Origin: an uncultured Bacteroidales bacterium | Lineage (GTDB): Bacteria > Bacteroidota > Bacteroidia > Bacteroidales > P3 | Length of the DNA: 64,000 nucleotides | Direction of reading: 5' to 3' | NCBI GenBank assembly: GCA_900314925.1 | Contig: OMXC01000011.1 | Span: forward strand, 1 to 64,000 | The notes under the pieces: generated by a model | The model's input: the letters and a program-made list of their open reading frames with translations, nothing else | Database searches by the model: none | What the model was told of the DNA's origin: nothing | Program-made: the position numbers and the translations under genes | Shown: positions 1-64,000 of the stretch, piece after piece | Layout of the letters: every line of letters begins with the position of its first letter | Numbering within the stretch: the stretch's first letter is position 1

Positions 1-14
1 TTTCATATGCAACA

Positions 15-46
15 CAAAAGTAGTCACTTTACCTGAGAGTACCAAA
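15..46 (-). promoter_or_regulatory. Bacteroidota-type promoter pointing out of the window
   Basis: Read on the minus strand this has TTTG (43-46), a 20-nt gap and TACTTTTG (15-22), matching the Bacteroidota TTTG/TAnnTTTG consensus. An ATG AAA at 6-1 would begin a gene that continues beyond the left edge. That start is only suggested, because two codons are visible. Confidence 0.5.
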
Positions 47-66
47 TTTTTGGTGCTCTTTTTTCT
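36..66 (+). terminator. Intrinsic terminator
   Basis: AGAGTACCAAA pairs with TTTGGTGCTCT and is followed by a run of T. On the plus strand it would end a gene entering from the left. It lies directly after the stop codon of the minus-strand radical SAM gene, so the two transcription units converge here. Confidence 0.6.
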
Positions 67-68
67 AC

Positions 69-683
69 TCAGTGTTGCACTTGTAACTGGAATTTAGGGA
101 GGCGGGTGACGCCGAGGGCGGCGAGGCGGTCGGCGGTGCGGTCGGTATCGGCCTCGGTGTTGAAGGAGGGGATGAGGGGGACGCGGACGGTGACGTGCTC
201 CGGGCCGACGAGCGAGAGTAGCAGCCGCAGGTTGTCCCACGCGCGCCTGGCGTCACCGCCGGTGTAGGCGCGGTAGATGTCGGGGTCGCTTTCTTTTATG
301 TCGACGATAAAATCGCCCACCACCATGCAGGCGCGGCGCACGCTCTCGGCGGGCACCTGCAGCGAGGTCTCGGCGGTGAGGTTCCAGCTCTTGCCGCACA
401 GGGCGCGGAACACCTCGATGAAGTCGATGCGCAGCAGCGGCTCTCCGCCGCCGAAGCAGACGCCGCCGCCGGTGGCGATGAAGTAGAGGTTGTCGATGCC
501 TACGTGGTCGTAGAGCTGCTGTGGCGTGTAGCGCGGCAGACCGTCAGGAGCCTCCAGACAGCGTCGGTTGAGGCAGTACTTGCAGCGCAGCGGACAGCCG
601 TGGAAGGCCGCCAGCGTGGTCACCCCCACGCCGTCCACCCCCAGCCGGTGCCGGTCGATGCCTATGAACGGAACTGCCTCCAT
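69..683 (-). CDS. Radical SAM protein, glycyl-radical-activase-like
   Basis: A 204-residue radical SAM protein. The iron-sulfur motif CxxxCxxC is at C30, C34 and C37 (CPLRCKYC), and a GGGEPLL segment fits the SAM-binding GGE motif. Its short length and lack of extra cysteine clusters resemble compact activating enzymes of the pyruvate formate-lyase-activase type, but no glycyl-radical partner is nearby, so the substrate is unknown. I chose the ATG at 683; a TTG at 695 would add four residues. It is divergent from rnhA, with about 70 bp between them. Confidence 0.75.
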   Translation of the reverse strand: MEAVPFIGIDRHRLGVDGVGVTTLAAFHGCPLRCKYCLNRRCLEAPDGLPRYTPQQLYDHVGIDNLYFIATGGGVCFGGGEPLLRIDFIEVFRALCGKSWNLTAETSLQVPAESVRRACMVVGDFIVDIKESDPDIYRAYTGGDARRAWDNLRLLLSLVGPEHVTVRVPLIPSFNTEADTDRTADRLAALGVTRLPKFQLQVQH

Positions 684-707
684 AATCGGGTGCAAAAATA
701 CGAATAT

Positions 708-738
708 TTTGCCATATAGAAAAACTTTCGTATCTTTG
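708..738 (+). promoter_or_regulatory. Promoter of rnhA
   Basis: TTTG at 708-711, 19 nt, then TATCTTTG at 731-738 followed by C. This matches the Bacteroidota -33/-7 consensus and lies just upstream of the rnhA start at 753. Confidence 0.75.
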
Positions 739-752
739 CACGCCGAAAGGAT

Positions 753-1436
753 ATGTCAAAGAAGCAGAAATACTACGTGGTGTGGCAGGGCAAGCAGCCC
801 GGCATCTACACGGACTGGGACGCCTGCAAGGCGCAGGTGCAGGGCGTGCAGGGGGCGCAGTGCAAGTCGTTCGACACGATGGCCGAGGCCGAACAGGCAA
901 TAAGGCTGCCGTACAGCAGCGTGGTGCAGTCGAATGCGTCTAATAGGCATAATGGGTCAAATGGGCATCAGAGTGGTTGTCTTTTTATTGATGACAACGG
1001 TATGACCGCCGTGAAGCCCGGCACCGACAATCCGCCCATCCTCGACGCGCTGGCTGTCGACGCGGCCTGCAGCGGCAATCCCGGCGTGATGGAGTACCAG
1101 GGCATCTACATACCCACCCGCACGCAGGTGTTCCACTACATGGCCCCCAAGGGCACCAACAACATCGGCGAGTTCCTGGCCATCGTGCACGGCCTCTCCT
1201 ACCTGAAGAAGCACCACCTGAACCAGATTATCTACAGCGACTCGGTGAACGCCATGTCGTGGGTGCGGCAGAAGGTGTGCAAGAGCAAGCTGCCCGAGGA
1301 CGCTTCGACCGCCGAGCTGTGGGACTATGTGCACCGCGCCGAGCAGTGGCTGCGCACCAACACCTACACCACCGAGATACGCAAGTGGGACACCGACCGC
1401 TGGGGCGAGATACCGGCGGACTTCGGGAGGAAATAG
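753..1436 (+). CDS. rnhA: Ribonuclease HI with N-terminal hybrid-binding domain
   Basis: Degrades RNA in RNA:DNA hybrids. Residues 6-50 form the RNase H1 N-terminal hybrid-binding domain (KYYVVWQGKQPGIYTDW). The catalytic domain starts near residue 98, with candidate acidic residues D103 (VDAACSGNPG), E140 (NNIGEF), D163 (YSDS) and D223 (PADFGRK). The linker between the two domains (residues 60-72, NASNRHNGSNGH) is encoded by three 9-bp TAATGGG-like repeats at 941-967. The stop codon lies inside another copy of the same repeat array. Length and domain order are normal for the Bacteroidota form. Confidence 0.92.
   Translation: MSKKQKYYVVWQGKQPGIYTDWDACKAQVQGVQGAQCKSFDTMAEAEQAIRLPYSSVVQSNASNRHNGSNGHQSGCLFIDDNGMTAVKPGTDNPPILDALAVDAACSGNPGVMEYQGIYIPTRTQVFHYMAPKGTNNIGEFLAIVHGLSYLKKHHLNQIIYSDSVNAMSWVRQKVCKSKLPEDASTAELWDYVHRAEQWLRTNTYTTEIRKWDTDRWGEIPADFGRK
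941..967 (+). repeat. 9-bp TAATGGG-type repeats inside rnhA
   Basis: Units TAATAGGCA, TAATGGGTC and AAATGGGCA are in tandem and in frame, since 9 bp equals three codons. They encode part of the linker between the hybrid-binding and catalytic domains. The same family recurs at 1431-1466 and 2014-2049. Confidence 0.8.
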
Positions 1437-1466
1437 GGCTAATGGGTTTAATAGGCAGAATGGGCA
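1431..1466 (+). repeat. 9-bp TAATGGG-type repeats between rnhA and prmC
   Basis: Four units: AAATAGGGC, TAATGGGTT, TAATAGGCA and GAATGGGCA. The rnhA stop codon TAG lies in the first unit, and the A of the prmC ATG is the last base of the fourth. The array fills the whole junction between the two genes. Confidence 0.8.
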
Positions 1467-2359
1467 TGAACACTCGAAACATACGTTTCCGTTCCAACCG
1501 CGTCCGCGATATCCTCGCTCTCTATCACGAGGAGCTGGACGGCATGTACGGCTCCGGCGAGGTGTCGGCCTTCGGCGAGATGCTTTTCGAGGCTTTCATC
1601 GGCTGGGACCGCGTGCGGCTGCTGACCTCGCGGGAACAGACCGTCGACCAGAGCGACCTGCTGCGCTTCCACTGGGCGCTCGAAGACCTCAAGTGTCACC
1701 GCCCCATACAGCACATCATTGGCCATGTGGACTTCTGCGGCTGCCGCATCGCGGTGAGCCCCGACGTGCTGATACCCCGCCCCGAGACTGAGGAGATGGT
1801 CTGTTGGATAGTTAAGAGTTATGAGTTAAGAGTCATGAGTGGAGGCATACTTGACCTCTGTACCGGCAGCGGCTGCATCGCTATCGCGCTGAAAAAGGCC
1901 TTTCCTGCGGCCGAAGTGACGGCGGTGGATGTCTCGTCAAAGGCGCTGGAGATTGCGCGGCAGAACGCCAAAAACAACGGCGCGGAGGTGCACTTTGTTG
2001 AGGGGGATGTGCTTGATGGGGTGAATGGGTTTAATGGGCCTTATGGGCTTATTGTGAGCAACCCGCCCTACGTCATGGAGAAAGAGAGGGCGCAGATGCA
2101 GCGCAACGTGCTCGACTACGACCCCGCGCTGGCCCTCTTCGTGCCCGACGACGATCCGCTGCGCTTCTACAAGGCAATAGCCGCTATCGCCAAGGAGCAC
2201 CTGGCCACCGACGGTCTGCTGGTGGTGGAGATCAACGAGGCGCTGGCCGACGAGACGGCGGCGCTGTTCCGTGCCTGTGGCTTCAGCCCCACCATTCACG
2301 ACGACTTCCGCGGCAAGCACCGCTGGATAGCAGCAACTTTTCACACCCACATACAATGA
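1466..2359 (+). CDS. prmC: Peptide chain release factor N5-glutamine methyltransferase
   Basis: Methylates the GGQ glutamine of release factors RF1/RF2 using SAM. The 297-residue protein has the N-terminal helical domain, a PrmC signature VLIPRPETEEMV (101-112), the SAM-binding region LDLCTGSGCIAIAL (129-142) and the catalytic NPPYV (199-203). Two loops are built from short repeats: residues about 117-124 from four 7-bp AGTTAAG-like units, and about 184-195 from four 9-bp TAATGGG-like units, yet the frame stays open. The ATG at 1466 follows the repeat array; an in-frame ATG at 1442 lies inside it. The stop overlaps yccF by 4 bp (ATGA). Confidence 0.92.
   Translation: MNTRNIRFRSNRVRDILALYHEELDGMYGSGEVSAFGEMLFEAFIGWDRVRLLTSREQTVDQSDLLRFHWALEDLKCHRPIQHIIGHVDFCGCRIAVSPDVLIPRPETEEMVCWIVKSYELRVMSGGILDLCTGSGCIAIALKKAFPAAEVTAVDVSSKALEIARQNAKNNGAEVHFVEGDVLDGVNGFNGPYGLIVSNPPYVMEKERAQMQRNVLDYDPALALFVPDDDPLRFYKAIAAIAKEHLATDGLLVVEINEALADETAALFRACGFSPTIHDDFRGKHRWIAATFHTHIQ
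1810..1837 (+). repeat. 7-bp AGTTAAG-type repeats inside prmC
   Basis: Units AGTTAAG, AGTTATG, AGTTAAG and AGTCATG are in tandem. They encode KSYELRVM, which lies between the IPRPETEEMV signature and the SAM-binding glycine loop. Related AGTTNNN units occur at 19049-19089 and 44199-44226. Confidence 0.75.
2014..2049 (+). repeat. 9-bp TAATGGG-type repeats inside prmC
   Basis: Units TGATGGGGT, GAATGGGTT, TAATGGGCC and TTATGGGCT are in tandem. They encode a loop just before the catalytic NPPYV motif. Confidence 0.8.
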
Positions 2360-2724
2360 AAACAATCGGAAACATCATCTGGGTCCTCTTCGGAGGCCTC
2401 GAACTGGCGCTGGGTTACTTTGTCTCAGGTGTCGCGCTGTGCCTCACCATCATCGGCATTCCCTTCGGACTGCAAATCTTCAAGCTGGGCCTGCTGGCAC
2501 TGTGGCCTTTTGGACACAATGTGAACAAAATGGAGGGTAAAAATGGATGCCTCAACACTTTGATGAACGTGCTGTGGTTCATCTTCGGCGGCATCGGCAT
2601 TGTACTGTCGCACTTCTTCCTTGGGGTGCTGTTCTACATCACCATAGTGGGCATCCCCTTCGGCAAGCAACACTTCAAACTGGCCCACATCGCCCTGACG
2701 CCTTTCGGCCGCGAGATTGTCTAA
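2356..2724 (+). CDS. yccF: YccF family inner membrane protein
   Basis: A 122-residue membrane protein made of two similar halves. Each has a hydrophobic stretch ending in a GIPFG signature (TIIGIPFGLQIFKL and TIVGIPFGKQHFKL), characteristic of the YccF (DUF307) family. Its function is not established. The start overlaps the prmC stop by 4 bp, so translation is probably coupled. The 3' end overlaps the convergent dtd gene by 4 bp. Confidence 0.88.
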   Translation: MKTIGNIIWVLFGGLELALGYFVSGVALCLTIIGIPFGLQIFKLGLLALWPFGHNVNKMEGKNGCLNTLMNVLWFIFGGIGIVLSHFFLGVLFYITIVGIPFGKQHFKLAHIALTPFGREIV

Positions 2725-3182
2725 AACCGTTCGCGCAGCTGCGAGTCCATGATGATGGTCACAGGCCCGTCGTTGACGAGGCTTACCTTCATGTCGGCAC
2801 CGAACGTGCCCGTCTGTATCTCTTTGCCGTAGAGCGACTGCAGCTTGGCGACGAACTTCTCGTACATCGGCACCGCGAAGTCGGGCTTTGAGGCGTGTAT
2901 GTAGCTCGGGCGGTTGCCCTTCTTGGTGGAGGCCATCAGAGTGAACTGGCTCACCACCAGTATGCCGCTGCCTGCCACTTCTGTCACCGGCAGGTTCATC
3001 ACTCCTTCGCTGTCGTCGAATATGCGCAGCTTCATCACCTTCTGGCACAGGTACTCTATGTCCTCGTCGGTGTCCTCGTCGCAGATGCCCACGAGAATCA
3101 TCAGTCCCTGGCCGATGGACGACTTCAATGTGCCTCCGATGCTGACGGACGCCTCTTTTACACGCTGAAGAACTATTCTCAT
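2721..3182 (-). CDS. dtd: D-aminoacyl-tRNA deacylase
   Basis: Hydrolyses D-aminoacyl-tRNA (and mischarged glycyl-tRNA), protecting translation from D-amino acids. The 153-residue protein is full length. It has the two family motifs that form the active site: SQFTL (78-82) and the Gly-cisPro loop in NDGPVT (137-142). It opens with the usual MRIVLQRVKEASV. The start codon is immediately next to the left inverted repeat framing the GxxExxY gene, so any promoter for dtd must lie within or beyond that repeat. Confidence 0.95.
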   Translation of the reverse strand: MRIVLQRVKEASVSIGGTLKSSIGQGLMILVGICDEDTDEDIEYLCQKVMKLRIFDDSEGVMNLPVTEVAGSGILVVSQFTLMASTKKGNRPSYIHASKPDFAVPMYEKFVAKLQSLYGKEIQTGTFGADMKVSLVNDGPVTIIMDSQLRERF

Positions 3183-3234
3183 TTTTTTTACGTAAATGTC
3201 CGTAAATTGGTTCGTGAATTATCGTTAATTTTCA
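3183..3234 (+). repeat. Left inverted repeat flanking the GxxExxY gene
   Basis: An AT-rich segment of about 50 bp. About 38 of 50 positions match the reverse complement of 3663-3712. Inside, CGTRAATT-like words recur with CG at 3191, 3201, 3213 and 3223 (spacing 10, 12, 10, i.e. a 22-bp period). The same spacing occurs in the right arm. The inner end abuts the GxxExxY stop codon. Confidence 0.75.
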
Positions 3235-3660
3235 ATCCACAAACAACATGTTTTTATCTAATCGGCAGCAAAGATTCTTTTCTTCAATGTATGCGTAACG
3301 TTCTCCCTCCAATTTATCTGCTCCGAAATTAATCAGTAATCCTATGGGCATACGCGTAAGTCTAAGATAGTTGAAAAGCTGTGCCCGATGTGATGATGCC
3401 AATTCTTCGACTGATTTAAGCTCAACACAAATATCTCCTACTACCATGTCGATTCTGTATTTCTTCTCCAACAGATGCCCTTTGTAGTAGCAGTTCACTT
3501 CCTTTTCCAATACATTGTCAATACCACAATCAAGAAGTTCCAGATGGAGGCTTTCTGCATAAACCGCTTCCAACAATCCACTTCCTAACGTTCGGTGTAC
3601 ATCCATTGCAGCACCGATAATTTCATATACTATGTCTTCGTATTGTTTGTAGTTTACCAT
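3232..3660 (-). CDS. GxxExxY family protein
   Basis: A 142-residue member of the GxxExxY family, named for G-L-L-E-A-V-Y in the N-terminal part. A predicted nuclease-like core follows: the DMVVGDICVELKS segment has the D...ExK spacing of PDDEXK-type proteins. The function of the family is not established. The gene stands alone, is richer in AT than its neighbours, and is exactly framed by inverted repeats, which suggests arrival as a cassette. No transposase or integrase is present. Confidence 0.85.
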   Translation of the reverse strand: MVNYKQYEDIVYEIIGAAMDVHRTLGSGLLEAVYAESLHLELLDCGIDNVLEKEVNCYYKGHLLEKKYRIDMVVGDICVELKSVEELASSHRAQLFNYLRLTRMPIGLLINFGADKLEGERYAYIEEKNLCCRLDKNMLFVD

Positions 3661-3662
3661 CC

Positions 3663-3712
3663 CTCAATTTTCGGTAATTCACGAATCAATTTACGATAAT
3701 TCACGTTAAAAC
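3663..3712 (-). repeat. Right inverted repeat flanking the GxxExxY gene
   Basis: The reverse complement matches 3183-3232 at about 38 of 50 positions, including TAAATTG and TTCGTGAATTA blocks. It starts three bases before the GxxExxY start codon, so any promoter or operator for that gene must overlap it. Confidence 0.75.
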
Positions 3713-3722
3713 AAGCCGAAAA

Positions 3723-5996
3723 TCAGTTGTCAATTATCGTCAGTTTGGCGAACTTCAGCATCAGCTGCTTGTTGCCCACGCCGCCTTCGAAGAACACCGT
3801 CGCCTTGCGCGAGTCGGCGTTGCCCTCCACGGCTATCACCTTGCCGATGCCGAACTTGTCGTGCTGCACCTTCATGCCGGGCATTATGCTGCCTATCTGT
3901 GCCGGATTGTTGGGCACCGCCGGGCCACGCTGCACGAACACAGGCTTCACCGTCTTCTTAACAGGCTGCGGTTTGCCGATGTTCCACAGGCTGCTGGGCA
4001 TGGTCGGCTTCTGGCGGCGCGGTGTCTCGATGTAGCGTTCGTCGATCTCCTCCACAAAGCGGCTCACCTCGCCCCCCGTGCGCTGTCCGTTGTTGAAGCG
4101 TGTCTGTGCGTAGCTCAGCGTCACCTGCTTCTCGGCCCTCGTCACCGCCACGTAGAACAGCCTCCTTTCCTCCTCCAGCTCGGCCCTCGACGAGGCCAGG
4201 AACGACGGGAACAGCTGCTCCTCCATGCCCACCACGAAGACGTAGGGAAACTCCAGTCCCTTGGCCGCGTGTATGGTCATCAGGCTCACCTTGTCGGCAT
4301 CTTTGTCCTTGTCTTTGTCCTCGCTGGTGTAGAGCAGCACCTGCTGCAGGAACTCGTCGAGGGTGCGCATCCCTTTCTTCTCTGTCCCGTCGGGCTCGGG
4401 GCTCTCTTCCTCGCTCTCGCAGAACTCCTGCACGCCGTTGAGCAGCTCGTCGATGTTCTCTATGCGCTCCGCCATGTCGGGCTCGTCGGCTTCGCGCAGC
4501 GCCTTGATGATGCCGCTGGCATAGACAATCTGTTTGGCCAGCGTGAAGGCGTCCACCGTGGGCACCTGTGCCTCGAAGCGCTTTATCATGAACACGAAGT
4601 CCACGATTTTCTGTATCAGTCCGCTGTTGAGGCCGAGGCCGAAGTCCTGTATGTTCTCCAGCACCGTCCAGATGCTGATGTCGTTGTCTGCCGCCGCCAC
4701 GCGTATCTTGTCCATCGTCGTCTGGCCGATGCCGCGTGCGGGGAAGTTGATGATGCGCACCAGGCTCTCGTCGTCGTGTGGGTTCACAGCCAGGCGCATG
4801 TAGCTCAGCGCGTCCTTCACCTCCTTGCGGCCGTAGAACGAGATGCCCTGGTATATGCGGTACGGTATGTTGCTGCGGCGCAGCGAGTCCTCCACAGCGC
4901 GCGACAGCGAGTTCTGGCGGTAGAGGATGGCGAAGTCGCGGTATTCGGCGTCCTGCCCTATGTGTATGTCCTGTATAGAGTCTGCCACGCGGTTGCCCTC
5001 GTCGCGTTCGTCGTCGCAGCGCATCAGGCGTATGCGGCTGCCCTCGTCGTTGTCGCTCCACAGCTCCTTCTGTATCTGGTCGCGGTTGTGGCCTATGATG
5101 CTGTTGGCGGCGTTCACGATGGTCTTCGTGGAGCGGTAGTTCTGCTCCAGCTTGAAGAGCTTCATCTGCGGGTAGTCGCGCTTGAAGTTGAAGATGTTCT
5201 GTATGTTGGCTCCGCGGAAGGCGTAGATGCTCTGTGCGTCGTCGCCCACCACGCAGATGTTTTGGTGTCTGGCAGCCAATTTCTTGACGATGAGATACTG
5301 CGCATAGTTCGTGTCCTGGTACTCGTCAACCATGATGTGGCTGAACCGCTGCTGGTATTTGAGCAGCACGTCGGGGAAGTCCCTCAGCAGCACGTTCATG
5401 TTGAACAGCAGGTCGTCGAAGTCCATGGCGTTGCTGTTGTGCAGCCGCTGGTCGTACATGGTGTAGATCTGTCCCACGGCGGGCCGCTTGGCGTCCTGGT
5501 CGGTCTGGTATATTTCCGGGTTCTCCATGTAGTCCTTCGGCGAGAGCAGGTTGCTCTTGGCCATCGAGATGCGCCCCAGCACGTAGCTGGGCTTGTAGGC
5601 CTTGGGGTCGAGGTTCAGCTGCTTCACAATCTGCTTGATGGCCGCCTTCTGGTCGTCGGTGTCGTAGATGGTGAAGCTGTTGGTGTAGCCCAGGCGGTTG
5701 CCGTCGGCGCGCAGCACGCGGGCGAAGACCGAGTGGAAGGTGCCCATCCAGATGTTGCGTGCCTCGGGGCCCACCAGCTTGATGATGCGCTCCTTCATCT
5801 CGCCTGCCGCCTTGTTGGTGAAGGTCAGCGCCAGTATGCGGAAGGGGTCCACGCCCTTCTCTATCAGGTGCGCTATGCGGTAGGTCAGCGTGCGTGTCTT
5901 GCCGCTGCCGGCGCCGGCGATGATCATCACAGGCCCTTCCGTGCACTCCGCCGCCTCGCGCTGCGGTTCGTTCAGTTGTGCTAATAGTTCGCTCAC
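3723..5996 (-). CDS. uvrD: UvrD/PcrA-type superfamily 1 DNA helicase
   Basis: ATP-dependent 3'-5' DNA helicase for repair and for clearing replication blocks. Visible motifs include QREAAEC (Q motif), GAGSGKT (Walker A), DEYQDTNYAQ (Walker B), QNYRS, MTIHAAKGLEF and VAVTRAEKQ. A C-terminal Tudor-like tail (GMKVQHDKFGIGKVIAVEG) is typical of PcrA/UvrD. I chose the GTG at 5996 (MSELLAQLNEPQ), which fits the family's N-terminus. A TTG at 6017 would add seven residues but falls in the T-run of the nrdJ terminator. About 757 residues. Confidence 0.9.
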   Translation of the reverse strand: MSELLAQLNEPQREAAECTEGPVMIIAGAGSGKTRTLTYRIAHLIEKGVDPFRILALTFTNKAAGEMKERIIKLVGPEARNIWMGTFHSVFARVLRADGNRLGYTNSFTIYDTDDQKAAIKQIVKQLNLDPKAYKPSYVLGRISMAKSNLLSPKDYMENPEIYQTDQDAKRPAVGQIYTMYDQRLHNSNAMDFDDLLFNMNVLLRDFPDVLLKYQQRFSHIMVDEYQDTNYAQYLIVKKLAARHQNICVVGDDAQSIYAFRGANIQNIFNFKRDYPQMKLFKLEQNYRSTKTIVNAANSIIGHNRDQIQKELWSDNDEGSRIRLMRCDDERDEGNRVADSIQDIHIGQDAEYRDFAILYRQNSLSRAVEDSLRRSNIPYRIYQGISFYGRKEVKDALSYMRLAVNPHDDESLVRIINFPARGIGQTTMDKIRVAAADNDISIWTVLENIQDFGLGLNSGLIQKIVDFVFMIKRFEAQVPTVDAFTLAKQIVYASGIIKALREADEPDMAERIENIDELLNGVQEFCESEEESPEPDGTEKKGMRTLDEFLQQVLLYTSEDKDKDKDADKVSLMTIHAAKGLEFPYVFVVGMEEQLFPSFLASSRAELEEERRLFYVAVTRAEKQVTLSYAQTRFNNGQRTGGEVSRFVEEIDERYIETPRRQKPTMPSSLWNIGKPQPVKKTVKPVFVQRGPAVPNNPAQIGSIMPGMKVQHDKFGIGKVIAVEGNADSRKATVFFEGGVGNKQLMLKFAKLTIIDN

Positions 5997-6017
5997 TGTG
6001 TCGTCTCTTTTAGTCAA

Positions 6018-6043
6018 AAGGGGAGTCCCTTGGGGCTCCCCTT
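6018..6043 (-). terminator. Intrinsic terminator after nrdJ
   Basis: A perfect 8-bp stem (AAGGGGAG with CTCCCCTT) with a 10-nt loop. On the minus strand it is followed by a short T-run. It ends nrdJ only about 20 bp before the uvrD start. Confidence 0.65.
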
Positions 6044-6098
6044 CCGGGTGATATGTGCTTGCTAAGAAAAAGATTTACTTATCGAGTGTCTTGACGGT

Positions 6099-8672
6099 TC
6101 AGCTGCATTTGCTCCATCCGCAGGTGGGGCAGCTCTTGCAGCCGCTGTTGTATACGAGTTTGCTGCCGCAGTCGGGGCACACCTCGTCGGTCTCCGTGCC
6201 GTCCTTGATGTAGCGCTTCAGGGCGCGTGCCACACCGTTGCTCCACGTGGTGATGCTGTCGGTGTCGAAGGTGAGCTTGCCGATGAGCTCCACGACGTTG
6301 GCTATGGGCATGCCGTGGCGCAGGATGCCGGAGATGAGCTTGGCGTAGTTCCAGTACTCCTTGCGGAACATGCGCGAGAGGCCCTCGATGGTGATGTGGT
6401 AGCCGTCCTGGTCGCAGAACTGGAAGTCGTAGCGCGCGTGCTCCTGCCCTTTCTCCTTGACGCGGATCACCCAGCCCTTATCCACATTCTTAGGCAGCAG
6501 GAAACTCTCGGCGCGGCCGGTGAAGATTTCGTAGGGGCGTCCTTCGTACATGCCCACCACGGCGACCCAGTCCTCCTTCTCGTTCTTGAAGCGCACCACC
6601 TCGGCCTCCAGTTTCTTGGGGCGCTTGGGGGCTTTGCTCTCGCCGAAGCAGGGGCTCTCCTTCTTGTTCTCGTTGTTGCTCACCAGCACGCCGGTGCGCG
6701 ACCCGTCGCGGTAGATGGTGCAGCCCTTGCAGCCGCTCTCCCACGCCGTCTCGTATATCTTGCTCACCACCTCCTTGGTGGTCTCCTTGGGTATGTTCAC
6801 CGTCACCGAGATGCTGTGGTCCACCCACTTCTGTATGGCGCCCTGCATCTTCACCTTGGCCACCCAGTCGATGTCGGCGCTCGTGGCGTGGTGGTAGGGG
6901 CTCTGCTCTATGAGCTTCTGCAGCGTGGCGTCGTCCATGCGCTTCACCTCCTCCACGTCGTAGCCGTTGACGCTGGCCCAGTCGAGGAACTTCGGGTGAA
7001 ACACATTGTACTCCTCGAAGTAGTCGCCGTTCTCGTCCTTGATGACGTTCTGCTTGCTGTTGTCCTTGTCGTTGGGGTTGATCTTCTTGCGGCGCTTGTA
7101 GCTGACGAGGAAGACCGGCTCTATGCCGCTGGTGGTCTGCGTGCAGATGCTCACGGTGCCCGTGGGGGCTATGGTGAGCAGCGCTATGTTGCGGCGGCCG
7201 TACTTGGTCATCTCCTCGTAGAGCTTCGGGTCGGCCTCGCGTATGCGGCTGATGAAGGGGTTGCTCTCCTCGCGCTTGGCGTTGTATATGGGGAAGGCGC
7301 CGCGCTCCTTGGCCATCTGGACGCTCGAGGCGTAGGCCGCGCAGCAGAGCGTCTGTTGCACGCGCACGGCGAAAGCCGTGGCCTCGTCGCTGCCGTACTG
7401 CAGCCCCAGGGCCGCCAGCATGTCGCCCTCGGCGGTGATGCCGAAACCCGAGCGGCGCCCTTCGAGGCACTTCATCTTGATGTTAAGCCACAGGTTGTGC
7501 TCCACCTGCTTGATCTCGTCGCTCTCCGGGTCGGCCTCTATCTTGCGCAGTATCTGCTCCACCTTCTCCAGCTCCAGGTCTATCAGGTCGTCCATCAGGC
7601 GCTGCCCCTTCATCACGTGCTCGCGGAAGAGGTCGAAGTTGAACGAAGCCTTCTTGGTGAATGGCTTGTCGACGTAGGAGTAGAGGTTGATGGCCTGCAG
7701 GCGGCAGCTGTCGTAGGGGCAGAGCGGTATCTCACCGCAGGGGTTGGTGCTCACCGTCCGGTAGCCGTAGTCGGCATAGCAGTCGGGCACGCTCTCGCGG
7801 AGTATGGTGTCCCAGAAGAGGACGCCGGGTTCGGCGCTCTGCCATGCGTTGGCTATTATCTTGTTCCACAGGGCGCGGGCGTCGATGGTCTTGGTGTATG
7901 TGGGGTTGGGCGAGTCGATGGGGTACTGCTGCACGAAGGGCTTGCCCTCCATGGCGCAGCGCATGAACTCGTCGGTCACCTTGACGCTCACGTTGGCGCC
8001 GGTCACCTTGCCCTGCTCCATCTTGGCGTCGATGAAGCTCTCCGAGTCTGGGTGCTTGATGCTGATGCTGAGCATCAGGGCGCCGCGGCGGCCGCCCTGC
8101 GCCACCTCGCGGGTGGTGTTGCTGTAGCGCTCCATGAAGGGCACGATGCCCGTCGACGTCAGCGCCGCGTTCTTCACGGGGCTGCCGCCGGGGCGTATGT
8201 GGCTCAGGTCGTGGCCCACGCCGCCGCGCCGCTTCATCAGCTGCACCTGCTCCTGGTCTATCTTCATGATGCCGCCGTAGCTGTCGCTGCAGCCCTGGTT
8301 GCCGATGACGAAGCAGTTGCTCAGGCTCACCACCTGGAAGTTGTTGCCGATGCCGCTCATCGGGCTTCCCTGCGGCACTATATATTTGAAATCCTTAAGT
8401 AAGTGGTATATCTCCTCCTCGCCCAGCGGGTTGGGATACTTGCTCTCTATGCGTGCATACTCGCGCGCCAGACGGCGGTGCATCATGTCGGGGTTCAGCT
8501 CGTAGATGCTGTCGTCGTTGCGCAGGGCGTATTTGTTCATCCACACGTTGGCGGCCAGCTCGTCGCCGTGAAAATACTCCACCGACGAACGCATGATCTC
8601 GTCCGGCGTATAGGTCTTCGTCTCTTTCTTTTTCTCTGTGGGTGCAATTCCCGAAAACAAGTCGCCCTGCAT
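6099..8672 (-). CDS. nrdJ: Adenosylcobalamin-dependent (class II) ribonucleotide reductase
   Basis: Reduces ribonucleotides to deoxyribonucleotides using a radical from vitamin B12 coenzyme, so it needs no oxygen. The 857-residue protein is full length. It carries LSNCF with the first redox cysteine, NPCGEIPL with the thiyl-radical cysteine, the IAPTGTVSI motif, and a C-terminal zinc-ribbon-like tail (CPDCG...CKSCPTCGWSKCS) seen in class II enzymes. It is a monocistronic minus-strand unit: a long leader upstream, and a terminator before uvrD. I saw no cobalamin riboswitch in the leader. Confidence 0.95.
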   Translation of the reverse strand: MQGDLFSGIAPTEKKKETKTYTPDEIMRSSVEYFHGDELAANVWMNKYALRNDDSIYELNPDMMHRRLAREYARIESKYPNPLGEEEIYHLLKDFKYIVPQGSPMSGIGNNFQVVSLSNCFVIGNQGCSDSYGGIMKIDQEQVQLMKRRGGVGHDLSHIRPGGSPVKNAALTSTGIVPFMERYSNTTREVAQGGRRGALMLSISIKHPDSESFIDAKMEQGKVTGANVSVKVTDEFMRCAMEGKPFVQQYPIDSPNPTYTKTIDARALWNKIIANAWQSAEPGVLFWDTILRESVPDCYADYGYRTVSTNPCGEIPLCPYDSCRLQAINLYSYVDKPFTKKASFNFDLFREHVMKGQRLMDDLIDLELEKVEQILRKIEADPESDEIKQVEHNLWLNIKMKCLEGRRSGFGITAEGDMLAALGLQYGSDEATAFAVRVQQTLCCAAYASSVQMAKERGAFPIYNAKREESNPFISRIREADPKLYEEMTKYGRRNIALLTIAPTGTVSICTQTTSGIEPVFLVSYKRRKKINPNDKDNSKQNVIKDENGDYFEEYNVFHPKFLDWASVNGYDVEEVKRMDDATLQKLIEQSPYHHATSADIDWVAKVKMQGAIQKWVDHSISVTVNIPKETTKEVVSKIYETAWESGCKGCTIYRDGSRTGVLVSNNENKKESPCFGESKAPKRPKKLEAEVVRFKNEKEDWVAVVGMYEGRPYEIFTGRAESFLLPKNVDKGWVIRVKEKGQEHARYDFQFCDQDGYHITIEGLSRMFRKEYWNYAKLISGILRHGMPIANVVELIGKLTFDTDSITTWSNGVARALKRYIKDGTETDEVCPDCGSKLVYNSGCKSCPTCGWSKCS

Positions 8673-8779
8673 GGCTTTATTTTTGTTTTAAGTTACACGT
8701 TTATTGTTGCTTGCCCCGATTTCAGGGCCTTGAAATCTTGTGCTAAATTAGTCAGAAAAACCGACCCGTGGGCAACAAG

Positions 8780-8845
8780 TTATCAACAAAAAACCAACCG
8801 CCCCGCCTAAACTGTTGACAGGTTCAGTGGTTGGCAGGTTGATAA
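8780..8845. promoter_or_regulatory. Inverted repeat with DnaA-box-like ends upstream of nrdJ
   Basis: TTATCAACA (8780-8788) and its inverse GTTGATAA (8838-8845) flank a second inverted pair, CCAACC/GGTTGG. Together they could form one long hairpin. TTATCAACA is one mismatch from the DnaA box TTATCCACA. It lies about 110-170 bp upstream of the nrdJ start, so it may be an operator. Binding is not shown. Confidence 0.35.
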
Positions 8846-8944
8846 GTCGGCGCACCCCTCCGGCCATCCCTCCGCCCACAGCCGGCAAGAAGCCGCGAGG
8901 TGTTAATTTAACATAAAAACACCCCTGTTCCGGCACCTCCCCGG

Positions 8945-9065
8945 TACGGACCCCCTTCGGCATTTCTACGGTATTTCTACGGTATTTCTACGCTTTTCCA
9001 CTGAAGAACTACCGTAGAACTGCCGTAAAGCGGCCGTTGGGGAGCCGGGGAAGGGCCGTATGGCA
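8945..9065. repeat. Palindromic array of eleven 11-bp units
   Basis: The sequence divides without a slip into eleven 11-mers: TACGGACCCCC, TTCGGCATTTC, TACGGTATTTC twice, TACGCTTTTCC, a central ACTGAAGAACT, then ACCGTAGAACT and four units starting GCCGT or GCCGG. The right half is roughly the inverted form of the left (TACGG against CCGTA). It fills part of the gap of about 500 bp between nrdJ and mrdA, which otherwise holds the nrdJ leader and no gene. The first 23 bases are identical to 35178-35200. Confidence 0.85.
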
Positions 9066-9181
9066 CAGCATGTTGCGTCGCCGGCGAGGGGTGGGGGAGC
9101 GGCCGCGTGGCGGCGGCCGAATATTTTTTGCCGCGCGGCACAATAAAAGCCGCACGGCGCCGTTTAAAACCGCAATAGACC

Positions 9182-11038
9182 ATGTCGGACAAGTATTCTG
9201 ATCGCAGCCGTGTGGTGAAGCTCATCTTCATCGTTGTGGGCGTCCTTTTTGTGGGGCGCCTGGCTATGCTGCAGATCTTCGACCCCACCTACCGCAGGCT
9301 CGCCGACCAGCAGGCGCTGAGGAACGTGACGCAGTATCCGGCGCGCGGTTTCATCTACGACCGCAAGGGGCGGCTGCTGGTGCACAACGAGGCGGTCTAC
9401 GACCTGATGGTGATACCCCGCATGGTCAAGGACCTCGACACGGCTTATTTCTGCCAGTGTCTCGGCATCACGCGCGACGACTTCGTGCAGCGCATGCAGA
9501 AGGCGCGCAAGTATTCGCCTTATTCGGCCTCGATCTTCATGAAGCAGATCTCCAAGGAGGAGTATGCCAAGTTTGAGAACAAGATGTTCCGCTTCAAGGG
9601 TTTCTACATCTCGCAGCGCACGCTGCGCATCTACGACCGCCCGATAGCGGCGCAGGTGCTGGGCTACGTGGGCGAGGTGGACCAGGGCGACCTGGACCGC
9701 GACCCCTACTACAAGCAGGGCGACTATATAGGCAAGAGCGGGCTGGAGAAGAGCTACGAGGATGTGCTGCGCGGCGTGAAGGGCAAGCGGGTGATGCATG
9801 TCGACGTGCACAACCGCGAGATAGGCCCCTATGCCGGCGGCGTCTACGACACGCTGCCCGTGGAGGGGTGGAACCTGTACACGTCGATAGACGCCGACCT
9901 GCAGCAGTATGCCGAGGAGCTGATGGCCAACAAGCGCGGCTGCGTGGTGGCCCTGGAGCCTTCGACGGGCGAGGTGCTGGCCATGGTCAGCGCCCCGTGC
10001 TACGACCCCAACCTGCTGGTGGGCCGCATACGCGGCGAGAACTACAAGAAGCTCAACGCCGACATCGCCAAGCCGATGCTCAACCGCGCCCTTATGGGGC
10101 AGTATCCGCCGGGCTCCATCTTCAAGGTGGCGCAGAGTATGGTGGCGCTCGACCTGGGTGTGATAACCCCCGGGAGCGGCTTCGTGTGCGACAAGAGCCT
10201 CGTGGGGTGCCACAACCACCCCTCGGCGCAGTCGGTGCAGGAGGCCATCAAGATGAGCTGCAACCCCTACTTCTACCAGGTCTACCGCCGCGTGATACAG
10301 CAGGGCAAGTACAAGAGCATATACAAGGACTCGCAGTACGGCCTTACGGTGTGGCGCGAGTACATGCTGCGCTTCGGCTTCGGGCAGAAGCTGCCCATAG
10401 ACCTGCCGCTGAACGGGGTGCAGAAAGGCAACATACCTGACACGGCCTACTACAACCGCTGGTACGGCAGGGAGCGGTGGGCCTTCTCGACGATATACAG
10501 CAACTCCATAGGTCAGGGCGAGGTCACCGTGGTGCCGATACAGATGGCCAACCTGGCGGCCATCGTGGCCAACCGGGGCTACTACATCACGCCGCATGTG
10601 GTGCGCTTCTACGGACCCGACTCGCTGCGGCGCGAGGAGTACAACGAACGGCACGAGACGGGCATCAAGCGCGAGTATTTCGACATAGCAGCCGCGGGCA
10701 TGTACGACGTGGTGCATGTGGCCGGCGGCACGGCGCGCCGGGCGCGCGTCGACGGGCTCGACGTGTGCGGCAAGACGGGTACGGCGGAGAACTACGGCAA
10801 CGACCACTCGGTGTTCATCTGCTTCGCGCCCAAGAACGACCCGAAGATAGCCCTGGCCGTGTATGTGGAGAACGCGCAGGGCGGCGGCGGCACCTGGGCG
10901 GCGCCCATCGCAGGCCTGCTGGTGGAGAAGTATCTCAACGGCGAGGTGAAGCGCAAGGACGTGGAGAAGATGTACCGCGAGGCAGAGCCCTGCCAGAAGC
11001 TGCCGTTGACAAGAAGGGTGAAGAAGAAAAAGAAGTGA
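9182..11038 (+). CDS. mrdA: Penicillin-binding protein 2 (elongasome transpeptidase)
   Basis: Cross-links peptidoglycan during cell elongation with RodA. The 618-residue protein has one N-terminal membrane anchor (VVKLIFIVVGVLFVGRLAML), the PBP dimerisation region (ARGFIYDRKGRLL), then the transpeptidase domain. The domain carries the SxxK serine in PPGSIFKV, an SxN as MSCNPYF and KTGTA near the C-terminus. A basic tail (RRVKKKKK) ends the protein. Only 3 bp separate it from rodA. The mreBCD genes, often upstream in Bacteroidota, are not adjacent here. Confidence 0.95.
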   Translation: MSDKYSDRSRVVKLIFIVVGVLFVGRLAMLQIFDPTYRRLADQQALRNVTQYPARGFIYDRKGRLLVHNEAVYDLMVIPRMVKDLDTAYFCQCLGITRDDFVQRMQKARKYSPYSASIFMKQISKEEYAKFENKMFRFKGFYISQRTLRIYDRPIAAQVLGYVGEVDQGDLDRDPYYKQGDYIGKSGLEKSYEDVLRGVKGKRVMHVDVHNREIGPYAGGVYDTLPVEGWNLYTSIDADLQQYAEELMANKRGCVVALEPSTGEVLAMVSAPCYDPNLLVGRIRGENYKKLNADIAKPMLNRALMGQYPPGSIFKVAQSMVALDLGVITPGSGFVCDKSLVGCHNHPSAQSVQEAIKMSCNPYFYQVYRRVIQQGKYKSIYKDSQYGLTVWREYMLRFGFGQKLPIDLPLNGVQKGNIPDTAYYNRWYGRERWAFSTIYSNSIGQGEVTVVPIQMANLAAIVANRGYYITPHVVRFYGPDSLRREEYNERHETGIKREYFDIAAAGMYDVVHVAGGTARRARVDGLDVCGKTGTAENYGNDHSVFICFAPKNDPKIALAVYVENAQGGGGTWAAPIAGLLVEKYLNGEVKRKDVEKMYREAEPCQKLPLTRRVKKKKK

Positions 11039-11041
11039 GCC

Positions 11042-12298
11042 ATGTACCAAGAAAAACTGAAAATAGACTGGACGACGGTGCTGCTGTGGGTGGGCATAAC
11101 GCTCTTCGGGTGGCTCAACATCTACGCTGCCACCTACAGCGGGGAGAGCGCCGGGGTGTTCGACATGTCGACGTTCCACGGCAAGCAGCTGCTGTGGATT
11201 GCCGCCGCGGCGCTGGTGGCGCTGGTGGTGATGTTCACCGAGCCGCGCGTCTTCTCCAACGGCGCCTATATCATCTACGCCGTGGTGCTGGCGCTGCTGG
11301 TGGTTACGCTGTTCATAGCCACGGTGTCGCACGGCGGCAAGTCGTGGATTGACCTGGGCTTCTTCCGGCTGCAGCCGTCAGAGTTCGCCAAGTTTGCCAC
11401 GGCCCTGGCCCTGGCCAAGCTGATGAGCGGCATAGACGTGGACTGGAAGAAGAACAGCACCAAGCTGGCGGCGCTGGCCATCATAGGCATACCGGCGGTG
11501 CTGGTGTTCCTGCAGCACGACACGGGGTCGGCGCTGGTGTTCGCCGCCTTTGTCTTCCCGTTGTTCCGCGAGGGCCTCTCGGGAGTAATACTCGTCATAG
11601 GGCTGGCAGCCATAGCGCTCTTTGTGCTGGCGCTGCTGGTCAACAAATACATACTGCTGGCGGTGCTGGCGGTGCTGGCGCTGGGCTACCTCTTTGTGTG
11701 GCTCAACAAGCGCACCGTGCGCGACTGGGTGCACGCCGGCGCCGTGCTGGTGTGCTGCGCGGCTTTCGTCTTCTCGGTTGACTTTGTGTTCAACCATGTG
11801 CTTGAAGCCCACCAGAGCGAGCGCATCAACGTGCTGCTCGGCAAGAGCGAGGACCTGCAGGGGGCTGGCTACAACGTGCACCAGTCGAAGATTGCCATCG
11901 GCAGCGGCGGCTTCTTCGGCAAAGGCTTCCTCAGGGGCACCGTCACCAAGGCCGACTTTGTGCCCGAACAGCACACCGACTTCATCTTCTGCACGGTGGG
12001 GGAGGAGTGGGGCTGGCTGGGGAGCAGCATCCTCGTGGCGGCATACGTGTGGCTGCTGGTGCGGCTGGTGAACATGGCCGAGCGGCAGCGGAGCCGGTTC
12101 GCGCGGTTCTACGGCTACTCGGTGGCCAGCATACTGTTCATACACTTGTTTGTCAACGTGGGTATGGTGCTCGGGCTGGTGCCCGTGATAGGCATCCCGC
12201 TGCCGTTTTTCAGCTACGGCGGCTCGTCGATGCTGGCATTCACCATACTGCTGTTCATATTCATAAGGCAAGACGCCTCTAAAAACCAACTGTTGTAA
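11042..12298 (+). CDS. rodA: RodA, SEDS peptidoglycan glycosyltransferase
   Basis: Polymerises lipid II into glycan strands during elongation, paired with the PBP2 encoded just upstream. The 418-residue protein has about ten hydrophobic segments. It also has SEDS-family motifs: LGFFRLQPSEFAKFA, a glycine-rich GSGGFFGKGFLRGT loop, FVPEQHTDFIF and the C-terminal PLPFFSYGGSSM. It is adjacent to mrdA (3 bp) and its stop codon directly abuts the clpX start. Confidence 0.94.
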   Translation: MYQEKLKIDWTTVLLWVGITLFGWLNIYAATYSGESAGVFDMSTFHGKQLLWIAAAALVALVVMFTEPRVFSNGAYIIYAVVLALLVVTLFIATVSHGGKSWIDLGFFRLQPSEFAKFATALALAKLMSGIDVDWKKNSTKLAALAIIGIPAVLVFLQHDTGSALVFAAFVFPLFREGLSGVILVIGLAAIALFVLALLVNKYILLAVLAVLALGYLFVWLNKRTVRDWVHAGAVLVCCAAFVFSVDFVFNHVLEAHQSERINVLLGKSEDLQGAGYNVHQSKIAIGSGGFFGKGFLRGTVTKADFVPEQHTDFIFCTVGEEWGWLGSSILVAAYVWLLVRLVNMAERQRSRFARFYGYSVASILFIHLFVNVGMVLGLVPVIGIPLPFFSYGGSSMLAFTILLFIFIRQDASKNQLL

Positions 12299-13522
<1,224 letters not shown>

Positions 13523-13530
13523 AAACTTTT

Positions 13531-13562
13531 TTTGGCCAGTATAAAAAAAAGTTGTAATTTAG
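13531..13562 (+). promoter_or_regulatory. Promoter upstream of the PorE-like gene
   Basis: TTTG at 13531-13534, 20 nt, then TAATTTAG at 13555-13562, one base off TAnnTTTG. This leaves a leader of about 90 nt before the start at 13658. Confidence 0.5.
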
Positions 13563-13657
13563 CACATTGAAACAACGCATTGGGACGGCAGGAAAGGGCT
13601 GTGCAATGAGTTGATTGTGATATTGATACACTAACATAGAGTAATAGAACTATATAT

Positions 13658-16438
13658 ATGAAAACGCTCAAAAAGGGTCTTGTAATACTCATTTCCGCAT
13701 TGTTTGTGGCCTCTGGCGCCTATGCTCAGAAGAGTATCGCCAAGAAGGCCGACGACCTCTTTGACCAGTACCGCTTCTACGACGCCTCCAAGGAGTATGA
13801 GAAGGCCTACGAGAAGATCAAAGACAACAAAGCCGAGAAGAACCGCGTTTACTTCCAGCTGGCGGAGTGCTACCGCCTGATGTACGACTATCCGCGTGCC
13901 GAACGCATCTACAAGCGTCTCGCCAACGAAGGCTACCAGAATACCGAGCGCAAGCTGTACTTTCACCTGGCCGAAATGTGCCGCTTCGAGGAGAAGTTTG
14001 ACGAGGCTGACGAGTTCTACCAGAAGTACTTGGAGATGGAACCCACCGACAGCTACGCCGCCAAGCGCAAGGAGTCGCTGATATACGCCAACCAGCTCTC
14101 CTACAACCGTACACGGCATGAGATTGCCAAGATGAGCGACTGGTGCACAGACTATAACGACTGGGCGCCGCGCTTCATCGGCAACGATACCACAAAGTTG
14201 GTATTCACCTCTTCGCGTTTCGGTGAGTATGCCTTAGACAGTGACCCCTGGACCAACCAGGCTTATTCCGAACTCTACTATGTCTTTCAGGACCGCAACG
14301 GCAACTGGAACTCCACCCCGGAGCTTTGGGACGTGAGTGGCAAGATTAATACCGACGTCAATGAGGGTGAGGCGGTCTTCTCGCCCGATGGCAACACGAT
14401 ATACTTCTCGCGTTGCGACGTCTATGACAACGAAACGCAGGGCTGCCGCATCTACATGGCTACGCGTGTCCCGGCCACCCTCGACGATAAGGGCAAGAAG
14501 TCCAAGAAGAATAAAAGCAGCAAGAGCAAGAAAGGCAAGAAGCACTCCAACGCCACCCCGTGGGGCGTGGCGCAGAACATAGCCGAGGCTGCAGCCGAGG
14601 CCGCGGCCGAAGCCAACGAGGTGAGGCCCGGCGAGTGGAACGAACCGGTGGCGCTCATCCTTGGCGACACGGCCTACAACTACCTCTACCCCGCCATCAG
14701 CAGCGATGGCCTGACGCTCTATTTCTCCAGCGACATGCCGGGCGGCTTCGGCGACTATGACCTGTGGAAGGCTACCCGCAAGAGCACCGCCGACGACTTC
14801 GGGCGCCCGGTGAACCTCACCTCAATCATCAACACCCGAGGCCGCGAGGTGTTCCCCATGCTGCGCAGCGACTCGCTGATGTACTTCTCCTCCGACGGTC
14901 ATCCCGGTGTCGGCGGCTACGACCTCTTCAAGAGCAACCTGCAGCGCAACGGCAAGTGGACGGCCCCGGAAAACCTCGGCATCCCCATCAACTCCTCTTA
15001 CGATGAGATGTCCATCGTTTTCTATCCTGAGGAGGCCACACCCTCCAACATCGTTGAGCGCGGCTACTTCTCGTCCAACCGCCCCTTCGCCGACCCGCAC
15101 AACCGCAAACTCGCCAACCAGTCAAAGACGCAGACCCCTCCCATCAACAACAATATCTTCTACTTCGTTCTGCCGGGCCTCAACTACGCCATAGAAGGCA
15201 CCGTGCGCAGCGAGAAGTCCATGCAGCTCCTCGAAGGTGTCCGTATCAAGATGGTGGGCTCCGACGGCAGCGAGTATGAGACACGCACCGACAAGAAAGG
15301 CCACTATCTGTTCGACAGCACCCAGGTGCGCCGCGATGTGGTCTACAAGATGTACCTCTCCAAGAAAGACTACTTCAGCATTGAGGGCTCGGAGAGCACC
15401 CGTGGCTACAACACCAACAAGACCCTGGTTCACGACTTCCGTATGGAGCCGGTGCCGATGCGCCCCGTCATCCTGCCCGAGATACGCTTTGACCTGGCCC
15501 GCACCGAGCTCAAGGGTGAGTTCATGGACTCCCTGATGGACCTCTACATCGTCATGGAGAACAACCCCAACATCGTCGTTGAGATCCGCTCGCACACCGA
15601 CTGCCAGCCCTACATCGGCCTCACCAACGACACCCTCAGCCAGCGCCGCGCCCAGACTGTTGTCGACTATCTCGTCAGCCGCGGCATAGAGCGTGAGCGT
15701 CTTGTCGCCAAGGGCTATGCTGACCGTGTGCCGCGAGTCCTCGACGAGGATGTCGTCGTCACGTATAACGGCAAGCAGTACCCCTTCTCGGCGGGCACTG
15801 TCTTGGAGTGCGACTATATAGCCACCCTTGACCCCGAGCGCCAGCAGGCAGCCCACTCGCTGAACCGCCGCCTTGAGTTCCTCGTGCTGCGCACCGACTA
15901 TGTGTCGCGCCGCCTTGTGGAGAACATCGCCTCCGCCACCCCCGTGGCGCAGCAGACCGAGGACGGCAAGGTCATCGACCTTGTGAACCGCCCGGTGGAT
16001 GCCGACGAGTTCGACGAGACGAAGCCCGCCATCGTCCACGACGAGAGCGTCGTCCCGGTTGTCATGGTCAACTCCACGCGTGGCGAGGTGCCCTGCATCG
16101 TCAACGGTTCCCAGGTGCCTATGCTCATCGACGAGCGTTTCATGGAGCCCGTGGCCATCTCTTGGGAGGAAGCCATGAACTTCCTCTACCAGGGCCGCAT
16201 CACCAAGGATGACTTCCCCCGTCGCGACCTCTCCTTCGACGCCGAGGGCAACATCATAGACAAGGAGATTGTCATCTTCAAGAACATGCAGATTGGCGAC
16301 CAGCGCCGCGAGAACGTCGAGGTGGTGGTGGTGAAGAACGTTGACTACAAGTTCATCATCAACCGCACCGGCCTGCGCCAGTTCGGCGAGTACGAGTTCG
16401 ACAAGCAGCGCTCCAAGCTCATCTTCTTTGATGAGTAA
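13658..16438 (+). CDS. PorE-like TPR/beta-propeller/OmpA protein with a C-terminal retropepsin-like domain
   Basis: A 926-residue exported protein with a signal peptide (ends GAYAQ). TPR repeats cover about 25-150 and PD40 beta-propeller blades about 160-480 (LYFSSDMPGGFGDYDLW, MYFSSDGHPGVGGYDLF). A carboxypeptidase-regulatory-like domain (about 510-590) and an OmpA peptidoglycan-binding domain (about 605-750, EIRSHTDCQPY) follow. This order matches PorE, a T9SS component. A tail from about 800 resembles clan AA (retropepsin-like) proteases, but the expected DTG reads D825-E-R, so it is probably inactive. A Lys-rich insert (KKSKKNKSSKSKKGKK) sits between blades. The stop overlaps miaA by 8 bp. 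Confidence 0.82.
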   Translation: MKTLKKGLVILISALFVASGAYAQKSIAKKADDLFDQYRFYDASKEYEKAYEKIKDNKAEKNRVYFQLAECYRLMYDYPRAERIYKRLANEGYQNTERKLYFHLAEMCRFEEKFDEADEFYQKYLEMEPTDSYAAKRKESLIYANQLSYNRTRHEIAKMSDWCTDYNDWAPRFIGNDTTKLVFTSSRFGEYALDSDPWTNQAYSELYYVFQDRNGNWNSTPELWDVSGKINTDVNEGEAVFSPDGNTIYFSRCDVYDNETQGCRIYMATRVPATLDDKGKKSKKNKSSKSKKGKKHSNATPWGVAQNIAEAAAEAAAEANEVRPGEWNEPVALILGDTAYNYLYPAISSDGLTLYFSSDMPGGFGDYDLWKATRKSTADDFGRPVNLTSIINTRGREVFPMLRSDSLMYFSSDGHPGVGGYDLFKSNLQRNGKWTAPENLGIPINSSYDEMSIVFYPEEATPSNIVERGYFSSNRPFADPHNRKLANQSKTQTPPINNNIFYFVLPGLNYAIEGTVRSEKSMQLLEGVRIKMVGSDGSEYETRTDKKGHYLFDSTQVRRDVVYKMYLSKKDYFSIEGSESTRGYNTNKTLVHDFRMEPVPMRPVILPEIRFDLARTELKGEFMDSLMDLYIVMENNPNIVVEIRSHTDCQPYIGLTNDTLSQRRAQTVVDYLVSRGIERERLVAKGYADRVPRVLDEDVVVTYNGKQYPFSAGTVLECDYIATLDPERQQAAHSLNRRLEFLVLRTDYVSRRLVENIASATPVAQQTEDGKVIDLVNRPVDADEFDETKPAIVHDESVVPVVMVNSTRGEVPCIVNGSQVPMLIDERFMEPVAISWEEAMNFLYQGRITKDDFPRRDLSFDAEGNIIDKEIVIFKNMQIGDQRRENVEVVVVKNVDYKFIINRTGLRQFGEYEFDKQRSKLIFFDE

Positions 16439-17339
16439 CACCCTGATCACCATCCTCGGCCCCACCGCCACCGGCAAGACGGCCCTCGCCGCCGAGGTGG
16501 CATGGCGTCTGGGTGGCGAGGTCATCAGCGCCGACTCGCGGCAGGTGTTCCGCGGCATGGACCTCGGCACCGGCAAGGACCTTGCCGACTACGACATCCA
16601 CGGCACACACATCCCTTACCACGTCATCGACATCTGCTCCCCGCACGAGGAGTACAACGCCTACCGTTTCATGGGCGACTTCCGCGACGCCTTCGCCGAC
16701 ATCGTCGGCCGCGGGCGGCAGCCCATACTCTGCGGCGGCACGGGCCTCTACCTCGACGCCGTCATTCGCGGCTACCACCTGCCCGACGCACCCGTCGACC
16801 CGGCCTACCGCGCCACCCTCGAGCCCTACAGCGACGAGGAACTCACTGCCCGTCTGGCGTCATACATTCCGCTGCACAACCACACCGACACCGAGACCCG
16901 CGACCGCCTCGTGCGCGCCCTTGAGATACAGGAGTTCGCCCAGCGGCACCCCGACGCCTACATCCAGCTGCCGCCCATGGAGCACCGCGTCTACGGCGTC
17001 AGCCTCCCGCGACAGGCCGTCATCGACCGCATCGAGGCACGCCTCCGCCAGCGCCTCGCCGACGGCATGACCTCCGAGGTGCAGCGCCTCCTCGACGAGG
17101 GTGTACCCCCGGAGCGCCTGATGCGTTTCGGCCTCGAGTACCGCCACGTGACGCGCTACCTCCTCGGCCAGTGCTCGCTCGACGACATGTTCCGCGACCT
17201 CTTCACCGACATACGCCGCTTCGCCAAGCGGCAGATGACGTGGTTCCGCCGCATGGAGCGCTGCGGTGTGCCCATACGGTGGATCGACGGCAGCCTTCCC
17301 TTGGAGGAGAAGGCCGGAATAATTATCGCTTCCTTCTGA
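16431..17339 (+). CDS. miaA: tRNA dimethylallyltransferase
   Basis: Adds a dimethylallyl group to A37 of tRNAs reading UNN codons. The 302-residue protein has the P-loop GPTATGKT, the DSRQVFRGMDLGTGK motif with the catalytic aspartate, and GGTGLYLDAV. I chose the ATG at 16431, inside the end of the PorE-like gene, because the P-loop then falls at the expected distance from the N-terminus. The 3' end overlaps the convergent tadA by 17 bp. Confidence 0.94.
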   Translation: MSNTLITILGPTATGKTALAAEVAWRLGGEVISADSRQVFRGMDLGTGKDLADYDIHGTHIPYHVIDICSPHEEYNAYRFMGDFRDAFADIVGRGRQPILCGGTGLYLDAVIRGYHLPDAPVDPAYRATLEPYSDEELTARLASYIPLHNHTDTETRDRLVRALEIQEFAQRHPDAYIQLPPMEHRVYGVSLPRQAVIDRIEARLRQRLADGMTSEVQRLLDEGVPPERLMRFGLEYRHVTRYLLGQCSLDDMFRDLFTDIRRFAKRQMTWFRRMERCGVPIRWIDGSLPLEEKAGIIIASF

Positions 17340-17769
17340 AAAACTCCCTGACCAGGGCGCCGCATTCGTCGGCAAGCACGCCGCCCGTCACCTCGGTCTT
17401 GGGGTGCAGCACAGGGCCGCTGAGCAGCTTGTAGCCCCGTTTGGGGTCGGCGGCGCCGTACACTATGCGCCCCACCTGCGTCCAGCCTGCCGCCCCGGCG
17501 CACATGGGGCAGGGCTCCACGGTGACGTAGAGCGTGCACTCCTGCAGGTATTTGCCTCCCATATACTCGGCCGCCGCCGTGAAGGCCAGCATCTCGGCGT
17601 GCGCCGTGGCGTCGCCCAGACGCTCGGTCTGGTTGTGCGCGCGCGCTATCACCTTGCCGCCCGTCACCACCACGGCGCCTATGGGCACCTCGTCCTCCTC
17701 GGCGGCCATGCGCGCCTCGCGCAGCGCCTGCTGCATGTAGTATTCGTCCTCGTTGTCCAGTATGCCCAT
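17323..17769 (-). CDS. tadA: tRNA-specific adenosine deaminase
   Basis: Deaminates the wobble adenosine of tRNA-Arg(ACG) to inosine. The 148-residue zinc deaminase has HAE (in TAHAEM), with the catalytic glutamate, and PCPMC for zinc binding. The ATG at 17769 gives the normal start MGILDNEDEYYMQQAL. Overlaps the miaA 3' end; 7 bp separate it from the next gene upstream. Confidence 0.93.
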   Translation of the reverse strand: MGILDNEDEYYMQQALREARMAAEEDEVPIGAVVVTGGKVIARAHNQTERLGDATAHAEMLAFTAAAEYMGGKYLQECTLYVTVEPCPMCAGAAGWTQVGRIVYGAADPKRGYKLLSGPVLHPKTEVTGGVLADECGALVREFFRRKR

Positions 17770-17776
17770 CCCCGGT

Positions 17777-18520
17777 TCAGTCTTTGTTGAACAGCAGCGC
17801 CTGCCGTGGCTCCAGCCACGCCTCGGTGCGCAGCACCGTGAGCCGCCCGTGCCGCATGAAGCTCTCCTCCTTGGGCAGCAGCACACCCGGCGCCACCTCC
17901 ATGTACTCGTGCTCTATCTTCCACTCTATGTGGCTCTCTTCGCTGCGGCGGTACTCTGCCGTATCTATCTCGTCGGTCTCCATGATCACCGCCAGCAGCC
18001 CCGTGGGCTCGAACATGTAGTGGCGCGTGTAGTACCCCGGCCCCTCCACCGTCACCGTCTCCAGCTTGTGGTCCTTGGCCGTGGTGACGCCCTTGTAGCT
18101 TACCGTCAGCCCCTGCGACCGCCAGTTGTACAGCGGCCCGCGGAAGTCATAGGGCTGCACCCTCTCGTAGAAGATATAGTCTTTGTATTCCGTCCAGTAT
18201 TCCTGTTTGCGGTCGTAGATGCGGTAGCGGTCTTTGCCGTTGGTGCAGAAAGCTTCCTGCAGCGCGCCGTCCTGCCACACCTCCACCCTCATCATCAGCG
18301 GCGGCAGGAACCATCGCTTCATGACCACCGTGTCTGCCGAGCCAGGCGACGTGATGGTGGTCACCATCGTCAGCATGCTGTCCTGCGGCAGCCGGCCGTA
18401 GCCCAGCAGCTCCACGTAGCGGTCCACGATGGCCGCGGCCGTGTCCTTCTGCCCCGTGGCCGCCAGCGGCGCCAGCGCCAGCAGCGCCAGGCATATCGTC
18501 GTCATCCGTCTCTGTCTCAT
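17777..18520 (-). CDS. Exported protein, possibly LolA-like fold
   Basis: A 247-residue protein with a signal peptide (MTTICLALLALAPLAATGQ). The rest has beta-rich segments with alternating hydrophobic residues and aromatic pairs. It suggests the LolA/LolB-type half-barrel used to carry lipoproteins or lipids, but I see no decisive motif. Together with the following DUF4292 and TPR lipoproteins it forms a minus-strand envelope cluster. An upstream in-frame ATG at 18550 would bury the signal peptide and overlap the DUF4292 gene, so 18520 is preferred. Confidence 0.6.
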   Translation of the reverse strand: MRQRRMTTICLALLALAPLAATGQKDTAAAIVDRYVELLGYGRLPQDSMLTMVTTITSPGSADTVVMKRWFLPPLMMRVEVWQDGALQEAFCTNGKDRYRIYDRKQEYWTEYKDYIFYERVQPYDFRGPLYNWRSQGLTVSYKGVTTAKDHKLETVTVEGPGYYTRHYMFEPTGLLAVIMETDEIDTAEYRRSEESHIEWKIEHEYMEVAPGVLLPKEESFMRHGRLTVLRTEAWLEPRQALLFNKD

Positions 18521-18540
18521 ATCGTGTCGGTATTTTGTTT

Positions 18541-19044
18541 CTATTGCCATTTCCTGAACGGGAACGTCAGCCGCTCCACCTTGCGGCGGCCCGTGATGTA
18601 CACCTTGGCCTCGTAGCCCATGGCCGCCGCCAGGGCCTCTATCTGCTCCCCGGCGTCGTCGGCGGCCACCATGGCCTGCAGGTCGGCGTAGCTAAGGCGA
18701 CGCTTCGTGATGCGCTGCAGGTCGGCGTAGCTCCCAGCGAAGTAGCGGTCGGCCAGCGGCACGCTGAGCCACACCGAGTCTTGTGTGGCAAGGCCGCGGC
18801 CCAGCTCCACCAGCTTGGTGACGCTGAGCCATATCACGCTGTCCTCGGCCATGCGCACCTGCCCTGTGGCGCTGATGCCGTTCACCATGGCCGTGAACGT
18901 CGTCACCGTCAGCTCGCGCCGTGGCGCCTCCTGCGGCTTTGGCGCGCCCTCCGGTGCCGACGTCGACGCCTGCCGTGTGCTGCGGCATCCCGCCGCCAGC
19001 CCCACAGCCGCCACCAAAACCAGTATATATCTTAACCTCATCAA
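18541..19044 (-). CDS. DUF4292 family lipoprotein
   Basis: A 167-residue lipoprotein. Its signal peptide ends in the lipobox LAAGC. The DUF4292 core is recognisable in AEDSVIWLSVTKLVELGRG and TQDSVWLSVPLADRYFAG. DUF4292 proteins occur widely in Bacteroidota next to a TPR lipoprotein, as here. Their function is not established. The gap to the TPR gene is filled by 7-bp repeats. Confidence 0.82.
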   Translation of the reverse strand: MMRLRYILVLVAAVGLAAGCRSTRQASTSAPEGAPKPQEAPRRELTVTTFTAMVNGISATGQVRMAEDSVIWLSVTKLVELGRGLATQDSVWLSVPLADRYFAGSYADLQRITKRRLSYADLQAMVAADDAGEQIEALAAAMGYEAKVYITGRRKVERLTFPFRKWQ

Positions 19045-19048
19045 CCTA

Positions 19049-19089
19049 TATAACTAAAAACTAAAAACTCCTAACTCAAAACTAAAACC
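19049..19089 (-). repeat. 7-bp AGTTNNN repeats
   Basis: On the minus strand AGT recurs every 7 bp (AGTTTTG, AGTTAGG, AGTTTTT, AGTTTTT). It spans the junction between the TPR lipoprotein and DUF4292 genes and includes the TPR stop codon. Three of the units recur at 44199-44219 in another order. Confidence 0.75.
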
Positions 19090-20734
19090 CCTCCATTTCT
19101 TTCAGGTGCCGCTGCAGCGTCTCGCTCTTCGGGTCCAGCTTCACGGCCTTGCGCATGTAGGGCAGCCCTTCGGCGTCGCGTCCCAGCAGGTGCAGTATCC
19201 ACGCGTAGGTATCCAGGCTGTTGGCGTTGTCGGGCTCGGCCTCTATGGTGCGGCGGCTCATCGCCAGGGCCTTCTCCAGCTCTATGCCGCGTTCCGAGAG
19301 GTAGTAGGCGTAGTTGTTCAGCGTCCCCCACTCGTCGGGGCGCAGCTCCAGACAGCGGTCGAAGCAGCGCCAGGCGCGCTCGTAGTCGCCCGTGCGGTAG
19401 GCGGCCTCGGCCATCAGCCCGTAGGTCTCGGCCTCGAGGTAGCCATTCGCGAAGCCCCACTTCTCGGCCTTCTCCAGGTGCTGCAGGGCCTCGGCGTAGC
19501 GCTCGTGCTGCACAGCGTGCAGCGCCTGCAGGTAGTGCGGCAGCGTGTGCATCGGGAACAGACGCGCCGCGCGCGCCGCCAGCGCCGCCAGGTCGTCCTC
19601 GCGCCCCGGCACCTCGGTCAGGCAAATCAGCAGCCCCTCCCACACCTCGTAGCGGCTCGAGTCGTGCGACAGGCTCCTCTCGAGCCACCGCGCCGCCTCG
19701 CCGTACTTGCGCTGGCGCATCAGCACGTCGCCGTAGAGCAGCGCGTACTGCGCCGTGTCGTCGCAGTGAGCCATCACCGTGTCCAGCAGCCCGAAGGCAC
19801 GCGCGCTCTGCGTCCCGTAGAACTCCTCGGCCGTGTAGAACGACGTCAGCAGCTGCACCTTAGTCCGGCAGTCGAGCCTCTCGTTGGCGAAAGCCAGCGA
19901 CAGCTCCTGCGCCGCCTCGGCGGGCTTGCCGACGGCCTTCCAGTACTCCGCCAGCTGTATGTGTATGTATTCGTCCTCCGGGTCTGCTGCCAGCACCCGG
20001 TCGTAGTACTTCTTGGCCCGCGCATACTTCTTGCGCTTCATGTTGGCCTCGGCCAGCATGGCCTGGTAGCGCTTCTCCTGCGGCATCGCCTCCGCCAGCG
20101 CCTCCACCTCCTGCTCCGCCTTGTCGGCCTTGCCGGCGGCGGCCCACAGGCGCTGCTTCTGCAGCGAGATGGGCTCCGTCACCCCGATGCGCTTCTCCAC
20201 GCGGTCCAGCGCTCCCACGGCGCCCTCGATGTCGCCAGCCGTGATGTAGGCGTTGCTCAGCTCGTAGTGGTACTCCAGCTTGTCGGGCCACAGCTGCACG
20301 ATGCGCTCCCACGTGGCCACCAGCCCGCGCCCGTCGCCCTGCATCGTCTGCACCTCGGCCTGCTGCAGCAGGTACCACCGGTTGGTGTCGGCCAGCGCCA
20401 CCGCGCGCCCTATGCAGGCCCGCGCGCTGTCCGTCCAGCCGCGCTGCAGCAGCTGGCGGCTCATCTCGTACCACGCCGCTCCGCAGCGCGGCTCCTTGGC
20501 GGCAAGCGCCGCATAGGCCTCCAGGGCCTCCTCCTCGCGGCCGCTCATCTGCAGCGCCTTGGCATCGATCAGCGCCGCGTCCGTGCGCAGCGCCTCCTCG
20601 CCGACCTCGCGTATCGGCGCCCGGCGGTAGCGGCCGGCGGCATCGCCGTCGACAGCCGTCCGTTGCCCGCCGCAGCCCGCCAGCATCACGCACAGCGCCG
20701 CGTATAATATATATTTGTTCTTTTTCTTATTCAT
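19082..20734 (-). CDS. TPR-repeat lipoprotein
   Basis: A 550-residue lipoprotein with lipobox LAGC (MNKKKNKYILYAALCVMLAGC) followed by many tetratricopeptide repeats through to the C-terminus. Examples are EALEAYAALAAKEPRCGAAW and ARAKKYYDRVLAADPEDEY. It probably acts as a scaffold at the membrane. The pairing with DUF4292 is conserved in Bacteroidota. No enzyme motif is visible. Confidence 0.85.
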   Translation of the reverse strand: MNKKKNKYILYAALCVMLAGCGGQRTAVDGDAAGRYRRAPIREVGEEALRTDAALIDAKALQMSGREEEALEAYAALAAKEPRCGAAWYEMSRQLLQRGWTDSARACIGRAVALADTNRWYLLQQAEVQTMQGDGRGLVATWERIVQLWPDKLEYHYELSNAYITAGDIEGAVGALDRVEKRIGVTEPISLQKQRLWAAAGKADKAEQEVEALAEAMPQEKRYQAMLAEANMKRKKYARAKKYYDRVLAADPEDEYIHIQLAEYWKAVGKPAEAAQELSLAFANERLDCRTKVQLLTSFYTAEEFYGTQSARAFGLLDTVMAHCDDTAQYALLYGDVLMRQRKYGEAARWLERSLSHDSSRYEVWEGLLICLTEVPGREDDLAALAARAARLFPMHTLPHYLQALHAVQHERYAEALQHLEKAEKWGFANGYLEAETYGLMAEAAYRTGDYERAWRCFDRCLELRPDEWGTLNNYAYYLSERGIELEKALAMSRRTIEAEPDNANSLDTYAWILHLLGRDAEGLPYMRKAVKLDPKSETLQRHLKEMEGF

Positions 20735-20822
20735 ACCCTCAATAACGCCGCAACCCCCTTTTTATTGCCCCGCCGTCCAATAAAATAATCGCCGCCCCTG
20801 CTGCGCCCGCCGTCCATCGTCA

Positions 20823-20912
20823 TTTCGACAATACATCAACGATACTTCAACAATAGTTTTACGATAGCTATCGTTGAAATATCGTTGAAGTATCGTTGAA
20901 GTATCGTTGAAA
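20823..20912. repeat. Near-perfect palindrome of eight 11-bp units
   Basis: Four units on the right arm, TATCGTTGAAA, TATCGTTGAAG, TATCGTTGAAG and TATCGTTGAAA (20869-20912), face four diverged inverted units on the left arm (20823-20866). A 2-bp gap lies in the palindromic centre GATAGCTATC. The right arm is nearly uniform while the left is mutated. It lies in the gap of about 450 bp between the TPR lipoprotein and the T9SS cargo gene, which otherwise holds only the latter's promoter and leader. Confidence 0.88.
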
Positions 20913-21039
20913 TGAGCATTGATAGACGGCTGGAAAGTCATGCAATAAACCGTCTGGTTCGGGTACTAAACCTTCAGGACAGCCACCGGAGCGGAAGGCC
21001 TCGCGCCGGCGGCGGAAATCAAAAAAAAACATAAAATAG

Positions 21040-21069
21040 TTGGAGTATGAAAAAAAAGATTTATATTTG
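21040..21069 (+). promoter_or_regulatory. Promoter of the T9SS cargo gene
   Basis: TATATTTG at 21062-21069 followed by C is a full match to the -7 element. TTGG at 21040-21043, 18 nt upstream, is a weak -33. The leader is about 105 nt. Confidence 0.65.
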
Positions 21070-21180
21070 CAGTTGAATTGAAAACTGAAAAACCACCCAT
21101 GCGGCGTTGCAAAGGACAGAGTACGTGCGCATTGGGGCAAAAACAGAGAACGAAATATTAATCACCAAAAATCAAACAAC

Positions 21181-23937
21181 ATGAAAAAAACATTAATGGT
21201 TCTCGGTCTGGCCATGTTCGCCACGGCGGCATCCGCCCAGATCAATGGAGAAGTCCTTGTCGGCAACGACCAGGGTCTCCGCAAGTCCTTCACTCAGCGT
21301 GTGGAACAGCCCACCGTTGACTACAAGGCATCCATCTTTACCAAAAACCGCGGCAACAACGTGGGCGACACCCTCGAGCAAGGCTATTGGGATTTCAACA
21401 CCATGACCGGCATCACCTATGGCCAGAATGGTGTCATCGGTGCCAACGACAGTATCACCATCCAGGATCCCACCCAGAACTATGCATGGGTTAAAGTGCC
21501 TATCTATCAGCACAACGTCTCCGGTGACGCCGGTCTGTTGATGCGCATTACCGACACTGCTGCACTACGTGCTAACGCCACCACCTACACCAGCGCTATT
21601 GGTTTGACCATGAACACTATCATTAGTGTTCTGAATAATCGCTTGATGAAGCAGAACTTCATGTTCATCATGCCGAGCGCCACTGCCGCCCAGAGCGGTA
21701 TCCGCCACAACTGCTATGTCGGCTTCCCGGCCATCACCAACCCCAACCCCAACGCCAACTACGAGATTCGTCTCACCCAGTGCCTGATGAAGTTCTATGA
21801 CGGCAACTTCATAGACTTCAAGGTGGGCAATGAGTGGTATACCCGTGAGATCAACGTTGAAGGTGTCGATGCTGGGGCAAATGAATGGGCCCCCGTCCGC
21901 ATCGGCTATACCATGCCTATCGAGTTCGGCCAGCAGAGCACCCTTCAGATACGTATCCGTTTCTACAACGAATACATGCCCTCTAATGTCGATCCTACTA
22001 GTTTTACTTATGGCTACCTCTGGGGCTTCGACAATATCGCCATCGTCCGCAAATCCGGTGCTCACTGGTTTGCACAGAATGAAAACTATGTCGATGGCGG
22101 CTACGGCACCATCCCCGTGGGCATGAACATCCCGCTGGCTTGGTATGGCGATGTCTACAACGATGGTACCGAGACCATCAACGGCGCCACCGCCACTGTT
22201 TCCCACATCGCTCCCAACGGCACCAAGACCACCGTTACAAGCAAGGTTGCCGCCACCATGGAGCCCTCCGCTGTCATCAGCCACCGCCTCACCATCAACG
22301 AGCGCAGCTGGTACGACAGTGTCAACACCCCAGGCTTCTTTGGCTGGTCGCGCAACTACAACGACACCACCAACTCGATAACCCTCCCGAACACTTACAC
22401 CCGTCGCGGTCTCCCCACTACGCAAGTCGGTCTCAACCGCATCACTGTCACCGGTGTCGCCGGCAGCGGCTACGACACCCTTAAGTTCGACACCATCGGC
22501 TACAATGTGGTCGACAACAGCGGTGGTCAGGGCACCAACCTCATCGAAGGTTACCGTCTGGCTCACGACAACGGCATCATCATGTCTGGTTCGAGCTATC
22601 AGTTTGGTCACTCAGATGCCACCCATGTGACCGACGTCAGCCCGTACTATAACCAGGCTGGCTACCAGGTTATTGCCCGCTACACCACTCCCGACGAGAT
22701 CCCCACTGACCCCGTTACCGGTGAGCCTTGGGTTATCCGTGGTATCGAGATTGTTCCCCGTACCGATACTACCGCTTCCGCTATAATCGGCTCCGTCATC
22801 CAGCCCCTTATCTACGCCTGCTCCTTTACAGACTCCAGCGACGGCCATCAGTACTACGGTTGGAGATACAAAGGCAGTGATTTCACTGGCCTTGGCGACG
22901 ATTACACCTACACCGTGACCGCCAACGACATCAACACCACCCTTAACAACAACGGTACCGGCGTCATCGCCCCTGGTGAGAACTACAACGCTATCAACGT
23001 CAAATACTTTGCACAGCCTGAACTGCTCCCCAACACCGCCTACTACATCGGTTACCGTCTGGCTCAGACTGGCTACTTCGCTGTTGCCCGCCACCTCTAT
23101 GGCTACACCGATGCTGCCGGCGACGTGGTCCGTTACAACAACGATCCTGAACTCGCTCCCTACTACCGTCAGTTCACCCCGCTGAGCAACGATGTTTTGG
23201 TCGAAGACCTCTCCGTCGTCTTTGCCGGCGGCGGTCGTAATCCCTACTGGCCCATGATCCGTATGATTGTCGGTCCGCGTGAGGAGGCCGCTCAGGTTTC
23301 CATCAATGGCGTATGCTCCGACACCGACACCAACTTCGTCGTTGCCGCCTATGTCGATGGTCGTTTGACCGAGATCTGCGACGCTTCCATCGAGCCTTAC
23401 GAGGGTAGCGACGCCACTGTCTATGTCTTACCCACTGGCGACAGCAGCAGCCTGCACCCCGGCATCATCGACGCCATCATCATCGACGGTCAGAGAATCG
23501 CTGTCACCGACGAGGATAACTTCGAGACCGAAGACTACATCATCACCGAGAGCCCTTACAATGTCACCAACAACGGTAACGTCCTTCTCCCCCGTTCTTA
23601 CTACATCGTGACCTTCACCCAGGTTGGCGATGACCACACAGTTAGCGCCGAGGGTCATCCTTATCCCTTCAACCTCGGTATCGAGGGCGAGGCCGTCAAC
23701 GTCTCTCTCGGTCTGAAACCCAACCCCGCCACCAACAGCGTGACCCTGAACATGCGTGGTGTTGAGGGTATGGTCAACTGCAGCATCATCGACATGAGCG
23801 GCCGCGTTGTCTACAACCGTACCATCAATGCCGAGAACGCTCAGACCATCGACCTGAGCAATGTCGCCGCCGGCGCCTACTTCGTCCGCGTCACCAACGA
23901 CAGCTTCAGCAAGGTTGAGAAACTCATCGTCCGCTAA
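21181..23937 (+). CDS. Secreted protein with T9SS type A sorting domain
   Basis: A 918-residue exported protein. The signal peptide (MKKTLMVLGLAMFATAASAQ) is followed by a long beta-rich Asn/Thr/Tyr-rich region with no enzyme motif that I recognise. The C-terminal 80 residues are a type A sorting domain: LGLKPNPATNSVTLNM, SIIDMSGRVVYNRTI, then GAYFVRVTNDSFSKVEKLIVR-type strands. It is therefore sent across the outer membrane by T9SS and probably attached to the surface. A single-gene unit with its own promoter and terminator. Confidence 0.88.
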   Translation: MKKTLMVLGLAMFATAASAQINGEVLVGNDQGLRKSFTQRVEQPTVDYKASIFTKNRGNNVGDTLEQGYWDFNTMTGITYGQNGVIGANDSITIQDPTQNYAWVKVPIYQHNVSGDAGLLMRITDTAALRANATTYTSAIGLTMNTIISVLNNRLMKQNFMFIMPSATAAQSGIRHNCYVGFPAITNPNPNANYEIRLTQCLMKFYDGNFIDFKVGNEWYTREINVEGVDAGANEWAPVRIGYTMPIEFGQQSTLQIRIRFYNEYMPSNVDPTSFTYGYLWGFDNIAIVRKSGAHWFAQNENYVDGGYGTIPVGMNIPLAWYGDVYNDGTETINGATATVSHIAPNGTKTTVTSKVAATMEPSAVISHRLTINERSWYDSVNTPGFFGWSRNYNDTTNSITLPNTYTRRGLPTTQVGLNRITVTGVAGSGYDTLKFDTIGYNVVDNSGGQGTNLIEGYRLAHDNGIIMSGSSYQFGHSDATHVTDVSPYYNQAGYQVIARYTTPDEIPTDPVTGEPWVIRGIEIVPRTDTTASAIIGSVIQPLIYACSFTDSSDGHQYYGWRYKGSDFTGLGDDYTYTVTANDINTTLNNNGTGVIAPGENYNAINVKYFAQPELLPNTAYYIGYRLAQTGYFAVARHLYGYTDAAGDVVRYNNDPELAPYYRQFTPLSNDVLVEDLSVVFAGGGRNPYWPMIRMIVGPREEAAQVSINGVCSDTDTNFVVAAYVDGRLTEICDASIEPYEGSDATVYVLPTGDSSSLHPGIIDAIIIDGQRIAVTDEDNFETEDYIITESPYNVTNNGNVLLPRSYYIVTFTQVGDDHTVSAEGHPYPFNLGIEGEAVNVSLGLKPNPATNSVTLNMRGVEGMVNCSIIDMSGRVVYNRTINAENAQTIDLSNVAAGAYFVRVTNDSFSKVEKLIVR

Positions 23938-23956
23938 CCCTTAGTGACACGATAAC

Positions 23957-23994
23957 AAAAAAAAGAACTCCCCCGACGGGGAGTTCTTTTTTTT
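23957..23994 (+). terminator. Strong intrinsic terminator
   Basis: A perfect GAACTCCCC/GGGGAGTTC stem with a 4-nt loop, flanked by runs of A and T. Ends the T9SS cargo gene. The symmetric runs could also allow it to work on the opposite strand. Confidence 0.92.
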
Positions 23995-24021
23995 GTGTTG
24001 TTTAGCGGAGGGAAAAGAAAA

Positions 24022-24124
24022 GGAGTTAAGAAGTTAAGAAGTTAAGAAGTTAAGAAGTTAAGACAATACCGCGTCCTGCACATTTGTCTTAACTCCTTAA
24101 CTCCTTAACTTCTTAACTCCTTAA
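24022..24124. repeat. 8-bp GTTAAGAA repeats facing TTAACTCC repeats
   Basis: Left arm: about 4.8 copies of GTTAAGAA (24025-24062). Right arm: TTAACTCC, TTAACTCC, TTAACTTC and TTAACTCC (about 24089-24124). GACAA/TTGTC closes a 17-nt loop. The arms can pair over about 40 bp. It lies between convergent genes, reaching almost to the yicC stop. Confidence 0.85.
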
Positions 24125-24128
24125 TCCA

Positions 24129-24989
24129 TCACAGCACATTGCCCAGCTGCTCCTTGATCTTCTCCAGCTCGTCCTTCATGGCCACCACGATGCGCTGTAT
24201 CTCCACGTGGTTGGCCTTGCTGCCCGTGGTGTTGATCTCGCGCCCCATCTCCTGGGCCACGAAGCCGAGCTTCTTGCCGCACGACGGCTCGGTTGCCATG
24301 GTATGGCGGAAGTAGTCTATGTGTTTTTGAAGGCGCACCTTCTCCTCCGTGATGTCGAGCTTCTCGAGGTAGTAGATGAGCTCCTGCTCAAAGCGGTTCT
24401 GGTCCACCTCCTTGACGGCGGCGTCGGCCATGTAGCGGCGTATGCGCTCCTTGGCGGTCTCTATGCGCTCCGCCTCGTAGGGCGGTATCTGTCCGAGGAG
24501 CTCCTCGATGAGGTCCACGTGGCGGTGGAAGTCGTGCTCCAGCACGTCGCCCTCGTGCTTGCGGAACTGGTCGGTGAGCTCCACGGCGCGCCGTATGTCG
24601 GCCTCGAGGACCGTCCACCGGGTGTCGTCGAGCTCCCGGTCGGCGTCGCTGTTCCAGATGTCGTTGCTCGCGGCCAGCGTGGCCAGTAGGTGACCTGTGT
24701 CGGCTCCGAGGGTCGCCGCCACCCGCTGCAGGGCGGTGTAGCGCGAGGCAAGGAGCCCTTCGTTGAGCACGGCCTCGCTGCTGCCGCTCTCCTCGGTCAT
24801 GGTGAACTCCACCTTGCCGCGCTCCAGCGGCGCCAGCAGCGCCCGTATGTCGAGCTCGCGGCTGCGGTAGGCGGCAGGCAGCTTGACGATGAGGTCGAGC
24901 TGCTTGCTGTTGAGGGTCTTTATCTCGATGTTCAGTTTCTTGTCGCCAAGGGTGCTCTGCACTTTGGCGTATCCAGTCATTGATTTCAT
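24129..24989 (-). CDS. yicC: YicC/YloC family endoribonuclease
   Basis: A 286-residue full-length YicC protein, a family reported to act as endoribonucleases. N-terminal signature MKSMTGYAK, and C-terminal signature of the DUF1732 part: EMGREINTTGSKANHVEIQ, followed by a coiled helix. It is separated from apbE by 3 bp, so they probably share a transcript. The usual partner guanylate kinase is not adjacent. Confidence 0.93.
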   Translation of the reverse strand: MKSMTGYAKVQSTLGDKKLNIEIKTLNSKQLDLIVKLPAAYRSRELDIRALLAPLERGKVEFTMTEESGSSEAVLNEGLLASRYTALQRVAATLGADTGHLLATLAASNDIWNSDADRELDDTRWTVLEADIRRAVELTDQFRKHEGDVLEHDFHRHVDLIEELLGQIPPYEAERIETAKERIRRYMADAAVKEVDQNRFEQELIYYLEKLDITEEKVRLQKHIDYFRHTMATEPSCGKKLGFVAQEMGREINTTGSKANHVEIQRIVVAMKDELEKIKEQLGNVL

Positions 24990-24992
24990 GGG

Positions 24993-26027
24993 TTATTGCT
25001 TTAATGTGATCTTGTCAAAACCAGGGGTGGCGTAGGTGCACAGGGTGCCGCATGAGTCGTAGATGAAGAGCACGGCGGCGGTGCCCGGCCCTTGGGGGTG
25101 GGCGGCTATGAACTGGCGGCCGCGGTCGAGCCCCATGACCATGTAGGCTGTGGCCATGGCGTCGGCGCGCCACGCCGTACTGTCAACTACCGAGACGCTG
25201 AGCAGCGAATGCTGCACGGGGCGCCCCGTGGCGGGGTCTATGGTGTGCGAATAGCGTATGCCGTCGCGCTCGTAGTATTTGCGGTAGCTGCCCGAGGTGA
25301 CGAGCGACGCGTCGCGAAGGGCTACGACAGATTGTACTATTGGGGCCGAGACGCTGTCGGCGGCCGGGCGCTCCACGCCCACACGCCAGGCGCTGCCGTC
25401 GGCCTTGGTGCCTCGCGCTATGACCTCGCCGCCCACGTCGATAAGGTATCTGCCGATGCCGAGGCTGTCAAACATGGCGGCAAGCAGGTCTACGGAGTAG
25501 CCTTGGGCTATGGCGTTGAAGTCAAGCTCTGTGGCTGGGCTCTCCTTGACGAGGCGGCCGTTGCTGACGCTGACGCCGGCGCGTGCCGCGTCGAGCATGG
25601 CTGCCAGCTCGCTGCTGTCGGGCTCTTCCTGCTGTCGGAAGCTGAACCCCCATGCCTGCACGATGCGCCCGATGCGCGTGTCGAAGGCTCCGCCGGTGTA
25701 TTCGCTCATGCTCTGCGAGAGGCTGAGGAGGTCGGCAAAGAGGCTGTTGACGCTGTCGGTGGTGCCTGCGTTGAGGCGCCGCAGCAGAGAGCTGTCTACC
25801 CAGAGCGACGCCGTGAGGTCGAAGGCGTCGAGAAGCGAGTCCACCTGCGGCTGCAGGTCGCGCCCCTGTTTGTCGTAGTATATTATACTATAGTATGTGC
25901 CCTGAGCCTCGCCGGAGAGCTTTATGGGCTCCTGTGTGCAGGATGCTGTGAGGAGTGCCGCAAGGCATAAAAAAAAGCGTCCGGCACGGCGGTGCCGAAC
26001 GCTTGTGGTGTTTACCGTAGTGGTCAT
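24993..26027 (-). CDS. apbE: FAD:protein FMN transferase (ApbE), lipoprotein
   Basis: Covalently attaches FMN to target proteins such as Rnf/Nqr subunits. The 344-residue protein has a lipoprotein signal (RRAGRFFLCLAALLTASC). ApbE motifs include FNAIAQGYSVD, YLIDVGGEVIARG, SYRKYYERDG and YSHTIDPATGRPV. The ATG at 26027 directly abuts the stop codon of the upstream T9SS cargo gene. Codons about 8-20 form a strong terminator hairpin with a T-run, encoding SVRHRRAGRFF. No in-frame ATG exists between the hairpin and the lipobox, so the start appears genuine. Confidence 0.88.
   Translation of the reverse strand: MTTTVNTTSVRHRRAGRFFLCLAALLTASCTQEPIKLSGEAQGTYYSIIYYDKQGRDLQPQVDSLLDAFDLTASLWVDSSLLRRLNAGTTDSVNSLFADLLSLSQSMSEYTGGAFDTRIGRIVQAWGFSFRQQEEPDSSELAAMLDAARAGVSVSNGRLVKESPATELDFNAIAQGYSVDLLAAMFDSLGIGRYLIDVGGEVIARGTKADGSAWRVGVERPAADSVSAPIVQSVVALRDASLVTSGSYRKYYERDGIRYSHTIDPATGRPVQHSLLSVSVVDSTAWRADAMATAYMVMGLDRGRQFIAAHPQGPGTAAVLFIYDSCGTLCTYATPGFDKITLKQ
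25969..26004 (-). terminator. Intrinsic terminator embedded in the apbE signal-peptide codons
   Basis: On the minus strand a 13-position stem with one mismatch (AAGCGTTCGGCAC paired with GTGCCGGACGCTT, 4-nt loop) is followed by T. It is 24-60 nt past the stop of the T9SS cargo gene, but lies inside the apbE reading frame. Confidence 0.85.
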
Positions 26028-28157
26028 TTATTTGCTGACGATGAATTTGCGTATTGCCTCGTGCCCCTCGGTGGTGACGATGCGCATCGTGTAGTGGCCG
26101 TTGGCGAGGTTGTAGAGATCTATCTGCATGGTGTTGCCGTTGCCCTGGCGAAGCATGACCTGCTGGCCGATGGCGTTGTAGACGCTCACGGTGCTGATGG
26201 CTTCGGCGGTGCGCAGATTGACGATACGGCTGGCGGGGTTGGGGTAGATGTTCACGTCGAAGGCGTCAGCTTCTTCGATGCCGATGTTGGCGAAGGTGAT
26301 GGTCACCCAGTTGCTGTCGGGGCAGCCGTTGCCGTTGGCGGCGGTGAGCATGATGTCTATGTTCTCGTGGTCGTACTCGTCGGTGACGGTGAAGGTCTCA
26401 GAATGGCCGTCCTGCATGACGCCGTTCTTGTACCATGTGTATTCAAGGCCGCTCTCGGCGCTCTCGGCGCGCAGCGTGGTGCTGCCATTGGGCTCGAGCA
26501 GCCAGTTGCCACTGATGTGCGACTCGGGAGTCTTGATTATCTGGAGAACCAGCTTTTTGTACATCGGGCATCCGTCTGCGGTGGTGTCGCCTTCAATGGT
26601 GCTCTTGCGTCTGATCTCGATGGAGTTGGTGTAGAGGGTGTCGTTGTAAGCCCAACGGTATTTGTCGCATGCCTCGACGGAATCGGTATAGTAACCTTCC
26701 TTCTTTATGGTGAGCTTAAGGCTGATACCTTTCTTATAGCAGTTGTTGATAGTGTCGTGGTTGTTGGAACCGGGGTAGCTCGCCAAGCTAGGCAACATGG
26801 TGATCATGGTGTCAGCGTATGACGTGTCAACGCTCTCGGTATAGATGATGTTCATTCTCGCATAGGCATAGCGTTCGCAAGTTACGACTGTGTCGTAATA
26901 GCTTCGGTCGCCCATCGGAACGATGTTCAGCTTGTAGCGATAGAAGGTCGAGCACTGGCGGGTGGCGTTATATATGAAGATGCTGTCTTTGTTGATGATA
27001 CTGATGTTTGGGTTATTGTTGCTGCCGGTGAACTTTCTGACCACGGTGTCTCCGTTCTCGATGCGGAAGGAGTAGCGTGCTGATGAGCCCAACTTTATGC
27101 TGTCGTATTCGCAGCGAATAGGACGTTTGATGTTCACTATGCTGTCGCCGACAGAGAGGTTGAGGGTGTATTCAATCTTGCAGTTTGTTACGTCGTTGCG
27201 TGTGCTGTCGTAATAAACGCCTGTGGTGTCAAGGAAGTGTTCCTGACCGCCATTGGGATGCCATTTGTAGATTGTGCCAGGGCAGACGGTGATTAAGGTG
27301 TCTTTGTGTTCCACGATGGCCGGGTTGATGGTCAGGTTGATGGTAGTAGTGTGGATGCAACCGGTTGATGATGTGTCATTGTGCACTATCGTGGCGCTTT
27401 CAGAATATACCTCTGTGCTGTCCCATGGTGCGCGGTAGGAGCTGCAATAGTTCTCGTCATAGGTCGTGTCGGTGTGGAATGACATGTTCACCTTGATGCG
27501 CAGGACGCTGTCGCAGTCGCCATTGGTGCGCAGGGAGTCATAGTGGATCTCGTTGTCAACGATGGTGCGGCCGCGCCACCTGTAGCTGCAGTCGCTCTCA
27601 ACAACCATGATGTCGCCCAAGAAGGAGTGGTTGATGGTGAGGGCGAGGCTGTCGCGACGGTTGCAGCCTTCGGCGGTGACGTAAGAGGTGTCTATAAGGG
27701 TGTCCTGCGTGAACAGCTCGCCCCAGGCGCTCATGTATTTGTCGCAGGCCGAGACGGTGCTGATGCTCGTGTCGTTGCCGCCAGTGATTGTCAGGTCGAT
27801 GTAGTGGATGCTGTCGCAGCCGCTGGTGGCGGAGATGGTGGCGGATACCAGGCCGCTCTCTCTCCACACGAGGCTGTCGCGCCAGATATAGACGCATTTG
27901 GCCGTCGCTTCCACAGTGTCTCTGATGATGCCGTCGGGGTTGACGGTGAGGTTGAGGATGTAGACGGTGTCATGGTGGGCGGCAGGGTTGTTGACCATGA
28001 TCACGGTGTCGTGGTCATAGGTTTCGCCGGTGATGTTCCAAGTGAAGGGGGTGCATCGCACTTCCTCGATGGTCTTGATGACAGGTGCTGCATCAATCTG
28101 AGCGAATACTGGCGTGCAAGCGATAGCCAAAAGCAGACTGAATAATACTTTTTTCAT
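26028..28157 (-). CDS. Secreted repeat protein with T9SS type A sorting domain
   Basis: A 709-residue exported protein. The signal peptide (MKKVLFSLLLAIACTPVFAQ) is followed by several related beta modules, each with a C..Y.W or C..F.W motif and DTVxxLxLTVN-like strands. The C-terminal domain is T9SS type A: VNIYPNPASRIVNLRTAE, VSVYNAIGQQVMLRQ, and a final HEAIRKFIVSK. No catalytic motif recognised; probably a surface adhesin or structural protein. The stop codon is immediately followed by the apbE ATG. Confidence 0.87.
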   Translation of the reverse strand: MKKVLFSLLLAIACTPVFAQIDAAPVIKTIEEVRCTPFTWNITGETYDHDTVIMVNNPAAHHDTVYILNLTVNPDGIIRDTVEATAKCVYIWRDSLVWRESGLVSATISATSGCDSIHYIDLTITGGNDTSISTVSACDKYMSAWGELFTQDTLIDTSYVTAEGCNRRDSLALTINHSFLGDIMVVESDCSYRWRGRTIVDNEIHYDSLRTNGDCDSVLRIKVNMSFHTDTTYDENYCSSYRAPWDSTEVYSESATIVHNDTSSTGCIHTTTINLTINPAIVEHKDTLITVCPGTIYKWHPNGGQEHFLDTTGVYYDSTRNDVTNCKIEYTLNLSVGDSIVNIKRPIRCEYDSIKLGSSARYSFRIENGDTVVRKFTGSNNNPNISIINKDSIFIYNATRQCSTFYRYKLNIVPMGDRSYYDTVVTCERYAYARMNIIYTESVDTSYADTMITMLPSLASYPGSNNHDTINNCYKKGISLKLTIKKEGYYTDSVEACDKYRWAYNDTLYTNSIEIRRKSTIEGDTTADGCPMYKKLVLQIIKTPESHISGNWLLEPNGSTTLRAESAESGLEYTWYKNGVMQDGHSETFTVTDEYDHENIDIMLTAANGNGCPDSNWVTITFANIGIEEADAFDVNIYPNPASRIVNLRTAEAISTVSVYNAIGQQVMLRQGNGNTMQIDLYNLANGHYTMRIVTTEGHEAIRKFIVSK

Positions 28158-28261
28158 CTTGTAGTTTGTATTTTTTTATTATTATTATCTTTATTTATTC
28201 TGTTGCCGCACAATGCGTTGTCGCAATTTCCGATGCGTTCTCTGCGCGTGCGTACAACATG

Positions 28262-28269
28262 CAAAGATA
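28262..28269 (-). promoter_or_regulatory. -7 element upstream of the T9SS cargo gene
   Basis: TATCTTTG followed by C on the minus strand, about 105 nt upstream of the start at 28157. No clear TTTG is found at the usual distance, so the assignment rests on the -7 element alone. Confidence 0.5.
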
Positions 28270-28348
28270 ACACTTTTTTTTATTATGGTGAACTTTTTTG
28301 TTGAAAAAAGTGTTTTTGGGAAAAATTAACGTCTCGTCAAACGCTGTT

Positions 28349-29779
28349 TCACGGTCGCAAAACAAGTTCGGCGACGTTCTCCACGTGCTGTGTGTGGGGG
28401 AACATGTCGACGGGCTGTATGCGGCGCACATCATATCGCGCGGCGAGCAGTTGCAGGTCGCGCGCCTGGGTGGCAGGATTGCAGCTGACGTACACTATCT
28501 TGCGCGGCGCTGCAGCAAGCAGCTGCTCCACCACGCGCTCGTGCATGCCGGCCCTCGGTGGGTCGGTGACCACCACGTCGGGCTGCCCGTTGGCTTCAAT
28601 AAATTCCGCTGTCAGCACCTTGGCCATGTCGCCGGCGTAGAACACTGTGTTGCCGAAGCCGTTGCGCGCGGCGTTGACACGGGCGTCGGCGATGGCCTCC
28701 TCCACATATTCGATGCCCACAACCTTCTTCACCTGCGAAGCGAGGAAAAGCGCTATGGTGCCCGTGCCGGTGTAGAGGTCGTACAGCGTGTCGCTGGCTT
28801 TCAGCTCGGCCAGCTCGGCCAGCTCGGCCACGAAGCTGTAGAGCCGCTGCGCCTGAGCGGAGTTGGTCTGGTAGAACGACTTGGGGTTGATTATGTAACG
28901 GAGAGGCTTGCCGCCGTTCCATCCGGCCATCTCTTCCTCGATGTGGTCGTCGCCCGCATAGGTATGCACCTCAAGGTCAGAGTACGAGTCGTTGAACTTG
29001 GTGTTGACGATATACTGCAGCGAAGTGATCTGCGGGAACCTCTCGCGCAGCATGTCAAGCATCGGCAGCAGCCTGGAAGTGTCCTCGTCGGCTATGACCA
29101 CAATCACCATCCAGTGCCCCAGCGAGGTGTTGCGTATCACCAGATTGCGAAGGTATCCGGTGTGGTTCCGTATGTCGTAGCATTCAATGCCGTGTTCTAT
29201 GGCGTAGTCCCTGACAGCCAGGCGTATGGCGTTGCTCGGCTCAGGCTGCAGGGCGCACATCTCTATCGGAAGCACCTTGTCGAACAGCTGTGGGATGTGG
29301 AATCCCAGGGCGCCCCATGTGTTCTCCTGCCGCACCGTGGGGTCGGTCTGCCATGCACGTGTCGAGAATGTGAATTCCAGCTTGTTGCGATAACGGTAGA
29401 TATCTGCTGAGCCGCAAATCGGTCGCATGGCGGCGCAGTCTACTCCGCCCAGGCGCTCCAGGTTGTCGCGCACCTGTCGCTGCTTGGCCGCCAGCTGCGC
29501 TTCGTAGCTCATAGTCTGCCATTTGCAGCCGCCGCAGACACCGAAGTGAGGGCACACCGGCTCGACGCGCAGCGCCGACTGGCGGTGGAAGCGCACCGCG
29601 CGCCCCTCGGCGTAGTTCTTCTTTTTCTTGTACAGCTGAATGTCCACCACGTCGCCGGGCACCACGAAAGGCACGAAAACCACCAGTCCGTCGACCTTGG
29701 CCACGGCCATACCCTCGGCACCCGCATCCGTAATCTCCACATGCTCAAGCAGTGGCAGCTCCCTGTTTCTTCTTCCCAT
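28349..29779 (-). CDS. rlmD: 23S rRNA uracil-C5 methyltransferase, RlmD/TrmA family
   Basis: Methylates uracil C5 in 23S rRNA, most likely the RlmD-type site. The 476-residue protein has an N-terminal TRAM domain (AEGMAVAKVDG...VPGDVVDIQ). A 4Fe-4S cysteine motif follows (CPHFGVCGGCKWQ), then a SAM-binding LYDLYTGTGTIALF, a TDPPRAGMHE motif, and the catalytic cysteine in VSCNPAT. RlmD, RlmC and TrmA cannot be separated firmly from sequence alone. Confidence 0.9.
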   Translation of the reverse strand: MGRRNRELPLLEHVEITDAGAEGMAVAKVDGLVVFVPFVVPGDVVDIQLYKKKKNYAEGRAVRFHRQSALRVEPVCPHFGVCGGCKWQTMSYEAQLAAKQRQVRDNLERLGGVDCAAMRPICGSADIYRYRNKLEFTFSTRAWQTDPTVRQENTWGALGFHIPQLFDKVLPIEMCALQPEPSNAIRLAVRDYAIEHGIECYDIRNHTGYLRNLVIRNTSLGHWMVIVVIADEDTSRLLPMLDMLRERFPQITSLQYIVNTKFNDSYSDLEVHTYAGDDHIEEEMAGWNGGKPLRYIINPKSFYQTNSAQAQRLYSFVAELAELAELKASDTLYDLYTGTGTIALFLASQVKKVVGIEYVEEAIADARVNAARNGFGNTVFYAGDMAKVLTAEFIEANGQPDVVVTDPPRAGMHERVVEQLLAAAPRKIVYVSCNPATQARDLQLLAARYDVRRIQPVDMFPHTQHVENVAELVLRP

Positions 29780-29900
29780 TGTGTTGTGTTAGATGTTTGT
29801 TGTGTCAAAAACGGAGGAAAACGTAAATTATTATGTCTGAGGGCAAAAAACACCCTCGATTTTCGCCGGCCCTTGTCCTGCCTGCATTTGTAGCAAGCCC

Positions 29901-30010
29901 CTTCGGCCCCCCTTCGGCCCCTCTTCGGCCTTCCTTCGGCCATGCATCGGCCCGCCGTGGACGGGATGCGGTAGAACGGCCGTCGAGAGGCCGTTGCGGG
30001 GCCGTGGCGA
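29901..30010. repeat. Palindromic array of ten 11-bp units
   Basis: Ten 11-mers in strict register: CTTCGGCCCCC, CTTCGGCCCCT, CTTCGGCCTTC, CTTCGGCCATG, CATCGGCCCGC, two diverged central units, then the inverted-type GGCCGTCGAGA, GGCCGTTGCGG and GGCCGTGGCGA. It lies between the rlmD start and the rpmH terminator. Apart from the rlmD leader, no gene is seen between 29780 and 30037. Confidence 0.86.
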
Positions 30011-30037
30011 TGTCGTCGGGCTTGGCTCGCCGGAGCA

Positions 30038-30077
30038 AAAATAAACGCGGCGCAACACCATTGTGTTACGCCGCGTT
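30038..30077 (-). terminator. Intrinsic terminator after rpmH
   Basis: AACGCGGCG pairs with CGCCGCGTT, continuing with AACAC/GTGTT around a short loop. On the minus strand it is followed by a T-rich run. It is 26 bp past the rpmH stop codon. Confidence 0.88.
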
Positions 30078-30102
30078 AGCGTTTCAGCCCTGTCTATCAA
30101 GA

Positions 30103-30249
30103 CTATCGCTCGTCAGAGACGGTCAGTCTTTTTCTGCCTTTGCGGCGGCGGGCGGCCAGCACTTTTCTACCGTTGGCGGTAGACATTCTCTTGCGGAAAC
30201 CGTGCTTGTTGGCTCTTTTTCTCAGCGAGGGTTGGAATGTTCTCTTCAT
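30103..30249 (-). CDS. rpmH: 50S ribosomal protein L34
   Basis: A 48-residue, very basic protein beginning [18 protein letters not shown] and continuing with [20 protein letters not shown], the L34 signature. It is a structural protein of the large ribosomal subunit. The gene has its own promoter (30317-30350) and terminator. The classical partners rnpA and yidC are not next to it. Confidence 0.97.
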
Positions 30250-30316
30250 ATCATCAATATTTTTTGTTCCTTTTTTAGGGCTTTACGGAGGCCTTCCTGC
30301 CGTAAAATTGAGTTTG

Positions 30317-30350
30317 CAAAAGTACACAAATTTTTTGAATTGTGAACAAA
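30317..30350 (-). promoter_or_regulatory. Promoter of rpmH
   Basis: On the minus strand: TTTG (30347-30350), 22 nt, TACTTTTG (30317-30324) followed by C. The gap of about 310 bp between rpmH and the plus-strand gene at 30558 holds this promoter and a divergent one, and no gene. Confidence 0.7.
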
Positions 30351-30427
30351 AAATGTTTGAGAAAAAATCTTTTTGCGCCATATTGTTCTGTAAACCAGTG
30401 TTTAGTGTTGCGAAAATAAATTCATGT

Positions 30428-30458
30428 TTTGCTGTTTGAAAAAAAAATTGTACATTTG
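30428..30458 (+). promoter_or_regulatory. Promoter of the TPR-secG-helicase unit
   Basis: TTTG at 30428-30431, 19 nt, TACATTTG at 30451-30458 followed by C. The leader to the ATG at 30558 is about 90 nt. Confidence 0.72.
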
Positions 30459-30557
30459 CATTTCCAATTTTGAGGGTGAAAAAGTGTTAAATGGTCATAA
30501 TTGCAGAACAAAGAGAACGATAAAAAAAACGTCATAACGACACCAAAGAGCAGGACT

Positions 30558-31139
30558 ATGGACAAGAAACAGTTTGTCGAGATGGTTGGCAACCCCACCA
30601 GGTTCAGTTCGCAGGACCGCGGCTGGCTGCATGCCGTGCAGGCCCGCTACCCGCACTCGTCGGTGCTCGACGTGTTGGCGCTTCTGGCCGACCACGCCTA
30701 CGACTACGATACCCCTGAACAGCGCCGTGCAACCATGCTGGCCATGTGCGACAGCACGAAGCTCGACGCCATGCTTGGCAAAGCCGTCAACGTGACCGAG
30801 AATGCCTCGTACGATATATTCAACGAGATAAACACCTTTCAGGAGGTCTCCTTCAAGACCGCTCCGAAGAGCGTAATACTGTCCAATTTCCTCCAGGCAA
30901 GCCCCGCCGAGGATGTCAAGAAGGTGCAGTCGGAGCCCCAGCCCGTGGTGCACGACGACAAAAAAAGTATTGAGCCTGACGAGTTTTTAGGCACTGAAAC
31001 TCTTGCCGTTATCCTCGAAAAACAGGGTCGTTTGGAGCAGGCGCTCGCCATTTATAAAAATTTGTTGGCTCACAATCCCGAAAAAAGTAGTAATTTTGCA
31101 CCCCAAATCGAGCGCCTCGAAACGCTGTTGAAAAAGTAA
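30558..31139 (+). CDS. TPR-like cytoplasmic protein upstream of secG
   Basis: A 193-residue protein without a signal peptide. Its C-terminal 55 residues contain a TPR-like unit (TETLAVILEKQGRLEQALAIYKNLLAHNPEKS) ending in an amphipathic helix (QIERLETLLKK). A protein of this kind often precedes secG in Bacteroidota. Its role is not established. I chose the ATG at 30558; a TTG at 30501 would add a lysine/asparagine-rich stretch that looks untranslated. Confidence 0.75.
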   Translation: MDKKQFVEMVGNPTRFSSQDRGWLHAVQARYPHSSVLDVLALLADHAYDYDTPEQRRATMLAMCDSTKLDAMLGKAVNVTENASYDIFNEINTFQEVSFKTAPKSVILSNFLQASPAEDVKKVQSEPQPVVHDDKKSIEPDEFLGTETLAVILEKQGRLEQALAIYKNLLAHNPEKSSNFAPQIERLETLLKK

Positions 31140-31164
31140 GAACAATATACTAAAAAGAAGTAAG

Positions 31165-31494
31165 ATGTACACGTTTTTCGTAATCCTTATCCTCATCGTC
31201 TGTGTGCTCCTCGCGCTGGTCGTGCTGGTTCAGAACTCCAAGGGCGGCGGTCTGGCCGCCAACTTCTCGGCTCCCACCCAGGTGCTGGGCGCCCGCCAGT
31301 CGGCCGACTTCATAGAGAAAGCCACGTGGTGGCTCGCCGGCATACTGGTGGCCCTCTGCCTTGCCGCAACGATCTCCATTTCCATGAGTGGCCGCGGCGC
31401 CTCCGACCCCATGAAGACCGAGGTCACCACCACCAGCGACTACAGCCCCGTGCAGCAGGCAACAGCCCCCGAGGCCACCCCTGTCGCCGAATAA
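31165..31494 (+). CDS. secG: Preprotein translocase subunit SecG
   Basis: A 109-residue inner membrane protein with two transmembrane segments (FFVILILIVCVLLALVVLVQ and WWLAGILVALCLAATIS). Between them is the SecG motif QNSKGGGLAANF. It helps SecYE pass proteins through the membrane. A Pro/Thr-rich tail of about 30 residues follows, as is common in Bacteroidota. The stop codon is 4 bp before the helicase start. Confidence 0.93.
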   Translation: MYTFFVILILIVCVLLALVVLVQNSKGGGLAANFSAPTQVLGARQSADFIEKATWWLAGILVALCLAATISISMSGRGASDPMKTEVTTTSDYSPVQQATAPEATPVAE

Positions 31495-31498
31495 AGCC

Positions 31499-32929
31499 GT
31501 GGCTCTCCGCGACGTAGAGCAGTCCGTAGCCAAGCTCATCCTATCCCGCTTCCCGCATACACCAACAGACGGGCAGCGGGTTGCGTGTGCTTTGATGTCG
31601 CGGTTCCTGTATGACCCCGACCCGCGCTCGGCGATGCTGTTGCGCGGATATGCTGGCACGGGCAAGACGTCGCTCGTCTCGGCTTTGATACAAACCCTTC
31701 CGCAGCTGCGTGTGAACTGCGTGCTGCTGGCTCCGACGGGCCGTGCCGCCAAGGTGCTCTCTGGCTACTCTGGCCGTCAGGCGTTCACGATACACAAGAA
31801 GATCTACATGACCGCCACCGACGCTTCGGGCGCGGTGCGCACTGTGCGTGCCATTAACAAGCACAGCTACACGCTTTTTATCGTAGACGAAGCCTCCATG
31901 ATCGGCGTTGAGCCCTCGGCCAGTGGCCATAGCCTGCTGGAGGACCTGGTGGACTATGTCTACGACGGCAACCATTGCCGCCTGATGCTCATCGGTGACA
32001 CCGCCCAGCTGCCACCTGTGGGGCAGAGCGAGAGCCCGGCTCTTGACGAGCGCTTCCTGGCGGCGGCCTTCGCTCTCAGCGTTGTGGACCACGAACTCAC
32101 CGAGGTTGTACGCCAGCAGAGTCTTTCCGGCATCCTGGCCAATGCCACGTCGCTGCGCAGCCAGATAGCGGACATGGCCGGCGACGACGAGCTGACGTTG
32201 CCGCTCTTCACTGTGTCCGACGACGTGGTGAACCTCGCCGGAAGCGACCTCATGGAGACTCTCTACGCAGAGTATGGCGCGAACAGGCTTGAGAATGTCG
32301 TGGTGGTGACACGCAGCAACAAGCGCGCCAACCTCTTCAACCAGGGGGTGCGCAACAGTGTTCTGTACCGTGAGCAGGAGGTCAACGCTGGCGACTACCT
32401 GATGGTTGTGAAGAACAATTACTATTGGCTCGACAACGACAGCGACATCGGTTTCATCGCCAACGGCGACATCGTGGAGGTGCTCGGTGTGCGCAAGGTG
32501 CAGGAGTTGTACGGTTTCCGCTTTGCCGACGCCACGTTGCGCTTCGTCGACTACCCCGACGAGCAGCCCCGCGACTGCAAGCTTTTGCTTTCGACGCTGT
32601 ACAGCGAGTCGCCGTCGCTCACTGCCGACGAGCAGGGGCACCTCTACAACGCTGTGATGGAGGACTATGCCGACCTGCCGCATAAGGCCGACCGTCTGCG
32701 CGAGATGCGCCAGAATCCCTATTACAATGCCTTGCAGGTGAAGTTCGCCTATGCGTTGACATGCCACAAGACGCAGGGCGGGCAGTGGCGCACGGTGATT
32801 ATAGACCAGGGCTTTCTGCCTCCCGGCCAGCCGCTTGGGCGTGATTACCTGCGATGGCTCTACACGGCCTTCACGCGTGCCACGGGCCGGGTGTATCTCC
32901 TCGGCTTCGGGCAGGAGTTCTTCGTGTGA
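31499..32929 (+). CDS. RecD-like superfamily 1B DNA helicase
   Basis: A 476-residue helicase. Motifs are Walker [21 protein letters not shown] (Ia), VDEASMI (II), GDTAQLPPVG (III), VVRQQ (IV-like) and the C-terminal UvrD_C_2 domain with YALTCHKTQGGQW and YTAFTRATGRVYL. It resembles Dda/RecD-type 5'-3' helicases. The start is GTG; the conserved N-terminal FPHTPTDGQ precedes any ATG, supporting this choice. No RecB or RecC partner is nearby. Confidence 0.85.
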   Translation: MALRDVEQSVAKLILSRFPHTPTDGQRVACALMSRFLYDPDPRSAMLLRGYAGTGKTSLVSALIQTLPQLRVNCVLLAPTGRAAKVLSGYSGRQAFTIHKKIYMTATDASGAVRTVRAINKHSYTLFIVDEASMIGVEPSASGHSLLEDLVDYVYDGNHCRLMLIGDTAQLPPVGQSESPALDERFLAAAFALSVVDHELTEVVRQQSLSGILANATSLRSQIADMAGDDELTLPLFTVSDDVVNLAGSDLMETLYAEYGANRLENVVVVTRSNKRANLFNQGVRNSVLYREQEVNAGDYLMVVKNNYYWLDNDSDIGFIANGDIVEVLGVRKVQELYGFRFADATLRFVDYPDEQPRDCKLLLSTLYSESPSLTADEQGHLYNAVMEDYADLPHKADRLREMRQNPYYNALQVKFAYALTCHKTQGGQWRTVIIDQGFLPPGQPLGRDYLRWLYTAFTRATGRVYLLGFGQEFFV

Positions 32930-32941
32930 CAGAAAACGGTT

Positions 32942-34027
32942 TTATTTCTGCACGGCCATGACGGGCTGTGCATAGGTCTGGTAGAGGATGTCGCGAGCCT
33001 CGGCCGGCAGCGCTTTTGCCCGCTCTTTCAGGCGGTCGATGGTCTGCTGGGTGTAGCGCATAGGCATGCGTTGCCCGCTGACGATGCTGTAGGCGGCGTA
33101 ATTGCTCGGCATGAGTCGGTAGTTGCGCTGAATGTGATAGTCAAGGACCTTGGCCACGTGTTCGGCCAGGTCTTCGCCTTCTTGCGGCTGCAGTTCGCGT
33201 GCCGAGAGCGGCGAGCCGATGGCGAGGTGCACACGCCCTTTCTGGCCGATGATGCCGCTTACCACCGAGCGCAGGTCCTCGTCGGGAGCCTTCTCGTAGC
33301 CGCCTTTGCGGCTGAGCATTAGTTCCGTGGCTTTCATGGCGTCGCAGGGGTCCCACTCGTAGCTGATGGACATGGGCACTATGTGCAGGCGGTTGAGTGT
33401 CTGCAGGGCGTCGCCATCGCCGCCGAGGGTGAGCATCTTTATCACAGCCGGTGCCGTGGTGTCGTTGCCGTCCTTGGCGCGGCCGTTTTTCTGGGCTATC
33501 CACACCGACTGGCGCTGGCCGATAAGCGTGTTCAGGTAGTCCGACAGGTGTTGCAGGCTGTTGTAGAACGCCCTCGGGCTGCCGCCGCGTTCCATGCGTA
33601 TCATCTTGTTGCTGCGGAAGAGCACTTCCATGATGGGCAGCGACAGTAGGTTCTGGCCGAAGACGATGTGCGACGTTGTGCCGCGCTGTTCCATGAGCAG
33701 GTGCTGCAGCAGGAAGGCGTCGAGGGTGATGTCGCGGTGGTTGCTCACGATGAGGTAGGGGATGCCGCGGCGGAGGTGCTGCAGGCCGCTGAAGGTGAAG
33801 CCGTCGGTAGTCTCCTTGACGATGCGCTTGATGGCGTCGTTCATGAAGGTGGCCTGAAACTGGTGTATGTTTGTCGTGGCAAGGAGTTTCTTGCGGGCCG
33901 TCTCGATGTCCCCGTCGGGGTAGATGAAGCGTATGATCTGCGGGAAAAGCTCCCAGTCGGCGATGGCCTGCATCGCCGCCGGTATCTCGGCGTCGTTATA
34001 TGGTCTTATGTCGTCGAAGGTGTCCAT
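32942..34027 (-). CDS. Glycerolipid acyltransferase (PlsC-like)
   Basis: A 361-residue protein annotated from its acyltransferase block: SNHRDITLDAF (the catalytic His-Asp region), FGQNLLSLP, RMERGGSPRAFY and WIAQKNGRAKDG. Asp six residues after His (H-R-D-I-T-L-D) is one longer than the classical HX4D spacing, unless the nearer Asp is used. It probably transfers fatty acyl groups to glycerol-3-phosphate or lyso-phosphatidate. The start codon overlaps the gpsA stop by one base (TGATG), implying translational coupling with the enzyme that makes glycerol-3-phosphate. Confidence 0.8.
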   Translation of the reverse strand: MDTFDDIRPYNDAEIPAAMQAIADWELFPQIIRFIYPDGDIETARKKLLATTNIHQFQATFMNDAIKRIVKETTDGFTFSGLQHLRRGIPYLIVSNHRDITLDAFLLQHLLMEQRGTTSHIVFGQNLLSLPIMEVLFRSNKMIRMERGGSPRAFYNSLQHLSDYLNTLIGQRQSVWIAQKNGRAKDGNDTTAPAVIKMLTLGGDGDALQTLNRLHIVPMSISYEWDPCDAMKATELMLSRKGGYEKAPDEDLRSVVSGIIGQKGRVHLAIGSPLSARELQPQEGEDLAEHVAKVLDYHIQRNYRLMPSNYAAYSIVSGQRMPMRYTQQTIDRLKERAKALPAEARDILYQTYAQPVMAVQK

Positions 34028-35034
34028 CAGAAAGCAGTGTCGATAAGGTGCTCCATGGTGTTCTTGGGGTCGGCGCCTTCGTAGAGGATGCTGTAGATGG
34101 CCTCGGCAATCGGCACCACATGCTGCATGTTGTGCTTCACGGCCAGCATGTGCAGGTTCTTCACGGAGTAGTAGCCTTCGGCCACGGAACCGGTGCGCGC
34201 GAACACGTCGGCGGGCCGTTCGCCCTTGGCCACGGCCTCGCCCAGGGCGCGGTTGCGGCTGTGTCGCGACCAGCAGGTGACCACCAAGTCGCCCATGTAG
34301 TAGCTGTCGTAGATGTTGCGGTCGGGGAACGGTAGATTGTGGTCCAGCAGGTTGTGCATCTCGCGCATGGCTGCCGCGGTGAGCACGGCATTGAGGTTGT
34401 CGCCGTAGCTTAGCCCTTGGCAGATGCCGGCGGCTATGGCGTAGATGTTCTTCATCAGGCCGCAACGCTCCACGCCGTCGATGTCAACGGTGGTGTTGGT
34501 GTGCAGGTAGTGGCAGTGCAGCATCCCGGCCATCTCGTCGGCCAGCGCCTTGTTCGACGACGCCAGCGTGAGAAAAGTCGGCATCTCGCGGCATACTTCC
34601 TCGGCGTGGCTCGGGCCGCTGGCCACACAGATGTCTTCCTTGTTCACGCCGAAGCACTCCTGCAGGTAGATGGAGACGCTTGTCACACAGTCCGGCACGC
34701 TGCCTTTCACAGCCGACGTTATCTTCTTGCCGCGGAAAGCGTCTTTGGGCAGGACGGATAGCACCTGGTGCACGTAGGCCGACGGTATGGCCAAAAGCAA
34801 GTGGCTGCTGGCTCCTATGATCTCGGCGAGGTCGGTGCTCACGTGAAGGCGGCTCGCATCTAGTCTGGCTTCCGGCAGGTGGCGCGGATTGTGTCCCTCG
34901 CGCAGTATTTTTTCCTTCGTTTCCTCGTCCCTGACCCACCAATTCACCTCGCGGCCGTCCCTCTCAAGCAGTATTTTGACCAATGCAGTGGCCCAGCTGC
35001 CGCTGCCTATCATTCCTATCATGTTCATTATCAT
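34027..35034 (-). CDS. gpsA: Glycerol-3-phosphate dehydrogenase [NAD(P)+]
   Basis: Reduces dihydroxyacetone phosphate to glycerol-3-phosphate, the backbone of phospholipids. The 335-residue protein has the dinucleotide-binding [28 protein letters not shown], the catalytic lysine in [13 protein letters not shown], and GDNLNAVL. Full length. It is the first gene of a two-gene minus-strand unit with the acyltransferase. Confidence 0.94.
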
Positions 35035-35081
35035 TTAATCCGCACAGGCAAGCCGCTTTGGCCCCTGTGTCAAACGATTTG

Positions 35082-35089
35082 CAAAGATA
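35082..35089 (-). promoter_or_regulatory. -7 element upstream of gpsA
   Basis: TATCTTTG followed by C on the minus strand, about 50 nt upstream of the gpsA start. No good TTTG is found at the usual spacing. The gap 35035-35364 holds this element, an 11-bp palindromic array and the hup terminator. Confidence 0.5.
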
Positions 35090-35166
35090 TGTCTTTTCTT
35101 TCACAATTTATAACATATTTATGTTAAAAATGCTTAATCTCAGACACGACGTTTCTATAGAGCCGG

Positions 35167-35254
35167 TACGGACCCCCTACGGACCCCCTTCGGCATTTCT
35201 TCAGTGGAACGCCGTAGAAGGGCCGAAGAAAGGTCGAGGAGGGGCCGAAGGGAC
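35167..35254. repeat. Palindromic array of eight 11-bp units
   Basis: Eight 11-mers in register: TACGGACCCCC twice, TTCGGCATTTC, the centre TTCAGTGGAAC, then GCCGTAGAAGG, GCCGAAGAAAG, GTCGAGGAGGG and GCCGAAGGGAC, which are inverted forms of the left units. Bases 35178-35200 are identical to 8945-8967. The centre word TTCAGTGGAA occurs inverted in the array at 8945-9065. Confidence 0.88.
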
Positions 35255-35301
35255 TCCATGGCTGTAAGGGGTGAGGGCGGCGGCAGGCAAGCGGGGAGGG
35301 G

Positions 35302-35338
35302 TAAAAAAAGAGAGGCACCTCCTTGTGGAGATGCCTTC
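35302..35338 (-). terminator. Intrinsic terminator after hup
   Basis: On the minus strand AGGCATCTCC pairs with GGAGGTGCCT (one mismatch, 4-nt loop), followed by CTC and seven T. It is about 27 bp past the hup stop codon. Confidence 0.88.
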
Positions 35339-35364
35339 TTTTGTGTTGTAAGGGTCAAAGCGCC

Positions 35365-35661
35365 TTATTTCTTTTTGGCGGCTTTCTTGGCACCCTTCTT
35401 GGCGAGCAGGCTGTTGCCGGCTTTGAACTTGGCGACCTTCTTGGCGGGCACTTTCACTTTCTCGCCGGTCTGGGGGTTCTTGGCGGTGCGGGCTTTACGC
35501 TCGACGACGCTGAAGGTACCAAAGCCGATGAGGCTGACCTTCTGACCTTTGTTCAGCTGCTCCTGGATGGAGGCGAAGCAGGCGTTCATGGCGGCCTTGG
35601 CGGCGACTTTGGTCATGCCGGTCTTCTCGGCCATTGCGTTAATAAGTTCGGTTTTGTTCAT
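35365..35661 (-). CDS. hup: HU-type DNA-binding protein
   Basis: A 98-residue nucleoid protein. The HU/IHF signature lies in GFGTFSVVERKARTAKNPQTG, preceded by the helical dimerisation part (MNKTELINAMAEKTGMTK). The C-terminus is extended by a basic Lys/Ala tail (KKGAKKAAKKK), which should strengthen non-specific DNA binding. It is a single-gene unit with its own promoter and terminator. Confidence 0.94.
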   Translation of the reverse strand: MNKTELINAMAEKTGMTKVAAKAAMNACFASIQEQLNKGQKVSLIGFGTFSVVERKARTAKNPQTGEKVKVPAKKVAKFKAGNSLLAKKGAKKAAKKK

Positions 35662-35710
35662 GGTGTAATGTGTTAAAATGTTAATAATGATTGTCTTTTA
35701 TTTTTCGCTG

Positions 35711-35743
35711 CAAATGTATACATATTTTTTGATATGCACCAAA
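35711..35743 (-). promoter_or_regulatory. Promoter of hup
   Basis: On the minus strand: TTTG (35740-35743), 21 nt, TACATTTG (35711-35718) followed by C, in an AT-rich stretch about 50 nt before the hup start. Confidence 0.75.
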
Positions 35744-35787
35744 TTTTTTTTGCGTTTTTTTTACTTTTTTTTTCACATTACCCACGG

Positions 35788-36723
35788 TTATACTGATTTC
35801 CAACCTGTTAGCGAATTGCCGCGGAGGAAGTCTTCAACGAGATTTCTCTTTTTTCCAGCCATTTGCAGTTCCAAAATCTTCACAAAACCGTCTGCTGTTG
35901 CGATTTTTAGCACCTTTTTCCCATCGCAAATCAGTGCTCCGCAAGGCATTTCATGATGCTCGTTGTCGGGCTTTACGGAATATATCTTGAATGGCACTAT
36001 GTCGCATTTCGGGTTGGCGAGGTGCATGATGGCGGCGGGGTAGGGGGCAAGGCCGCGCACGAAGCGGTCCACCTCGGCCGATTTGCGGTTGAAGTCTATA
36101 AGGCAGTCGTCTTTGAATATCTTGGGTGCCGGGCAGGCCTCGCCCTGTTGCGGCAGGGGGGTGAGGGTGTTGGCGGCCATGCCGTCGAGGGTGCGCACGA
36201 CGAGGCTGCGGCCCATCGCTGCCAGACGGTCGTGCAGGCTGCCTGCCGTCTCGTCGGGGGCTATCGGCGTGCGTTCTTGCAGCAGGATGGCACCTTCGTC
36301 TATCTGGTGATTGAGCAGGAAGGTGGTGACGCCAGACTCCTGCTCGCCGTTGATGATGGCCCAGTTGATGGGGGCCGCACCGCGGTAGCGCGGCAGCAGC
36401 GAAGCGTGCAGGTTGAAGGTGCCGTGCGGCGGCATGTTCCATACCGCCTCGGGCAGCATGCGGAAAGCGACAACCACGAAGACGTCGGCCTTGTATGCCG
36501 CCAAGGCGTCGATGAATGCCGGGTCGCGCAGCTTTTCCGGCTGAAGCAGCGGCAGGCTGTGCTTCAGGGCGTACTCTTTCACGGCGCTGTATATTACTTT
36601 CTGGCCGCGCCCCGCCTGGCGGTCGGGCACGGTGACCACTGCCGCCACCTCGTGGCCCGACTGCATGATGGCGTCGAGGCTTTCCACGGCGAAATCGGGT
36701 GTGCCGAAGAATACTACTCTCAT
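35788..36723 (-). CDS. fmt: Methionyl-tRNA formyltransferase
   Basis: Formylates initiator Met-tRNA using 10-formyl-tetrahydrofolate. The 311-residue protein has MRVVFFGTPDFAVESL, the catalytic NLHASLLPRYRGAAPINWAI block (N, H and the downstream D in HQIDEGAIL), and the C-terminal tRNA-binding domain. Full length. Its start is 3 bp past the ribH stop, so these minus-strand genes probably form one unit with rpoN. Confidence 0.96.
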   Translation of the reverse strand: MRVVFFGTPDFAVESLDAIMQSGHEVAAVVTVPDRQAGRGQKVIYSAVKEYALKHSLPLLQPEKLRDPAFIDALAAYKADVFVVVAFRMLPEAVWNMPPHGTFNLHASLLPRYRGAAPINWAIINGEQESGVTTFLLNHQIDEGAILLQERTPIAPDETAGSLHDRLAAMGRSLVVRTLDGMAANTLTPLPQQGEACPAPKIFKDDCLIDFNRKSAEVDRFVRGLAPYPAAIMHLANPKCDIVPFKIYSVKPDNEHHEMPCGALICDGKKVLKIATADGFVKILELQMAGKKRNLVEDFLRGNSLTGWKSV

Positions 36724-36726
36724 GTC

Positions 36727-37224
36727 TTACTGTTCGGGTGTGAGGGAATCCTTGTAGGCGCACATCTTGAGCGCCGTGACGGCGCCTTCCACGCCTTTGT
36801 TGCCGTGCTTGCCGCCCGAGCGTTCGAGGGCCTGCTCCATGGTGTCGGTGGTCAGGACGCTGAAGATGACGGGGCGCTGGTGTTTGAGGGCCACGTTGGT
36901 GAGCCCTTGCGACACGGCCTGGCAGATGAACTCAAAGTGGCGTGTCTCGCCCTGTATCACGCAGCCTATGCAGATGACGGCGTCTATGTCATGGCAGGAG
37001 TCGAGCATGATGTCGGCAGCGGAACTCAGTTCAAAGGTCCCCGGCACACGGCGCACGGTGATGTCTTTCTTCTTCACGCCGTGTTTCTTGAGGGTGTCCA
37101 CGGCGCCTTTCAGCATGGCGTCGGTCACCTCGGGGTTCCATTCCGCCGCTATCACGCCTATCTTGCGGCCTTTGCCGTCGGCCACGCTGGCCGTGTTGTA
37201 TTCCGACAGGTTGGTTTTCTTCAT
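36727..37224 (-). CDS. ribH: 6,7-dimethyl-8-ribityllumazine synthase
   Basis: Penultimate enzyme of riboflavin synthesis. The 165-residue protein has the substrate-binding AEWNPEVTDAML, the PGTFELSSAA motif, IGCVIQGETRHFEFI (catalytic histidine region) and SVLTTDTMEQALER. It lies 8 bp after the sigma-54/M23 frame and 3 bp before fmt, on the same strand. Confidence 0.96.
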   Translation of the reverse strand: MKKTNLSEYNTASVADGKGRKIGVIAAEWNPEVTDAMLKGAVDTLKKHGVKKKDITVRRVPGTFELSSAADIMLDSCHDIDAVICIGCVIQGETRHFEFICQAVSQGLTNVALKHQRPVIFSVLTTDTMEQALERSGGKHGNKGVEGAVTALKMCAYKDSLTPEQ

Positions 37225-37232
37225 GGTCTTGT

Positions 37233-38150
37233 CTAAAAGTCTTTGGGGTTTATCGTTGTTGTCTGTGCCTTGCGGCTCTTCTTGCCTTCGCGTATCAGGC
37301 TGCTGTCGGCCTTGTATTCCAGCTCCTCGCCTTTGCGGGGCTTGGTGATGCCGAAGTAGCTCTTGTCGAGGTGCAGCAGCCGCGTCCGCAACGAGTAGTT
37401 GCTGAAGTCCAGTATCCACTCCGGGTCGAAAGGCTGGTAGAGGAAGCGGCACTCGAAGTGAAGGTGCGGGCCGGTGCTGTTGCCGGTGTTGCCGCCAAGG
37501 CCTATCACCTCGCCGGCGGTCACCTGCTGGCCGAGCTTGACGTTGATCTTCGACAGATGCCCGTAGAGCGTCTCCAGCCCGTTGGGGTGGCGCAGCACGA
37601 TGCAGTTGCCGTAGCCGCCCATGCGTGATGCTATGCGCACGGTGCCTCCGAAGGCGGCGTGTATCGGTTCGCCGGTGCGCAGCCGTATGTCCACGCCGTG
37701 GTGCCCGCGTTGCCACCGCCATCCGTAGGGGCTTGTCTTAATGTCTTTCACAGGGAAGCAGAAGTCCGTGGAGTCTTTCGCCAGCACGATGTTTATCTCG
37801 TCGGGCAGCATGTCCACCTTTGTGCGTCCGTGTGGGTTCACCCTGTTGTGCGGGAAGGCGTCGTACCAGAGTGGCACCATGCATGCGTCCAGTGGCATTT
37901 CCTTCTTCGCCTCGGCAGCCTCCTCCTGCGCCGGCTGTTGCTGTTGGGGCTTTTGCATGGCCCTGCCTTTGGCCTCTGGCGCCTTGGGCGCCGCCTTGGG
38001 TTTGGCTTCTTGCTTGGCGACGCGCTCCATGCGTGCCGCCTTTTCGAGGCGTGCTGCTATGATGCTGTCGTAGTATGACTGTGCCGACACCGAGGTGTGC
38101 ATGGCAATGAGCAGTATCGCTATCGTCAAGGTGCGGCGCAGGCGTGCCAC
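37233..38150 (-). other. Candidate internal start producing a separate M23 endopeptidase
   Basis: GTG at 38150 (V455 of the long frame) would give a 305-residue protein beginning MARLRRTLTIAILLIAMHTS. This is a textbook signal peptide, basic then hydrophobic, with SVSA before the cleavage site. The mature part is a LytM-type zinc endopeptidase with HxxxD and HLHFE intact, probably cutting peptide cross-links in peptidoglycan. If used, the peptidase gene would be nested in frame within the last codons of rpoN, over the sequence just after the RpoN box. Confidence 0.5.
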
Positions 38151-39512
38151 AGGTATTCCCAGCTGCTCGCGGTATTTCGCCACCGTGCGGCGTGCTATCG
38201 GCAGGCCTTTCTCGTTGAAGAGCTTGGTGAGGGCGTCGTCGGAGAGGGGGCTTTTCTTGTCCTCGGCGGCGATGGCGTCGGAGAGGCATTGCTTTATGGT
38301 CTCTATCGACACCTCTTCGCCGCCGTCCGTAGACATGCCCTTCGAGAAACATTCCTTGAGTGGTATGGTGCCGAAGTCTGTCTGCAGGTATTTGCTGTTG
38401 GCCATACGGCTCACGGTGCTTATGTCGAGCCCCGTGGCTTCGGCCACCTCGCGTTGGCGCATGGGCACCAGCAGGTCGTTGTTGCCCGTGAGCAGGAACT
38501 GGCGCTGGTGCTTCACTATGTAGCGCATGATGCGCGCTATGGTGTCGTGGCGTTGCTGCAGCAGGTCTATGAACACCTGGGCGTCGGCCTGTTTGGTGCG
38601 CAGGAAGCGCAGCGTCTCGCGGTCGCCGCCCGTCTTCTCCATGGCTGCCAGCATGTCCGTGTAGTAGGTGTTGAGGCTGAGCCTCGGCAGGTGGGTGTCG
38701 TTGAGGAAGAAGCTCAGCTGCCCGTCGTGTTGTGTGAGCACTATGTCGGGTGTGATGTATGCTGCTGTGTCGCTGTCCTCGTTGTCCGACCCCAGTGGTT
38801 TGGGGTTCAGGCTGCGTATGGTGGCGGTGGCGGCCTCCATGGCTTCGTCGTCGATGCCCAGGGCCTGGCAGATGCGTGCGTAGCGGTGGTTGGCGAAGTC
38901 GTCGAAGTGGTCTTTCACTATGGCTGTGGCCACGTCGTCAGGTGTCTCCATGCGTTCCAGCTGCAGCAGCAGGCATTCCTGCAGGCTGCGGGCGCCTATC
39001 CCTGCGGGGTCGAGGCTCTGTATGATGCGCAGCACCTCCTCGACCTCCTCCTGCGTGGCGTCGATGCCTTGGCGGAAAGCCAGGTCGTTGGTCACCAGCG
39101 CCAGGTCGCGGCCCAGATAGCCGGCGTCGTCCAGCGTGCCCACCAGCTCGGTGGCTATCTTCTGCTGACGCTCTGTCAGCGGACGCAGGGCAAGCTGCTG
39201 CATAAGCCGCTCCGAGGCCGACAGGCTGTCGCTCACCACAAACTCGCGGCGCACCTCGTTGGGGTCGCTCTCCTGGTGTTCGCGGTAGTCGTAGTCGTAA
39301 TCCTCGTCCTCGTCGCTGTCCCAGTCAGACCGGTTGTCGGTCGACGGCAGCGGCATCTCGTCCTGCACCTCGGCCTCAAGCAGGGGGTTCTTCTCCAGCT
39401 CCTCCTTGATGGCCTGCTCCAGCTCGGTGACAGGCAACTGCAGCAGCCGCATCAGCTGTATCTGCTGAGGCGATAGTTTCTGCTGCAGTTGCTGTCGCTG
39501 GATCTGTTTCAT
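37233..39512 (-). CDS. rpoN: Sigma-54 factor joined in frame to an M23 peptidase
   Basis: One open frame of 759 residues. Residues 1-457 are a complete sigma-54: Gln/Leu-rich region I (LQQKLSPQQIQLMRLLQL), acidic region II (64-76), core-binding domain, helix-turn-helix near 353-376, and RpoN box ARRTVAKYRE (440-449). Where sigma-54 normally ends (QLGIPVARLR), the frame runs on into a hydrophobic segment with a signal-peptidase-like site (TLTIAILLIAMHTSVSAQ, 461-478). A linker and an intact M23 domain follow: HxxxD at H604/D608, H652, and HLH at H683/H685. Either a membrane-spanning fusion is made, or the peptidase starts internally at GTG codon 455. The first would be unusual; I cannot decide between them. 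Confidence 0.85.
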   Translation of the reverse strand: MKQIQRQQLQQKLSPQQIQLMRLLQLPVTELEQAIKEELEKNPLLEAEVQDEMPLPSTDNRSDWDSDEDEDYDYDYREHQESDPNEVRREFVVSDSLSASERLMQQLALRPLTERQQKIATELVGTLDDAGYLGRDLALVTNDLAFRQGIDATQEEVEEVLRIIQSLDPAGIGARSLQECLLLQLERMETPDDVATAIVKDHFDDFANHRYARICQALGIDDEAMEAATATIRSLNPKPLGSDNEDSDTAAYITPDIVLTQHDGQLSFFLNDTHLPRLSLNTYYTDMLAAMEKTGGDRETLRFLRTKQADAQVFIDLLQQRHDTIARIMRYIVKHQRQFLLTGNNDLLVPMRQREVAEATGLDISTVSRMANSKYLQTDFGTIPLKECFSKGMSTDGGEEVSIETIKQCLSDAIAAEDKKSPLSDDALTKLFNEKGLPIARRTVAKYREQLGIPVARLRRTLTIAILLIAMHTSVSAQSYYDSIIAARLEKAARMERVAKQEAKPKAAPKAPEAKGRAMQKPQQQQPAQEEAAEAKKEMPLDACMVPLWYDAFPHNRVNPHGRTKVDMLPDEINIVLAKDSTDFCFPVKDIKTSPYGWRWQRGHHGVDIRLRTGEPIHAAFGGTVRIASRMGGYGNCIVLRHPNGLETLYGHLSKINVKLGQQVTAGEVIGLGGNTGNSTGPHLHFECRFLYQPFDPEWILDFSNYSLRTRLLHLDKSYFGITKPRKGEELEYKADSSLIREGKKSRKAQTTTINPKDF

Positions 39513-39515
39513 GGT

Positions 39516-41675
39516 TTATCTCACGATGTCCATCTCTTCGATGAGGTTCTTGGCGCCGGCGTAGATGTCGATGACCCAGAGCATGTAGCGGCTGTCGAGG
39601 CAGATGCAGCGCTGCAGGTTCTCCTCGAAGTCTATGTCGCCGCTCATGGCCTCGCTGTTGCCGTCGAAGGCCAGGCCTATCAGCACGCCCTTGCCGTTGA
39701 TGACGGGCGAGCCGCTGTTGCCGCCGGTGATGTCGTTGTTGGTGATGAAGCATGTGGGCATCTCACCCTTCTTGTTGGCGTAGGGGCCGAAATCCTTGGC
39801 GTTGTAGAGCTTCTTCAGGCGCTCCGGCACGGTAAACTCGCTGCTCGTCGGGTCCTCCTTCTCTATGACGCCCTTCATGGTGGTGTAGTGGTGGTAGGTG
39901 ACGCCGTCCTTGGGCTCATAGCTCATCACGTTGCCGTAGGTGAGGCGTATGGTGCTGTTGGCGTCGGGCGACATCAGCTTCTTGCCCTCGTTCATCTGGA
40001 GCACACCGTCCGTGAAGTCGCGTATGCCGCGCTGCAGGCCGTCCTTGCTCTCCTGCGACACTTCTTCGTCGGCGCTGAAGTATAGATCCAGAGCCTCATT
40101 GCCGGCGGCATACAGGGGGTCTTTCTGCAGCTGCTTGAGGCTGGGCTTGTTCATGAAGCGGTTCACGCTCTCCTCGTTGGCGAAGATGCTCTTGTTGTAG
40201 AGGTCGTTGGTGTACTTCTCCCAGTCGCCCTTGTATTTCTTCTGGGCGGTCTTGAGGAACTCGGGGCAGATATCGGGGTTGATGTGTGCGTAGACATAGC
40301 CGAAGAGGGCTGCCGTCAGGCGGCGGTCCACCTGCTCGTCGTAGTCCTTGAAGAAGCTGGCCACATAGCTGTCATGGCGGCTAAGGTTGGCCTCCTTGTC
40401 CTGCTCCAGGTCGCGCTTGAACCTGTTGCCCAGGCTTGCGGCCATCAGCGGGGCCTCCGAGCCCATCAGCAGGCCTTCCATCACATACATGAGGGCCTCC
40501 TCGCTCTTGGCGCGGTCGGCATAGCCTTTCTCTATCAGGCCGAGGGCGCGGCCATACTTCGGAGCCTGGAAGCGGGCCCATTCGCTGTACTCTTTCTCCA
40601 CCTCCTTCTTCAGACCCAAGGTGTTCAGAGCCTTCAAGGCCTTGTTCTGCTCGTTGCTGTACTTCCAGTAGTTCGAGCAGCTGGCATACTTCGAAGCGTA
40701 TTTGATGCGCGTCTGCTGGCTGGCGGCCATCTCCTCGCGCAGGATGTTGATCTTCACGGTGCGTATCTCGTAGCGCAGCTTGTTGGTGATGTTCATCGTC
40801 TCCTCGAGGCCGTAGCTCGTCAGGAAGTGGTCGGTGGTGCCGGGGAAGCCCATGACCATGGCGAAGTCGCCGTCGTGCAGCTCGCCGGCGCTCACAGGCA
40901 GGTGGTGCTTCGGCTGCAGGGGTATGTTCTCCTTGCTGTAGGGGGCGGGGTTGCCCTCCTTGTCGGTATAGATGCGGAACATGCTGAAGTCGCATGTGTG
41001 GCGCGGCCACGACCAGTTGTCGGTGTCGCCGCCGAACTTGCCCATCGACGAAGGGGGAGCACCCACCAGGCGCACGTCCTTGTAGATGATGTGCACGAAG
41101 AGGAAGAACTGGTTGCCGTTGAACATCGGTATCACCTTGGCGTCATAGAGGGTGCCCTCCTTGGCCTTCTCGGCAATCTCGCCGCACACCTTCTTGATGG
41201 CGGCGCTGCGGTCGCCCTCGCTCATGTCGTCGCTCAGGGCTTCCTTCACCTTGTCGGTGACATCCTCCATGCGCACCAGTATCGAAGCCGTGAGGCCCGG
41301 GTTGGGCAGCTCCTGCTCCATAGTGTAGGCCCAGAAACCGTCGCGCAGATAGTCGTGCTCCACCGTCGAGTGGCTCTGCAGGTAGCCGTAGCCGCAATGG
41401 TGGTTGGTGCTGATCAGGCCCTGCTTGCTGATGATCTCGCCCGTGCAGAAGTGGCTGAAGGGGCGTCCATCGTGGCCGAGGCCCACGATGGCATCCTTCA
41501 GGCAGCTCTGGTTGACGCTGTAGATGTCCTCAGGCGTCAGCTTGAAGCCCTGCTTCTGCATGTCGCTGTAGTTCTTTCCAATTAGTGACAAAAGCCACAT
41601 GCCCTCGTCGGCGCGCGCTGCGGTGGGCAGCATCAGCGCCAGGGCCAACGTAACGATTAAAGTGCGAATTTTCAT
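39516..41675 (-). CDS. S46 family dipeptidyl-peptidase (DPP7-like)
   Basis: A 719-residue exported serine peptidase that removes dipeptides from the N-terminus of peptides. It has a signal peptide (MKIRTLIVTLALALMLPTAARA), the catalytic histidine in STNHHCGYGYL (H92/H93), and the catalytic serine in GGNSGSPVINGKG. The specificity loop reads GLAFDGNSEAMSG. Glycine after FD is the DPP7 type, which prefers hydrophobic P1 residues; DPP11 has arginine. Its stop is 3 bp before the rpoN start. Confidence 0.9.
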   Translation of the reverse strand: MKIRTLIVTLALALMLPTAARADEGMWLLSLIGKNYSDMQKQGFKLTPEDIYSVNQSCLKDAIVGLGHDGRPFSHFCTGEIISKQGLISTNHHCGYGYLQSHSTVEHDYLRDGFWAYTMEQELPNPGLTASILVRMEDVTDKVKEALSDDMSEGDRSAAIKKVCGEIAEKAKEGTLYDAKVIPMFNGNQFFLFVHIIYKDVRLVGAPPSSMGKFGGDTDNWSWPRHTCDFSMFRIYTDKEGNPAPYSKENIPLQPKHHLPVSAGELHDGDFAMVMGFPGTTDHFLTSYGLEETMNITNKLRYEIRTVKINILREEMAASQQTRIKYASKYASCSNYWKYSNEQNKALKALNTLGLKKEVEKEYSEWARFQAPKYGRALGLIEKGYADRAKSEEALMYVMEGLLMGSEAPLMAASLGNRFKRDLEQDKEANLSRHDSYVASFFKDYDEQVDRRLTAALFGYVYAHINPDICPEFLKTAQKKYKGDWEKYTNDLYNKSIFANEESVNRFMNKPSLKQLQKDPLYAAGNEALDLYFSADEEVSQESKDGLQRGIRDFTDGVLQMNEGKKLMSPDANSTIRLTYGNVMSYEPKDGVTYHHYTTMKGVIEKEDPTSSEFTVPERLKKLYNAKDFGPYANKKGEMPTCFITNNDITGGNSGSPVINGKGVLIGLAFDGNSEAMSGDIDFEENLQRCICLDSRYMLWVIDIYAGAKNLIEEMDIVR

Positions 41676-41940
41676 TGTATTATTTGTATTTATTAATTAA
41701 TTGTTCTTTTTATTACAGCGTGCAAAGATACAACTTTTTCCCGAAACAGCAGACAAAAAAGTGCCAACAGAAAGAAAAAATATTGCTGTGCAGATTATTC
41801 TCGGGTTGCTGAGGGACGGTCGGTCGCTGCAGGTCGACGGTAAGGGAAATGGCGCCGAATTATTTTAACATTTGCCCAACGAGTCTAGTTAACATAACCA
41901 GAAAAACGGGCTTTGTAAATCAGTCTGTTAAGGCATCATC

Positions 41941-42006
41941 TCTTTATTTGCTCTTTAATTACTCCTTAATTGCTCTTTATAAAGACTTAATTTAGTAAGA
42001 GATAGG
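41941..42006. repeat. Degenerate 11-bp array
   Basis: TCTTTATTTGC, TCTTTAATTAC, TCCTTAATTGC and TCTTTATAAAG are four consecutive 11-mers ending in the palindromic centre CTTTATAAAG. About two further units to the right only loosely resemble the inverted left arm. It shows the same register as the clearer arrays but weaker symmetry. Confidence 0.55.
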
Positions 42007-42122
42007 TAGGTTCAATATATGATAAAATTAACAGTTTTTAAGGTTATTATCACATCTAAAGAGGTGCGATTTTTAATATTTCCGGAAGCATGGTCGGCGG
42101 CAAATAGGGTGGAGAAGAGAAG

Positions 42123-42220
42123 AATATTTTTATCAACACCGCAGGGGAAGGTGAAAGGAGGACGGTGAGAGGTGAAAGGTGAAAGGTAATCGTGTTGGGT
42201 ATCAGTGCGATAAAAATATT
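42123..42220. repeat. 12-bp inverted repeat enclosing GGTGAAA heptamers
   Basis: AATATTTTTATC (42123-42134) and GATAAAAATATT (42209-42220) are perfect inverted repeats. Between them are GGTGAAA-like 7-bp units (about 42149-42187). It could fold as a stem with the heptamers in the loop. Confidence 0.7.
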
Positions 42221-42258
42221 TTTTCATCGAAGTGAAACTTTTTTCGGATTGTTGCGTT

Positions 42259-42286
42259 AAGGGTTATGAACAACAAAAAAGGGTTA
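42259..42286. promoter_or_regulatory. Paired AAGGGTTA words, candidate MraZ operator
   Basis: AAGGGTTA occurs at 42259-42266 and 42279-42286, 20 bp apart, about 80-110 bp upstream of mraZ. MraZ proteins repress their own operon through short G-rich direct repeats in other bacteria, so this is a candidate operator by position and pattern only. Confidence 0.3.
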
Positions 42287-42333
42287 AAAAAAACAAAAAA
42301 AGTATTTTTTAGGCATTAATTGGAAATTTCTTC

Positions 42334-42345
42334 GTAATTTTACAA
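42334..42345. promoter_or_regulatory. Shared motif GTAATTTTACAA upstream of mraZ
   Basis: The 12-base word GTAATTTTACAA lies 22 bp before the mraZ start and recurs exactly at 55720-55731 before ftsZ. It contains the palindrome GTAA-TT-TTAC. It may be an AT-rich -7 region or an operator. Confidence 0.4.
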
Positions 42346-42366
42346 CCTGAAAAAAAGTAGGTAAAA

Positions 42367-42837
42367 ATGGCCTTAATACTTGGAAAAGAATACTGTAAGG
42401 TGGACTCGAACGGTCGTTTCAAGTTCCCAATTGCCTTGAAGAGGCAGCTGGAGACTGACGACGGTCGTTTCGTGATACGCCGCAGTGTCTACGCCGAGTG
42501 TTTGGAGCTGTGGACTTACGCCAGTTTCAAGGAGGAAGCGGAGAAGTTGCATAGAATGCTTAACCCTTACCGCCGCGAGGACCGCGACATGCTGCGCAAA
42601 CTGACGGATGGCAATATCATCGAGCTGGACACCAACGACCGACTCCTGATACCCGCCGAGCAGAAGGCAGTGGTGGCCGGTGCCAAGGAGGTGGTGCTGC
42701 AATCGACTGGCAAGTTCATAGAGCTCTGGGACCGCAAGGCCTACGACAAGATGGACAGCGAAGGCGGCGACTATGCACAGCGTGCAGAGGAGCTGCTGGG
42801 GCGTATCGATGAGTCGGTTGCAAGCAATGACAAGTGA
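42367..42837 (+). CDS. mraZ: MraZ, transcriptional regulator of the dcw cluster
   Basis: A 156-residue protein with two SpoVT/AbrB-like DNA-binding repeats: first around KVDSNGRFKFPIALKRQL, second around IIELDTNDRLLIPAEQK. In other bacteria it binds repeats upstream of its own gene and represses the division cluster. It is the first gene here, as usual. The stop overlaps the rsmH start region by 11 bp. Confidence 0.93.
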   Translation: MALILGKEYCKVDSNGRFKFPIALKRQLETDDGRFVIRRSVYAECLELWTYASFKEEAEKLHRMLNPYRREDRDMLRKLTDGNIIELDTNDRLLIPAEQKAVVAGAKEVVLQSTGKFIELWDRKAYDKMDSEGGDYAQRAEELLGRIDESVASNDK

Positions 42838-43762
42838 ATACCATAGACCCGTGATGCTCGCCGAGGCGGTGGATGGGCTTGATGTCCGTCCCGACGGCGT
42901 GTATGTCGACGTCACCTTCGGTGGCGGCGGCCATTCGCGTGCCATCATGGAGCGTCTGGGACCCGAGGGCCACTTGGTTGCTTTCGACCAGGACGAGGAT
43001 GCCGCCAAGCGTGTGGAGAGCGGCGAGTGGAAGGCCGGGGGCGAGGCGCGCTTCACGTTCATAGGCGAGAATTTCCGCTACCTGAAGAGTTACCTGCGGT
43101 TGCACGGTGTGCGCCGCATCGACGGCCTGCTGGCCGACCTGGGGGTGAGCAGCCACCAGTTCGACGTGGCCGAGCGCGGTTTCTCCACCCGCTTCGAGGG
43201 CGAGCTGGACCTGCGCATGGACCGTCGCGGCACCACCACGGCGCGCGACATCGTGAACAGCGCCGACGACGCGGAGCTGGCCCGCATCTTGCGCCTCTAC
43301 GGCGAGCTGCCCAATGCGCGCCAGATGGCCAAGGCCATTGTCAAAGCCCGCAGCGAGCGCGAGATAGCCACCACCACGGACCTGCGCGAGGCTGTGAGCC
43401 GCCATCTGCCGCGCGGCATGGAGAACAAATACCTGGCCATGCTTTTCCAGGCGCTGCGCATAGAGGTGAACGGCGAGTTGGAGGCGCTGCGCGAGATGCT
43501 GGTGCAGGCCGCCGAGGTGCTGCAGCCCGGCGGACGCCTGGCGGTCATCAGCTACCACTCGCTCGAGGACCGGCTGGTGAAGAACTTCATGCGCAGCGGC
43601 AACTTCGAGGGTGTGGTGGAGAAGGATTTTTATGGCAACCCTCTGACGCCGATGCGCCAGGTGCTGAGCACCGCGGCCACGCCGGCCGAGGTGGCGGCTA
43701 ACAGCCGTGCACGCAGCGCGAGGCTCCGGGTGGCCGAGAAACTGGAAACAAAGAATCAGTAA
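42827..43762 (+). CDS. rsmH: 16S rRNA (cytosine1402-N4)-methyltransferase
   Basis: Methylates C1402 in the ribosomal P site. The 311-residue protein has YHRPVMLAEAVDGL, the SAM-binding YVDVTFGGGGHSRAI, LLADLGVSSHQFD, RGFSTRFEGELDLRMD and the C-terminal ISYHSLEDRLVKNF. I chose the ATG at 42827 (MTSEYHRPVM), which matches the family start and overlaps the mraZ end. The stop codon overlaps the ftsL ATG by one base. Confidence 0.95.
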   Translation: MTSEYHRPVMLAEAVDGLDVRPDGVYVDVTFGGGGHSRAIMERLGPEGHLVAFDQDEDAAKRVESGEWKAGGEARFTFIGENFRYLKSYLRLHGVRRIDGLLADLGVSSHQFDVAERGFSTRFEGELDLRMDRRGTTTARDIVNSADDAELARILRLYGELPNARQMAKAIVKARSEREIATTTDLREAVSRHLPRGMENKYLAMLFQALRIEVNGELEALREMLVQAAEVLQPGGRLAVISYHSLEDRLVKNFMRSGNFEGVVEKDFYGNPLTPMRQVLSTAATPAEVAANSRARSARLRVAEKLETKNQ

Positions 43763-44199
43763 TGGGTAATAAGTTCAGAGAGAAACCGGCTGCCGAAGAG
43801 CCGAAGGTGAAGGTCGAGGAGCCCGTCGTCGAGACGCCGGCCCCCGAGCCCGCCGCCGCCGAGGCCCCTGTGCTCCGCAAGGGCGGACGCGCCGACAGGG
43901 CGGCGCGCGGCATCGGCCGCGTGCTGGGCGGCGACATACTGGCCGACAAGCTGCTGCTGCGCCAGATACCGCTGCTGCTGCTCTGCCTCGTCTACCTGCT
44001 GCTGATCATCGGCAACCGCTACCGCATAGAGAGCATGAGCCGCGACAAGGCGGCCACCGAGGAGCGCATCAACTACCTGCGCGAGCAGCGCATACAGATG
44101 CAGAAGCAGTACCAGCAGAGCGTGAAGATGTCGCAGATCGCCGAGGACCTGAAAGAGACCGGCGTAGGCATCACGGCCGGACCGCCGTACGAATTGTGA
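43762..44199 (+). CDS. ftsL: FtsL-like cell division protein
   Basis: A 145-residue bitopic membrane protein. A Pro/Glu/Ala-rich cytoplasmic N-terminus of about 60 residues is followed by one transmembrane segment (IPLLLLCLVYLLLIIG) and a short periplasmic coiled coil (KAATEERINYLREQRIQMQK). Sequence similarity to classical FtsL is low, so the call rests on topology and its position between rsmH and ftsI. It probably links FtsB/FtsQ-type partners to FtsI/FtsW in the divisome. The cytoplasmic tail is longer than in many species. Confidence 0.8.
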   Translation: MGNKFREKPAAEEPKVKVEEPVVETPAPEPAAAEAPVLRKGGRADRAARGIGRVLGGDILADKLLLRQIPLLLLCLVYLLLIIGNRYRIESMSRDKAATEERINYLREQRIQMQKQYQQSVKMSQIAEDLKETGVGITAGPPYEL

Positions 44200-44226
44200 G
44201 TTTTTAGTTAGGAGTTTTGAGTTGTA
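44199..44226 (+). repeat. 7-bp AGTTNNN repeats between ftsL and ftsI
   Basis: AGTTTTT, AGTTAGG, AGTTTTG and AGTTGTA start at the last base of the ftsL stop codon and fill much of the 45-bp gap. The same units occur on the minus strand at 19049-19089. Confidence 0.78.
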
Positions 44227-44244
44227 TTTATATAGAATAGATAA

Positions 44245-46503
44245 TTGAAAGAACAGGAACATAATAATAATGACAAGCGTCTGTCGCGCGGGCTGATGGT
44301 GCTGTACCTTGTGCTCACCGTCGGTGTGGGGTTGGCCATCACGCTGGCTATATTCAACATACAGGTGGTGCATGGCGACGAGTGGCGCGCCCTTGGCGAG
44401 CGCCGCGAGGCCGGCTTGCGCAGCGACCCCGCGCGTCGCGGCAACATATACTCCAGCGACGGCAAGATACTGGCCACCACGGTGACCGAGTGCGACTTGT
44501 ATCTCGACCTGTACAACGCCATAGAGCTCGACGAGCGTGGCAACACGAAATACGACAAGCAGGGCAGACCCGTGGAGACGGGGCCTGTGACGGACAGCAG
44601 CTTCAACCGCTACCTCGACACCCTGTGTGTCATGCTCGCCGACGCCATGCCCGGCCGCGAGGCCTCCTACTACCGCGAACGCATTGCTGTGGAGCGCTGC
44701 AAGGAGCGTCCGCGCCGCTGTTTCCTGGTGCAGAGGGATGTGCCTTATTCCGTGTGGCTTCAGATCACGCGTCTGCCCGGCTGGAGCCGCGGCGTCGTGC
44801 GCCAGGTCGACGGCGAGAGCGTGGTGCACCAGGTGCGTGCCCACATCTACGGCAACATGGCCGGCAACACCATAGGTTTCCGCAACCGCAAGGAGAGCGG
44901 TTCGTATACGGGTCTGGAGGGCTACTATGACAGCATCCTGCGCGGCCAGGACGGCCTGCTCAACTGCCGCCGTCTGACCAAGGGCATCTGGCTGCCCGAC
45001 GAGCCGCGCGCCAAGAAGGCTGTGGCCCAGCGCACCGACACGTCGGCGATAGACACCATAGTGTTGCAGCGCCGCGTGGACGGCCGCAGCATCGTGTCGA
45101 CCATAGACACCCGCTACCAGGATATCGCCGAAGCGTCGCTGCGCAAGGCCCTCAATATGTACGGCGGCACGGCGGGATGCGCCATGCTCATGGAGATGAG
45201 CACCGGATATATGCTGGCCTGCGTGAACCTGGCCGTAGACACGGCGGTGCACGAATACATGGAGCTGCGTGACCGCAACATCGCCGTGAGCGACGTCTAT
45301 GAGCCTGGCTCCACCTTCAAGACCGTCATACTCTCTGCCATGCTCGACGACCCCGACGTGAAGATAGACACCACCATGCGGCTGCCTGCCCGCTACAAGA
45401 ACTTCGGGGGCAAGTATGGCGAGATCAAGGACGACCACGGCGGATGGGACTCGCTGACCCTGAAGCAGGTGATAGAGCAGTCGTCGAATGTCGGTATGAG
45501 TGAGCTGGGCTGGATGTACTACAACAACCGCCGCGACACCCTGCGCGCCATGGTGGAGAAGATGTTCCCCTACGGCAAGATGAACCCCGACGTGGTGGCT
45601 CCAGAGTACAAGACCTACGTCAACAACCTCAACGCCTCGAACCGCGACTTCCTCAACTTCTGCTATGGCTACTCCACGCGTGTGTCGGCCCTGCAGCTGA
45701 TAACCTTCTATAACGCCCTCGGCGCCGGCGGCCGCATGGTGAAGCCCCTCTTCTGCCGTGCCGTCATCGACAACGACGGAAGCCGTCGCGAGATAAAGCC
45801 CGTGGTGCTCAACGAGCGCATGTGCGGCAAGCGCACGGCGGCTCTGATGCACGACATGCTGGAAGGCGTCGTGGAGAACGGCACCGGCAACAATATCAAG
45901 AACACCACCTACGGCATCGCGGGCAAGACGGGCACGGCAGTGCACAGCTACTCCAACATGCGGCGCTACAATGCTTCGTTTGCGGGCTTCTTCCCGTCGG
46001 AGAACCCGCGTTACACCTGCCTGGTGATGCTGGAGAACATACCCGTCTACGGCCGTCAGGCCGCAGTGGTCTTCAAGACCATCAGCGACTGTGTGGTGGC
46101 TGTCGACAAGAGCTTGAGCGACGGGGCCGTGAAGAGTGTGTGGCCGCGCCTGGAGGAAGACAGCGCCATGGCGCAGCAGCGCCCGACGCTTACCAAGGGC
46201 CGCGCCGACGACATCAGGGACCTGTACAAGCGCTTCAGGATACCCTTTGTGTGCGACGACAGCGTGGGCACCTGGGTGGCCTACAGCGGTGGCGACACCC
46301 TGCCGGGGCGCTATGTGGCCTATGAGCCTGTCAGCGGACGTATGCCCAACTGCTACGGCATGACCGCCAAAGACGCCATAGCGCTGCTGCACGAGCAGGG
46401 CTACAAGGTCAAGGTGAACGGCTACGGCAAGGTGCGCTCGCAGAGCCCCAAGGCCAGTCAGGCCGCCAAGAAAGGAACGACAGTGGTGCTGGATTTGAGA
46501 TAG
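44245..46503 (+). CDS. ftsI: Penicillin-binding protein 3 (division transpeptidase) with PASTA domain
   Basis: Cross-links septal peptidoglycan with FtsW. The 752-residue protein has an N-terminal membrane anchor (MVLYLVLTVGVGLAITLAIF), the RRGNIYSSDGKILATT pedestal motif, and the transpeptidase motifs EPGSTFKTV (SxxK), QSSNVGM (SxN) and AGKTGTAV. A C-terminal PASTA domain (about 685-752, MPNCYGMTAKDAIALLHEQG) follows. The start is a TTG at 44245; the first in-frame ATG (44296) would remove the positive residues before the anchor, so TTG is preferred. Confidence 0.92.
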   Translation: MKEQEHNNNDKRLSRGLMVLYLVLTVGVGLAITLAIFNIQVVHGDEWRALGERREAGLRSDPARRGNIYSSDGKILATTVTECDLYLDLYNAIELDERGNTKYDKQGRPVETGPVTDSSFNRYLDTLCVMLADAMPGREASYYRERIAVERCKERPRRCFLVQRDVPYSVWLQITRLPGWSRGVVRQVDGESVVHQVRAHIYGNMAGNTIGFRNRKESGSYTGLEGYYDSILRGQDGLLNCRRLTKGIWLPDEPRAKKAVAQRTDTSAIDTIVLQRRVDGRSIVSTIDTRYQDIAEASLRKALNMYGGTAGCAMLMEMSTGYMLACVNLAVDTAVHEYMELRDRNIAVSDVYEPGSTFKTVILSAMLDDPDVKIDTTMRLPARYKNFGGKYGEIKDDHGGWDSLTLKQVIEQSSNVGMSELGWMYYNNRRDTLRAMVEKMFPYGKMNPDVVAPEYKTYVNNLNASNRDFLNFCYGYSTRVSALQLITFYNALGAGGRMVKPLFCRAVIDNDGSRREIKPVVLNERMCGKRTAALMHDMLEGVVENGTGNNIKNTTYGIAGKTGTAVHSYSNMRRYNASFAGFFPSENPRYTCLVMLENIPVYGRQAAVVFKTISDCVVAVDKSLSDGAVKSVWPRLEEDSAMAQQRPTLTKGRADDIRDLYKRFRIPFVCDDSVGTWVAYSGGDTLPGRYVAYEPVSGRMPNCYGMTAKDAIALLHEQGYKVKVNGYGKVRSQSPKASQAAKKGTTVVLDLR

Positions 46504-46530
46504 ACAAGACAGAAAAGACAGATATAATAA

Positions 46531-47985
46531 ATGGTATTAAAGGATATAATAAAAGGGATCGAGGCCGAGGTGCACGGCGCGGCGACGGTGGATGTCAAGG
46601 ACATTCAGTTTGACTCGCGCAAGGTGGCTGCCGGCACCCTCTTCGTGGCGCAGCGCGGCACCAAGGTCGACGGCCACACGTATATAGCCGGTGCTGTGGA
46701 GAAGGGCGCTGTGGCTGTGGTGTGCGAGGAGTTGCCGGAGAGCATGGCCGACGGCGTGGCCTATGTGAAGGTCGACGACAGCAGCAAGGCGCTGGGCCTG
46801 ATGGCTGCCAACTGGTACGGACACCCGTCGGAGAAGCTTACGCTCGTCGGCATCACAGGCACCAACGGCAAGACCACCACGGTGACCCTGCTGCACAGGA
46901 TGTTCCGCCAGCTGGGCTACCATGTGGGTCTGGTCTCGACGATAGTGAACAAGATTGACGAGGAAGAGATAGCCACAGGGCATACCACCCCCGACGCGCT
47001 GGAGCTCAACCAGCTGCTGCGTCGCATGGTGGATGCCGGCTGCAAGTACGCCTTCATGGAGGTCAGCAGTCATGCTGTGGTTCAGCAGCGCATTGCCGGT
47101 GTGCGTTTCGCCGGCGCCATCTTCAGCAATATCACACACGACCATCTTGACTTCCACAAGACCATGGCCAACTATATAGCCGCCAAAAAAGGGTTCTTCG
47201 ACGGTCTCGACAAGGAGGCGTGGGCGTTGGTGAATGTGGACGACAAGAACGGGCGCGTCATGGTGCAGAACACAAAAGCGAGTGTGCATACCTACGCCTT
47301 GCAGCACGACGCCGACATAGTGTGCAAGATAGTTGAGAATACCTTTGAAGGCATGCACCTGCAGATCGACGGCAAAGATATGTGGTGCCGCCTTGTGGGG
47401 CGTTTCAACGCCTACAACCTGCTGGCGATATACGGAGCCGCCGTGCTGTGCGGTGTCGACAAGGACGAGGCTCTGCGCATACTGAGCTCGCTGGAGGCTG
47501 CTCCGGGGCGTTTCCAGTATGTCAACGGGCGTGGCATCACAGGTATTGTGGATTATGCCCACACGCCTGACGCCTTGCAGAATGTGATCTCGACGATTGA
47601 CGGTATACGTCGCAAGACTCAGCAGCTTATCACCGTGGTGGGCTGTGGCGGCGACCGAGACCGCACCAAGCGGCCCGAGATGGCCAAGATCGCCGCCGAG
47701 GGAAGCGACAAGGTGGTGCTCACCAGCGACAATCCGCGTACCGAGAACCCCGACACCATCCTCGACGAGATGGAGGCCGGCCTCACGCCGCAGCAGCTGT
47801 CCCGCGTGGTGCGTATCACCGACCGCCGCCAGGCTATCCGCACGGCGTGCATGATGGCCAAGGAAGGTGACATTGTGCTGGTGGCTGGCAAGGGGCACGA
47901 GACCTACCAGGAGGTGAACGGAGTGAGACACCACTTCGACGACGTGGAAGAGGTGGGCAGAGAACTGGGGATGATTAAAAACTAA
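46531..47985 (+). CDS. murE: UDP-MurNAc-tripeptide synthetase (MurE)
   Basis: Adds the third residue to the peptidoglycan stem peptide. The 484-residue protein has the P-loop GITGTNGKTTTVTLL, TPDALELN, EVSSHAV, DHLDFHKTM, and a KGFF segment near the carbamylated-lysine site. It also has the substrate motif DNPR (SDNPRTENP), which marks enzymes adding meso-diaminopimelate rather than lysine. Full length. Confidence 0.95.
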   Translation: MVLKDIIKGIEAEVHGAATVDVKDIQFDSRKVAAGTLFVAQRGTKVDGHTYIAGAVEKGAVAVVCEELPESMADGVAYVKVDDSSKALGLMAANWYGHPSEKLTLVGITGTNGKTTTVTLLHRMFRQLGYHVGLVSTIVNKIDEEEIATGHTTPDALELNQLLRRMVDAGCKYAFMEVSSHAVVQQRIAGVRFAGAIFSNITHDHLDFHKTMANYIAAKKGFFDGLDKEAWALVNVDDKNGRVMVQNTKASVHTYALQHDADIVCKIVENTFEGMHLQIDGKDMWCRLVGRFNAYNLLAIYGAAVLCGVDKDEALRILSSLEAAPGRFQYVNGRGITGIVDYAHTPDALQNVISTIDGIRRKTQQLITVVGCGGDRDRTKRPEMAKIAAEGSDKVVLTSDNPRTENPDTILDEMEAGLTPQQLSRVVRITDRRQAIRTACMMAKEGDIVLVAGKGHETYQEVNGVRHHFDDVEEVGRELGMIKN

Positions 47986-47996
47986 AAATCAGGAAT

Positions 47997-49175
47997 ATGC
48001 TATACTATTTATTCGATTGGTTGGACAGAGCTTTTGATTTTCCGGGAGCAGGTGTGTTCCAATACATCTCGTTCAGGGCAGCGGCGAGCATAGTCACATC
48101 GCTGCTCATCATGCTTGTGCTTGGCAAGCCCTTCATCAAATGGATGAAGAACAAGCTTGGGATAATGGACGAGGTGCGCACTGAGCTCGGCCTTGAGGGA
48201 GCGGTGCAGAAGGCCAAGACCCCCACGATGGGCGGGTTGTTGATACTCACCGCCATAATAGTGCCGACACTGCTTTTTGCCAAGCTGGATAACATATATG
48301 TGCTTATCATGATAGGCACCACGTTGTGGATGGGCATGGTGGGATTCCTGGACGACTATCTGAAGAAGACCCGGGGAAAGGCTGGTCTGCCAGGTCGCTA
48401 CAAGGTCATAGGACAGGTGCTGCTCGGTCTCGCCGTGGGTTTGCTCATAACCTTCCACCCGGACATCAAAGAACCCCTGAAGACCACGATACCTTTTGTC
48501 AAGAACAACGAGTTTGACTATACGTGGCTGGTGTCGTGGATGGGCGACTGGGCTGTTGACTATGCGTGGATAATATATGTGGTCATAGTTATCTTCATCG
48601 TCACCGCTGTCAGCAATGCGTCGAACCTCACCGACGGTCTGGACGGCATAGCTACCGGTGTGGCTGCCGTCAACGGCGGTGCACTGGCAATACTGGCATG
48701 GGTCAGCGGCAACGTCATTATGTCGTCCTACCTGAATATCGTCTACCTGCCCAACATCGGAGAACTGGCGGTCTTCAGTACAGCCTTCGTAGGTGCCACG
48801 CTTGGATTCCTATGGTTCAACACGCACCCGGCGGAGATATTCATGGGAGACACAGGTTCGCTGGCCATTGGTGGTATCATAGCAGTCTTCGCCGTGCTCA
48901 TACGCAAGGAGCTATTGCTGCCGGTGCTCTGCGGCATCTATCTTGTCGAGGATCTGTCGGTGATAATACAGACCACTGCCTGCAAACGTTACCGCCGGAA
49001 GCACAAATTGCCCGCAGGGGTTCCTGTGCCGGTGGAGAAGAGGCCGCTGCTTATGTCGCCGCTGCACCATCACTTCCAGAAGAAGGGCATGGCCGAAGAG
49101 AAGGTGGTTATGCGCTTCGTCATCATCGCCATATTGCTGGCTATTTTCACATTGTCAACACTGAAACTGAGATAA
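47997..49175 (+). CDS. mraY: Phospho-MurNAc-pentapeptide transferase (MraY)
   Basis: Makes lipid I by moving phospho-MurNAc-pentapeptide to undecaprenyl phosphate. A 392-residue polytopic membrane protein with KAKTPTMGGLLIL, FLDDYLKK, SNASNLTDGLDGIA and MSPLHHHFQKKG, all MraY signatures carrying the catalytic Asp and His residues. Longer than the Escherichia enzyme because of an insertion around 165-190, as in other Bacteroidota. Its stop is one base before the next gene. Confidence 0.96.
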   Translation: MLYYLFDWLDRAFDFPGAGVFQYISFRAAASIVTSLLIMLVLGKPFIKWMKNKLGIMDEVRTELGLEGAVQKAKTPTMGGLLILTAIIVPTLLFAKLDNIYVLIMIGTTLWMGMVGFLDDYLKKTRGKAGLPGRYKVIGQVLLGLAVGLLITFHPDIKEPLKTTIPFVKNNEFDYTWLVSWMGDWAVDYAWIIYVVIVIFIVTAVSNASNLTDGLDGIATGVAAVNGGALAILAWVSGNVIMSSYLNIVYLPNIGELAVFSTAFVGATLGFLWFNTHPAEIFMGDTGSLAIGGIIAVFAVLIRKELLLPVLCGIYLVEDLSVIIQTTACKRYRRKHKLPAGVPVPVEKRPLLMSPLHHHFQKKGMAEEKVVMRFVIIAILLAIFTLSTLKLR

Positions 49176-49176
49176 A

Positions 49177-49707
49177 ATGACTATAGAGACACTTGCCAAA
49201 CAGGGTGTAGCACATACTGGCCTTGCCGGTATAGACACCTCACGTCTTAAAGCCATGCGCAATGCGTCGTTGCGTGCCTGCTTCAACCGGATAGAAGATA
49301 CTCGCTACAGACTTGAGTTTGTAGGCCGTATACTCGGCAGAGAGTACATAAACGATGCCGGTGCACGTACGGTAAATGCCACGTGGTATGCGTTGGAGAC
49401 CCTGCAGGGTGGCATAATATGGATAGTCTCCGGCACGGAGGTAGACACCGACTACAGCAAGCTTGTGCCTGCCGCACTGCGCAAGGTCAGGATGATGCTT
49501 GTGTTGGGACCGGCCGAACAGCTGAAAAGCACCTTTGCCGGTGTTGTGCCGAGCATTGTGGAATGCCAGTCGATGACGGATGCACTTCATAAAGCCTATC
49601 TGTATGATGCCACAGATGTGAAAGTGTTGTTCTCGCCGGCATGCAACGACGGTACGCCCACCAATGCGCTTGGCGAGGCTTTCCGCAACGAGGTTAATGA
49701 ATTGTAA
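49177..49707 (+). CDS. Stand-alone MurD C-terminal-domain remnant
   Basis: A 176-residue protein at the normal murD position between mraY and ftsW. It aligns only with the third domain of MurD: RYRLEFVGRILGREYINDA (MurD: HRLEFVG..NGV.YINDS), VNATWYALETLQGG, DTDYS and LLFSPAC-like VLFSPAC. The UDP-binding and ATPase domains are absent, with no room for them. In the DSKAT motif only Asp and Ala remain (DAGAR), so the lysine and threonine are lost. After SPAC the usual A-S-[LF]-D is replaced by NDGT. It is probably not a ligase; a structural or regulatory role is possible. The frame is intact and the gene is tightly packed. Confidence 0.82.
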   Translation: MTIETLAKQGVAHTGLAGIDTSRLKAMRNASLRACFNRIEDTRYRLEFVGRILGREYINDAGARTVNATWYALETLQGGIIWIVSGTEVDTDYSKLVPAALRKVRMMLVLGPAEQLKSTFAGVVPSIVECQSMTDALHKAYLYDATDVKVLFSPACNDGTPTNALGEAFRNEVNEL

Positions 49708-49719
49708 GACTGCATAGAT

Positions 49720-50940
49720 ATGAAGATGGCACGAATATTCAAGGGCGACAAGACAATCTGGGTGGTGTTTTTCCTGCTCAGTATTGTGTCGTTGCTGGCA
49801 GTTTACAGCTCCATAGGACTGTATGCCTACACGGCGTTCGCCAGCAAATCGCCGACGTCGCTGTTTCTGCGCCATCTGCTTATAGTTGTGGTGACTTATG
49901 TCGTTGTGGCATTAATGTCGCATGTCAACTACCGATACTTCTCGCGTTTTGCCGTGCTCGGCTACTGGGCGGCGATAGTGTTGCTCGTGATAATGCTGGC
50001 CCTGAACCAAGGCCGCTGGGTGCGCATACCTGTTATCGGCCAGTTCCAGCCGTCGGAGATTGCCAAGGTCGTGCTGATAATCTTTGTGGCAAGACTTCTC
50101 GCCTTGAAGAAAGAACATGTCGGAGAGCTTGGGACTTTCCTGATGCTGCTGATATACATAGCAGCTATCGCCATACTGGTGTTGCCTGAGAATTTCTCTA
50201 CGGCGGCGTTGATATTCCTGTCGGCGTATCTTGTGATGTATTTTGGCGGAGTGAACAAGAAATACTGGTGGCGTCTGTTCCTGGTGGGTATGGTGGCTGT
50301 CGTCGCTTTCCTTGCAATAAGTTATTACAAGTATGAGAAGTCGATGCTCAGCACTGGGTCGGAGACAGAGATGGTCATTGAACGCCAGGAGACATGGGGT
50401 CACAGGGTGTACTCGTGGATTAATCCGCAACCCAACGAGCTGACTCAGGAGAATATGTCGAGGATGGCGATAGCGCGAGGCGGCATAGCCCGTTTCGGGG
50501 TAGGCACCACCGTGCATGCGCGATTGATGACGCAGGCTCATAATGACTTTATTTATGCCATCATAATAGAAGAGTCTGGAATGGTAGGAGGTTTGTTTGT
50601 ATTTGCCCTGTATAGCGTCTTCTTCTTCCGTTGCATACGTGTTGCACGGAGGTGCAAAGGTCCGTTCGGGGCTCTCACTGTTGCCGGCCTTGGTACCATG
50701 ATATACCTGCAAGCGTTGGTGAATATGAGTGTGGCGGTAGGAGTGCTGCCGGTTACAGGCCAGACGTTGCCGTTTATCAGCTATGGTGGTACGGCGTACC
50801 TGTTCCTTGGTTGTGCATTGGGTGTGATTCAGTCTGTTGCCGCCGATGTCTATGCGCACGAAAAGACCGGCGACGAACCGCTGCCAGATGTGGGGCCGGA
50901 AATGATTGAGGCAACAGAACCAGCAAATGAAAAGAAATAG
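49720..50940 (+). CDS. ftsW: FtsW, SEDS septal glycosyltransferase
   Basis: Polymerises lipid II at the division site with FtsI. A 406-residue polytopic membrane protein. SEDS motifs: GQFQPSEIAKVVLIIF, LPENFSTAALI, the loop IARGGIARFGVGTT, AHNDFIYAIIIEESG, and LPFISYGGTAYL. The C-terminal 40 residues are hydrophilic and acidic. It is separated from the MurD remnant by 12 bp. Confidence 0.95.
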   Translation: MKMARIFKGDKTIWVVFFLLSIVSLLAVYSSIGLYAYTAFASKSPTSLFLRHLLIVVVTYVVVALMSHVNYRYFSRFAVLGYWAAIVLLVIMLALNQGRWVRIPVIGQFQPSEIAKVVLIIFVARLLALKKEHVGELGTFLMLLIYIAAIAILVLPENFSTAALIFLSAYLVMYFGGVNKKYWWRLFLVGMVAVVAFLAISYYKYEKSMLSTGSETEMVIERQETWGHRVYSWINPQPNELTQENMSRMAIARGGIARFGVGTTVHARLMTQAHNDFIYAIIIEESGMVGGLFVFALYSVFFFRCIRVARRCKGPFGALTVAGLGTMIYLQALVNMSVAVGVLPVTGQTLPFISYGGTAYLFLGCALGVIQSVAADVYAHEKTGDEPLPDVGPEMIEATEPANEKK

Positions 50941-50952
50941 AGAAATAGATAT

Positions 50953-52059
50953 ATGAAAGCAATAATCAGTGGAGGAGGAAGCGGTGGACATATATTCCCC
51001 GCAGTAGCAATTGCCGGAGCTCTTAAGCGTCGCCATCCGGACGTCGATATACTGTTCATCGGCGCTGAAGGACGTATGGAGATGGAAAAGGTGCCAGCTG
51101 CCGGCTATAAGATTGAGGGTCTGCCGATAGCTGGGCTGCAGCGCAAGTTGACGCTGGAGAATATCGTCAAAAACCTGCAGTTGCCATTCAAAATGCTCAA
51201 GAGCCGCAGAAAGGTGAAAGACATTCTCAGGAGCTTTGCCCCAGATATTGTTGTCGGTGTCGGTGGCTTTGCCAGTGAACCCACTCTTAAGGCCGCCGCT
51301 GACATGGGTTATCCCACTCTGCTGCAGGAACAGAACTCGTATGCTGGGTTGACCAATAAGATGCTCGCACGCAATGCCAAGAAGATATGTGTGGCATACG
51401 AAGGAATGGATCGCTTTTTCCCAAAGGACAAGATAATCTTCACCGGCAATCCCGTAAGGGGAGACATAGAGCAGATGAATGCGACCCGCGAAGAAGGCTG
51501 TGAGATGTTCGGTCTCAATCCAGAGGGAAGGGTGTTGCTTTCTGTCGGCGGCAGTCTTGGTGCTAGAAGCATCAATCAGATGATAATAAGCCACCTTCAC
51601 TTTTTCAAGGAAAACCGTATTCAGCTTGTGTGGCAGACGGGGCGTTGGATGTATGAAGAAGCGGTGTCTGCGGTGAAGAGAGCCAATGTCGAGGACTGGG
51701 TAAAAGTCCATCAGTTCATAAGCCGTATGGATATGGCTTATGCTGCTGCCGATGTTGTCATCTCCCGAGCCGGAGCCATTGCCATCTCTGAGCTGTGTAT
51801 TGTTGGGAAGCCTGTGGTGTTGATACCGTCGCCCAATGTCGCAGAAGACCATCAGACAAAGAATGCCTTGGCCTTGGTTGACAGGGGCGCTGCCGTCATG
51901 GTGCGTGATGCAGAGTGTGATGCGCTGTGCTTGCCGCAAGTGCAGGAACTTTTTGAGAATGCCGCGCATCGGGAGGCTATGAGTGTGGCGATAAAGAAAA
52001 TGGCAGTATATGGAGCTGCCGACAAGATTGTTGACCAGATAGACAAGATAGTGGGATGA
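50953..52059 (+). CDS. murG: UDP-GlcNAc:lipid I N-acetylglucosaminyltransferase
   Basis: Converts lipid I to lipid II. The 368-residue protein has the N-terminal glycine-rich SGGGSGGHIFPAVAIA, GVGGFASEPTL, LLQEQNSYAG, FTGNPVR, GGSLGARSIN, and the sugar-nucleotide-binding VISRAGAIAISEL with PNVAEDHQTKNA. Full length. The stop overlaps the murC ATG by 4 bp. Confidence 0.96.
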   Translation: MKAIISGGGSGGHIFPAVAIAGALKRRHPDVDILFIGAEGRMEMEKVPAAGYKIEGLPIAGLQRKLTLENIVKNLQLPFKMLKSRRKVKDILRSFAPDIVVGVGGFASEPTLKAAADMGYPTLLQEQNSYAGLTNKMLARNAKKICVAYEGMDRFFPKDKIIFTGNPVRGDIEQMNATREEGCEMFGLNPEGRVLLSVGGSLGARSINQMIISHLHFFKENRIQLVWQTGRWMYEEAVSAVKRANVEDWVKVHQFISRMDMAYAAADVVISRAGAIAISELCIVGKPVVLIPSPNVAEDHQTKNALALVDRGAAVMVRDAECDALCLPQVQELFENAAHREAMSVAIKKMAVYGAADKIVDQIDKIVG

Positions 52060-53471
52060 ACTACTACTTTTTAGGCATAGGAGGCATAGGCATGAGTGCG
52101 CTGGCACGCTTCTTCAAACAGAGGGGCGATAATGTCAGCGGCTATGACCGTACGCAGTCACCGCTTACCGAGGAATTGGAGAAAGAGGGAATAGGTGTCC
52201 ATTATTGTGACGCCCCGGCCCTCATACCTGATGATATTGACCGGGTTATATATACTCCTGCAATTCCGCAAGATCTGCAAGAGTTTGTCGTGCTGCAAGA
52301 GCGTGGCGTGAAGATGGAGAAACGTTCCAAGGTTCTCGGTGAGCTGACGCGCGGAAAAAAATGCATCGCTGTAGCAGGCAGCCATGGCAAAACAACCACG
52401 AGTACGCTTATAGCGCACCTGTTGAGCCATACAGGCATTGGCTGTACGGCGTTCCTTGGAGGCATTAGCAAGAACTTTGGCAGCAACCTTCATGTTGATA
52501 ATAAGAGCGAGTATGTTGTTGTGGAAGCAGACGAGTATGACCGCTCGTTCCTTCAACTGTATCCGCATTATGCTGTTATTACCGCAACTGACCCGGATCA
52601 CCTAGATATATATGGCACCCATGAAGCAATGCTTGAGGCCTATGTCCAGTTTGCCAACCAATCCGATGCAGACGGGAAATTGTTCCTTAAGCAGGGCGTC
52701 TTTACGACATCTGATGGAGAATTGTATGGTCACCATCACGATGATGATGAGCATGACGAACACTCGCATGAAGGCTTTGACTTCATAAAAAGGCCATACG
52801 CCGTTTATACAGCACATGGCGTTGATGCTGATTACTATGCAATAAATGTTCGAGCATATAACGGCAACATTTTCTTTGACATGCGCACGCCGGAGGGGGT
52901 GTTGTATGACTTGGAGCTTGATGGGACGGCCCTTTTCAATGTGGAAAATGCTGTTGCGGCTTCAGCCGTGGCTTTGAGTTGCGGTGTCGACCAATACCAG
53001 CTCCGTAGTGGACTGAAGAGTTTTGCCGGAGTGCGTCGGCGTTTTGACTATCGTATCAAGGAGAAAAACCTTGTATATATTGACGACTATGCCCACCACC
53101 CTCAAGAGATTGCATCTACCATTGAGTCGGTGCGGTTCCTGTATCCCGGCAAGCGAGTTGTGGGAATATTCCAGCCGCACTTGTACAGTCGAACGCGTGA
53201 TTTCGCCGATGAATTTGCTTCCGTGTTGCAGAGTCTTGACGAGATAATCATGATGCCCATCTATCCAGCGCGCGAGAAGCCCATTCTGGGAGTGACATCA
53301 AGCATGGTGCTGCGAAAGATGGACAGCATGTCGAAGTATCTGTGTACCGCCGACCAGGTGTTGGAATTGGTACCGGCCCTGTGCCCCGATATTGTGCTTT
53401 CGCTCGGAGCCGGTGATATCGACCGCCTTGTGCCGCGTCTTGAAGAAACGTTAAGAGAACAGATGTTGTAA
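52056..53471 (+). CDS. murC: UDP-MurNAc:L-alanine ligase (MurC)
   Basis: Adds the first stem-peptide residue. The 471-residue protein has FLGIGGIGMSALARFF, P-loop AGSHGKTTTSTLIAHLL, EADEYDRSFLQL, DPDHLDIY, FNVENAVAASAVAL and DDYAHHPQEI. All three Mur ligase domains are present, unlike its MurD neighbour. An unusual His/Asp/Glu-rich stretch (residues 226-239, HHHDDDEHDEHSHE) sits in the central domain. Confidence 0.95.
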   Translation: MNYYFLGIGGIGMSALARFFKQRGDNVSGYDRTQSPLTEELEKEGIGVHYCDAPALIPDDIDRVIYTPAIPQDLQEFVVLQERGVKMEKRSKVLGELTRGKKCIAVAGSHGKTTTSTLIAHLLSHTGIGCTAFLGGISKNFGSNLHVDNKSEYVVVEADEYDRSFLQLYPHYAVITATDPDHLDIYGTHEAMLEAYVQFANQSDADGKLFLKQGVFTTSDGELYGHHHDDDEHDEHSHEGFDFIKRPYAVYTAHGVDADYYAINVRAYNGNIFFDMRTPEGVLYDLELDGTALFNVENAVAASAVALSCGVDQYQLRSGLKSFAGVRRRFDYRIKEKNLVYIDDYAHHPQEIASTIESVRFLYPGKRVVGIFQPHLYSRTRDFADEFASVLQSLDEIIMMPIYPAREKPILGVTSSMVLRKMDSMSKYLCTADQVLELVPALCPDIVLSLGAGDIDRLVPRLEETLREQML

Positions 53472-53506
53472 ACCAAAGACTGCAATAATCTTAAAAACAG
53501 AATAAA

Positions 53507-54265
53507 GTGATAAAAAGACCGTATAGAATAATGCTCATACTTCTTGGCGCCATTGTGTTGGCGGTATTGGTCGTTGTGGCCAATATCAGTCGCTCAAACC
53601 GCCAGGTGCAGGGTATTGAGGTGAACATACGTTACGGTCATGCGCCTGTGCTTGTTGCAGAGCAAACAGTCGTGGACAGTATTATGGCGGAAGTTCCCAC
53701 GCTTTATGCCATGCTGGTCAAGGATGTCGACCGCGGTGCTGTTGCCGAGGCGGCCTCGAACGTCCCATACCTTAAGGATGTCTCTGCATCGTTGAGTGTC
53801 AGCGGCAAGGTTGTTGTCAGGGCCACGCAGCGTCAGCCGATAGCGCGACTCTTCTACGGGGGCAGAGAATTGTATTTCGATTCTGACGGTGGCATTATGC
53901 CTGTAGGAACTGTTGGTGACTGTGACGTGCTTGTTGCCGGCGGCGACTTTGTAGAACCGCTTCGTGTTGACAGCCTCAACAGCCAAATGCAGTCGCTCTT
54001 GGTGCTTGCCAAGTTTCTTGACAGAGAGCGTAAGTATCGCGGTTTGATTGATCAGATATACATCCAGCGAGACGGGGACGTTATGATGGTTCCGAAGATA
54101 GGCGACCATGTCATAGAGCTTGGTGCTGTAGACGAGTTAGAGAGCAAGTTCTCAAACCTTGTGACATTCTATGAAAAGGGGATGCCGAGGGCTGGGTGGA
54201 ACACGTATGTCAAGATCAGCCTTAAGTTCAAGGATCAAGTTGTTTGCACGAAAGAAAAGAAATAA
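53507..54265 (+). CDS. ftsQ: FtsQ-like cell division protein
   Basis: A 252-residue bitopic membrane protein with an N-terminal transmembrane segment (IMLILLGAIVLAVLVVVANI). The periplasmic part has FtsQ-type features: VPYLKDVSASLSVSGKVVVRATQRQPIARLF followed by a beta domain. It is called by position between murC and ftsA and by topology. The start is GTG at 53507. The ATG of ftsA is 20 bp downstream. Confidence 0.85.
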   Translation: MIKRPYRIMLILLGAIVLAVLVVVANISRSNRQVQGIEVNIRYGHAPVLVAEQTVVDSIMAEVPTLYAMLVKDVDRGAVAEAASNVPYLKDVSASLSVSGKVVVRATQRQPIARLFYGGRELYFDSDGGIMPVGTVGDCDVLVAGGDFVEPLRVDSLNSQMQSLLVLAKFLDRERKYRGLIDQIYIQRDGDVMMVPKIGDHVIELGAVDELESKFSNLVTFYEKGMPRAGWNTYVKISLKFKDQVVCTKEKK

Positions 54266-54284
54266 ACAAATAATAACAGATACT

Positions 54285-55652
54285 ATGGCAAATGAAATTA
54301 TTGTAGGCCTCGACATTGGCACCACAAAGATAGCCTGCTTTGTTGGTATGAGAGGCGAAAATGGCAAGGTGAAGATTCTTGGCTTTGGCAAGACGGAGTC
54401 GATTGGTGTGGAGCATGGTGTTGTGAGAGGTATCACACAGACTGCCGAGTCTATTACCAAAGCTGTCAATGAAGCTGCCGATCAGGCTAATGTAGACATT
54501 GACGAAGTGTGGGTTGGCATTGCCGGCCAACATATCAAGTCGAATCCCAGTCATGGCAGCATCATGATACCGCCAGACCATACTCTCATTGAGCAGGAAG
54601 ATGTGGAGCGCCTTATTGCTGAGCAGTATAACATACAGCTGCCCCCTGGCGAGGAGATAATACATGTCTTCCCGCAGCAGTATATTGTTGACCGTGAGCC
54701 CCTGAGTCGGGACATACCCCCTGTTGGCGTGGCTGGCAAGAGCCTCGAGGCCGACTTCCATATGGTCACCGCCAATGTGCAGAATCTGCAATATATCAAA
54801 TATGCTGTTGAGCATGCAGGGCTCAAGATAAAAGGTGTTGTCCTTGAACCGATAGCCTCTGCCAAGGCTGTCCTTGACGACAGTGACCGGGATGCCGGTG
54901 TCGCCATGGTAGACATCGGAGGTGGTACTACGGATATTGCCGTCTTCCATGATGGCATTATCCGCCACACTTCCGTGCTGCCTCTTGCCGGCAATGCCAT
55001 CACCAATGATATTCGCGAGGGTTGCAATATATTGAAGAAGCAGGCAGAGAGTCTCAAGGTCAAGTTTGGCTCCTGTTTAGTGCAAGCTGTGTCCGAGAAT
55101 GATGTCATCTCCATTCCCGGCATTCGCAGCCAGGCGCCGCGTGAGATATATGTGAAAACGCTTGCCGGCATCATCCATGCCCGTGCCAAGATGATTATGG
55201 AGCAGGTAGACTATGAGATAAAGCTCTCCGGATATCACAAGAAGCTCATCGCCGGTGTCGTCCTTACTGGTGGCGGTGCGCAACTGAAGAACATCAAGGA
55301 GCTGTGTGAACTCATGACCACTACAGACACCCGTATCGGAATTCCCAACGAGCACCTCGACCCTGAAAGTGTCTCATATGCAGATCTGGCACATCCGATG
55401 TATGCCACGGGCATCGGTTTGGTTCTTTATGGCCTTGAGAAGACCGAGAATCCTCATCAGGAGACGGAGGAAGAAGACGTGCAGGACAATGGCCGTATAG
55501 ACATTTTTGCCGACATGAATGCTGAAACAACTGTAGAGGCTGAATCCAAGCCAGAGGAAAAGAGCAAGGAAAAGAAAGGTAAAGGGCGTGGTTTCGACAA
55601 GATTCTTGGCAGCTTCTTGGATAACATGTTCAAGGAGACGATAGACGAGTAG
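54285..55652 (+). CDS. ftsA: FtsA, actin-like divisome protein
   Basis: Tethers FtsZ to the membrane. The 455-residue actin-fold protein has GLDIGTTKIACFVG, VDIGGGTTDIAVF, GVVLTGGGAQLKNI and the SHS2 insertion (1C) in between. The C-terminus has a linker rich in Glu/Lys followed by an amphipathic membrane-targeting helix (GFDKILGSFLDNMF). I chose the ATG at 54285. Confidence 0.95.
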   Translation: MANEIIVGLDIGTTKIACFVGMRGENGKVKILGFGKTESIGVEHGVVRGITQTAESITKAVNEAADQANVDIDEVWVGIAGQHIKSNPSHGSIMIPPDHTLIEQEDVERLIAEQYNIQLPPGEEIIHVFPQQYIVDREPLSRDIPPVGVAGKSLEADFHMVTANVQNLQYIKYAVEHAGLKIKGVVLEPIASAKAVLDDSDRDAGVAMVDIGGGTTDIAVFHDGIIRHTSVLPLAGNAITNDIREGCNILKKQAESLKVKFGSCLVQAVSENDVISIPGIRSQAPREIYVKTLAGIIHARAKMIMEQVDYEIKLSGYHKKLIAGVVLTGGGAQLKNIKELCELMTTTDTRIGIPNEHLDPESVSYADLAHPMYATGIGLVLYGLEKTENPHQETEEEDVQDNGRIDIFADMNAETTVEAESKPEEKSKEKKGKGRGFDKILGSFLDNMFKETIDE

Positions 55653-55719
55653 AAAAGATATTGTGCATAGATTGTTGAAAACTAATATGTAGGGCTGCTC
55701 TTTGGACGCGTAATTATTA

Positions 55720-55731
55720 GTAATTTTACAA
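55720..55731. promoter_or_regulatory. Shared motif GTAATTTTACAA upstream of ftsZ
   Basis: An exact copy of the 12-base word before mraZ (42334-42345), here 66 bp upstream of the ftsZ start in the 145-bp ftsA-ftsZ gap. It suggests that ftsZ has its own promoter or operator coordinated with mraZ. TTTG at 55701 is only 16 nt from TAATTTTA. Confidence 0.4.
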
Positions 55732-55797
55732 TGCCAATATAATTGGCTAAAATCAAATAACGACATCTTTATCAATAAGATAGAAATAAACAAGCAC

Positions 55798-57447
55798 ATG
55801 GAAGAAAACGTAAATTCTGCATTGTTCACTTTTGATTCACCCAAGGGTCAGTCGTCCTACATCAAGGTTATCGGTGTTGGTGGCGGCGGTGGCAATGCGG
55901 TGAACCACATGTTCGACAAAGGCATCGAGGGTGTGGACTTCATCGTCTGCAACACGGATATGAAGGCTCTTAATGCGAGTCCTGTTCCCAACAAGATACC
56001 TCTTGGAGATCTTGGTCTCGGCGCCGGTAACAAGCCCGAGCGGGCGCGCAAGGCCGCCATGGACAAGGCTGATGAGATCCGGGAGGCAATCTCGCACAAT
56101 ACGCAGATGCTCTTCATCACCGCCGGTATGGGTGGTGGCACAGGCACTGGTGCGGCACCTGTCATTGCCGAGATTGCGAAGAGCATAGACCTCGACAACG
56201 ATGAAAACAAGAAAATCCTTGTTGTCGCCATTGTCACCAAGCCTTTCAGTTTTGAGGGCAAGCGCCGCCTCGAACAGGCTGAGGCTGGCATAGAGGAACT
56301 CCGCAAGCATGTGGACTCCATCATCGTCATCAACAACGACAAATTGCGCTCCTTTGGCAACATGCGCATCTCCGAAGCATTTGGCCTGGCCGACGATGTA
56401 TTGCTCACGGCTGCCAAGGGCATAGCGGAGATCATCACCAAGAACGCCTATATCATCGTCGACTTCCAGGATGTCAACACCGTCATGGAGCACAGCGGCA
56501 CAGCCCTTATGGGTACAGGCAGTGGCCGTGGCGAGAACCGCGCCATTGACGCCATCACGGCTGCAACAACGTCAGTCCTGCTTGACGACAGCGACATCAG
56601 CGGCGCCAAGAACGTCCTTCTCTATTTCTCCTACTCCTCCGAGCATGAGCTCACTATGGACGAGCAGGCCGAGATTACGGACTATATCCTTGACCGTACC
56701 AACGGCACGGCCGACTTTATTTGGGGTGCCGGTACCGACGAGAGCCTTGGTGACGAACTCAAGGTTATACTCATCGCCACGGGGTTTGAGAAAGCTTCCA
56801 AGGCTGAGCCTGAGAAGCTCGTCCTTGTCGACGAGCCGTCGGATGCCGCTCCTGCCAAGCCTGCTCCTGCCAAGCCCGACGAGGATGGCATGTATGTCCG
56901 CAAAGCCGCCGAGCCGGCGGTGTCTGCCGAGGTGGAGCAGGTCCCCGTTGCTGAGGAGAAGCCCAAGGCTGAGAAGAACATCGTAGGCGTTTTGGTGGAT
57001 GACGATGTTGTTGCAGAACCCAAACGTGAGGTGCGGCCGGCACGTGCCGAAATGCCCGAGTTCATCACCGAGGCCGATGTTATGGTTGAGGACATACAGC
57101 TTGTGCAGCCTGCCGCCACGCGTCAGGCCCCCGTTGCCAAGCCTGAGGCCGTCCAGACTCCTGCTCCTGAACCTGTCTTCGAGCCGAAGCACGACGTCTT
57201 CACCTCGGCTTTCAAGAACGACAACGATGTCACCACTGCCGGCGACCGCATCCGCCGCATCCACGAACTTCTGCGCAGCAATCCCAATGGCGCCGATCTC
57301 GTGCAGCAGATGAGCACGAGCCAGATTTCTGGCGACGAACTCTTCGAGGGCGCCCATTCGGCCACTCGCGAGGCCTCTGCCTACACCATGCGCGCTGATG
57401 GCACTATGACCAAGAACACCTTCCTCTACGGCAACCAACCTGATTGA
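55798..57447 (+). CDS. ftsZ: FtsZ, tubulin-like division GTPase
   Basis: Forms the division ring. The GTPase core (about 20-320) has IGVGGGGGNAVNHM, the tubulin signature GMGGGTGTGAAPVIA, and NNDKLRSFG-type loop residues. After it comes a long linker of about 200 residues rich in Pro, Ala, Glu and Val, ending in a short conserved-looking tail (TKNTFLYGNQPD). At 549 residues it is longer than typical FtsZ because of the linker. The stop overlaps the next ATG by one base. Confidence 0.96.
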   Translation: MEENVNSALFTFDSPKGQSSYIKVIGVGGGGGNAVNHMFDKGIEGVDFIVCNTDMKALNASPVPNKIPLGDLGLGAGNKPERARKAAMDKADEIREAISHNTQMLFITAGMGGGTGTGAAPVIAEIAKSIDLDNDENKKILVVAIVTKPFSFEGKRRLEQAEAGIEELRKHVDSIIVINNDKLRSFGNMRISEAFGLADDVLLTAAKGIAEIITKNAYIIVDFQDVNTVMEHSGTALMGTGSGRGENRAIDAITAATTSVLLDDSDISGAKNVLLYFSYSSEHELTMDEQAEITDYILDRTNGTADFIWGAGTDESLGDELKVILIATGFEKASKAEPEKLVLVDEPSDAAPAKPAPAKPDEDGMYVRKAAEPAVSAEVEQVPVAEEKPKAEKNIVGVLVDDDVVAEPKREVRPARAEMPEFITEADVMVEDIQLVQPAATRQAPVAKPEAVQTPAPEPVFEPKHDVFTSAFKNDNDVTTAGDRIRRIHELLRSNPNGADLVQQMSTSQISGDELFEGAHSATREASAYTMRADGTMTKNTFLYGNQPD

Positions 57448-58340
57448 TGAACAAGAAACTCATTGGCACGCTGTGCGCTGTAGGTGCCGCAGTATGCTAT
57501 GGCACCAATCCGCTGGGAGCCTTGAACCTATACGCCGAGGGCATGAATACGCCCTCGGTTCTTTTCTATCGTTTCGGCCTTGCGTGGCTCATTGTTGCCG
57601 TCGTCATGCTCTTCCGTCGGGAGAGCCTTAAGGTCGACCGGCGCGAGTTCTTGACGCTCACCGCCCTCGGCGTCCTCTTCATCTTCTCTTCGCTCACTCT
57701 CTACCTGAGTTTCCATCTCATGCCTGCCGGTGTTGCATCCACCATTCTCTTCACCTACCCGGTGATGACGGCCGCCATCATGGCAGTCTTCTTCCGCGAG
57801 CGAATACGCACGGGTACAATTATGAGCATCCTCCTTAGTTTTGTGGGCGTCCTGCTTCTCTATTGGAGCGACGGCAGCGGCACCTTGCACATCGGTGGCG
57901 TGGTTCTGGTGCTCGTCTCGGCGCTCACCTACGCGTTGTATATTATTGTCGTCGACAAGTCGCCATTGGCTATGTCGTCCTTCAAGATAAACTTCTACGT
58001 TTTGTTCTACTGTGCTGCCGGCATGGCTTTGTTCGCCCTGCTTAGCGGCCAGCCGCTCCAGCTGCCCCCCACGCCGCGTGCGTGGCTATGGGTCTCGTGG
58101 CTTGCCGTCGTGCCAGCCATCATGGCTTTGGTGATGATGGTCTATGCCGCCAAGTATATAGGCTCCACGCCGACGGCCATCCTCGGGGCCTTGGAGCCCA
58201 CCACAGCGGTGCTCATAGGTGTCTTCGTCTTTGCCGAGCCCTTCTCCCTGCGCCTGCTATTGGGTATCCTGCTCATCCTCGCCTCCGTGACGATTGTCGT
58301 CCTTGCCAAAGGCAATAAGCGTGCGGTGGATAGTAAATGA
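57447..58340 (+). CDS. EamA family transporter (DMT superfamily)
   Basis: A 297-residue membrane protein with ten predicted transmembrane segments in two EamA repeats: VGAAVCYGTNPLGAL and VLVSALTYALYIIVVDKSPL. The GALEPTTAVLIGVFVFAEPFSL segment is typical of the second repeat. The substrate is unknown. It overlaps the ftsZ stop by one base, so it is likely to be co-translated, though it has no known role in division. Confidence 0.88.
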   Translation: MNKKLIGTLCAVGAAVCYGTNPLGALNLYAEGMNTPSVLFYRFGLAWLIVAVVMLFRRESLKVDRREFLTLTALGVLFIFSSLTLYLSFHLMPAGVASTILFTYPVMTAAIMAVFFRERIRTGTIMSILLSFVGVLLLYWSDGSGTLHIGGVVLVLVSALTYALYIIVVDKSPLAMSSFKINFYVLFYCAAGMALFALLSGQPLQLPPTPRAWLWVSWLAVVPAIMALVMMVYAAKYIGSTPTAILGALEPTTAVLIGVFVFAEPFSLRLLLGILLILASVTIVVLAKGNKRAVDSK

Positions 58341-58355
58341 AGGCTTGTCGTTAAG

Positions 58356-60206
58356 TTATCTTAGCAGCAGTATGGTGCCTGTGGCGCTGTGGCTACGCAG
58401 TGGGGTGTCGGTAAGGCTATAGTGCAGACGCCAAACGTAGGCTCCCTGCTGGCAGTTGCCGCCATCCCATTGTTTGGATGGGTCGTCGCTTTGCCATACC
58501 TGCAGCCCCTCGCGGTTGTATATAGTTAGCTTGAAGTCTTTGAATGACACGTTGCCGACGACGCCGATGGTGCGGTTGCTCTCGCCTCCCGGAGTGAATA
58601 CGTTAGGCATCCACCACCCTTGGATGTTCTCGGTCGGCATGGCTCTTGACGAGGTGTCCCATGAGGTGAAGCAGGCGGTGTCGGTGACCGTGCATATCCG
58701 CTTGAGTGTTATGTTGCTGAAGCGGTCGGCGTCGGGCAACAGTATGCCTATGTGTGCCGTGCTGTCGTTGTCGTCGACGATGTCGACGGTCAGCGGTGCG
58801 GTGCCTACGGTGTCATCGAGCACGAATGAGCCGTTGAAATACACCATCACGTGGCGCGGACTGCCGTCACCGATGGTGACATTCAGGTTGTATACGACGC
58901 CTGGCTCTATCGGAGCCCGGAACCATAGCGGGTTGTCGACGGTGTCTATGGTGTCGGCTTTGTAGATGACGTTGATGGGGTCTTCCATTGCGGCTGTCAC
59001 CGCTATACAACGCCGTTCGTTGCGTTTGAGAGGGAAGTCTACGGTATCACCCTCGGGGTTTGCGAAGAGATGCGCCGGTTCCCAGCGAAGACGGATGTTG
59101 CTGTCGGCGACATAGGCTTGGACGGTGACTGTTGTGTCGGCATATACTGTCCGCTCCCCCTCAATATCGACGCTGCACTGCACCGGAGGCAGGGGCTTCA
59201 TGTGCAGATGTATGCGTTCGAGTGGGTCACATGCGTCCTCGGCGGCATGACGGTCGTAGGTATAGGTGCCAGGCAGCACATAAGCCGAGTCGGCCAATAG
59301 CAGGGCGTCGCCCGGCATTATCGCGGTGTCGATGTCTATGACAGGACGTGGCACAACTGTCAGGCAGAGTATATGACAGAGCACCTCGCCTGTTGAGTCT
59401 GGCGTGTCGTCGCAATGTGTCAGTATATGCTGTCCAGGGCCGAGGTCGTTGGCTGCCACAAGAAAGCCGTTATCCGTATAGTATCCACCTTCGCATATCG
59501 TGGCCGTTATCTCGTCGTAGTGTGGCGACGGCAGTATGGAGACGTCGTCAATGTATAATCCCCAGCAGTCGAAGTATTGATCGGGTTGGTACAGCGTGCG
59601 CCACGCCACGTGGTAGGGCTGCGGTATGCCGTAGAGTGGCAGCGCTTGGTGCTCAAGAGCTATCCAAGAGTTGATACGGCTGTGGAACACCACGCTGTCC
59701 ACGGCCACAAAGCTGTTGTAGCAGTCGCTCATGTCTGTGACATAGCCCACCTCCACGGTGAAGTGTAATGGGCTGCCGTTTCTGTCGGTGAGATTAAGGC
59801 TGTTGAATACCAGCGCGCGTGGTTGCTGCTGGAAGGGTGGCGACACTATCACCGCTCCACGGCCGTGCTGTGTGGTGGCGCCCCGCGTACTGTCGCCGCA
59901 GATGGGCAGCACGAAGCCCAGCCCCAGCGACTTGCATTCGTCGTTACCATCCCACAGCGAGTCGACCGACGGGCACCTGAATCCACCTTCGCGCCACAAC
60001 GTCCAGCAGTTGTTCACCGTCGTCCCTCCCGGACATTGCTGGTAGTTAGAGCCTGTTACCCACCAGCTTGCAGGACTGTCGTCTGTGAAGCTGCGGTCGA
60101 AGTTCTCGTGGTAGGGCAGCGCTCTTGCAGGGCAGCCGCTCTGCGCCGCCGCCGTGAGGCTGATGGTGGCGAGAAGCACGACGATGATATGCGAAAGGGA
60201 CTTCAT
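58356..60206 (-). CDS. Secreted protein with T9SS type B (gliding motility-associated) C-terminal domain
   Basis: A 616-residue exported protein (signal peptide MKSLSHIIVVLLATISLTAAAQ). The N-terminal half resembles a concanavalin-like, MAM-type domain (LPYHENFDRSF...WWVTGSNYQ...DDVSILPSP). The C-terminal 80 residues are the type B sorting domain: MPNVFTPGGESN, FKDFKLTIYNREGLQVWQS, WDGGNCQQGAYVWRLHY. It is therefore a T9SS substrate. I chose the ATG at 60206; the upstream extension to 60245 lacks a signal-peptide start. Confidence 0.86.
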   Translation of the reverse strand: MKSLSHIIVVLLATISLTAAAQSGCPARALPYHENFDRSFTDDSPASWWVTGSNYQQCPGGTTVNNCWTLWREGGFRCPSVDSLWDGNDECKSLGLGFVLPICGDSTRGATTQHGRGAVIVSPPFQQQPRALVFNSLNLTDRNGSPLHFTVEVGYVTDMSDCYNSFVAVDSVVFHSRINSWIALEHQALPLYGIPQPYHVAWRTLYQPDQYFDCWGLYIDDVSILPSPHYDEITATICEGGYYTDNGFLVAANDLGPGQHILTHCDDTPDSTGEVLCHILCLTVVPRPVIDIDTAIMPGDALLLADSAYVLPGTYTYDRHAAEDACDPLERIHLHMKPLPPVQCSVDIEGERTVYADTTVTVQAYVADSNIRLRWEPAHLFANPEGDTVDFPLKRNERRCIAVTAAMEDPINVIYKADTIDTVDNPLWFRAPIEPGVVYNLNVTIGDGSPRHVMVYFNGSFVLDDTVGTAPLTVDIVDDNDSTAHIGILLPDADRFSNITLKRICTVTDTACFTSWDTSSRAMPTENIQGWWMPNVFTPGGESNRTIGVVGNVSFKDFKLTIYNREGLQVWQSDDPSKQWDGGNCQQGAYVWRLHYSLTDTPLRSHSATGTILLLR

Positions 60207-60310
60207 GCTTTTCGGGGCTTTATATATATGACGATGAGGTGGCAAAAAAGTAACATTTTTTAACTTTTTTTAACCTATACTAAACTTCAGGCCTCAACGT
60301 TATTATTAAT

Positions 60311-61441
60311 ATGACTATCGCAGCATTGGTATCGGGAGGCGTGGACAGTTCGGTGGTGGTGCATCTGCTCAAGGAGCAGGGCTACACGCCGGACATCTTC
60401 TATATCCGCATAGGTATGGAGGACGAAGAAGGGTATATCGACTGTCCGGCGGAGGAGGATATCGAGATCACACAGTGGATAGCCAAGAAATACGGCTGCC
60501 GCTTCGAGGAGGTCAACCTGCACAAAGAGTATTGGGACAACGTGGTGAGCTACACCATAGAGAGTGTGCGCAAGGGTCTGACGCCCAATCCCGACGTGAT
60601 GTGCAACAAGCTCATCAAGTTCGGTGCCTTCGACGACAAGCGAGGCCACGACTACGACCGCATAGCCACAGGCCACTATGCGCGGACGGAGCAAGTGGAC
60701 AGTGGACAGTGGACAGTGGACAGTGGTGCTACGCAGGACGGTGGCGTACAGCAGGGCACAGATTACTCCTCGCCAATAACCTTCCTGGCTACGGCCAAAG
60801 ACCCTGTGAAGGACCAGACGGATTTCCTGTCGCAGCTCAGCTACAAGCAGATACAGAAGCTTATGTTCCCCATCGGTCATCTCATGAAGAGTGAGGTGCG
60901 CGACATTGCCCACGAGGCACACCTGCCGAGTGCCGACCGCAAGGACTCGCAGGGTATCTGCTTTCTGGGCAAGATAAACTACAACGACTTCATACGCCGT
61001 TACCTCGGCGAGCGCGAGGGCAAGATTGTGGAGCTGGAGACCGGCAAGGTGCTGGGCACGCACAAAGGCTATTGGTTCCACACCATAGGTCAGCGCAAGG
61101 GCCTCTACCTCAGCGGCGGCCCGTGGTTTGTGGTGCGCAAGGACATAGAGGAGAACGTGCTGTATGTGAGTCAGGGCTACGACCCGCGCGAGCAGTACGG
61201 CGACCGCATCACCCTCATGGGCTTTCACCCGCTGGCGCCCATCACGCTCACGCTGCCGTTAGAGGTGAAGTTCAAGATACGCCACACGCCGGAGTTCCAT
61301 CCCGGGCGCCTCGTGCAGCTGCCCGACGGTCTAGTGCAGATAGAGAGCGAGGAGCTCATACAAGGCATCGCCGCCGGCCAGTATGCCACCATCTATGATG
61401 CCGACGCCCACTTGGTGATAGCTTCCGGTATGATTGTTTAG
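60311..61441 (+). CDS. mnmA: tRNA-specific 2-thiouridylase
   Basis: Thiolates U34 of tRNA-Lys, -Glu and -Gln. The 376-residue protein has the ATP-pyrophosphatase PP-loop [26 protein letters not shown] (catalytic Cys), [26 protein letters not shown] (second Cys) and the C-terminal barrel. Between GHYAR and the DPVKDQ motif is a loop ([15 protein letters not shown]) built from 7-bp GTGGACA repeats. The frame survives. Confidence 0.95.
60695..60726 (+). repeat. 7-bp GTGGACA repeats inside mnmA
   Basis: Four perfect GTGGACA copies plus GTGG. As 7 is not a multiple of 3, each copy is read in a different frame, giving [11 protein letters not shown]. Gain or loss of one unit would shift the frame of mnmA. 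Confidence 0.9.
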
Positions 61442-61444
61442 CAT

Positions 61445-62155
61445 ATGCAGTTATTCTATAGTAAAGACATATCATCCAGCGGTTTCTGCACCCTCGACGC
61501 CGAGGAGAGCCGCCACGCTGTGCGTGTGCTGCGTATGCGCGAAGGCGACGCCATCCACGTCACCGACGGGTGTGGCAACCTCTACCGATGCCGCATCGTG
61601 CAGGCCGACGACCGTGCCTGCGTCGTAGAGGTGGCGGAGCAAGAATTCTCAATTCCCAATTCCCAATCCTCAATTCACTTGGCTGTGGCGCCCACCAAGA
61701 ACCCGGCGCGCATGGAGTGGCTCGTGGAGAAGGCTGTGGAGATAGGGGTGGGGGAGATCACCCTTTTGCTGTGCGACCATAGCGAGCGCACGTTCCTCAA
61801 GACAGAACGCCTCGAGAAACTGGCCGTCAGCGCCATGAAGCAGAGCCTGCACCTCACGCTGCCGCACATCAACCCCGCCGTCTCGCTCCGCGAGTGGGTG
61901 GGGGCGCAGGCCAATGGCCAGAAGTTCATAGCCCATTGCGAGGCCGACAGGCCGCGCATGCCGCTGGCGGCGGCTCTGCAGCCGGGCATGGATGCTGTGG
62001 TGCTCATAGGTCCCGAGGGTGACTTCTCGGAGGAAGAGATAGCGCTGGCCCTCGATGCCGGCTTCACGCCTGTGAGTCTTGGACCCAGCCGTCTGCGCAC
62101 CGAGACGGCGGCGTTGTATGCCGTTGTGGCGTTCAACTTGATAAACGATAAATAA
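61445..62155 (+). CDS. rsmE: 16S rRNA (uracil1498-N3)-methyltransferase
   Basis: Methylates U1498 of 16S rRNA. The 236-residue SPOUT protein has the N-terminal PUA-like part (ESRHAVRVLRMREGD), KNPARMEWLVEKAVEIGV, MKQSLHLTLP, and the knotted SAM site LIGPEGDFSEEE with SLGPSRLRTETA. The linker EFSIPNSQSSIHL is encoded by five AATTCCC-like heptamers. It lies 3 bp after mnmA. Confidence 0.94.
   Translation: MQLFYSKDISSSGFCTLDAEESRHAVRVLRMREGDAIHVTDGCGNLYRCRIVQADDRACVVEVAEQEFSIPNSQSSIHLAVAPTKNPARMEWLVEKAVEIGVGEITLLLCDHSERTFLKTERLEKLAVSAMKQSLHLTLPHINPAVSLREWVGAQANGQKFIAHCEADRPRMPLAAALQPGMDAVVLIGPEGDFSEEEIALALDAGFTPVSLGPSRLRTETAALYAVVAFNLINDK
61644..61678 (+). repeat. 7-bp AATTCCC repeats inside rsmE
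   Basis: AATTCTC, AATTCCC, AATTCCC, AATCCTC and AATTCAC: five consecutive heptamers. They encode the linker between the PUA-like and SPOUT domains of RsmE. Confidence 0.88.
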
Positions 62156-62172
62156 ATAGCATGGTCAGTATG

Positions 62173-62253
62173 ATTAAGCGGAATCCCCTATGGGGAAAAG
62201 AGAGTGGTGGTGTGCGGTCGGTGGCTATTAAAAGGAATCCTCTACGGAGAATG
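62173..62253 (+). repeat. Two related mini-hairpin repeats before the DUF4159 gene
   Basis: ATTAAGCGGAATCCCCTATG followed by GGGA (from 62173) and ATTAAAAGGAATCCTCTACG followed by GAGA (from 62227) are diverged copies. Each contains a small palindrome (CCCCTATGGGG and CTCTACGGAG), the second differing by matching changes on both sides of the stem. Confidence 0.65.
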
Positions 62254-62907
62254 CTGCCTGTGTGTCATCTGCTGGCTTTGGCCGCATTGCTATGCTTGCC
62301 GTCTGCGGCAGCTGCCCAGCCGCAGATAGCCTTGCTGAAGTATGGCGGCGGTGGCGACTGGTATGCCAATCCCACGTCGCTGCCCAACCTCATAGCCTTC
62401 TGCAATGCCGACCAGCAGATGGGTCTCAATCCCACGCCTGCCACCGTCGATGTTGGCAGCGCCGAGCTCTTCAACTACCCCTTCGTACACATGACGGGTC
62501 ACGGCAACGTCGTCTTCAGCGACGCCGAGGCGCAGAATCTGCGCAACTACCTTATAGCCGGCGGTTTCCTGCATATCGACGACAACTACGGCCTGCGTGA
62601 GTTCGTGGTGCCGCAGATGAAGAAGGTCTTTCCCGAGCTCGACTTTGTGGAGCTGCCCTTCTCGCACCCCATCTACCACCAGAAATACCAGTTCCCCAAC
62701 GGGTTGCCCAAGATCCACGAGCACGACAACCTGCCGCCCAAGGGCTACGGCCTTGTGTGGGAGGGACGTCTGGTGTGCTTCTTCACGTGGGAGTGCGACC
62801 TCGGTGACGGCTGGGAGGACCAGGATGTGCACAACGACAGCCAAGCCACACGCCAGAAAGCCCTGCGCATGGGCAGCAATATCGTGCGTTACGTCTTCGG
62901 GGAGTAG
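62251..62907 (+). CDS. DUF4159 family exported protein
   Basis: A 218-residue exported protein. From the ATG at 62251 it starts with a signal peptide (MLPVCHLLALAALLCLPSAAAAQ). The DUF4159 domain then shows ALLKYGGGGDWYANP, FVHMTGHGNVVFS, GGFLHIDDNYG and DLGDGWEDQDVHND. The GGFLHIDDNYG segment resembles glutamine-amidotransferase-like folds, but the function is unknown. The pairing with rsmE recurs in Bacteroidota. A start at 62161 would place the signal peptide 30 residues in, encoded by repeats, so it is less likely. Confidence 0.8.
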   Translation: MLPVCHLLALAALLCLPSAAAAQPQIALLKYGGGGDWYANPTSLPNLIAFCNADQQMGLNPTPATVDVGSAELFNYPFVHMTGHGNVVFSDAEAQNLRNYLIAGGFLHIDDNYGLREFVVPQMKKVFPELDFVELPFSHPIYHQKYQFPNGLPKIHEHDNLPPKGYGLVWEGRLVCFFTWECDLGDGWEDQDVHNDSQATRQKALRMGSNIVRYVFGE

Positions 62908-62909
62908 CC

Positions 62910-63962
62910 TTAACCCCTTGTGTCACCGGTGAATTCCGCCAGCCAGTCGCGGCCTTGGGGCTCGTCGTCCCAGCCATCGGTGTTGATGGTCACTTCCAGC
63001 AGCCGGGCCTTGCCTTCGGGGAAGAGTTCCACGCTGTCGGCTGTTGCGGGCACGAGGCAGCACTCGCCGGCGTGCAGCGGCACTATGGTCTCCATGCTCT
63101 TCACCGCCACCAGGCCTTCGACGCAGAAGTAGAGGACGAAGGTGTCCACCTCCTCGAGGTTCTTGCGTATGGGTGCGTCGAGTGGCAGCAGCTTGGTTGT
63201 GAAGTGCTCGCAGTCGGCCACCGTAGTGCTCTCGTTGGCGCGGGCGTTGTAGTTGGTGTTGGCGTGGCCTTTGACGCCGCTGAAGTCTATGGCGTCCATA
63301 GCCTCGGCGGTGTGCAGCTGCCGTTTGTGGCCGTCGCTGTCGACGCGGTCGTAGTCGTATATGCGGTAGGTGCAGTCGGAGGTCTGCTGAATCTCGGCCA
63401 CCATGAGTCCGGCGCCGAGTGCGTGGACGCGTCCGGCGGGGATGAAGAAGACGTCGCCCGGGGCGGGCTGCTCGCTGTGCAGCAGGTCCATGAGGTGGCC
63501 TGCGCCGAGGGCTGCGGTGTACTCTTCGGGCGTGGTGTCGCGGCGGAAGCCGCTGATGAGCCTGGCGCCCTCGGAGGCCTGCATGACGTACCACATCTCC
63601 GTCTTGCCCCACGGCATGCCGCGCTGCTGTGCCAGATTGTCGTCGGGGTGCACCTGTATGGAGAGGTCGCGTGCGGCGTCGATGACCTTCACCAGGAGTG
63701 GGAATTCGGTGCCGTAGCGGTTGAACACTTTGTCGCCCACCAGCTCGCCCATGTATATCTCGATGGCCTCGTTGAGCGTGTTGTCGGCCAGGAAGCCGTT
63801 GGCGATGACGCTCTCGCGCCCCTCCACCGCCGAGAGGGCCCACAGCTCGCCGCAGTTGGGCAGGGGGGCGTAGTTGAAGCCGTAGTCTTTCAGTCGGTTG
63901 CCGCCCCAGATGACGTTCTTGTAGAGCGGCAGGAATTTCAGCGGATAAATCTTACTTTCCAT
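62910..63962 (-). CDS. manA: Class I mannose-6-phosphate isomerase
   Basis: Interconverts fructose-6-phosphate and mannose-6-phosphate, feeding GDP-mannose and surface polysaccharide synthesis. The 350-residue zinc enzyme has the metal-binding IQVHPDDNLAQ, KTEMWYVM, FIPAGRVHALGAGLMVAEIQQTSD and RIYDYDR. This is the shorter Bacteroidota/Firmicutes form. It is convergent with DUF4159, 2 bp apart. Its start is 38 bp from the window edge, so its promoter lies outside. Confidence 0.95.
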   Translation of the reverse strand: MESKIYPLKFLPLYKNVIWGGNRLKDYGFNYAPLPNCGELWALSAVEGRESVIANGFLADNTLNEAIEIYMGELVGDKVFNRYGTEFPLLVKVIDAARDLSIQVHPDDNLAQQRGMPWGKTEMWYVMQASEGARLISGFRRDTTPEEYTAALGAGHLMDLLHSEQPAPGDVFFIPAGRVHALGAGLMVAEIQQTSDCTYRIYDYDRVDSDGHKRQLHTAEAMDAIDFSGVKGHANTNYNARANESTTVADCEHFTTKLLPLDAPIRKNLEEVDTFVLYFCVEGLVAVKSMETIVPLHAGECCLVPATADSVELFPEGKARLLEVTINTDGWDDEPQGRDWLAEFTGDTRG

Positions 63963-64000
63963 AAAAACCTATCAACGTTACGGAAGTCAATCGCAAAACA

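Follow-up and report, generated by a model that had tools for sequence, protein, structure and literature searches.

A probable mobile palindromic element formed by a GxxExxY gene between inverted word arrays

Introduction

RAYT genes and their REP or REPIN sequences combine one small gene with short inverted repeats on both sides, and their extragenic, gene-less palindromic doublets outnumber the gene (PMC3116915, PMC3733652). The intervening sequences of 23S rRNA are suspected selfish elements, short and with terminal inverted repeats around one small ORF, whose product is the four-helix bundle S23p (TIGR02436; PMC4990558). In MITEs of DDE transposons, such as BrickBuilt (PMC4596501), gene-less palindromes with inverted ends occur beside a gene-bearing form.

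Here we describe a unit of about 540 bp in a 64-kb window, the whole stretch of DNA that was analysed, from an uncultured Bacteroidales bacterium. It resembles RAYT loci in its single small gene between inverted repeats, in the excess of gene-less palindromes over genes and in the lack of a consistent target duplication. Yet RAYT is a Y1 HUH enzyme, whereas the sole gene of the unit encodes GxxExxY, a predicted PD-(D/E)XK nuclease; REPs consist of a single GC-rich hairpin with a tag, whereas the arms of the unit are arrays of short words; and the RAYT-like loci of the genomes we examined look different from GxxExxY loci. With the 23S rRNA intervening sequences the unit shares the small size, the single ORF, the terminal inverted repeats and a comparable suspicion of selfishness, but it lies at a seam between two protein genes, uvrD and dtd, rather than within 23S rRNA, and its ORF is unrelated to S23p. 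It is like MITEs in having gene-less palindromic forms, but encodes no DDE transposase and has arms built from tandem words. BrickBuilt of P. gingivalis was considered as a relative and rejected for its IS5-type ends and 23-nt repeats (PMC4596501).

The conserved-hypothetical families GxxExxY and TIGR02436 are abundant, with up to 12 and 17 matches, respectively, per genome sampled, and have no assigned function. If they are tied to mobile palindromes, both families gain a function and many unnamed short intergenic repeats an explanation; the tie would also bear on the movement of 23S rRNA intervening sequences and would provide nucleases whose likely recognition words stand in the adjacent DNA. 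In a search confined to open papers, two name GxxExxY and one its accessions, none of them, judged by title and abstract, describing GxxExxY genes with word-repeat arms, and we found there neither the arm words nor an account of four-helix or Cas4-like mobile elements of this kind.

The uvrD-dtd locus

In the window, dtd (PF02580, D-Tyr-tRNA deacylase; 2721..3182) and the uvrD/pcrA helicase gene (3723..6017), both on the minus strand, are separated by an inserted stretch of 540 bp (3183..3722), which reaches from the start codon of dtd, its downstream neighbor, to the stop codon of uvrD, its upstream neighbor; these codons form the edges of the insertion, and the ends of the element itself are approximate. 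The stretch carries on the same strand a gene for a GxxExxY protein of 142 residues (3232..3660). Its downstream, left arm (3182..3230, plus strand) contains the words CGTAAATG (3191-3198), CGTAAATT (3201-3208), CGTGAATT (3213-3220) and CGTTAATT (3223-3230); the upstream, right arm (3666..3714, minus strand) contains CGAAAATT (3673-3666), CGTGAATT (3683-3676), CGTAAATT (3695-3688) and CGTGAATT (3705-3698).

An earlier note, made from the sequence of the window, had described these arms, and its description holds. Where it had seen inverted arms of about 50 bp, we measured 49 nt with 80% complementarity, separated by 435 nt. The CGTRAATT-type words, for which it had given a spacing of 10-12-10 and a periodicity of 22 bp, start with their CG at 3191, 3201, 3213 and 3223 and, on the minus strand, at 3705, 3695, 3683 and 3673, and TRF reports a period of 22; since the word starts of both arms fit, we regard spacing and period as real. 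The words point inward. The left arm ends 1 bp from the stop codon of the GxxExxY gene and the right arm lies 3-5 bp from its start codon, as the note had placed them.

With a score of 29, this inverted repeat is among the top four of the window, the other strong ones being gene-less word-repeat palindromes; three 3-mer-block shuffles of the window yielded a single repeat altogether, with a score of 16. Aligned to each other, the two flanks of the gene scored 31, against 18 for the 99th percentile of random intervals from the tested loci. No Rfam match was found within the window. Pairing of the arms as an RNA stem was considered and, judged by eye, is unlikely, because the differences between the arms fall at variable letters of the words.

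The GxxExxY protein

The gene product belongs to the GxxExxY family, with matches to TIGR04256 (E-value 2.9e-37, 127.6 bits, cut-off 35) and to PF13366 (E-value 1.1e-34, 119.7 bits, cut-off 22), its only match in Pfam. Across 42 sequences from relatives, E31, Y34, D71, E80, Y98, G107, N111 and F112 are invariant, and K82 and Q94 are present in at least 90%. We take E31, D71, E80, K82, Q94 and Y98 to form an intact PD-(D/E)XK active site together with the QxxxY motif of RecB and Cas4 nucleases.

A structure model of the protein (pLDDT 95.3) has as its best structural match the Cas4 protein SSO0001 (4ic1; Foldseek E-value 3e-4; VIA Z-score 9.1, rmsd 4.2, 99 aligned residues), with weaker matches to RecE and lambda exonuclease. 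The fold and the D...ExK...QxxxY residues are common to both proteins, although Cas4/RecB-type nucleases have about 200 residues and Cas4 has cas genes as neighbors, whereas the GxxExxY gene is located inside a mobile palindrome between uvrD and dtd. By sequence and model, GxxExxY is thus a Cas4/RecB-like protein of the PD-(D/E)XK type whose catalytic residues are intact and for which nuclease activity is predicted.

Filled and empty insertion sites

Throughout, G000 denotes the genome of the window, other G numbers its relatives and L numbers individual loci. The gene and its arms are located exactly at the uvrD-dtd junction in G000, G008 and G015. In relatives of the same genus (L094, L096, L104, L105, L108), uvrD and dtd share an ATGA overlap and have zero spacer. 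One relative (L118) carries at this junction a gene-less palindrome built from CATGAATT-type words. We looked for relatives with the gene but without the repeats at this junction, which would have spoken against a unit, and saw none.

When 13 genomes were searched with the flanking DNA of eight elements, six of these (L001, L002, L004, L046, L065, L086) proved to have both filled and empty sites; orthologous sites of both kinds, as a self-mobilizing element would leave them, therefore exist. At the L046 site, four genomes carry the element, seven are empty and free of repeats, and one more has a gene-less palindrome of another family. At several insertion sites the stop and start codons of the neighboring genes overlap or nearly do so. 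The gene with its arms is an insertion, the arms belong to the inserted unit, and the junctions examined are gene seams. Target-site overlaps of 9-13 bp were seen at two sites and were absent or ambiguous at others.

The copies in G000 and G008 are identical over 701 bp (3055..3755 of the window, a tract without strand), which comprise the element and short flanks, while identity directly outside is about 87% and in the surroundings mostly 87-90%. Since an identical tract lies amid diverged surroundings, the window copy was exchanged recently between species together with its short flanks. At L046 (G015:C8), the gene next to the downstream arm appears to start inside this arm after insertion at the seam; because the apparent start codon falls within it, the arm would have supplied a new N-terminus.

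Arms of other GxxExxY genes

Of the 147 GxxExxY genes that we tested, which come from many phyla, 100 lie between word-repeat arms. Their flank-to-flank alignments exceeded the 99th percentile of random intervals from their own loci for 51 of 71 genes in relatives and for 49 of 76 in a scan of genome_contigs, which sampled Bacteroidota, Acidobacteria, Planctomycetes, Cyanobacteria, Geobacter, Lentisphaerae, Ignavibacteria, Opitutaceae, Anaerolineae and others with a narrow alignment that favors members with the GPGLLE motif; about a third of the genes fall short of this threshold. An absence of repeats around all other GxxExxY genes, which would have weakened the earlier note, is therefore not what we observe. 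For the 71 genes of relatives, the upstream flank and the reverse-complemented downstream flank aligned with a mean score of 26, compared to 10.9 for mismatched pairs. CRYNRAK-type words are enriched about threefold (16-17 per kb versus 5-6) and are oriented inward on both sides. Autocorrelation showed only a modest excess, at lags of 8-10, because the word period varies among families.

GxxExxY subfamilies differ in their arm words, but where related proteins occur at unrelated loci, their words are related too. Among loci without a common neighbor gene, the similarity of the arms rises with protein identity: 41% of the locus pairs at 65-80% identity have similar arms, and 73% of those above 80% (11 pairs), with control flanks 750-900 bp away remaining flat. 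G000 itself has four GxxExxY genes, each set between such arms, whose words differ; three pass the threshold and L002 stays below it, although words are visible there by eye. The fourth gene, L004 (G000:C27:14351-14690), appears frameshifted, with partial matches in two frames and well-kept arms, and looks like a decaying copy of an element. Elsewhere, L071 (G027:C71:9088-10029) is a tandem pair of GxxExxY genes spaced by about 600 bp, and at 18 of the 71 loci strong direct repeats occur between the gene flanks.

Gene-less copies

The arm word GACAAGAAAG of element L070 has 32 matches at about 16 places in G002, one of them with the GxxExxY gene, and few matches in nine congeners of G002. The AACGGCGAATT family, with the arm AACGGCGAATTNNNCGAATT, has 26, 47, 54 and 53 matches in G000, G002, G008 and G012, respectively, against 0-1 for a reversed-pattern control. 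The copies we read in G012 are mostly palindromes of 138-157 bp with the ends AACGGC and CGCCGTT and unrelated flanks, and their two halves can be aligned with the two arms of L032, the gene-bearing element of the same genome. The palindromes of about 140-150 bp thus match the element minus its gene, and at least one family has many such copies. One of them forms a long hairpin when folded with DNA parameters (z -8.4).

Dispersed gene-less palindromes, as known from RAYT/REPIN, thus occur for two related families. The window's own word family has left only a few degenerate relics in its genome. In G008, a gene-less palindrome TAACCG...CGGTTA is found within the coding sequence of uvrD (G008:C26 21858-21965, corresponding to window 4340-4420); it resembles the arms of L065, the GxxExxY element of G008 itself.

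Four-helix elements

Unexpectedly, TIGR02436, a family unrelated to GxxExxY, shares the layout of a gene between arms and has words of its own: its proteins occur in 53 of 61 relatives, and 40 of the 50 genes tested have word-repeat arms. The arms of the two protein types are similar in only 0.08% of GxxExxY/TIGR02436 cross-pairs, compared to 4.6% and 6.7% of pairs within a type, and most gene-less copies tested match the arms of one type clearly better. Since the two vocabularies hardly mix, each protein is probably paired with its own words, and this separation is the best available evidence for such a pairing. Recognition of the arms by the GxxExxY protein is indirectly favored, because two unrelated protein families each have a word vocabulary of their own.

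Proposed mode of mobility

The suggestion that gene and arms move as a unit agrees with the empty uvrD-dtd sites, the six further filled/empty sites, the co-inheritance of arms and protein and the gene-less copies, and mobility of the unit is thus well supported. We propose that the ~540-bp unit is a small palindromic mobile element in its gene-bearing form, with the two inverted word arrays as its ends. The GxxExxY protein would bind the arms, either as duplex or as hairpin or cruciform, and cut there; the nuclease would most likely start the movement of its own element and of gene-less copies with matching arms, and the freed or copied palindrome would insert elsewhere without a consistent target-site duplication. 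The lifestyle would be like that of RAYT/REPIN, with unrelated enzymology. On balance, we consider it probable that the unit is a mobile palindromic element whose predicted nuclease recognizes its words and starts its movement. That GxxExxY itself is the catalyst is what we infer; as a mobility enzyme, however, a lone nuclease domain for which no strand-transfer partner is known would be unusual, and co-inheritance of arms and protein would also be expected if the gene were a passenger.

The best reading is that of a widespread class of mobile palindromes, each kept by a small protein that recognizes its own arms. Whether this extends further is a question on which we are evenly divided: GxxExxY and TIGR02436 elements may form a large unrecognized superclass of bacterial mobile palindromes, in which each protein would be the sequence-specific mobility factor for its own words, many short tandem words without a name in the intergenic DNA of bacteria (CACAGAG, CGCAAAG, CGCAGATT, CACGAATT, AGTGGTC, AATTGAG) would be gene-less relics, and movement would depend on a Cas4-like nuclease or a four-helix protein rather than on a known transposase, integrase or reverse transcriptase.

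Alternatively, the unit could be mobile through a RAYT/Y1 transposase, IS transposase or reverse transcriptase acting in trans, with GxxExxY as passenger or regulator. Gene-less copies by definition require a trans-acting factor and G000 has one Y1 transposase, but we consider this explanation unlikely. A survey that covered reverse transcriptases and Y1 transposases found no reverse transcriptase domain in G000, G001, G002, G008 and G015, and no Y1 transposase in G008 (88% complete), G009, G014 and G025, which carry elements. The six Y1 loci we read have GC-rich hairpins of their own, unlike the word arms; the arms vary with protein subfamily and protein type; and no duplicated bases were seen beside 13 gene-less copies, in contrast to most DDE elements. 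Enzymes supplied in trans, as the earlier note had envisaged, are unnecessary for gene-bearing copies, and the reverse transcriptase and Y1 candidates are disfavored by their absence from several element-bearing genomes and, for Y1, by these separate hairpins.

Its other suggestion was that the arms are operator iterons bound by the protein. A reading in which they are such operators, or else a transcript-processing structure, through which the bound protein controls its own toxin-, defense- or selfish-gene-like gene, with spread by ordinary horizontal exchange, would account for their position directly at the start and stop codons, for the joint exchange of the G000 and G008 copies with flanking DNA and for the capacity to form long hairpins. 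We nevertheless regard it as quite improbable, as it leaves unexplained why inverted arms occur on both sides of the gene, why dozens of palindromes lack the gene yet have defined ends and unrelated flanks, and why filled and empty sites lie at unrelated junctions. Least of all do we expect the gene to be cargo recombined into pre-existing intergenic palindromes by repeat-mediated homologous recombination: such palindromes are common here, and L118 and L265 carry them at sites filled elsewhere, but most empty sites are palindrome-free, as at the zero-spacer uvrD-dtd junctions and the L046 site described above, and the arms track the protein.

Other word repeats of the window

A gene-less palindrome of 8-bp words (AAGAAGTT) with the end ..AAGACAA at 24020-24124 of the window matches TIGR02436 arms (score 28 versus L221); at the corresponding junction, the palindrome of G008 is made of different words. 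At 20813-20922, words of 11 bp (ATCGTTGAAAT) form a perfectly nested palindrome without spacer, and two GC-rich palindromes of 11-bp words (CTACGGTATTT, TACGGACCCCC), at 8946-9037 and 35167-35250, have the loop motif CCACTGAAGAA in common, with a similar one in L011. These 11-bp-word palindromes showed no match to GxxExxY, four-helix or tested Y1-transposase arms, and the one at 20813-20922 possibly represents a further family without a known gene. Arrays of 7-bp words that resemble four-helix arms (AGTGGAC, AATTCCC, AGTTATG) are located inside open reading frames at 60694-60726, 61644-61676 and 1810-1840; the last lies in a prmC-like methyltransferase gene, where G008 has a longer array with different words.

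Follow-up and report, generated by a model that had tools for sequence, protein, structure and literature searches.

Arrays of 11-bp units in the window

Between the divergent genes for a ribonucleotide reductase large chain (nrd) and a penicillin-binding protein 2-like transpeptidase (PBP2) lies an array whose left arm consists of TACGGTATTTC-type units and whose right arm reads ACTGAAGAACT / ACCGTAGAACT / GCCGTAAAGCG. It is one of four such arrays (Table 1) in the window, i.e. the whole 64-kb stretch analysed, which corresponds to positions 1-64000 of contig C18 in the 2.416-Mb genome of the host, an uncultured rumen-type member of the Bacteroidales. As the earlier note had described, the four main loci keep an 11-bp register with direct units on one arm and inverted units on the other. 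In the gap between the first array and PBP2, a conserved block is a probable promoter.

Table 1. Coordinates of the arrays and neighbouring features in the window (z, RNA folding z-score against 200 shuffles)
Feature	Position	Strand	Remarks
Ribonucleotide reductase large chain	6099..8672	-	Pfam PF02867, 1.4e-89; flank used for finding orthologous loci
11-bp-unit inverted array	8945..9060	.	In the gap separating nrd (RNR) from PBP2, which diverge; z -4.5
Conserved TTTTTTG...CACAATAAAA block (putative promoter)	9124..9148	+	In the gap from array to PBP2 start; kept in relatives while array words change
Penicillin-binding protein 2-like transpeptidase	9182..11038	+	Pfam PF00905, 7.9e-54, and PF03717; flanking gene
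11-bp-unit inverted array, ATCGTTGAAGT words	20823..20913	.	Near-perfect palindrome; z -9.9; kept in G008
11-bp-unit array, CTTCGGCCCCC words	29898..30010	.	Gap between rlmD-like gene and rpmH, co-directional; z -2.2
rpmH, 48 aa	30103..30249	-	ORF translation; found with looser gene calls, missed at first
11-bp-unit inverted array, TACGGACCCCC words	35160..35254	.	About 125 bp upstream of a gpsA-like gene; z -2.9

The array at 29898 is in register, with weak palindromy as measured by its fold, but its setting is not divergent: with the recovery of the short downstream ORF, which we take to be rpmH from its L34-like sequence, the array counts as co-directional. A fifth place once proposed as a weaker member (41940-41979) does not belong to the family, because it consists of A+T-rich 11-bp units in direct repeat (TRF score 59) and forms no hairpin (z +0.4). 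The window also holds an inverted array of 8-bp units at 24020-24124 (AAGAAGTT / CTTAACTC), a strong hairpin with the purine arm first (z -8.8) that sits in a convergent-gene gap and resembles a terminator. Known structured RNAs were ruled out, since no Rfam model matched the window at gathering scores.

Genome-wide excess

All genome counts come from 861 of 2416 kb (36% of the genome). Autocorrelation of the intergenic sequence in these 861 kb is raised at lags 7, 8, 11, 14 and 22 and not at lag 10; plain helical phasing at 10.5 bp was ruled out because steps of 10 and 21 bp are absent, 21 appearing solely as a harmonic of 7. Period-11 intergenic segments number 101 against 0.2 expected from first-order Markov simulations of the same intergenic sequences (regions of at most 800 bp), and coding sequence holds seven. 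The intergenic excess at 11 bp that the earlier note had proposed to look for is thus strong, and the family extends through the genome, but 11 bp is not the sole period: there are also 48 period-7 and 12 period-8 segments (none expected of either), in other gene contexts. Successive unit cores are spaced by 11 bp in 190 cases, by 10 bp in one and by 12 bp in three. Altogether, 56 of the 276 intergenic regions sampled hold a period-11 array, from which we extrapolate a total of about 157 such regions per genome; the elements are roughly 90-180 bp long.

Placement upstream of promoters

Period-11 arrays in this genome occupy 30/45 divergent, 20/189 co-directional and 6/42 convergent regions. 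The same ranking is found in two further species, with 10/19, 9/72 and 1/19 in G061 and 7/14, 5/37 and 1/10 in G012; pooled over the three, the figures are 47/78, 34/298 and 8/71 (divergent versus convergent, P ~3e-10). The divergent bias holds after stratification by region length as well as with looser gene calls. The median distance from an array to the start codon is 120 bp, and the Bacteroidales -7 box TANNTTTG, the motif on which our promoter calls are based, occurs 45 times in the gap between array and start and twice within arrays, which places the arrays upstream of promoters rather than in leaders. Neither this promoter-upstream, mostly divergent placement nor the pyrimidine-to-purine polarity described below was foreseen in the earlier note.

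Symmetry, polarity and composition

Palindromy, albeit imperfect, is seen in 86% of the period-11 arrays. On either strand, the pyrimidine-rich arm comes first in 43 of 44 palindromes here, in 14/14 in G061, in 8/8 in species with unrelated words and in 6/8 in a small G012 sample. Elements within one genome are related, so that only the count across species (P 0.008) comes close to independence. Polarity does not depend on gene orientation, and 15 of 16 co-directional arrays share it, which rules out a gene-strand purine bias as its cause.

In this genome, pairing between the two arms of an element is no better than between arms taken from different elements (25 elements), and the unit, rather than the base pair, therefore looks to be the conserved object; beyond 34 bp, pairing drops to ~0.55-0.6. 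Some elements carry different words on their two arms (L158, L103). The arms of G012 elements, by contrast with those here, do covary (P 0.01 and 0.04; 24 elements), the flips lying at pairs 26, 37 and 41, which may mean either that pairing is important in certain lineages or that entire palindromes were recently copied in that one. Selection for an RNA hairpin was rejected: on the sense strand of co-directional arrays, G.T mismatches (23) do not outnumber A.C mismatches (29), giving no sign of tolerance for RNA wobble pairs.

On both strands, the sequence read towards the centre is rich in C and poor in G along the outer arms and turns T-rich near the A+T-rich centre, a pattern shared by two families of unrelated words. 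At 61-80 bp from the centre, C reaches ~0.50 and G ~0.14 on both strands in these two families, and C exceeds G on both flanks in 27 of 31 elements, as compared with 13% of control points. Such C-rich entry would fit a two-way insulator of the Rho type, yet it is part of the same polarity and by itself no proof.

A vocabulary for each species

Most unit words are particular to a species, and many are spread over its whole genome. For the core ACTGAAGAACTACTGAAGAAC, the count is 204 here, 297 in G061, 37 in G069 (same contig as G008) and three in G063, with none in six other relatives searched. Three other words are each absent from the other genomes searched: ACGGTAGTATT doublets (177 in G012), ACAACRATAG (102 in G064) and GGACAACRACT (379 in G092). 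A genome-wide word is not universal among species, as the L034 word is confined to a single locus in its own genome. From the centre outward, the order in the genome studied here is CTGAAGAACTA twice, CTGAAGAA(ATG or CGG), CCGTAGGGACT or CCGTACCGGGT, and then G-richer units. The view that each locus has its own word was thus half right, but a common, position-ordered vocabulary recurs at about 100 places in the genome. Elements of G012 share one palindrome of ~110 bp with symmetric variants at several loci; outer ends vary in the genome studied here. At many loci of G092, the genome of L061, the unit variants are arranged symmetrically, each arm having an A-variant close to the centre and a G-variant farther out. 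A plasmid or phage origin was ruled out, the core element having no match in plasmid and phage collections.

Evolution in place

The nearest named relatives of the host are uncultured Bacteroidales from ruminants, and we know of no isolate in the group. The genomes compared are metagenome-assembled, with gene calls made for this analysis. Period-11 arrays are present in numerous independent genomes from the genus and were found in 0/85 intergenic regions in a small sample from other Bacteroidales families. The nrd-PBP2 neighbours are common to six genomes (this one, L009, L010, L011, L074 and L030), and in five of the six the gap holds an inverted 11-bp array with different words; orthologues of the 8945 array with other words are those of L009, L010, L011 and L074. 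This same-place argument covers the loci at which the nrd-PBP2 pair is kept, other neighbours in the 80-species comparison having been left out.

G008, a close relative, retains the arrays at 8945, 20823 and 35167 and lacks four units (44 bp) of the one at 29901. The L092 array differs by one unit (11 bp), and the L103 array is in the same register as in G061, with one of its arms carrying replaced words. Relatives accordingly keep the register at corresponding loci, as expected by the earlier note, and free drift does not fit the evolution of the arrays. Of the two origins that note had offered, a protein binding one face of the DNA or a repeat-generating process with 11-bp steps, both agree with the genome-wide excess and the retained register, and each has its own support: the strict step of 11 bp, the fixed polarity and, in this genome, unit variation that does not follow pairing favour the binder, and the gain and loss of whole units together with genome-wide species-specific words favour the repeat process.

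Regarding mobility, two pairwise comparisons yielded no clean empty site, and no target-site duplication was visible by eye in the G012 flanks. A search that covered Y1 transposases found no RAYT (PF01797) in the array-rich genomes G008 (88% complete) and G019 (81% complete) and one such protein in G000. Contigs C8, C10, C12, C18 and C21 of G061 end in or near 11-bp palindromes, for which reason these palindromes probably break assemblies.

Interpretation

All these arrays belong to a single class of structural DNA element. Its members are palindromes made of 11-bp units, both direct and inverted, that lie scattered upstream of promoters at about 150 places per genome across one genus of rumen and gut Bacteroidales. 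The class is marked by its period, symmetry, polarity, position and clade range, by species-specific words and by the replacement of words in register. Our preferred explanation, to which we assign a probability of roughly 0.35, is a phased DNA-binding array that would insulate promoters and evolve concertedly; binding, insulation and co-evolution are what we infer from the sequences. The arrays would work at the DNA level, in phase with one unit per helical turn, and all units could possibly be bound on one helical face. A putative DNA-binding protein would assemble from the central dyad outward, walling off the divergent promoters from each other through insulation or a supercoil boundary. 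Unit slippage and conversion between arrays would keep words alike within a genome, and words would drift between species together with the putative binder. Mirror symmetry combined with a fixed polarity would not be accounted for by a general binder of the HU type. Against a phased array, for words to change at ~100 sites, the binder would have to co-evolve or be indifferent to most bases, and the arm covariation in G012 suits pairing or the copying of whole elements.

The arrays could instead be selfish or neutral MITE-like palindromes that spread and homogenise in each genome, with units growing by slippage and placement reflecting target preference or tolerance. The genome-wide species-specific words counted above, the ~110-bp palindrome shared among G012 elements with its symmetric variants and the gain and loss of whole units all speak for this origin. 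However, the arrays avoid convergent regions, where tolerated inserts usually find refuge, and most of them stay at orthologous loci while their words change. The polarity is fixed across unrelated words, the two pairwise comparisons lack a clean empty site and RAYT is absent from two array-rich, if incomplete, genomes. A selfish origin is somewhat unlikely, yet together with the Rho-type insulator it is a serious contender against the phased array.

A two-way transcription insulator of the Rho type is a further candidate. A polymerase entering an array would make C-rich, G-poor RNA on either strand, and Rho could load on it and stop stray transcription before the other promoter. Rho loading takes place on C-rich, G-poor RNA upstream of the release point; the inward composition of the two families and the excess of C over G on both entry strands in 27/31 elements are those expected of Rho terminators, and so degenerate a requirement would explain the free choice of words. 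Such a role is nevertheless improbable, as arrays are rare in convergent regions, a strict 11-bp register and palindromy would be unneeded, structure would hinder loading and the G012 core units are without YC dinucleotides; the literature searches returned no direct support for it. Quite improbable is a supercoil buffer in which the palindromes would extrude as cruciforms under negative supercoiling between divergent promoters. It would suit the palindromy, the A+T-rich centre, the divergent placement and the arm covariation in G012, yet it requires neither polarity nor tandem units, and it sits badly with the lack of arm covariation and the falling pairing beyond 34 bp in this genome, as well as with the unlike arms of L158 and L103.

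Relation to known systems

Like the arrays, REP/BIME elements (GTAG and CGTC superfamilies, RAYT) are dispersed intergenic palindromes of species-specific sequence with some 100 or more copies per genome. REPs are 20-40 bp long (PMC3733652), have tags at their termini and as a rule are associated with 3′ ends and RAYT, whereas the arrays consist of 11-bp units, lie at 5′ ends and are present where no RAYT was found. Membership was rejected on length (~90-180 versus 20-40 bp) and for want of correlation with PF01797 in the genomes searched. The BrickBuilt MITE of Porphyromonas gingivalis, likewise a member of the Bacteroidales, is intergenic and combines tandem units with inverted repeats (PMC4596501). 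It has 23-bp direct units, small inverted ends and 19 copies, as opposed to 11-bp units in both palindrome arms; with this difference in unit, and with leader and tail absent, the arrays do not belong to it. Type II plasmid centromeres (ParR/parC) resemble the arrays in that they have series of direct repeats that flank a promoter or lie upstream of it, and ParR of R1 uses 11-bp repeats (PMC9426499). These centromeres have direct repeats only, at one site per plasmid, whereas the present arrays are inverted, vary in their words and number about 150 on the chromosome, too many for parM/parR linkage to be expected at each. Bidirectional terminators, whether intrinsic or Rho-dependent, share the palindromy and the C-rich entry on both strands; they follow genes, whereas the arrays lie upstream of promoters with a polarity opposite to that of the local terminator-like 7/8-bp hairpins.

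Literature searches, which covered open-access work and few subscription papers, returned no description of 11-bp palindrome arrays, and no described family matched; the novelty of the arrays is provisional. We think it unlikely that they represent an undescribed architecture in the full sense, namely genus-wide, polarity-fixed palindromic arrays with one-turn steps that would insulate divergent promoters via a co-evolving putative binder, ~100 sites changing word together with their geometry conserved. If true, this would be an example, in bacteria, of binding sites that drift in concert. Should the arrays act on promoters, conserved geometry with free sequence would be unusual among bacterial control elements and invisible to motif searches. 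The arrays offer a test bed for concerted change at ~100 sites and for the need to insulate divergent bacterial promoters, and even if selfish they would be an abundant repeat class that probably disrupts metagenome assembly.

Other short-period arrays

Period-7 and period-8 arrays lie close to stop codons in short co-directional gaps and are mostly non-palindromic; those that are palindromic usually have the purine-rich arm first (8/9 here). Arrays of 7-bp units fill short co-directional gaps right after stop codons at L091:9109-9187, L097:1279-1365, L124:8875-8970 and L125:14443-14530, the last two being kept in G061 with changed copy number. A 7-bp unit (CCTTTCA/CCTCTCA) is repeated at least 36 times upstream of nrd at L016:1-260, in a run that reaches the contig end. 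Period-9 tandem arrays (e.g. ACTATAGGA) occur at L131, L135, L144 and L148 and are intergenic in G012, G023 and G035. Finally, G000:C8:9891-10157 holds a second 11-bp family (ACGGCTACTAA) of direct units, listed on one strand only.

Follow-up and report, generated by a model that had tools for sequence, protein, structure and literature searches.

The window (the whole stretch of DNA analysed, 64,000 nucleotides) carries a dcw cluster in which a 176-codon gene, running from an ATG to a TAA, stands between mraY and ftsW. The features of the locus are as follows:

46531..53471, + strand, dcw context murE-mraY-[murD C-domain]-ftsW-murG-murC, the order kept in other short-form loci
47997..49175, + strand, mraY, directly upstream with a gap of 1 base, stop codon TAA
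49177..49707, + strand, short murD gene of 176 codons for a stand-alone MurD C-terminal domain, flanked by mraY and ftsW
49177..49224, + strand, N-terminal stub, residues 1-16 (MTIETLAKQG...), low model confidence
49237..49704, + strand, folded MurD domain 3, residues 21-176 (AlphaFold model and structure comparison)
49720..50940, + strand, ftsW, downstream of the short murD with a gap of 12 bases

The three-domain architecture of MurD is absent from this gene; the upstream bases belong to mraY, and neither a UDP-binding domain, nor an ATPase domain, nor a P-loop is encoded. A comparison of the product (P0001) with the TIGR01087 model gave a match to positions 292-419 only (68.8 bits against a whole-protein cut-off of 211.95; E 4.5e-19), which, together with the mraY end at 49175 and the ATG at 49177, bears out the first-pass annotation of the locus as a 176-codon frame directly following mraY and lacking the first two MurD domains. 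The match to the Pfam Mur_ligase_C family was sub-threshold (25 bits vs. a cut-off of 28.4), and a phmmer search against the PDB returned matches with significant E-values to MurD C-domains only (3lk7, E 1.8e-08). AlphaFold2 modelling with 24 natural short forms as input predicted a structure (pLDDT 85.6, pTM 0.74) that superposes on MurD domain 3, in agreement with the fold that the annotation had proposed for comparison; the best PDB matches of the model were all MurD domain 3, with a TM of the query mostly 0.65-0.70. Both the homology and the fold are, accordingly, those of the MurD C-terminal domain. Domain 3 of E. coli MurD comprises residues 300-437 (PMC4816537), so the window protein comprises domain 3 preceded by a short segment of the domain 2 end, and its stub is homologous to the internal segment M-T-I/L-E-x-L-A-x-Q-G-K-H-N of full-length Bacteroidota MurD.

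The alignments show the gene to be, as far as homology can tell, a C-terminal-domain relic of the canonical dcw murD and not of MurD2; derivation from MurD2 was ruled out, since the short form aligns with dcw MurD and shares its W-Y/W motifs. A hidden frameshift or assembly error, looked for as a possible cause of the missing domains, was ruled out as well: 35 of the 36 congeners carry the same gene in separate assemblies, and the one without it is an 81%-complete assembly.

Residue retention and selection in the short protein

The positions of the short protein that correspond to functional residues of E. coli MurD, and one further conserved pair, are listed below:

49309..49311, + strand, R45, equivalent of Arg302 (the ADP phosphate 'handle'), R or K in nearly all short forms
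49354..49356, + strand, D60, equivalent of Asp317, invariant in 66/66 representative short forms
49360..49368, + strand, lost DSKAT positions G62 (K319 equivalent) and R64 (T321 equivalent), from the alignment
49384..49389, + strand, W70-Y71, a Bacteroidota-type pair still present after Glu-site loss
49441..49443, + strand, V89, equivalent of the Glu-recognition lysine K348, lost in 34/34 short forms of the genus and 25/32 others
49648..49650, + strand, D158, equivalent of S415, lost, from the alignment

The MurD C-domain motifs quoted in the first-pass annotation are present, and the lysine and threonine of DSKAT are changed as it had stated (G62, R64), as is S415 (to D); altogether, A, G, R, V and D stand at the positions of E. 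coli S318, K319, T321, K348 and S415, and none of the Glu/ADP-site residues K319, T321, K348 and S415 is kept in the window protein. The assignment of the DSKAT lysine as a substrate contact was mistaken: K319 lies near ADP, and Glu recognition by MurD is attributed to D182, K348, A414 and L416 (PMC8788868).

A residue comparison of 66 representative short forms (34 in the genus and 32 outside it) with 88 full-length representatives shows uneven loss. The lysine at the K348 position, found in 88/88 full-length proteins, is kept in 7/32 short forms outside the genus and 0/34 within it; the corresponding figures are 88/88, 23/32 and 0/34 for K319, 88/88, 20/32 and 1/34 for T321, and 88/88, 23/32 and 3/34 for S415. 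The D317 equivalent, which we take to be the acidic ribose-contact residue of the Mur ligase C-domain, is invariant (32/32 and 34/34), the R302 equivalent is R or K in 65/66 short forms, and W82, V104, E47 and F169 are near invariant. In known enzymes, the C-domain provides R302 as a contact to the ADP phosphate (PMC4816537) and, in Mur ligases, an acidic residue as a contact to the ATP ribose (PMC6085368). Sequence entropy is higher in short forms than in full MurD. Among the short forms, the residues that contact Glu are the first to decay, whereas the core of the fold and the Arg and Asp facing the nucleotide persist. This uneven retention indicates that Glu binding was surrendered and that the fold and the nucleotide-facing edge were retained; the kept Arg and Asp suggest that the short protein may still come into contact with a nucleotide, or with the surface of the ATP domain in a different Mur ligase. 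The W70-Y71 pair comprises candidate structural or interface residues.

The NG86 dN/dS between the window gene and its closest relative is 0.061, and for other pairs with dS under about 1.2 it is mostly 0.05-0.3, the values coming, with a few exceptions, from saturated pairs; in the same pairs, the short gene has a ratio similar to that of ftsW and above that of mraY. In the 33 sequences measured, the gene keeps 176-181 codons and no internal stops, so neither the frame loss nor the relaxed selection expected of a pseudogene is seen. Judged by these ratios and the alignment, the short protein is shown to have lost its Glu-binding residues and yet to evolve under purifying selection; the frame is kept under selection, as the first-pass annotation had supposed, and simple decay does not describe it.

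The MurD2-type ligase, the epimerase candidate and their distribution

The genome of the window organism (G000; 2.4 Mb, 98.6% complete) contains one full-length MurD-family ligase above the cut-off, at C21:7741-8964, which answers the search for such a gene proposed earlier. The genes concerned are:

L008:6305-8991 (G000:C21), murL-like and murD2-like pair, the genes overlapping by 22 bases
L008:7699-8991 (C21), MurD2-type ligase, 430 aa, TIGR01087 260 bits

The MurD2/MurL route of Xanthomonas was reportedly described by Feng et al. in 2017. Xanthomonas MurD2 attaches L-Glu, which MurL then epimerises, and E197 and R358 of X. oryzae MurD2 (corresponding to D182 and K348 of E. coli MurD) set the specificity for L-Glu (PMC8788868). 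The C21 ligase is full length and has E and R at these positions (in the EHLD and GGFDRG motifs), as do MurL-linked MurD2s in general (E in 35/35 and R in 36/36 scored), in contrast to the D and K of the dcw MurDs in the same search (9/9). The open reading frame overlapping murD2 matches NF041275 (246 bits, E 4.6e-73) under the 700-bit equivalog cut-off; as this model is Xanthomonadales-specific by name, the epimerase candidate is termed MurL-like. Glutamate racemase (MurI) was found neither in this genome nor in the 36 congeners, and no D-amino-acid transaminase scored above the cut-off in the window genome. From the E and R residues, the absence of MurI and the lack of a transaminase above the cut-off, we conclude that this organism very probably carries out its D-Glu step with MurD2 and the MurL-like epimerase. 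Of the two sources of D-Glu addition envisaged in the first-pass annotation, a full MurD elsewhere or another ligase, the second has stood, in the form of a MurD2-type enzyme, predicted to add L-Glu, paired with a MurL-type epimerase and no MurI. In four congeners (G005, G020, G032, G033), a single open frame of 890-923 aa contains both the MurL and the MurD2 match, an apparent fusion.

MurL is present in most congeners. The few that lack a full MurL match mostly have a completeness of 75-82%, with the exceptions of G012 (92%) and G018 (96%), and no full-length MurD2 was found in these two either. A wider survey covered 148 Bacteroidales genomes with completeness >=90%; the genomes are MAG-rich and the absence calls depend on completeness. 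MurL was found in 50 of them and MurI above the cut-off in 93, with no overlap (Fisher p 3.9e-34, a value that ignores kinship). The short MurD occurs in 24 genomes (23 with MurL, one without, none with MurI), and the full-length dcw MurD in 22 genomes with MurL and 94 without it. Searching contigs added 10 short-form genomes, all with MurL, and no short form was detected among 147 Bacteroidota genomes outside Bacteroidales. Short-form loci with enough flank have the murE-mraY-short-ftsW-murG order on single contigs. The dcw murD apparently missing from G104 reflects a contig edge; G056, G128 and G175 were ambiguous and were left out, as were the short matches of G042, G155 and G197 (contig cuts or ambiguous). 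Hence, as far as genome comparison goes, the phenomenon is not unique to the window genome: the short form, for which a check in relatives had been proposed, is common in the genus and recurs across MurL-bearing Bacteroidales lineages. The MurL/MurD2 route itself seems common in Bacteroidales, with about a third of the sampled genomes predicted to use it. A search of the open-access literature yielded neither a description of an isolated MurD C-domain nor one of MurL in Bacteroidota.

In the 22 MurL-bearing genomes that keep a full-length dcw MurD, the takeover by MurL and MurD2 has evidently not always rendered MurD dispensable; such genomes, lacking MurI (e.g., G048, G094, G134, G199), appear to represent an intermediate stage or else a different outcome. 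Dead catalytic residues, which would point to ligase loss as the first step, were sought in these proteins, and the motifs were intact where checked. A separate case is G051 (98% complete), with a short MurD in its dcw cluster at L153 (G051:C4:299557-300057) and none of MurD, MurD2, MurL and MurI detected; it represents either an assembly gap or a third solution of the D-Glu step.

Recurrent truncation and a possible internal start

A tree of concatenated MurE, MraY, MurG and MurC from 73 loci was built by a quick search with SH-aLRT support only, the direction of change being left unfixed. The distribution of short and full forms on it requires 11 changes, 8 of which are forced by the starred branches, and the families f27, f35 and f49 contain one short-form and one full-form species each. 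At least eight forced switches mean that truncation recurred; this tree shows it for 8 or more lineages, mostly at the same internal Met. The switch count by itself is also compatible with regain of the full form by transfer, and if domain loss is irreversible, it implies many independent truncations. Most short genes start at the Met of M-(T/S)-(I/L)-x-x-L-A-x-Q-G-(K/R)-H-N, which is internal in full-length MurD. An 865-aa frame in G089, considered as a fusion clue to a partner, proved to be merely an open frame overlapping mraY, and a supposed in-frame domain-2 relic 5' of the short gene in G018 and G012 was not real. In G122, murE (L216:1824-3291) consists of two overlapping frames, owing to a frameshift or a sequencing error.

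The internal Met before the GKHN motif is present in 21/21 MurL-bearing and 44/50 MurI-bearing full-length genes. Synonymous permutation within each gene, the amino-acid sequence being fixed, indicated that the A/T bias of the whole gene is highest in the codons surrounding it, which also rank with the least structured stretches (53 non-redundant genes). In MurL-bearing genomes the site ranks 5/356 for AT and 2/118 for folding; in MurI-bearing genomes the AT rank is 1/356 with a small effect, and there is no folding effect. The effect is larger in the former (p 0.028 for AT and 0.0016 for folding, kinship ignored), and the equivalent murE boundary shows no such effect (ranks 259/356 and 91/118). 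The loci L078, L209 and L211 exemplify the A/T-rich, weakly structured context. Perhaps Bacteroidota murD is a dual-product gene, in which internal initiation before G-K-H-N would give a functional C-domain isoform, the long product being deleted after the MurL/MurD2 takeover and the isoform surviving as a gene of its own; this can be put forward as a tentative suggestion, and we rather doubt it. A domain-boundary codon effect specific to murD is a possible alternative to the internal start.

Retention of the C-terminal domain and comparison with known systems

It is reasonably probable that the MurL/MurD2 takeover made canonical MurD redundant and that the C-domain of the latter persisted in a non-catalytic capacity, as a partner of the Mur proteins or the divisome. 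The murL-murD2 pair would have been gained first and murI lost afterwards, D-Glu ligation giving way to ligation of L-Glu by MurD2 followed by MurL epimerisation. With ligation moved to MurD2/MurL, the N-terminal and ATPase domains would have become dispensable, and the first two domains of MurD would have been lost while the third was kept. The C-domain may have been retained for a separate, non-catalytic task that it already had in full-length MurD, most likely docking in the cytoplasmic Mur complex (MurG, MraY, MreB, FtsW), which would now be provided by a small stand-alone protein from the dcw operon. A non-catalytic function is the simplest account of why the third domain alone was retained so often. 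Among published precedents, the ligases MurD, MurE and MurF of T. maritima are binding partners of MurG, and Mur ligases have MreB and MurG as their scaffolds (PMC6420597, PMC4929429). The origin of the gene and the selection on it are much firmer than the docking role, which we infer.

The near confinement of the short form to MurL/MurD2 genomes, along with the kept R302 and D317 equivalents, is also what might be expected of a trans-acting subunit or regulator that binds MurD2 and/or MurL, for example at the face of the ATP cleft, and tunes or tethers them; however, half of the scorable MurL-bearing genomes have a full MurD and no short form, MurD2 is already full length, and the short gene remains in the dcw operon, away from murL-murD2, all of which makes such a role unlikely. 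The same two residues could serve an amino-acid or nucleotide sensor, a domain binding its ligand and signalling precursor supply to division, but the Glu-recognition residues are lost in the genus and no adjoining effector domain or coupled regulator is seen, so that this role appears decidedly improbable.

Slightly less credible again is a role of the nucleic acid, the peptide being irrelevant and the 3' part of murD being kept for ftsW spacing, a promoter or translational coupling: tight packing and the lower structure near the start would fit it, but a dN/dS well below 1, the constant length without internal stops and the near invariance of D60, W82, V104 and F169 point to selection on the protein. 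A decaying pseudogene or an assembly artefact can be given hardly any weight, for the loss of two domains and the Glu site and the entropy of the short forms above that of full MurD are set against the intact gene in congeners from separate assemblies, purifying selection and recurrence in many families.

If the C-domain was indeed kept as a non-catalytic partner, the short genes represent a natural domain-deletion experiment with many repeats, which stripped an essential cell-wall enzyme of its catalytic parts and left one domain, and they offer testable evidence for a role of MurD beyond catalysis in the Mur multi-enzyme complex, a long-debated assembly. The MurL/MurD2 route, so far reported from proteobacteria and actinobacteria, is apparently common in gut and environmental Bacteroidales, which is relevant to D-Glu metabolism and to the choice of narrow-spectrum targets.

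Several known systems resemble parts of this arrangement. The C-terminal isoforms of SctQ/HrcQ-type proteins, which arise from internal starts (PMC4295842, PMC8553256), offer a works-like analogy to a dual-product murD; they belong to an unrelated protein family, and internal initiation in murD is a sequence-based proposal. Canonical MurD shares with the short gene the C-domain homology and fold, the dcw position and the R302/D317 equivalents, but it has the UDP-binding and ATPase domains, the P-loop and K319/T321/K348/S415. The MurD2/MurL system of Xanthomonas is similar in its adjacent, overlapping or fused gene pair, the E and R residues and the absence of MurI; unlike there, the MurL homologue here scores far under the Xanthomonadales cut-off, and no retained MurD C-domain has been described in that system. 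The cited reviews of MurD2/MurL (including PMC8788868) name Gamma- and Alphaproteobacteria as well as actinobacteria but do not include Bacteroidota. MurT of the MurT/GatD pair differs from the short protein in being an enzyme with an ATPase domain, and its partner GatD has no known counterpart here; like the short protein, MurT has a MurD-like C-terminal domain, and part of the surface of this domain, formed by its helices, contacts GatD (PMC6085368).
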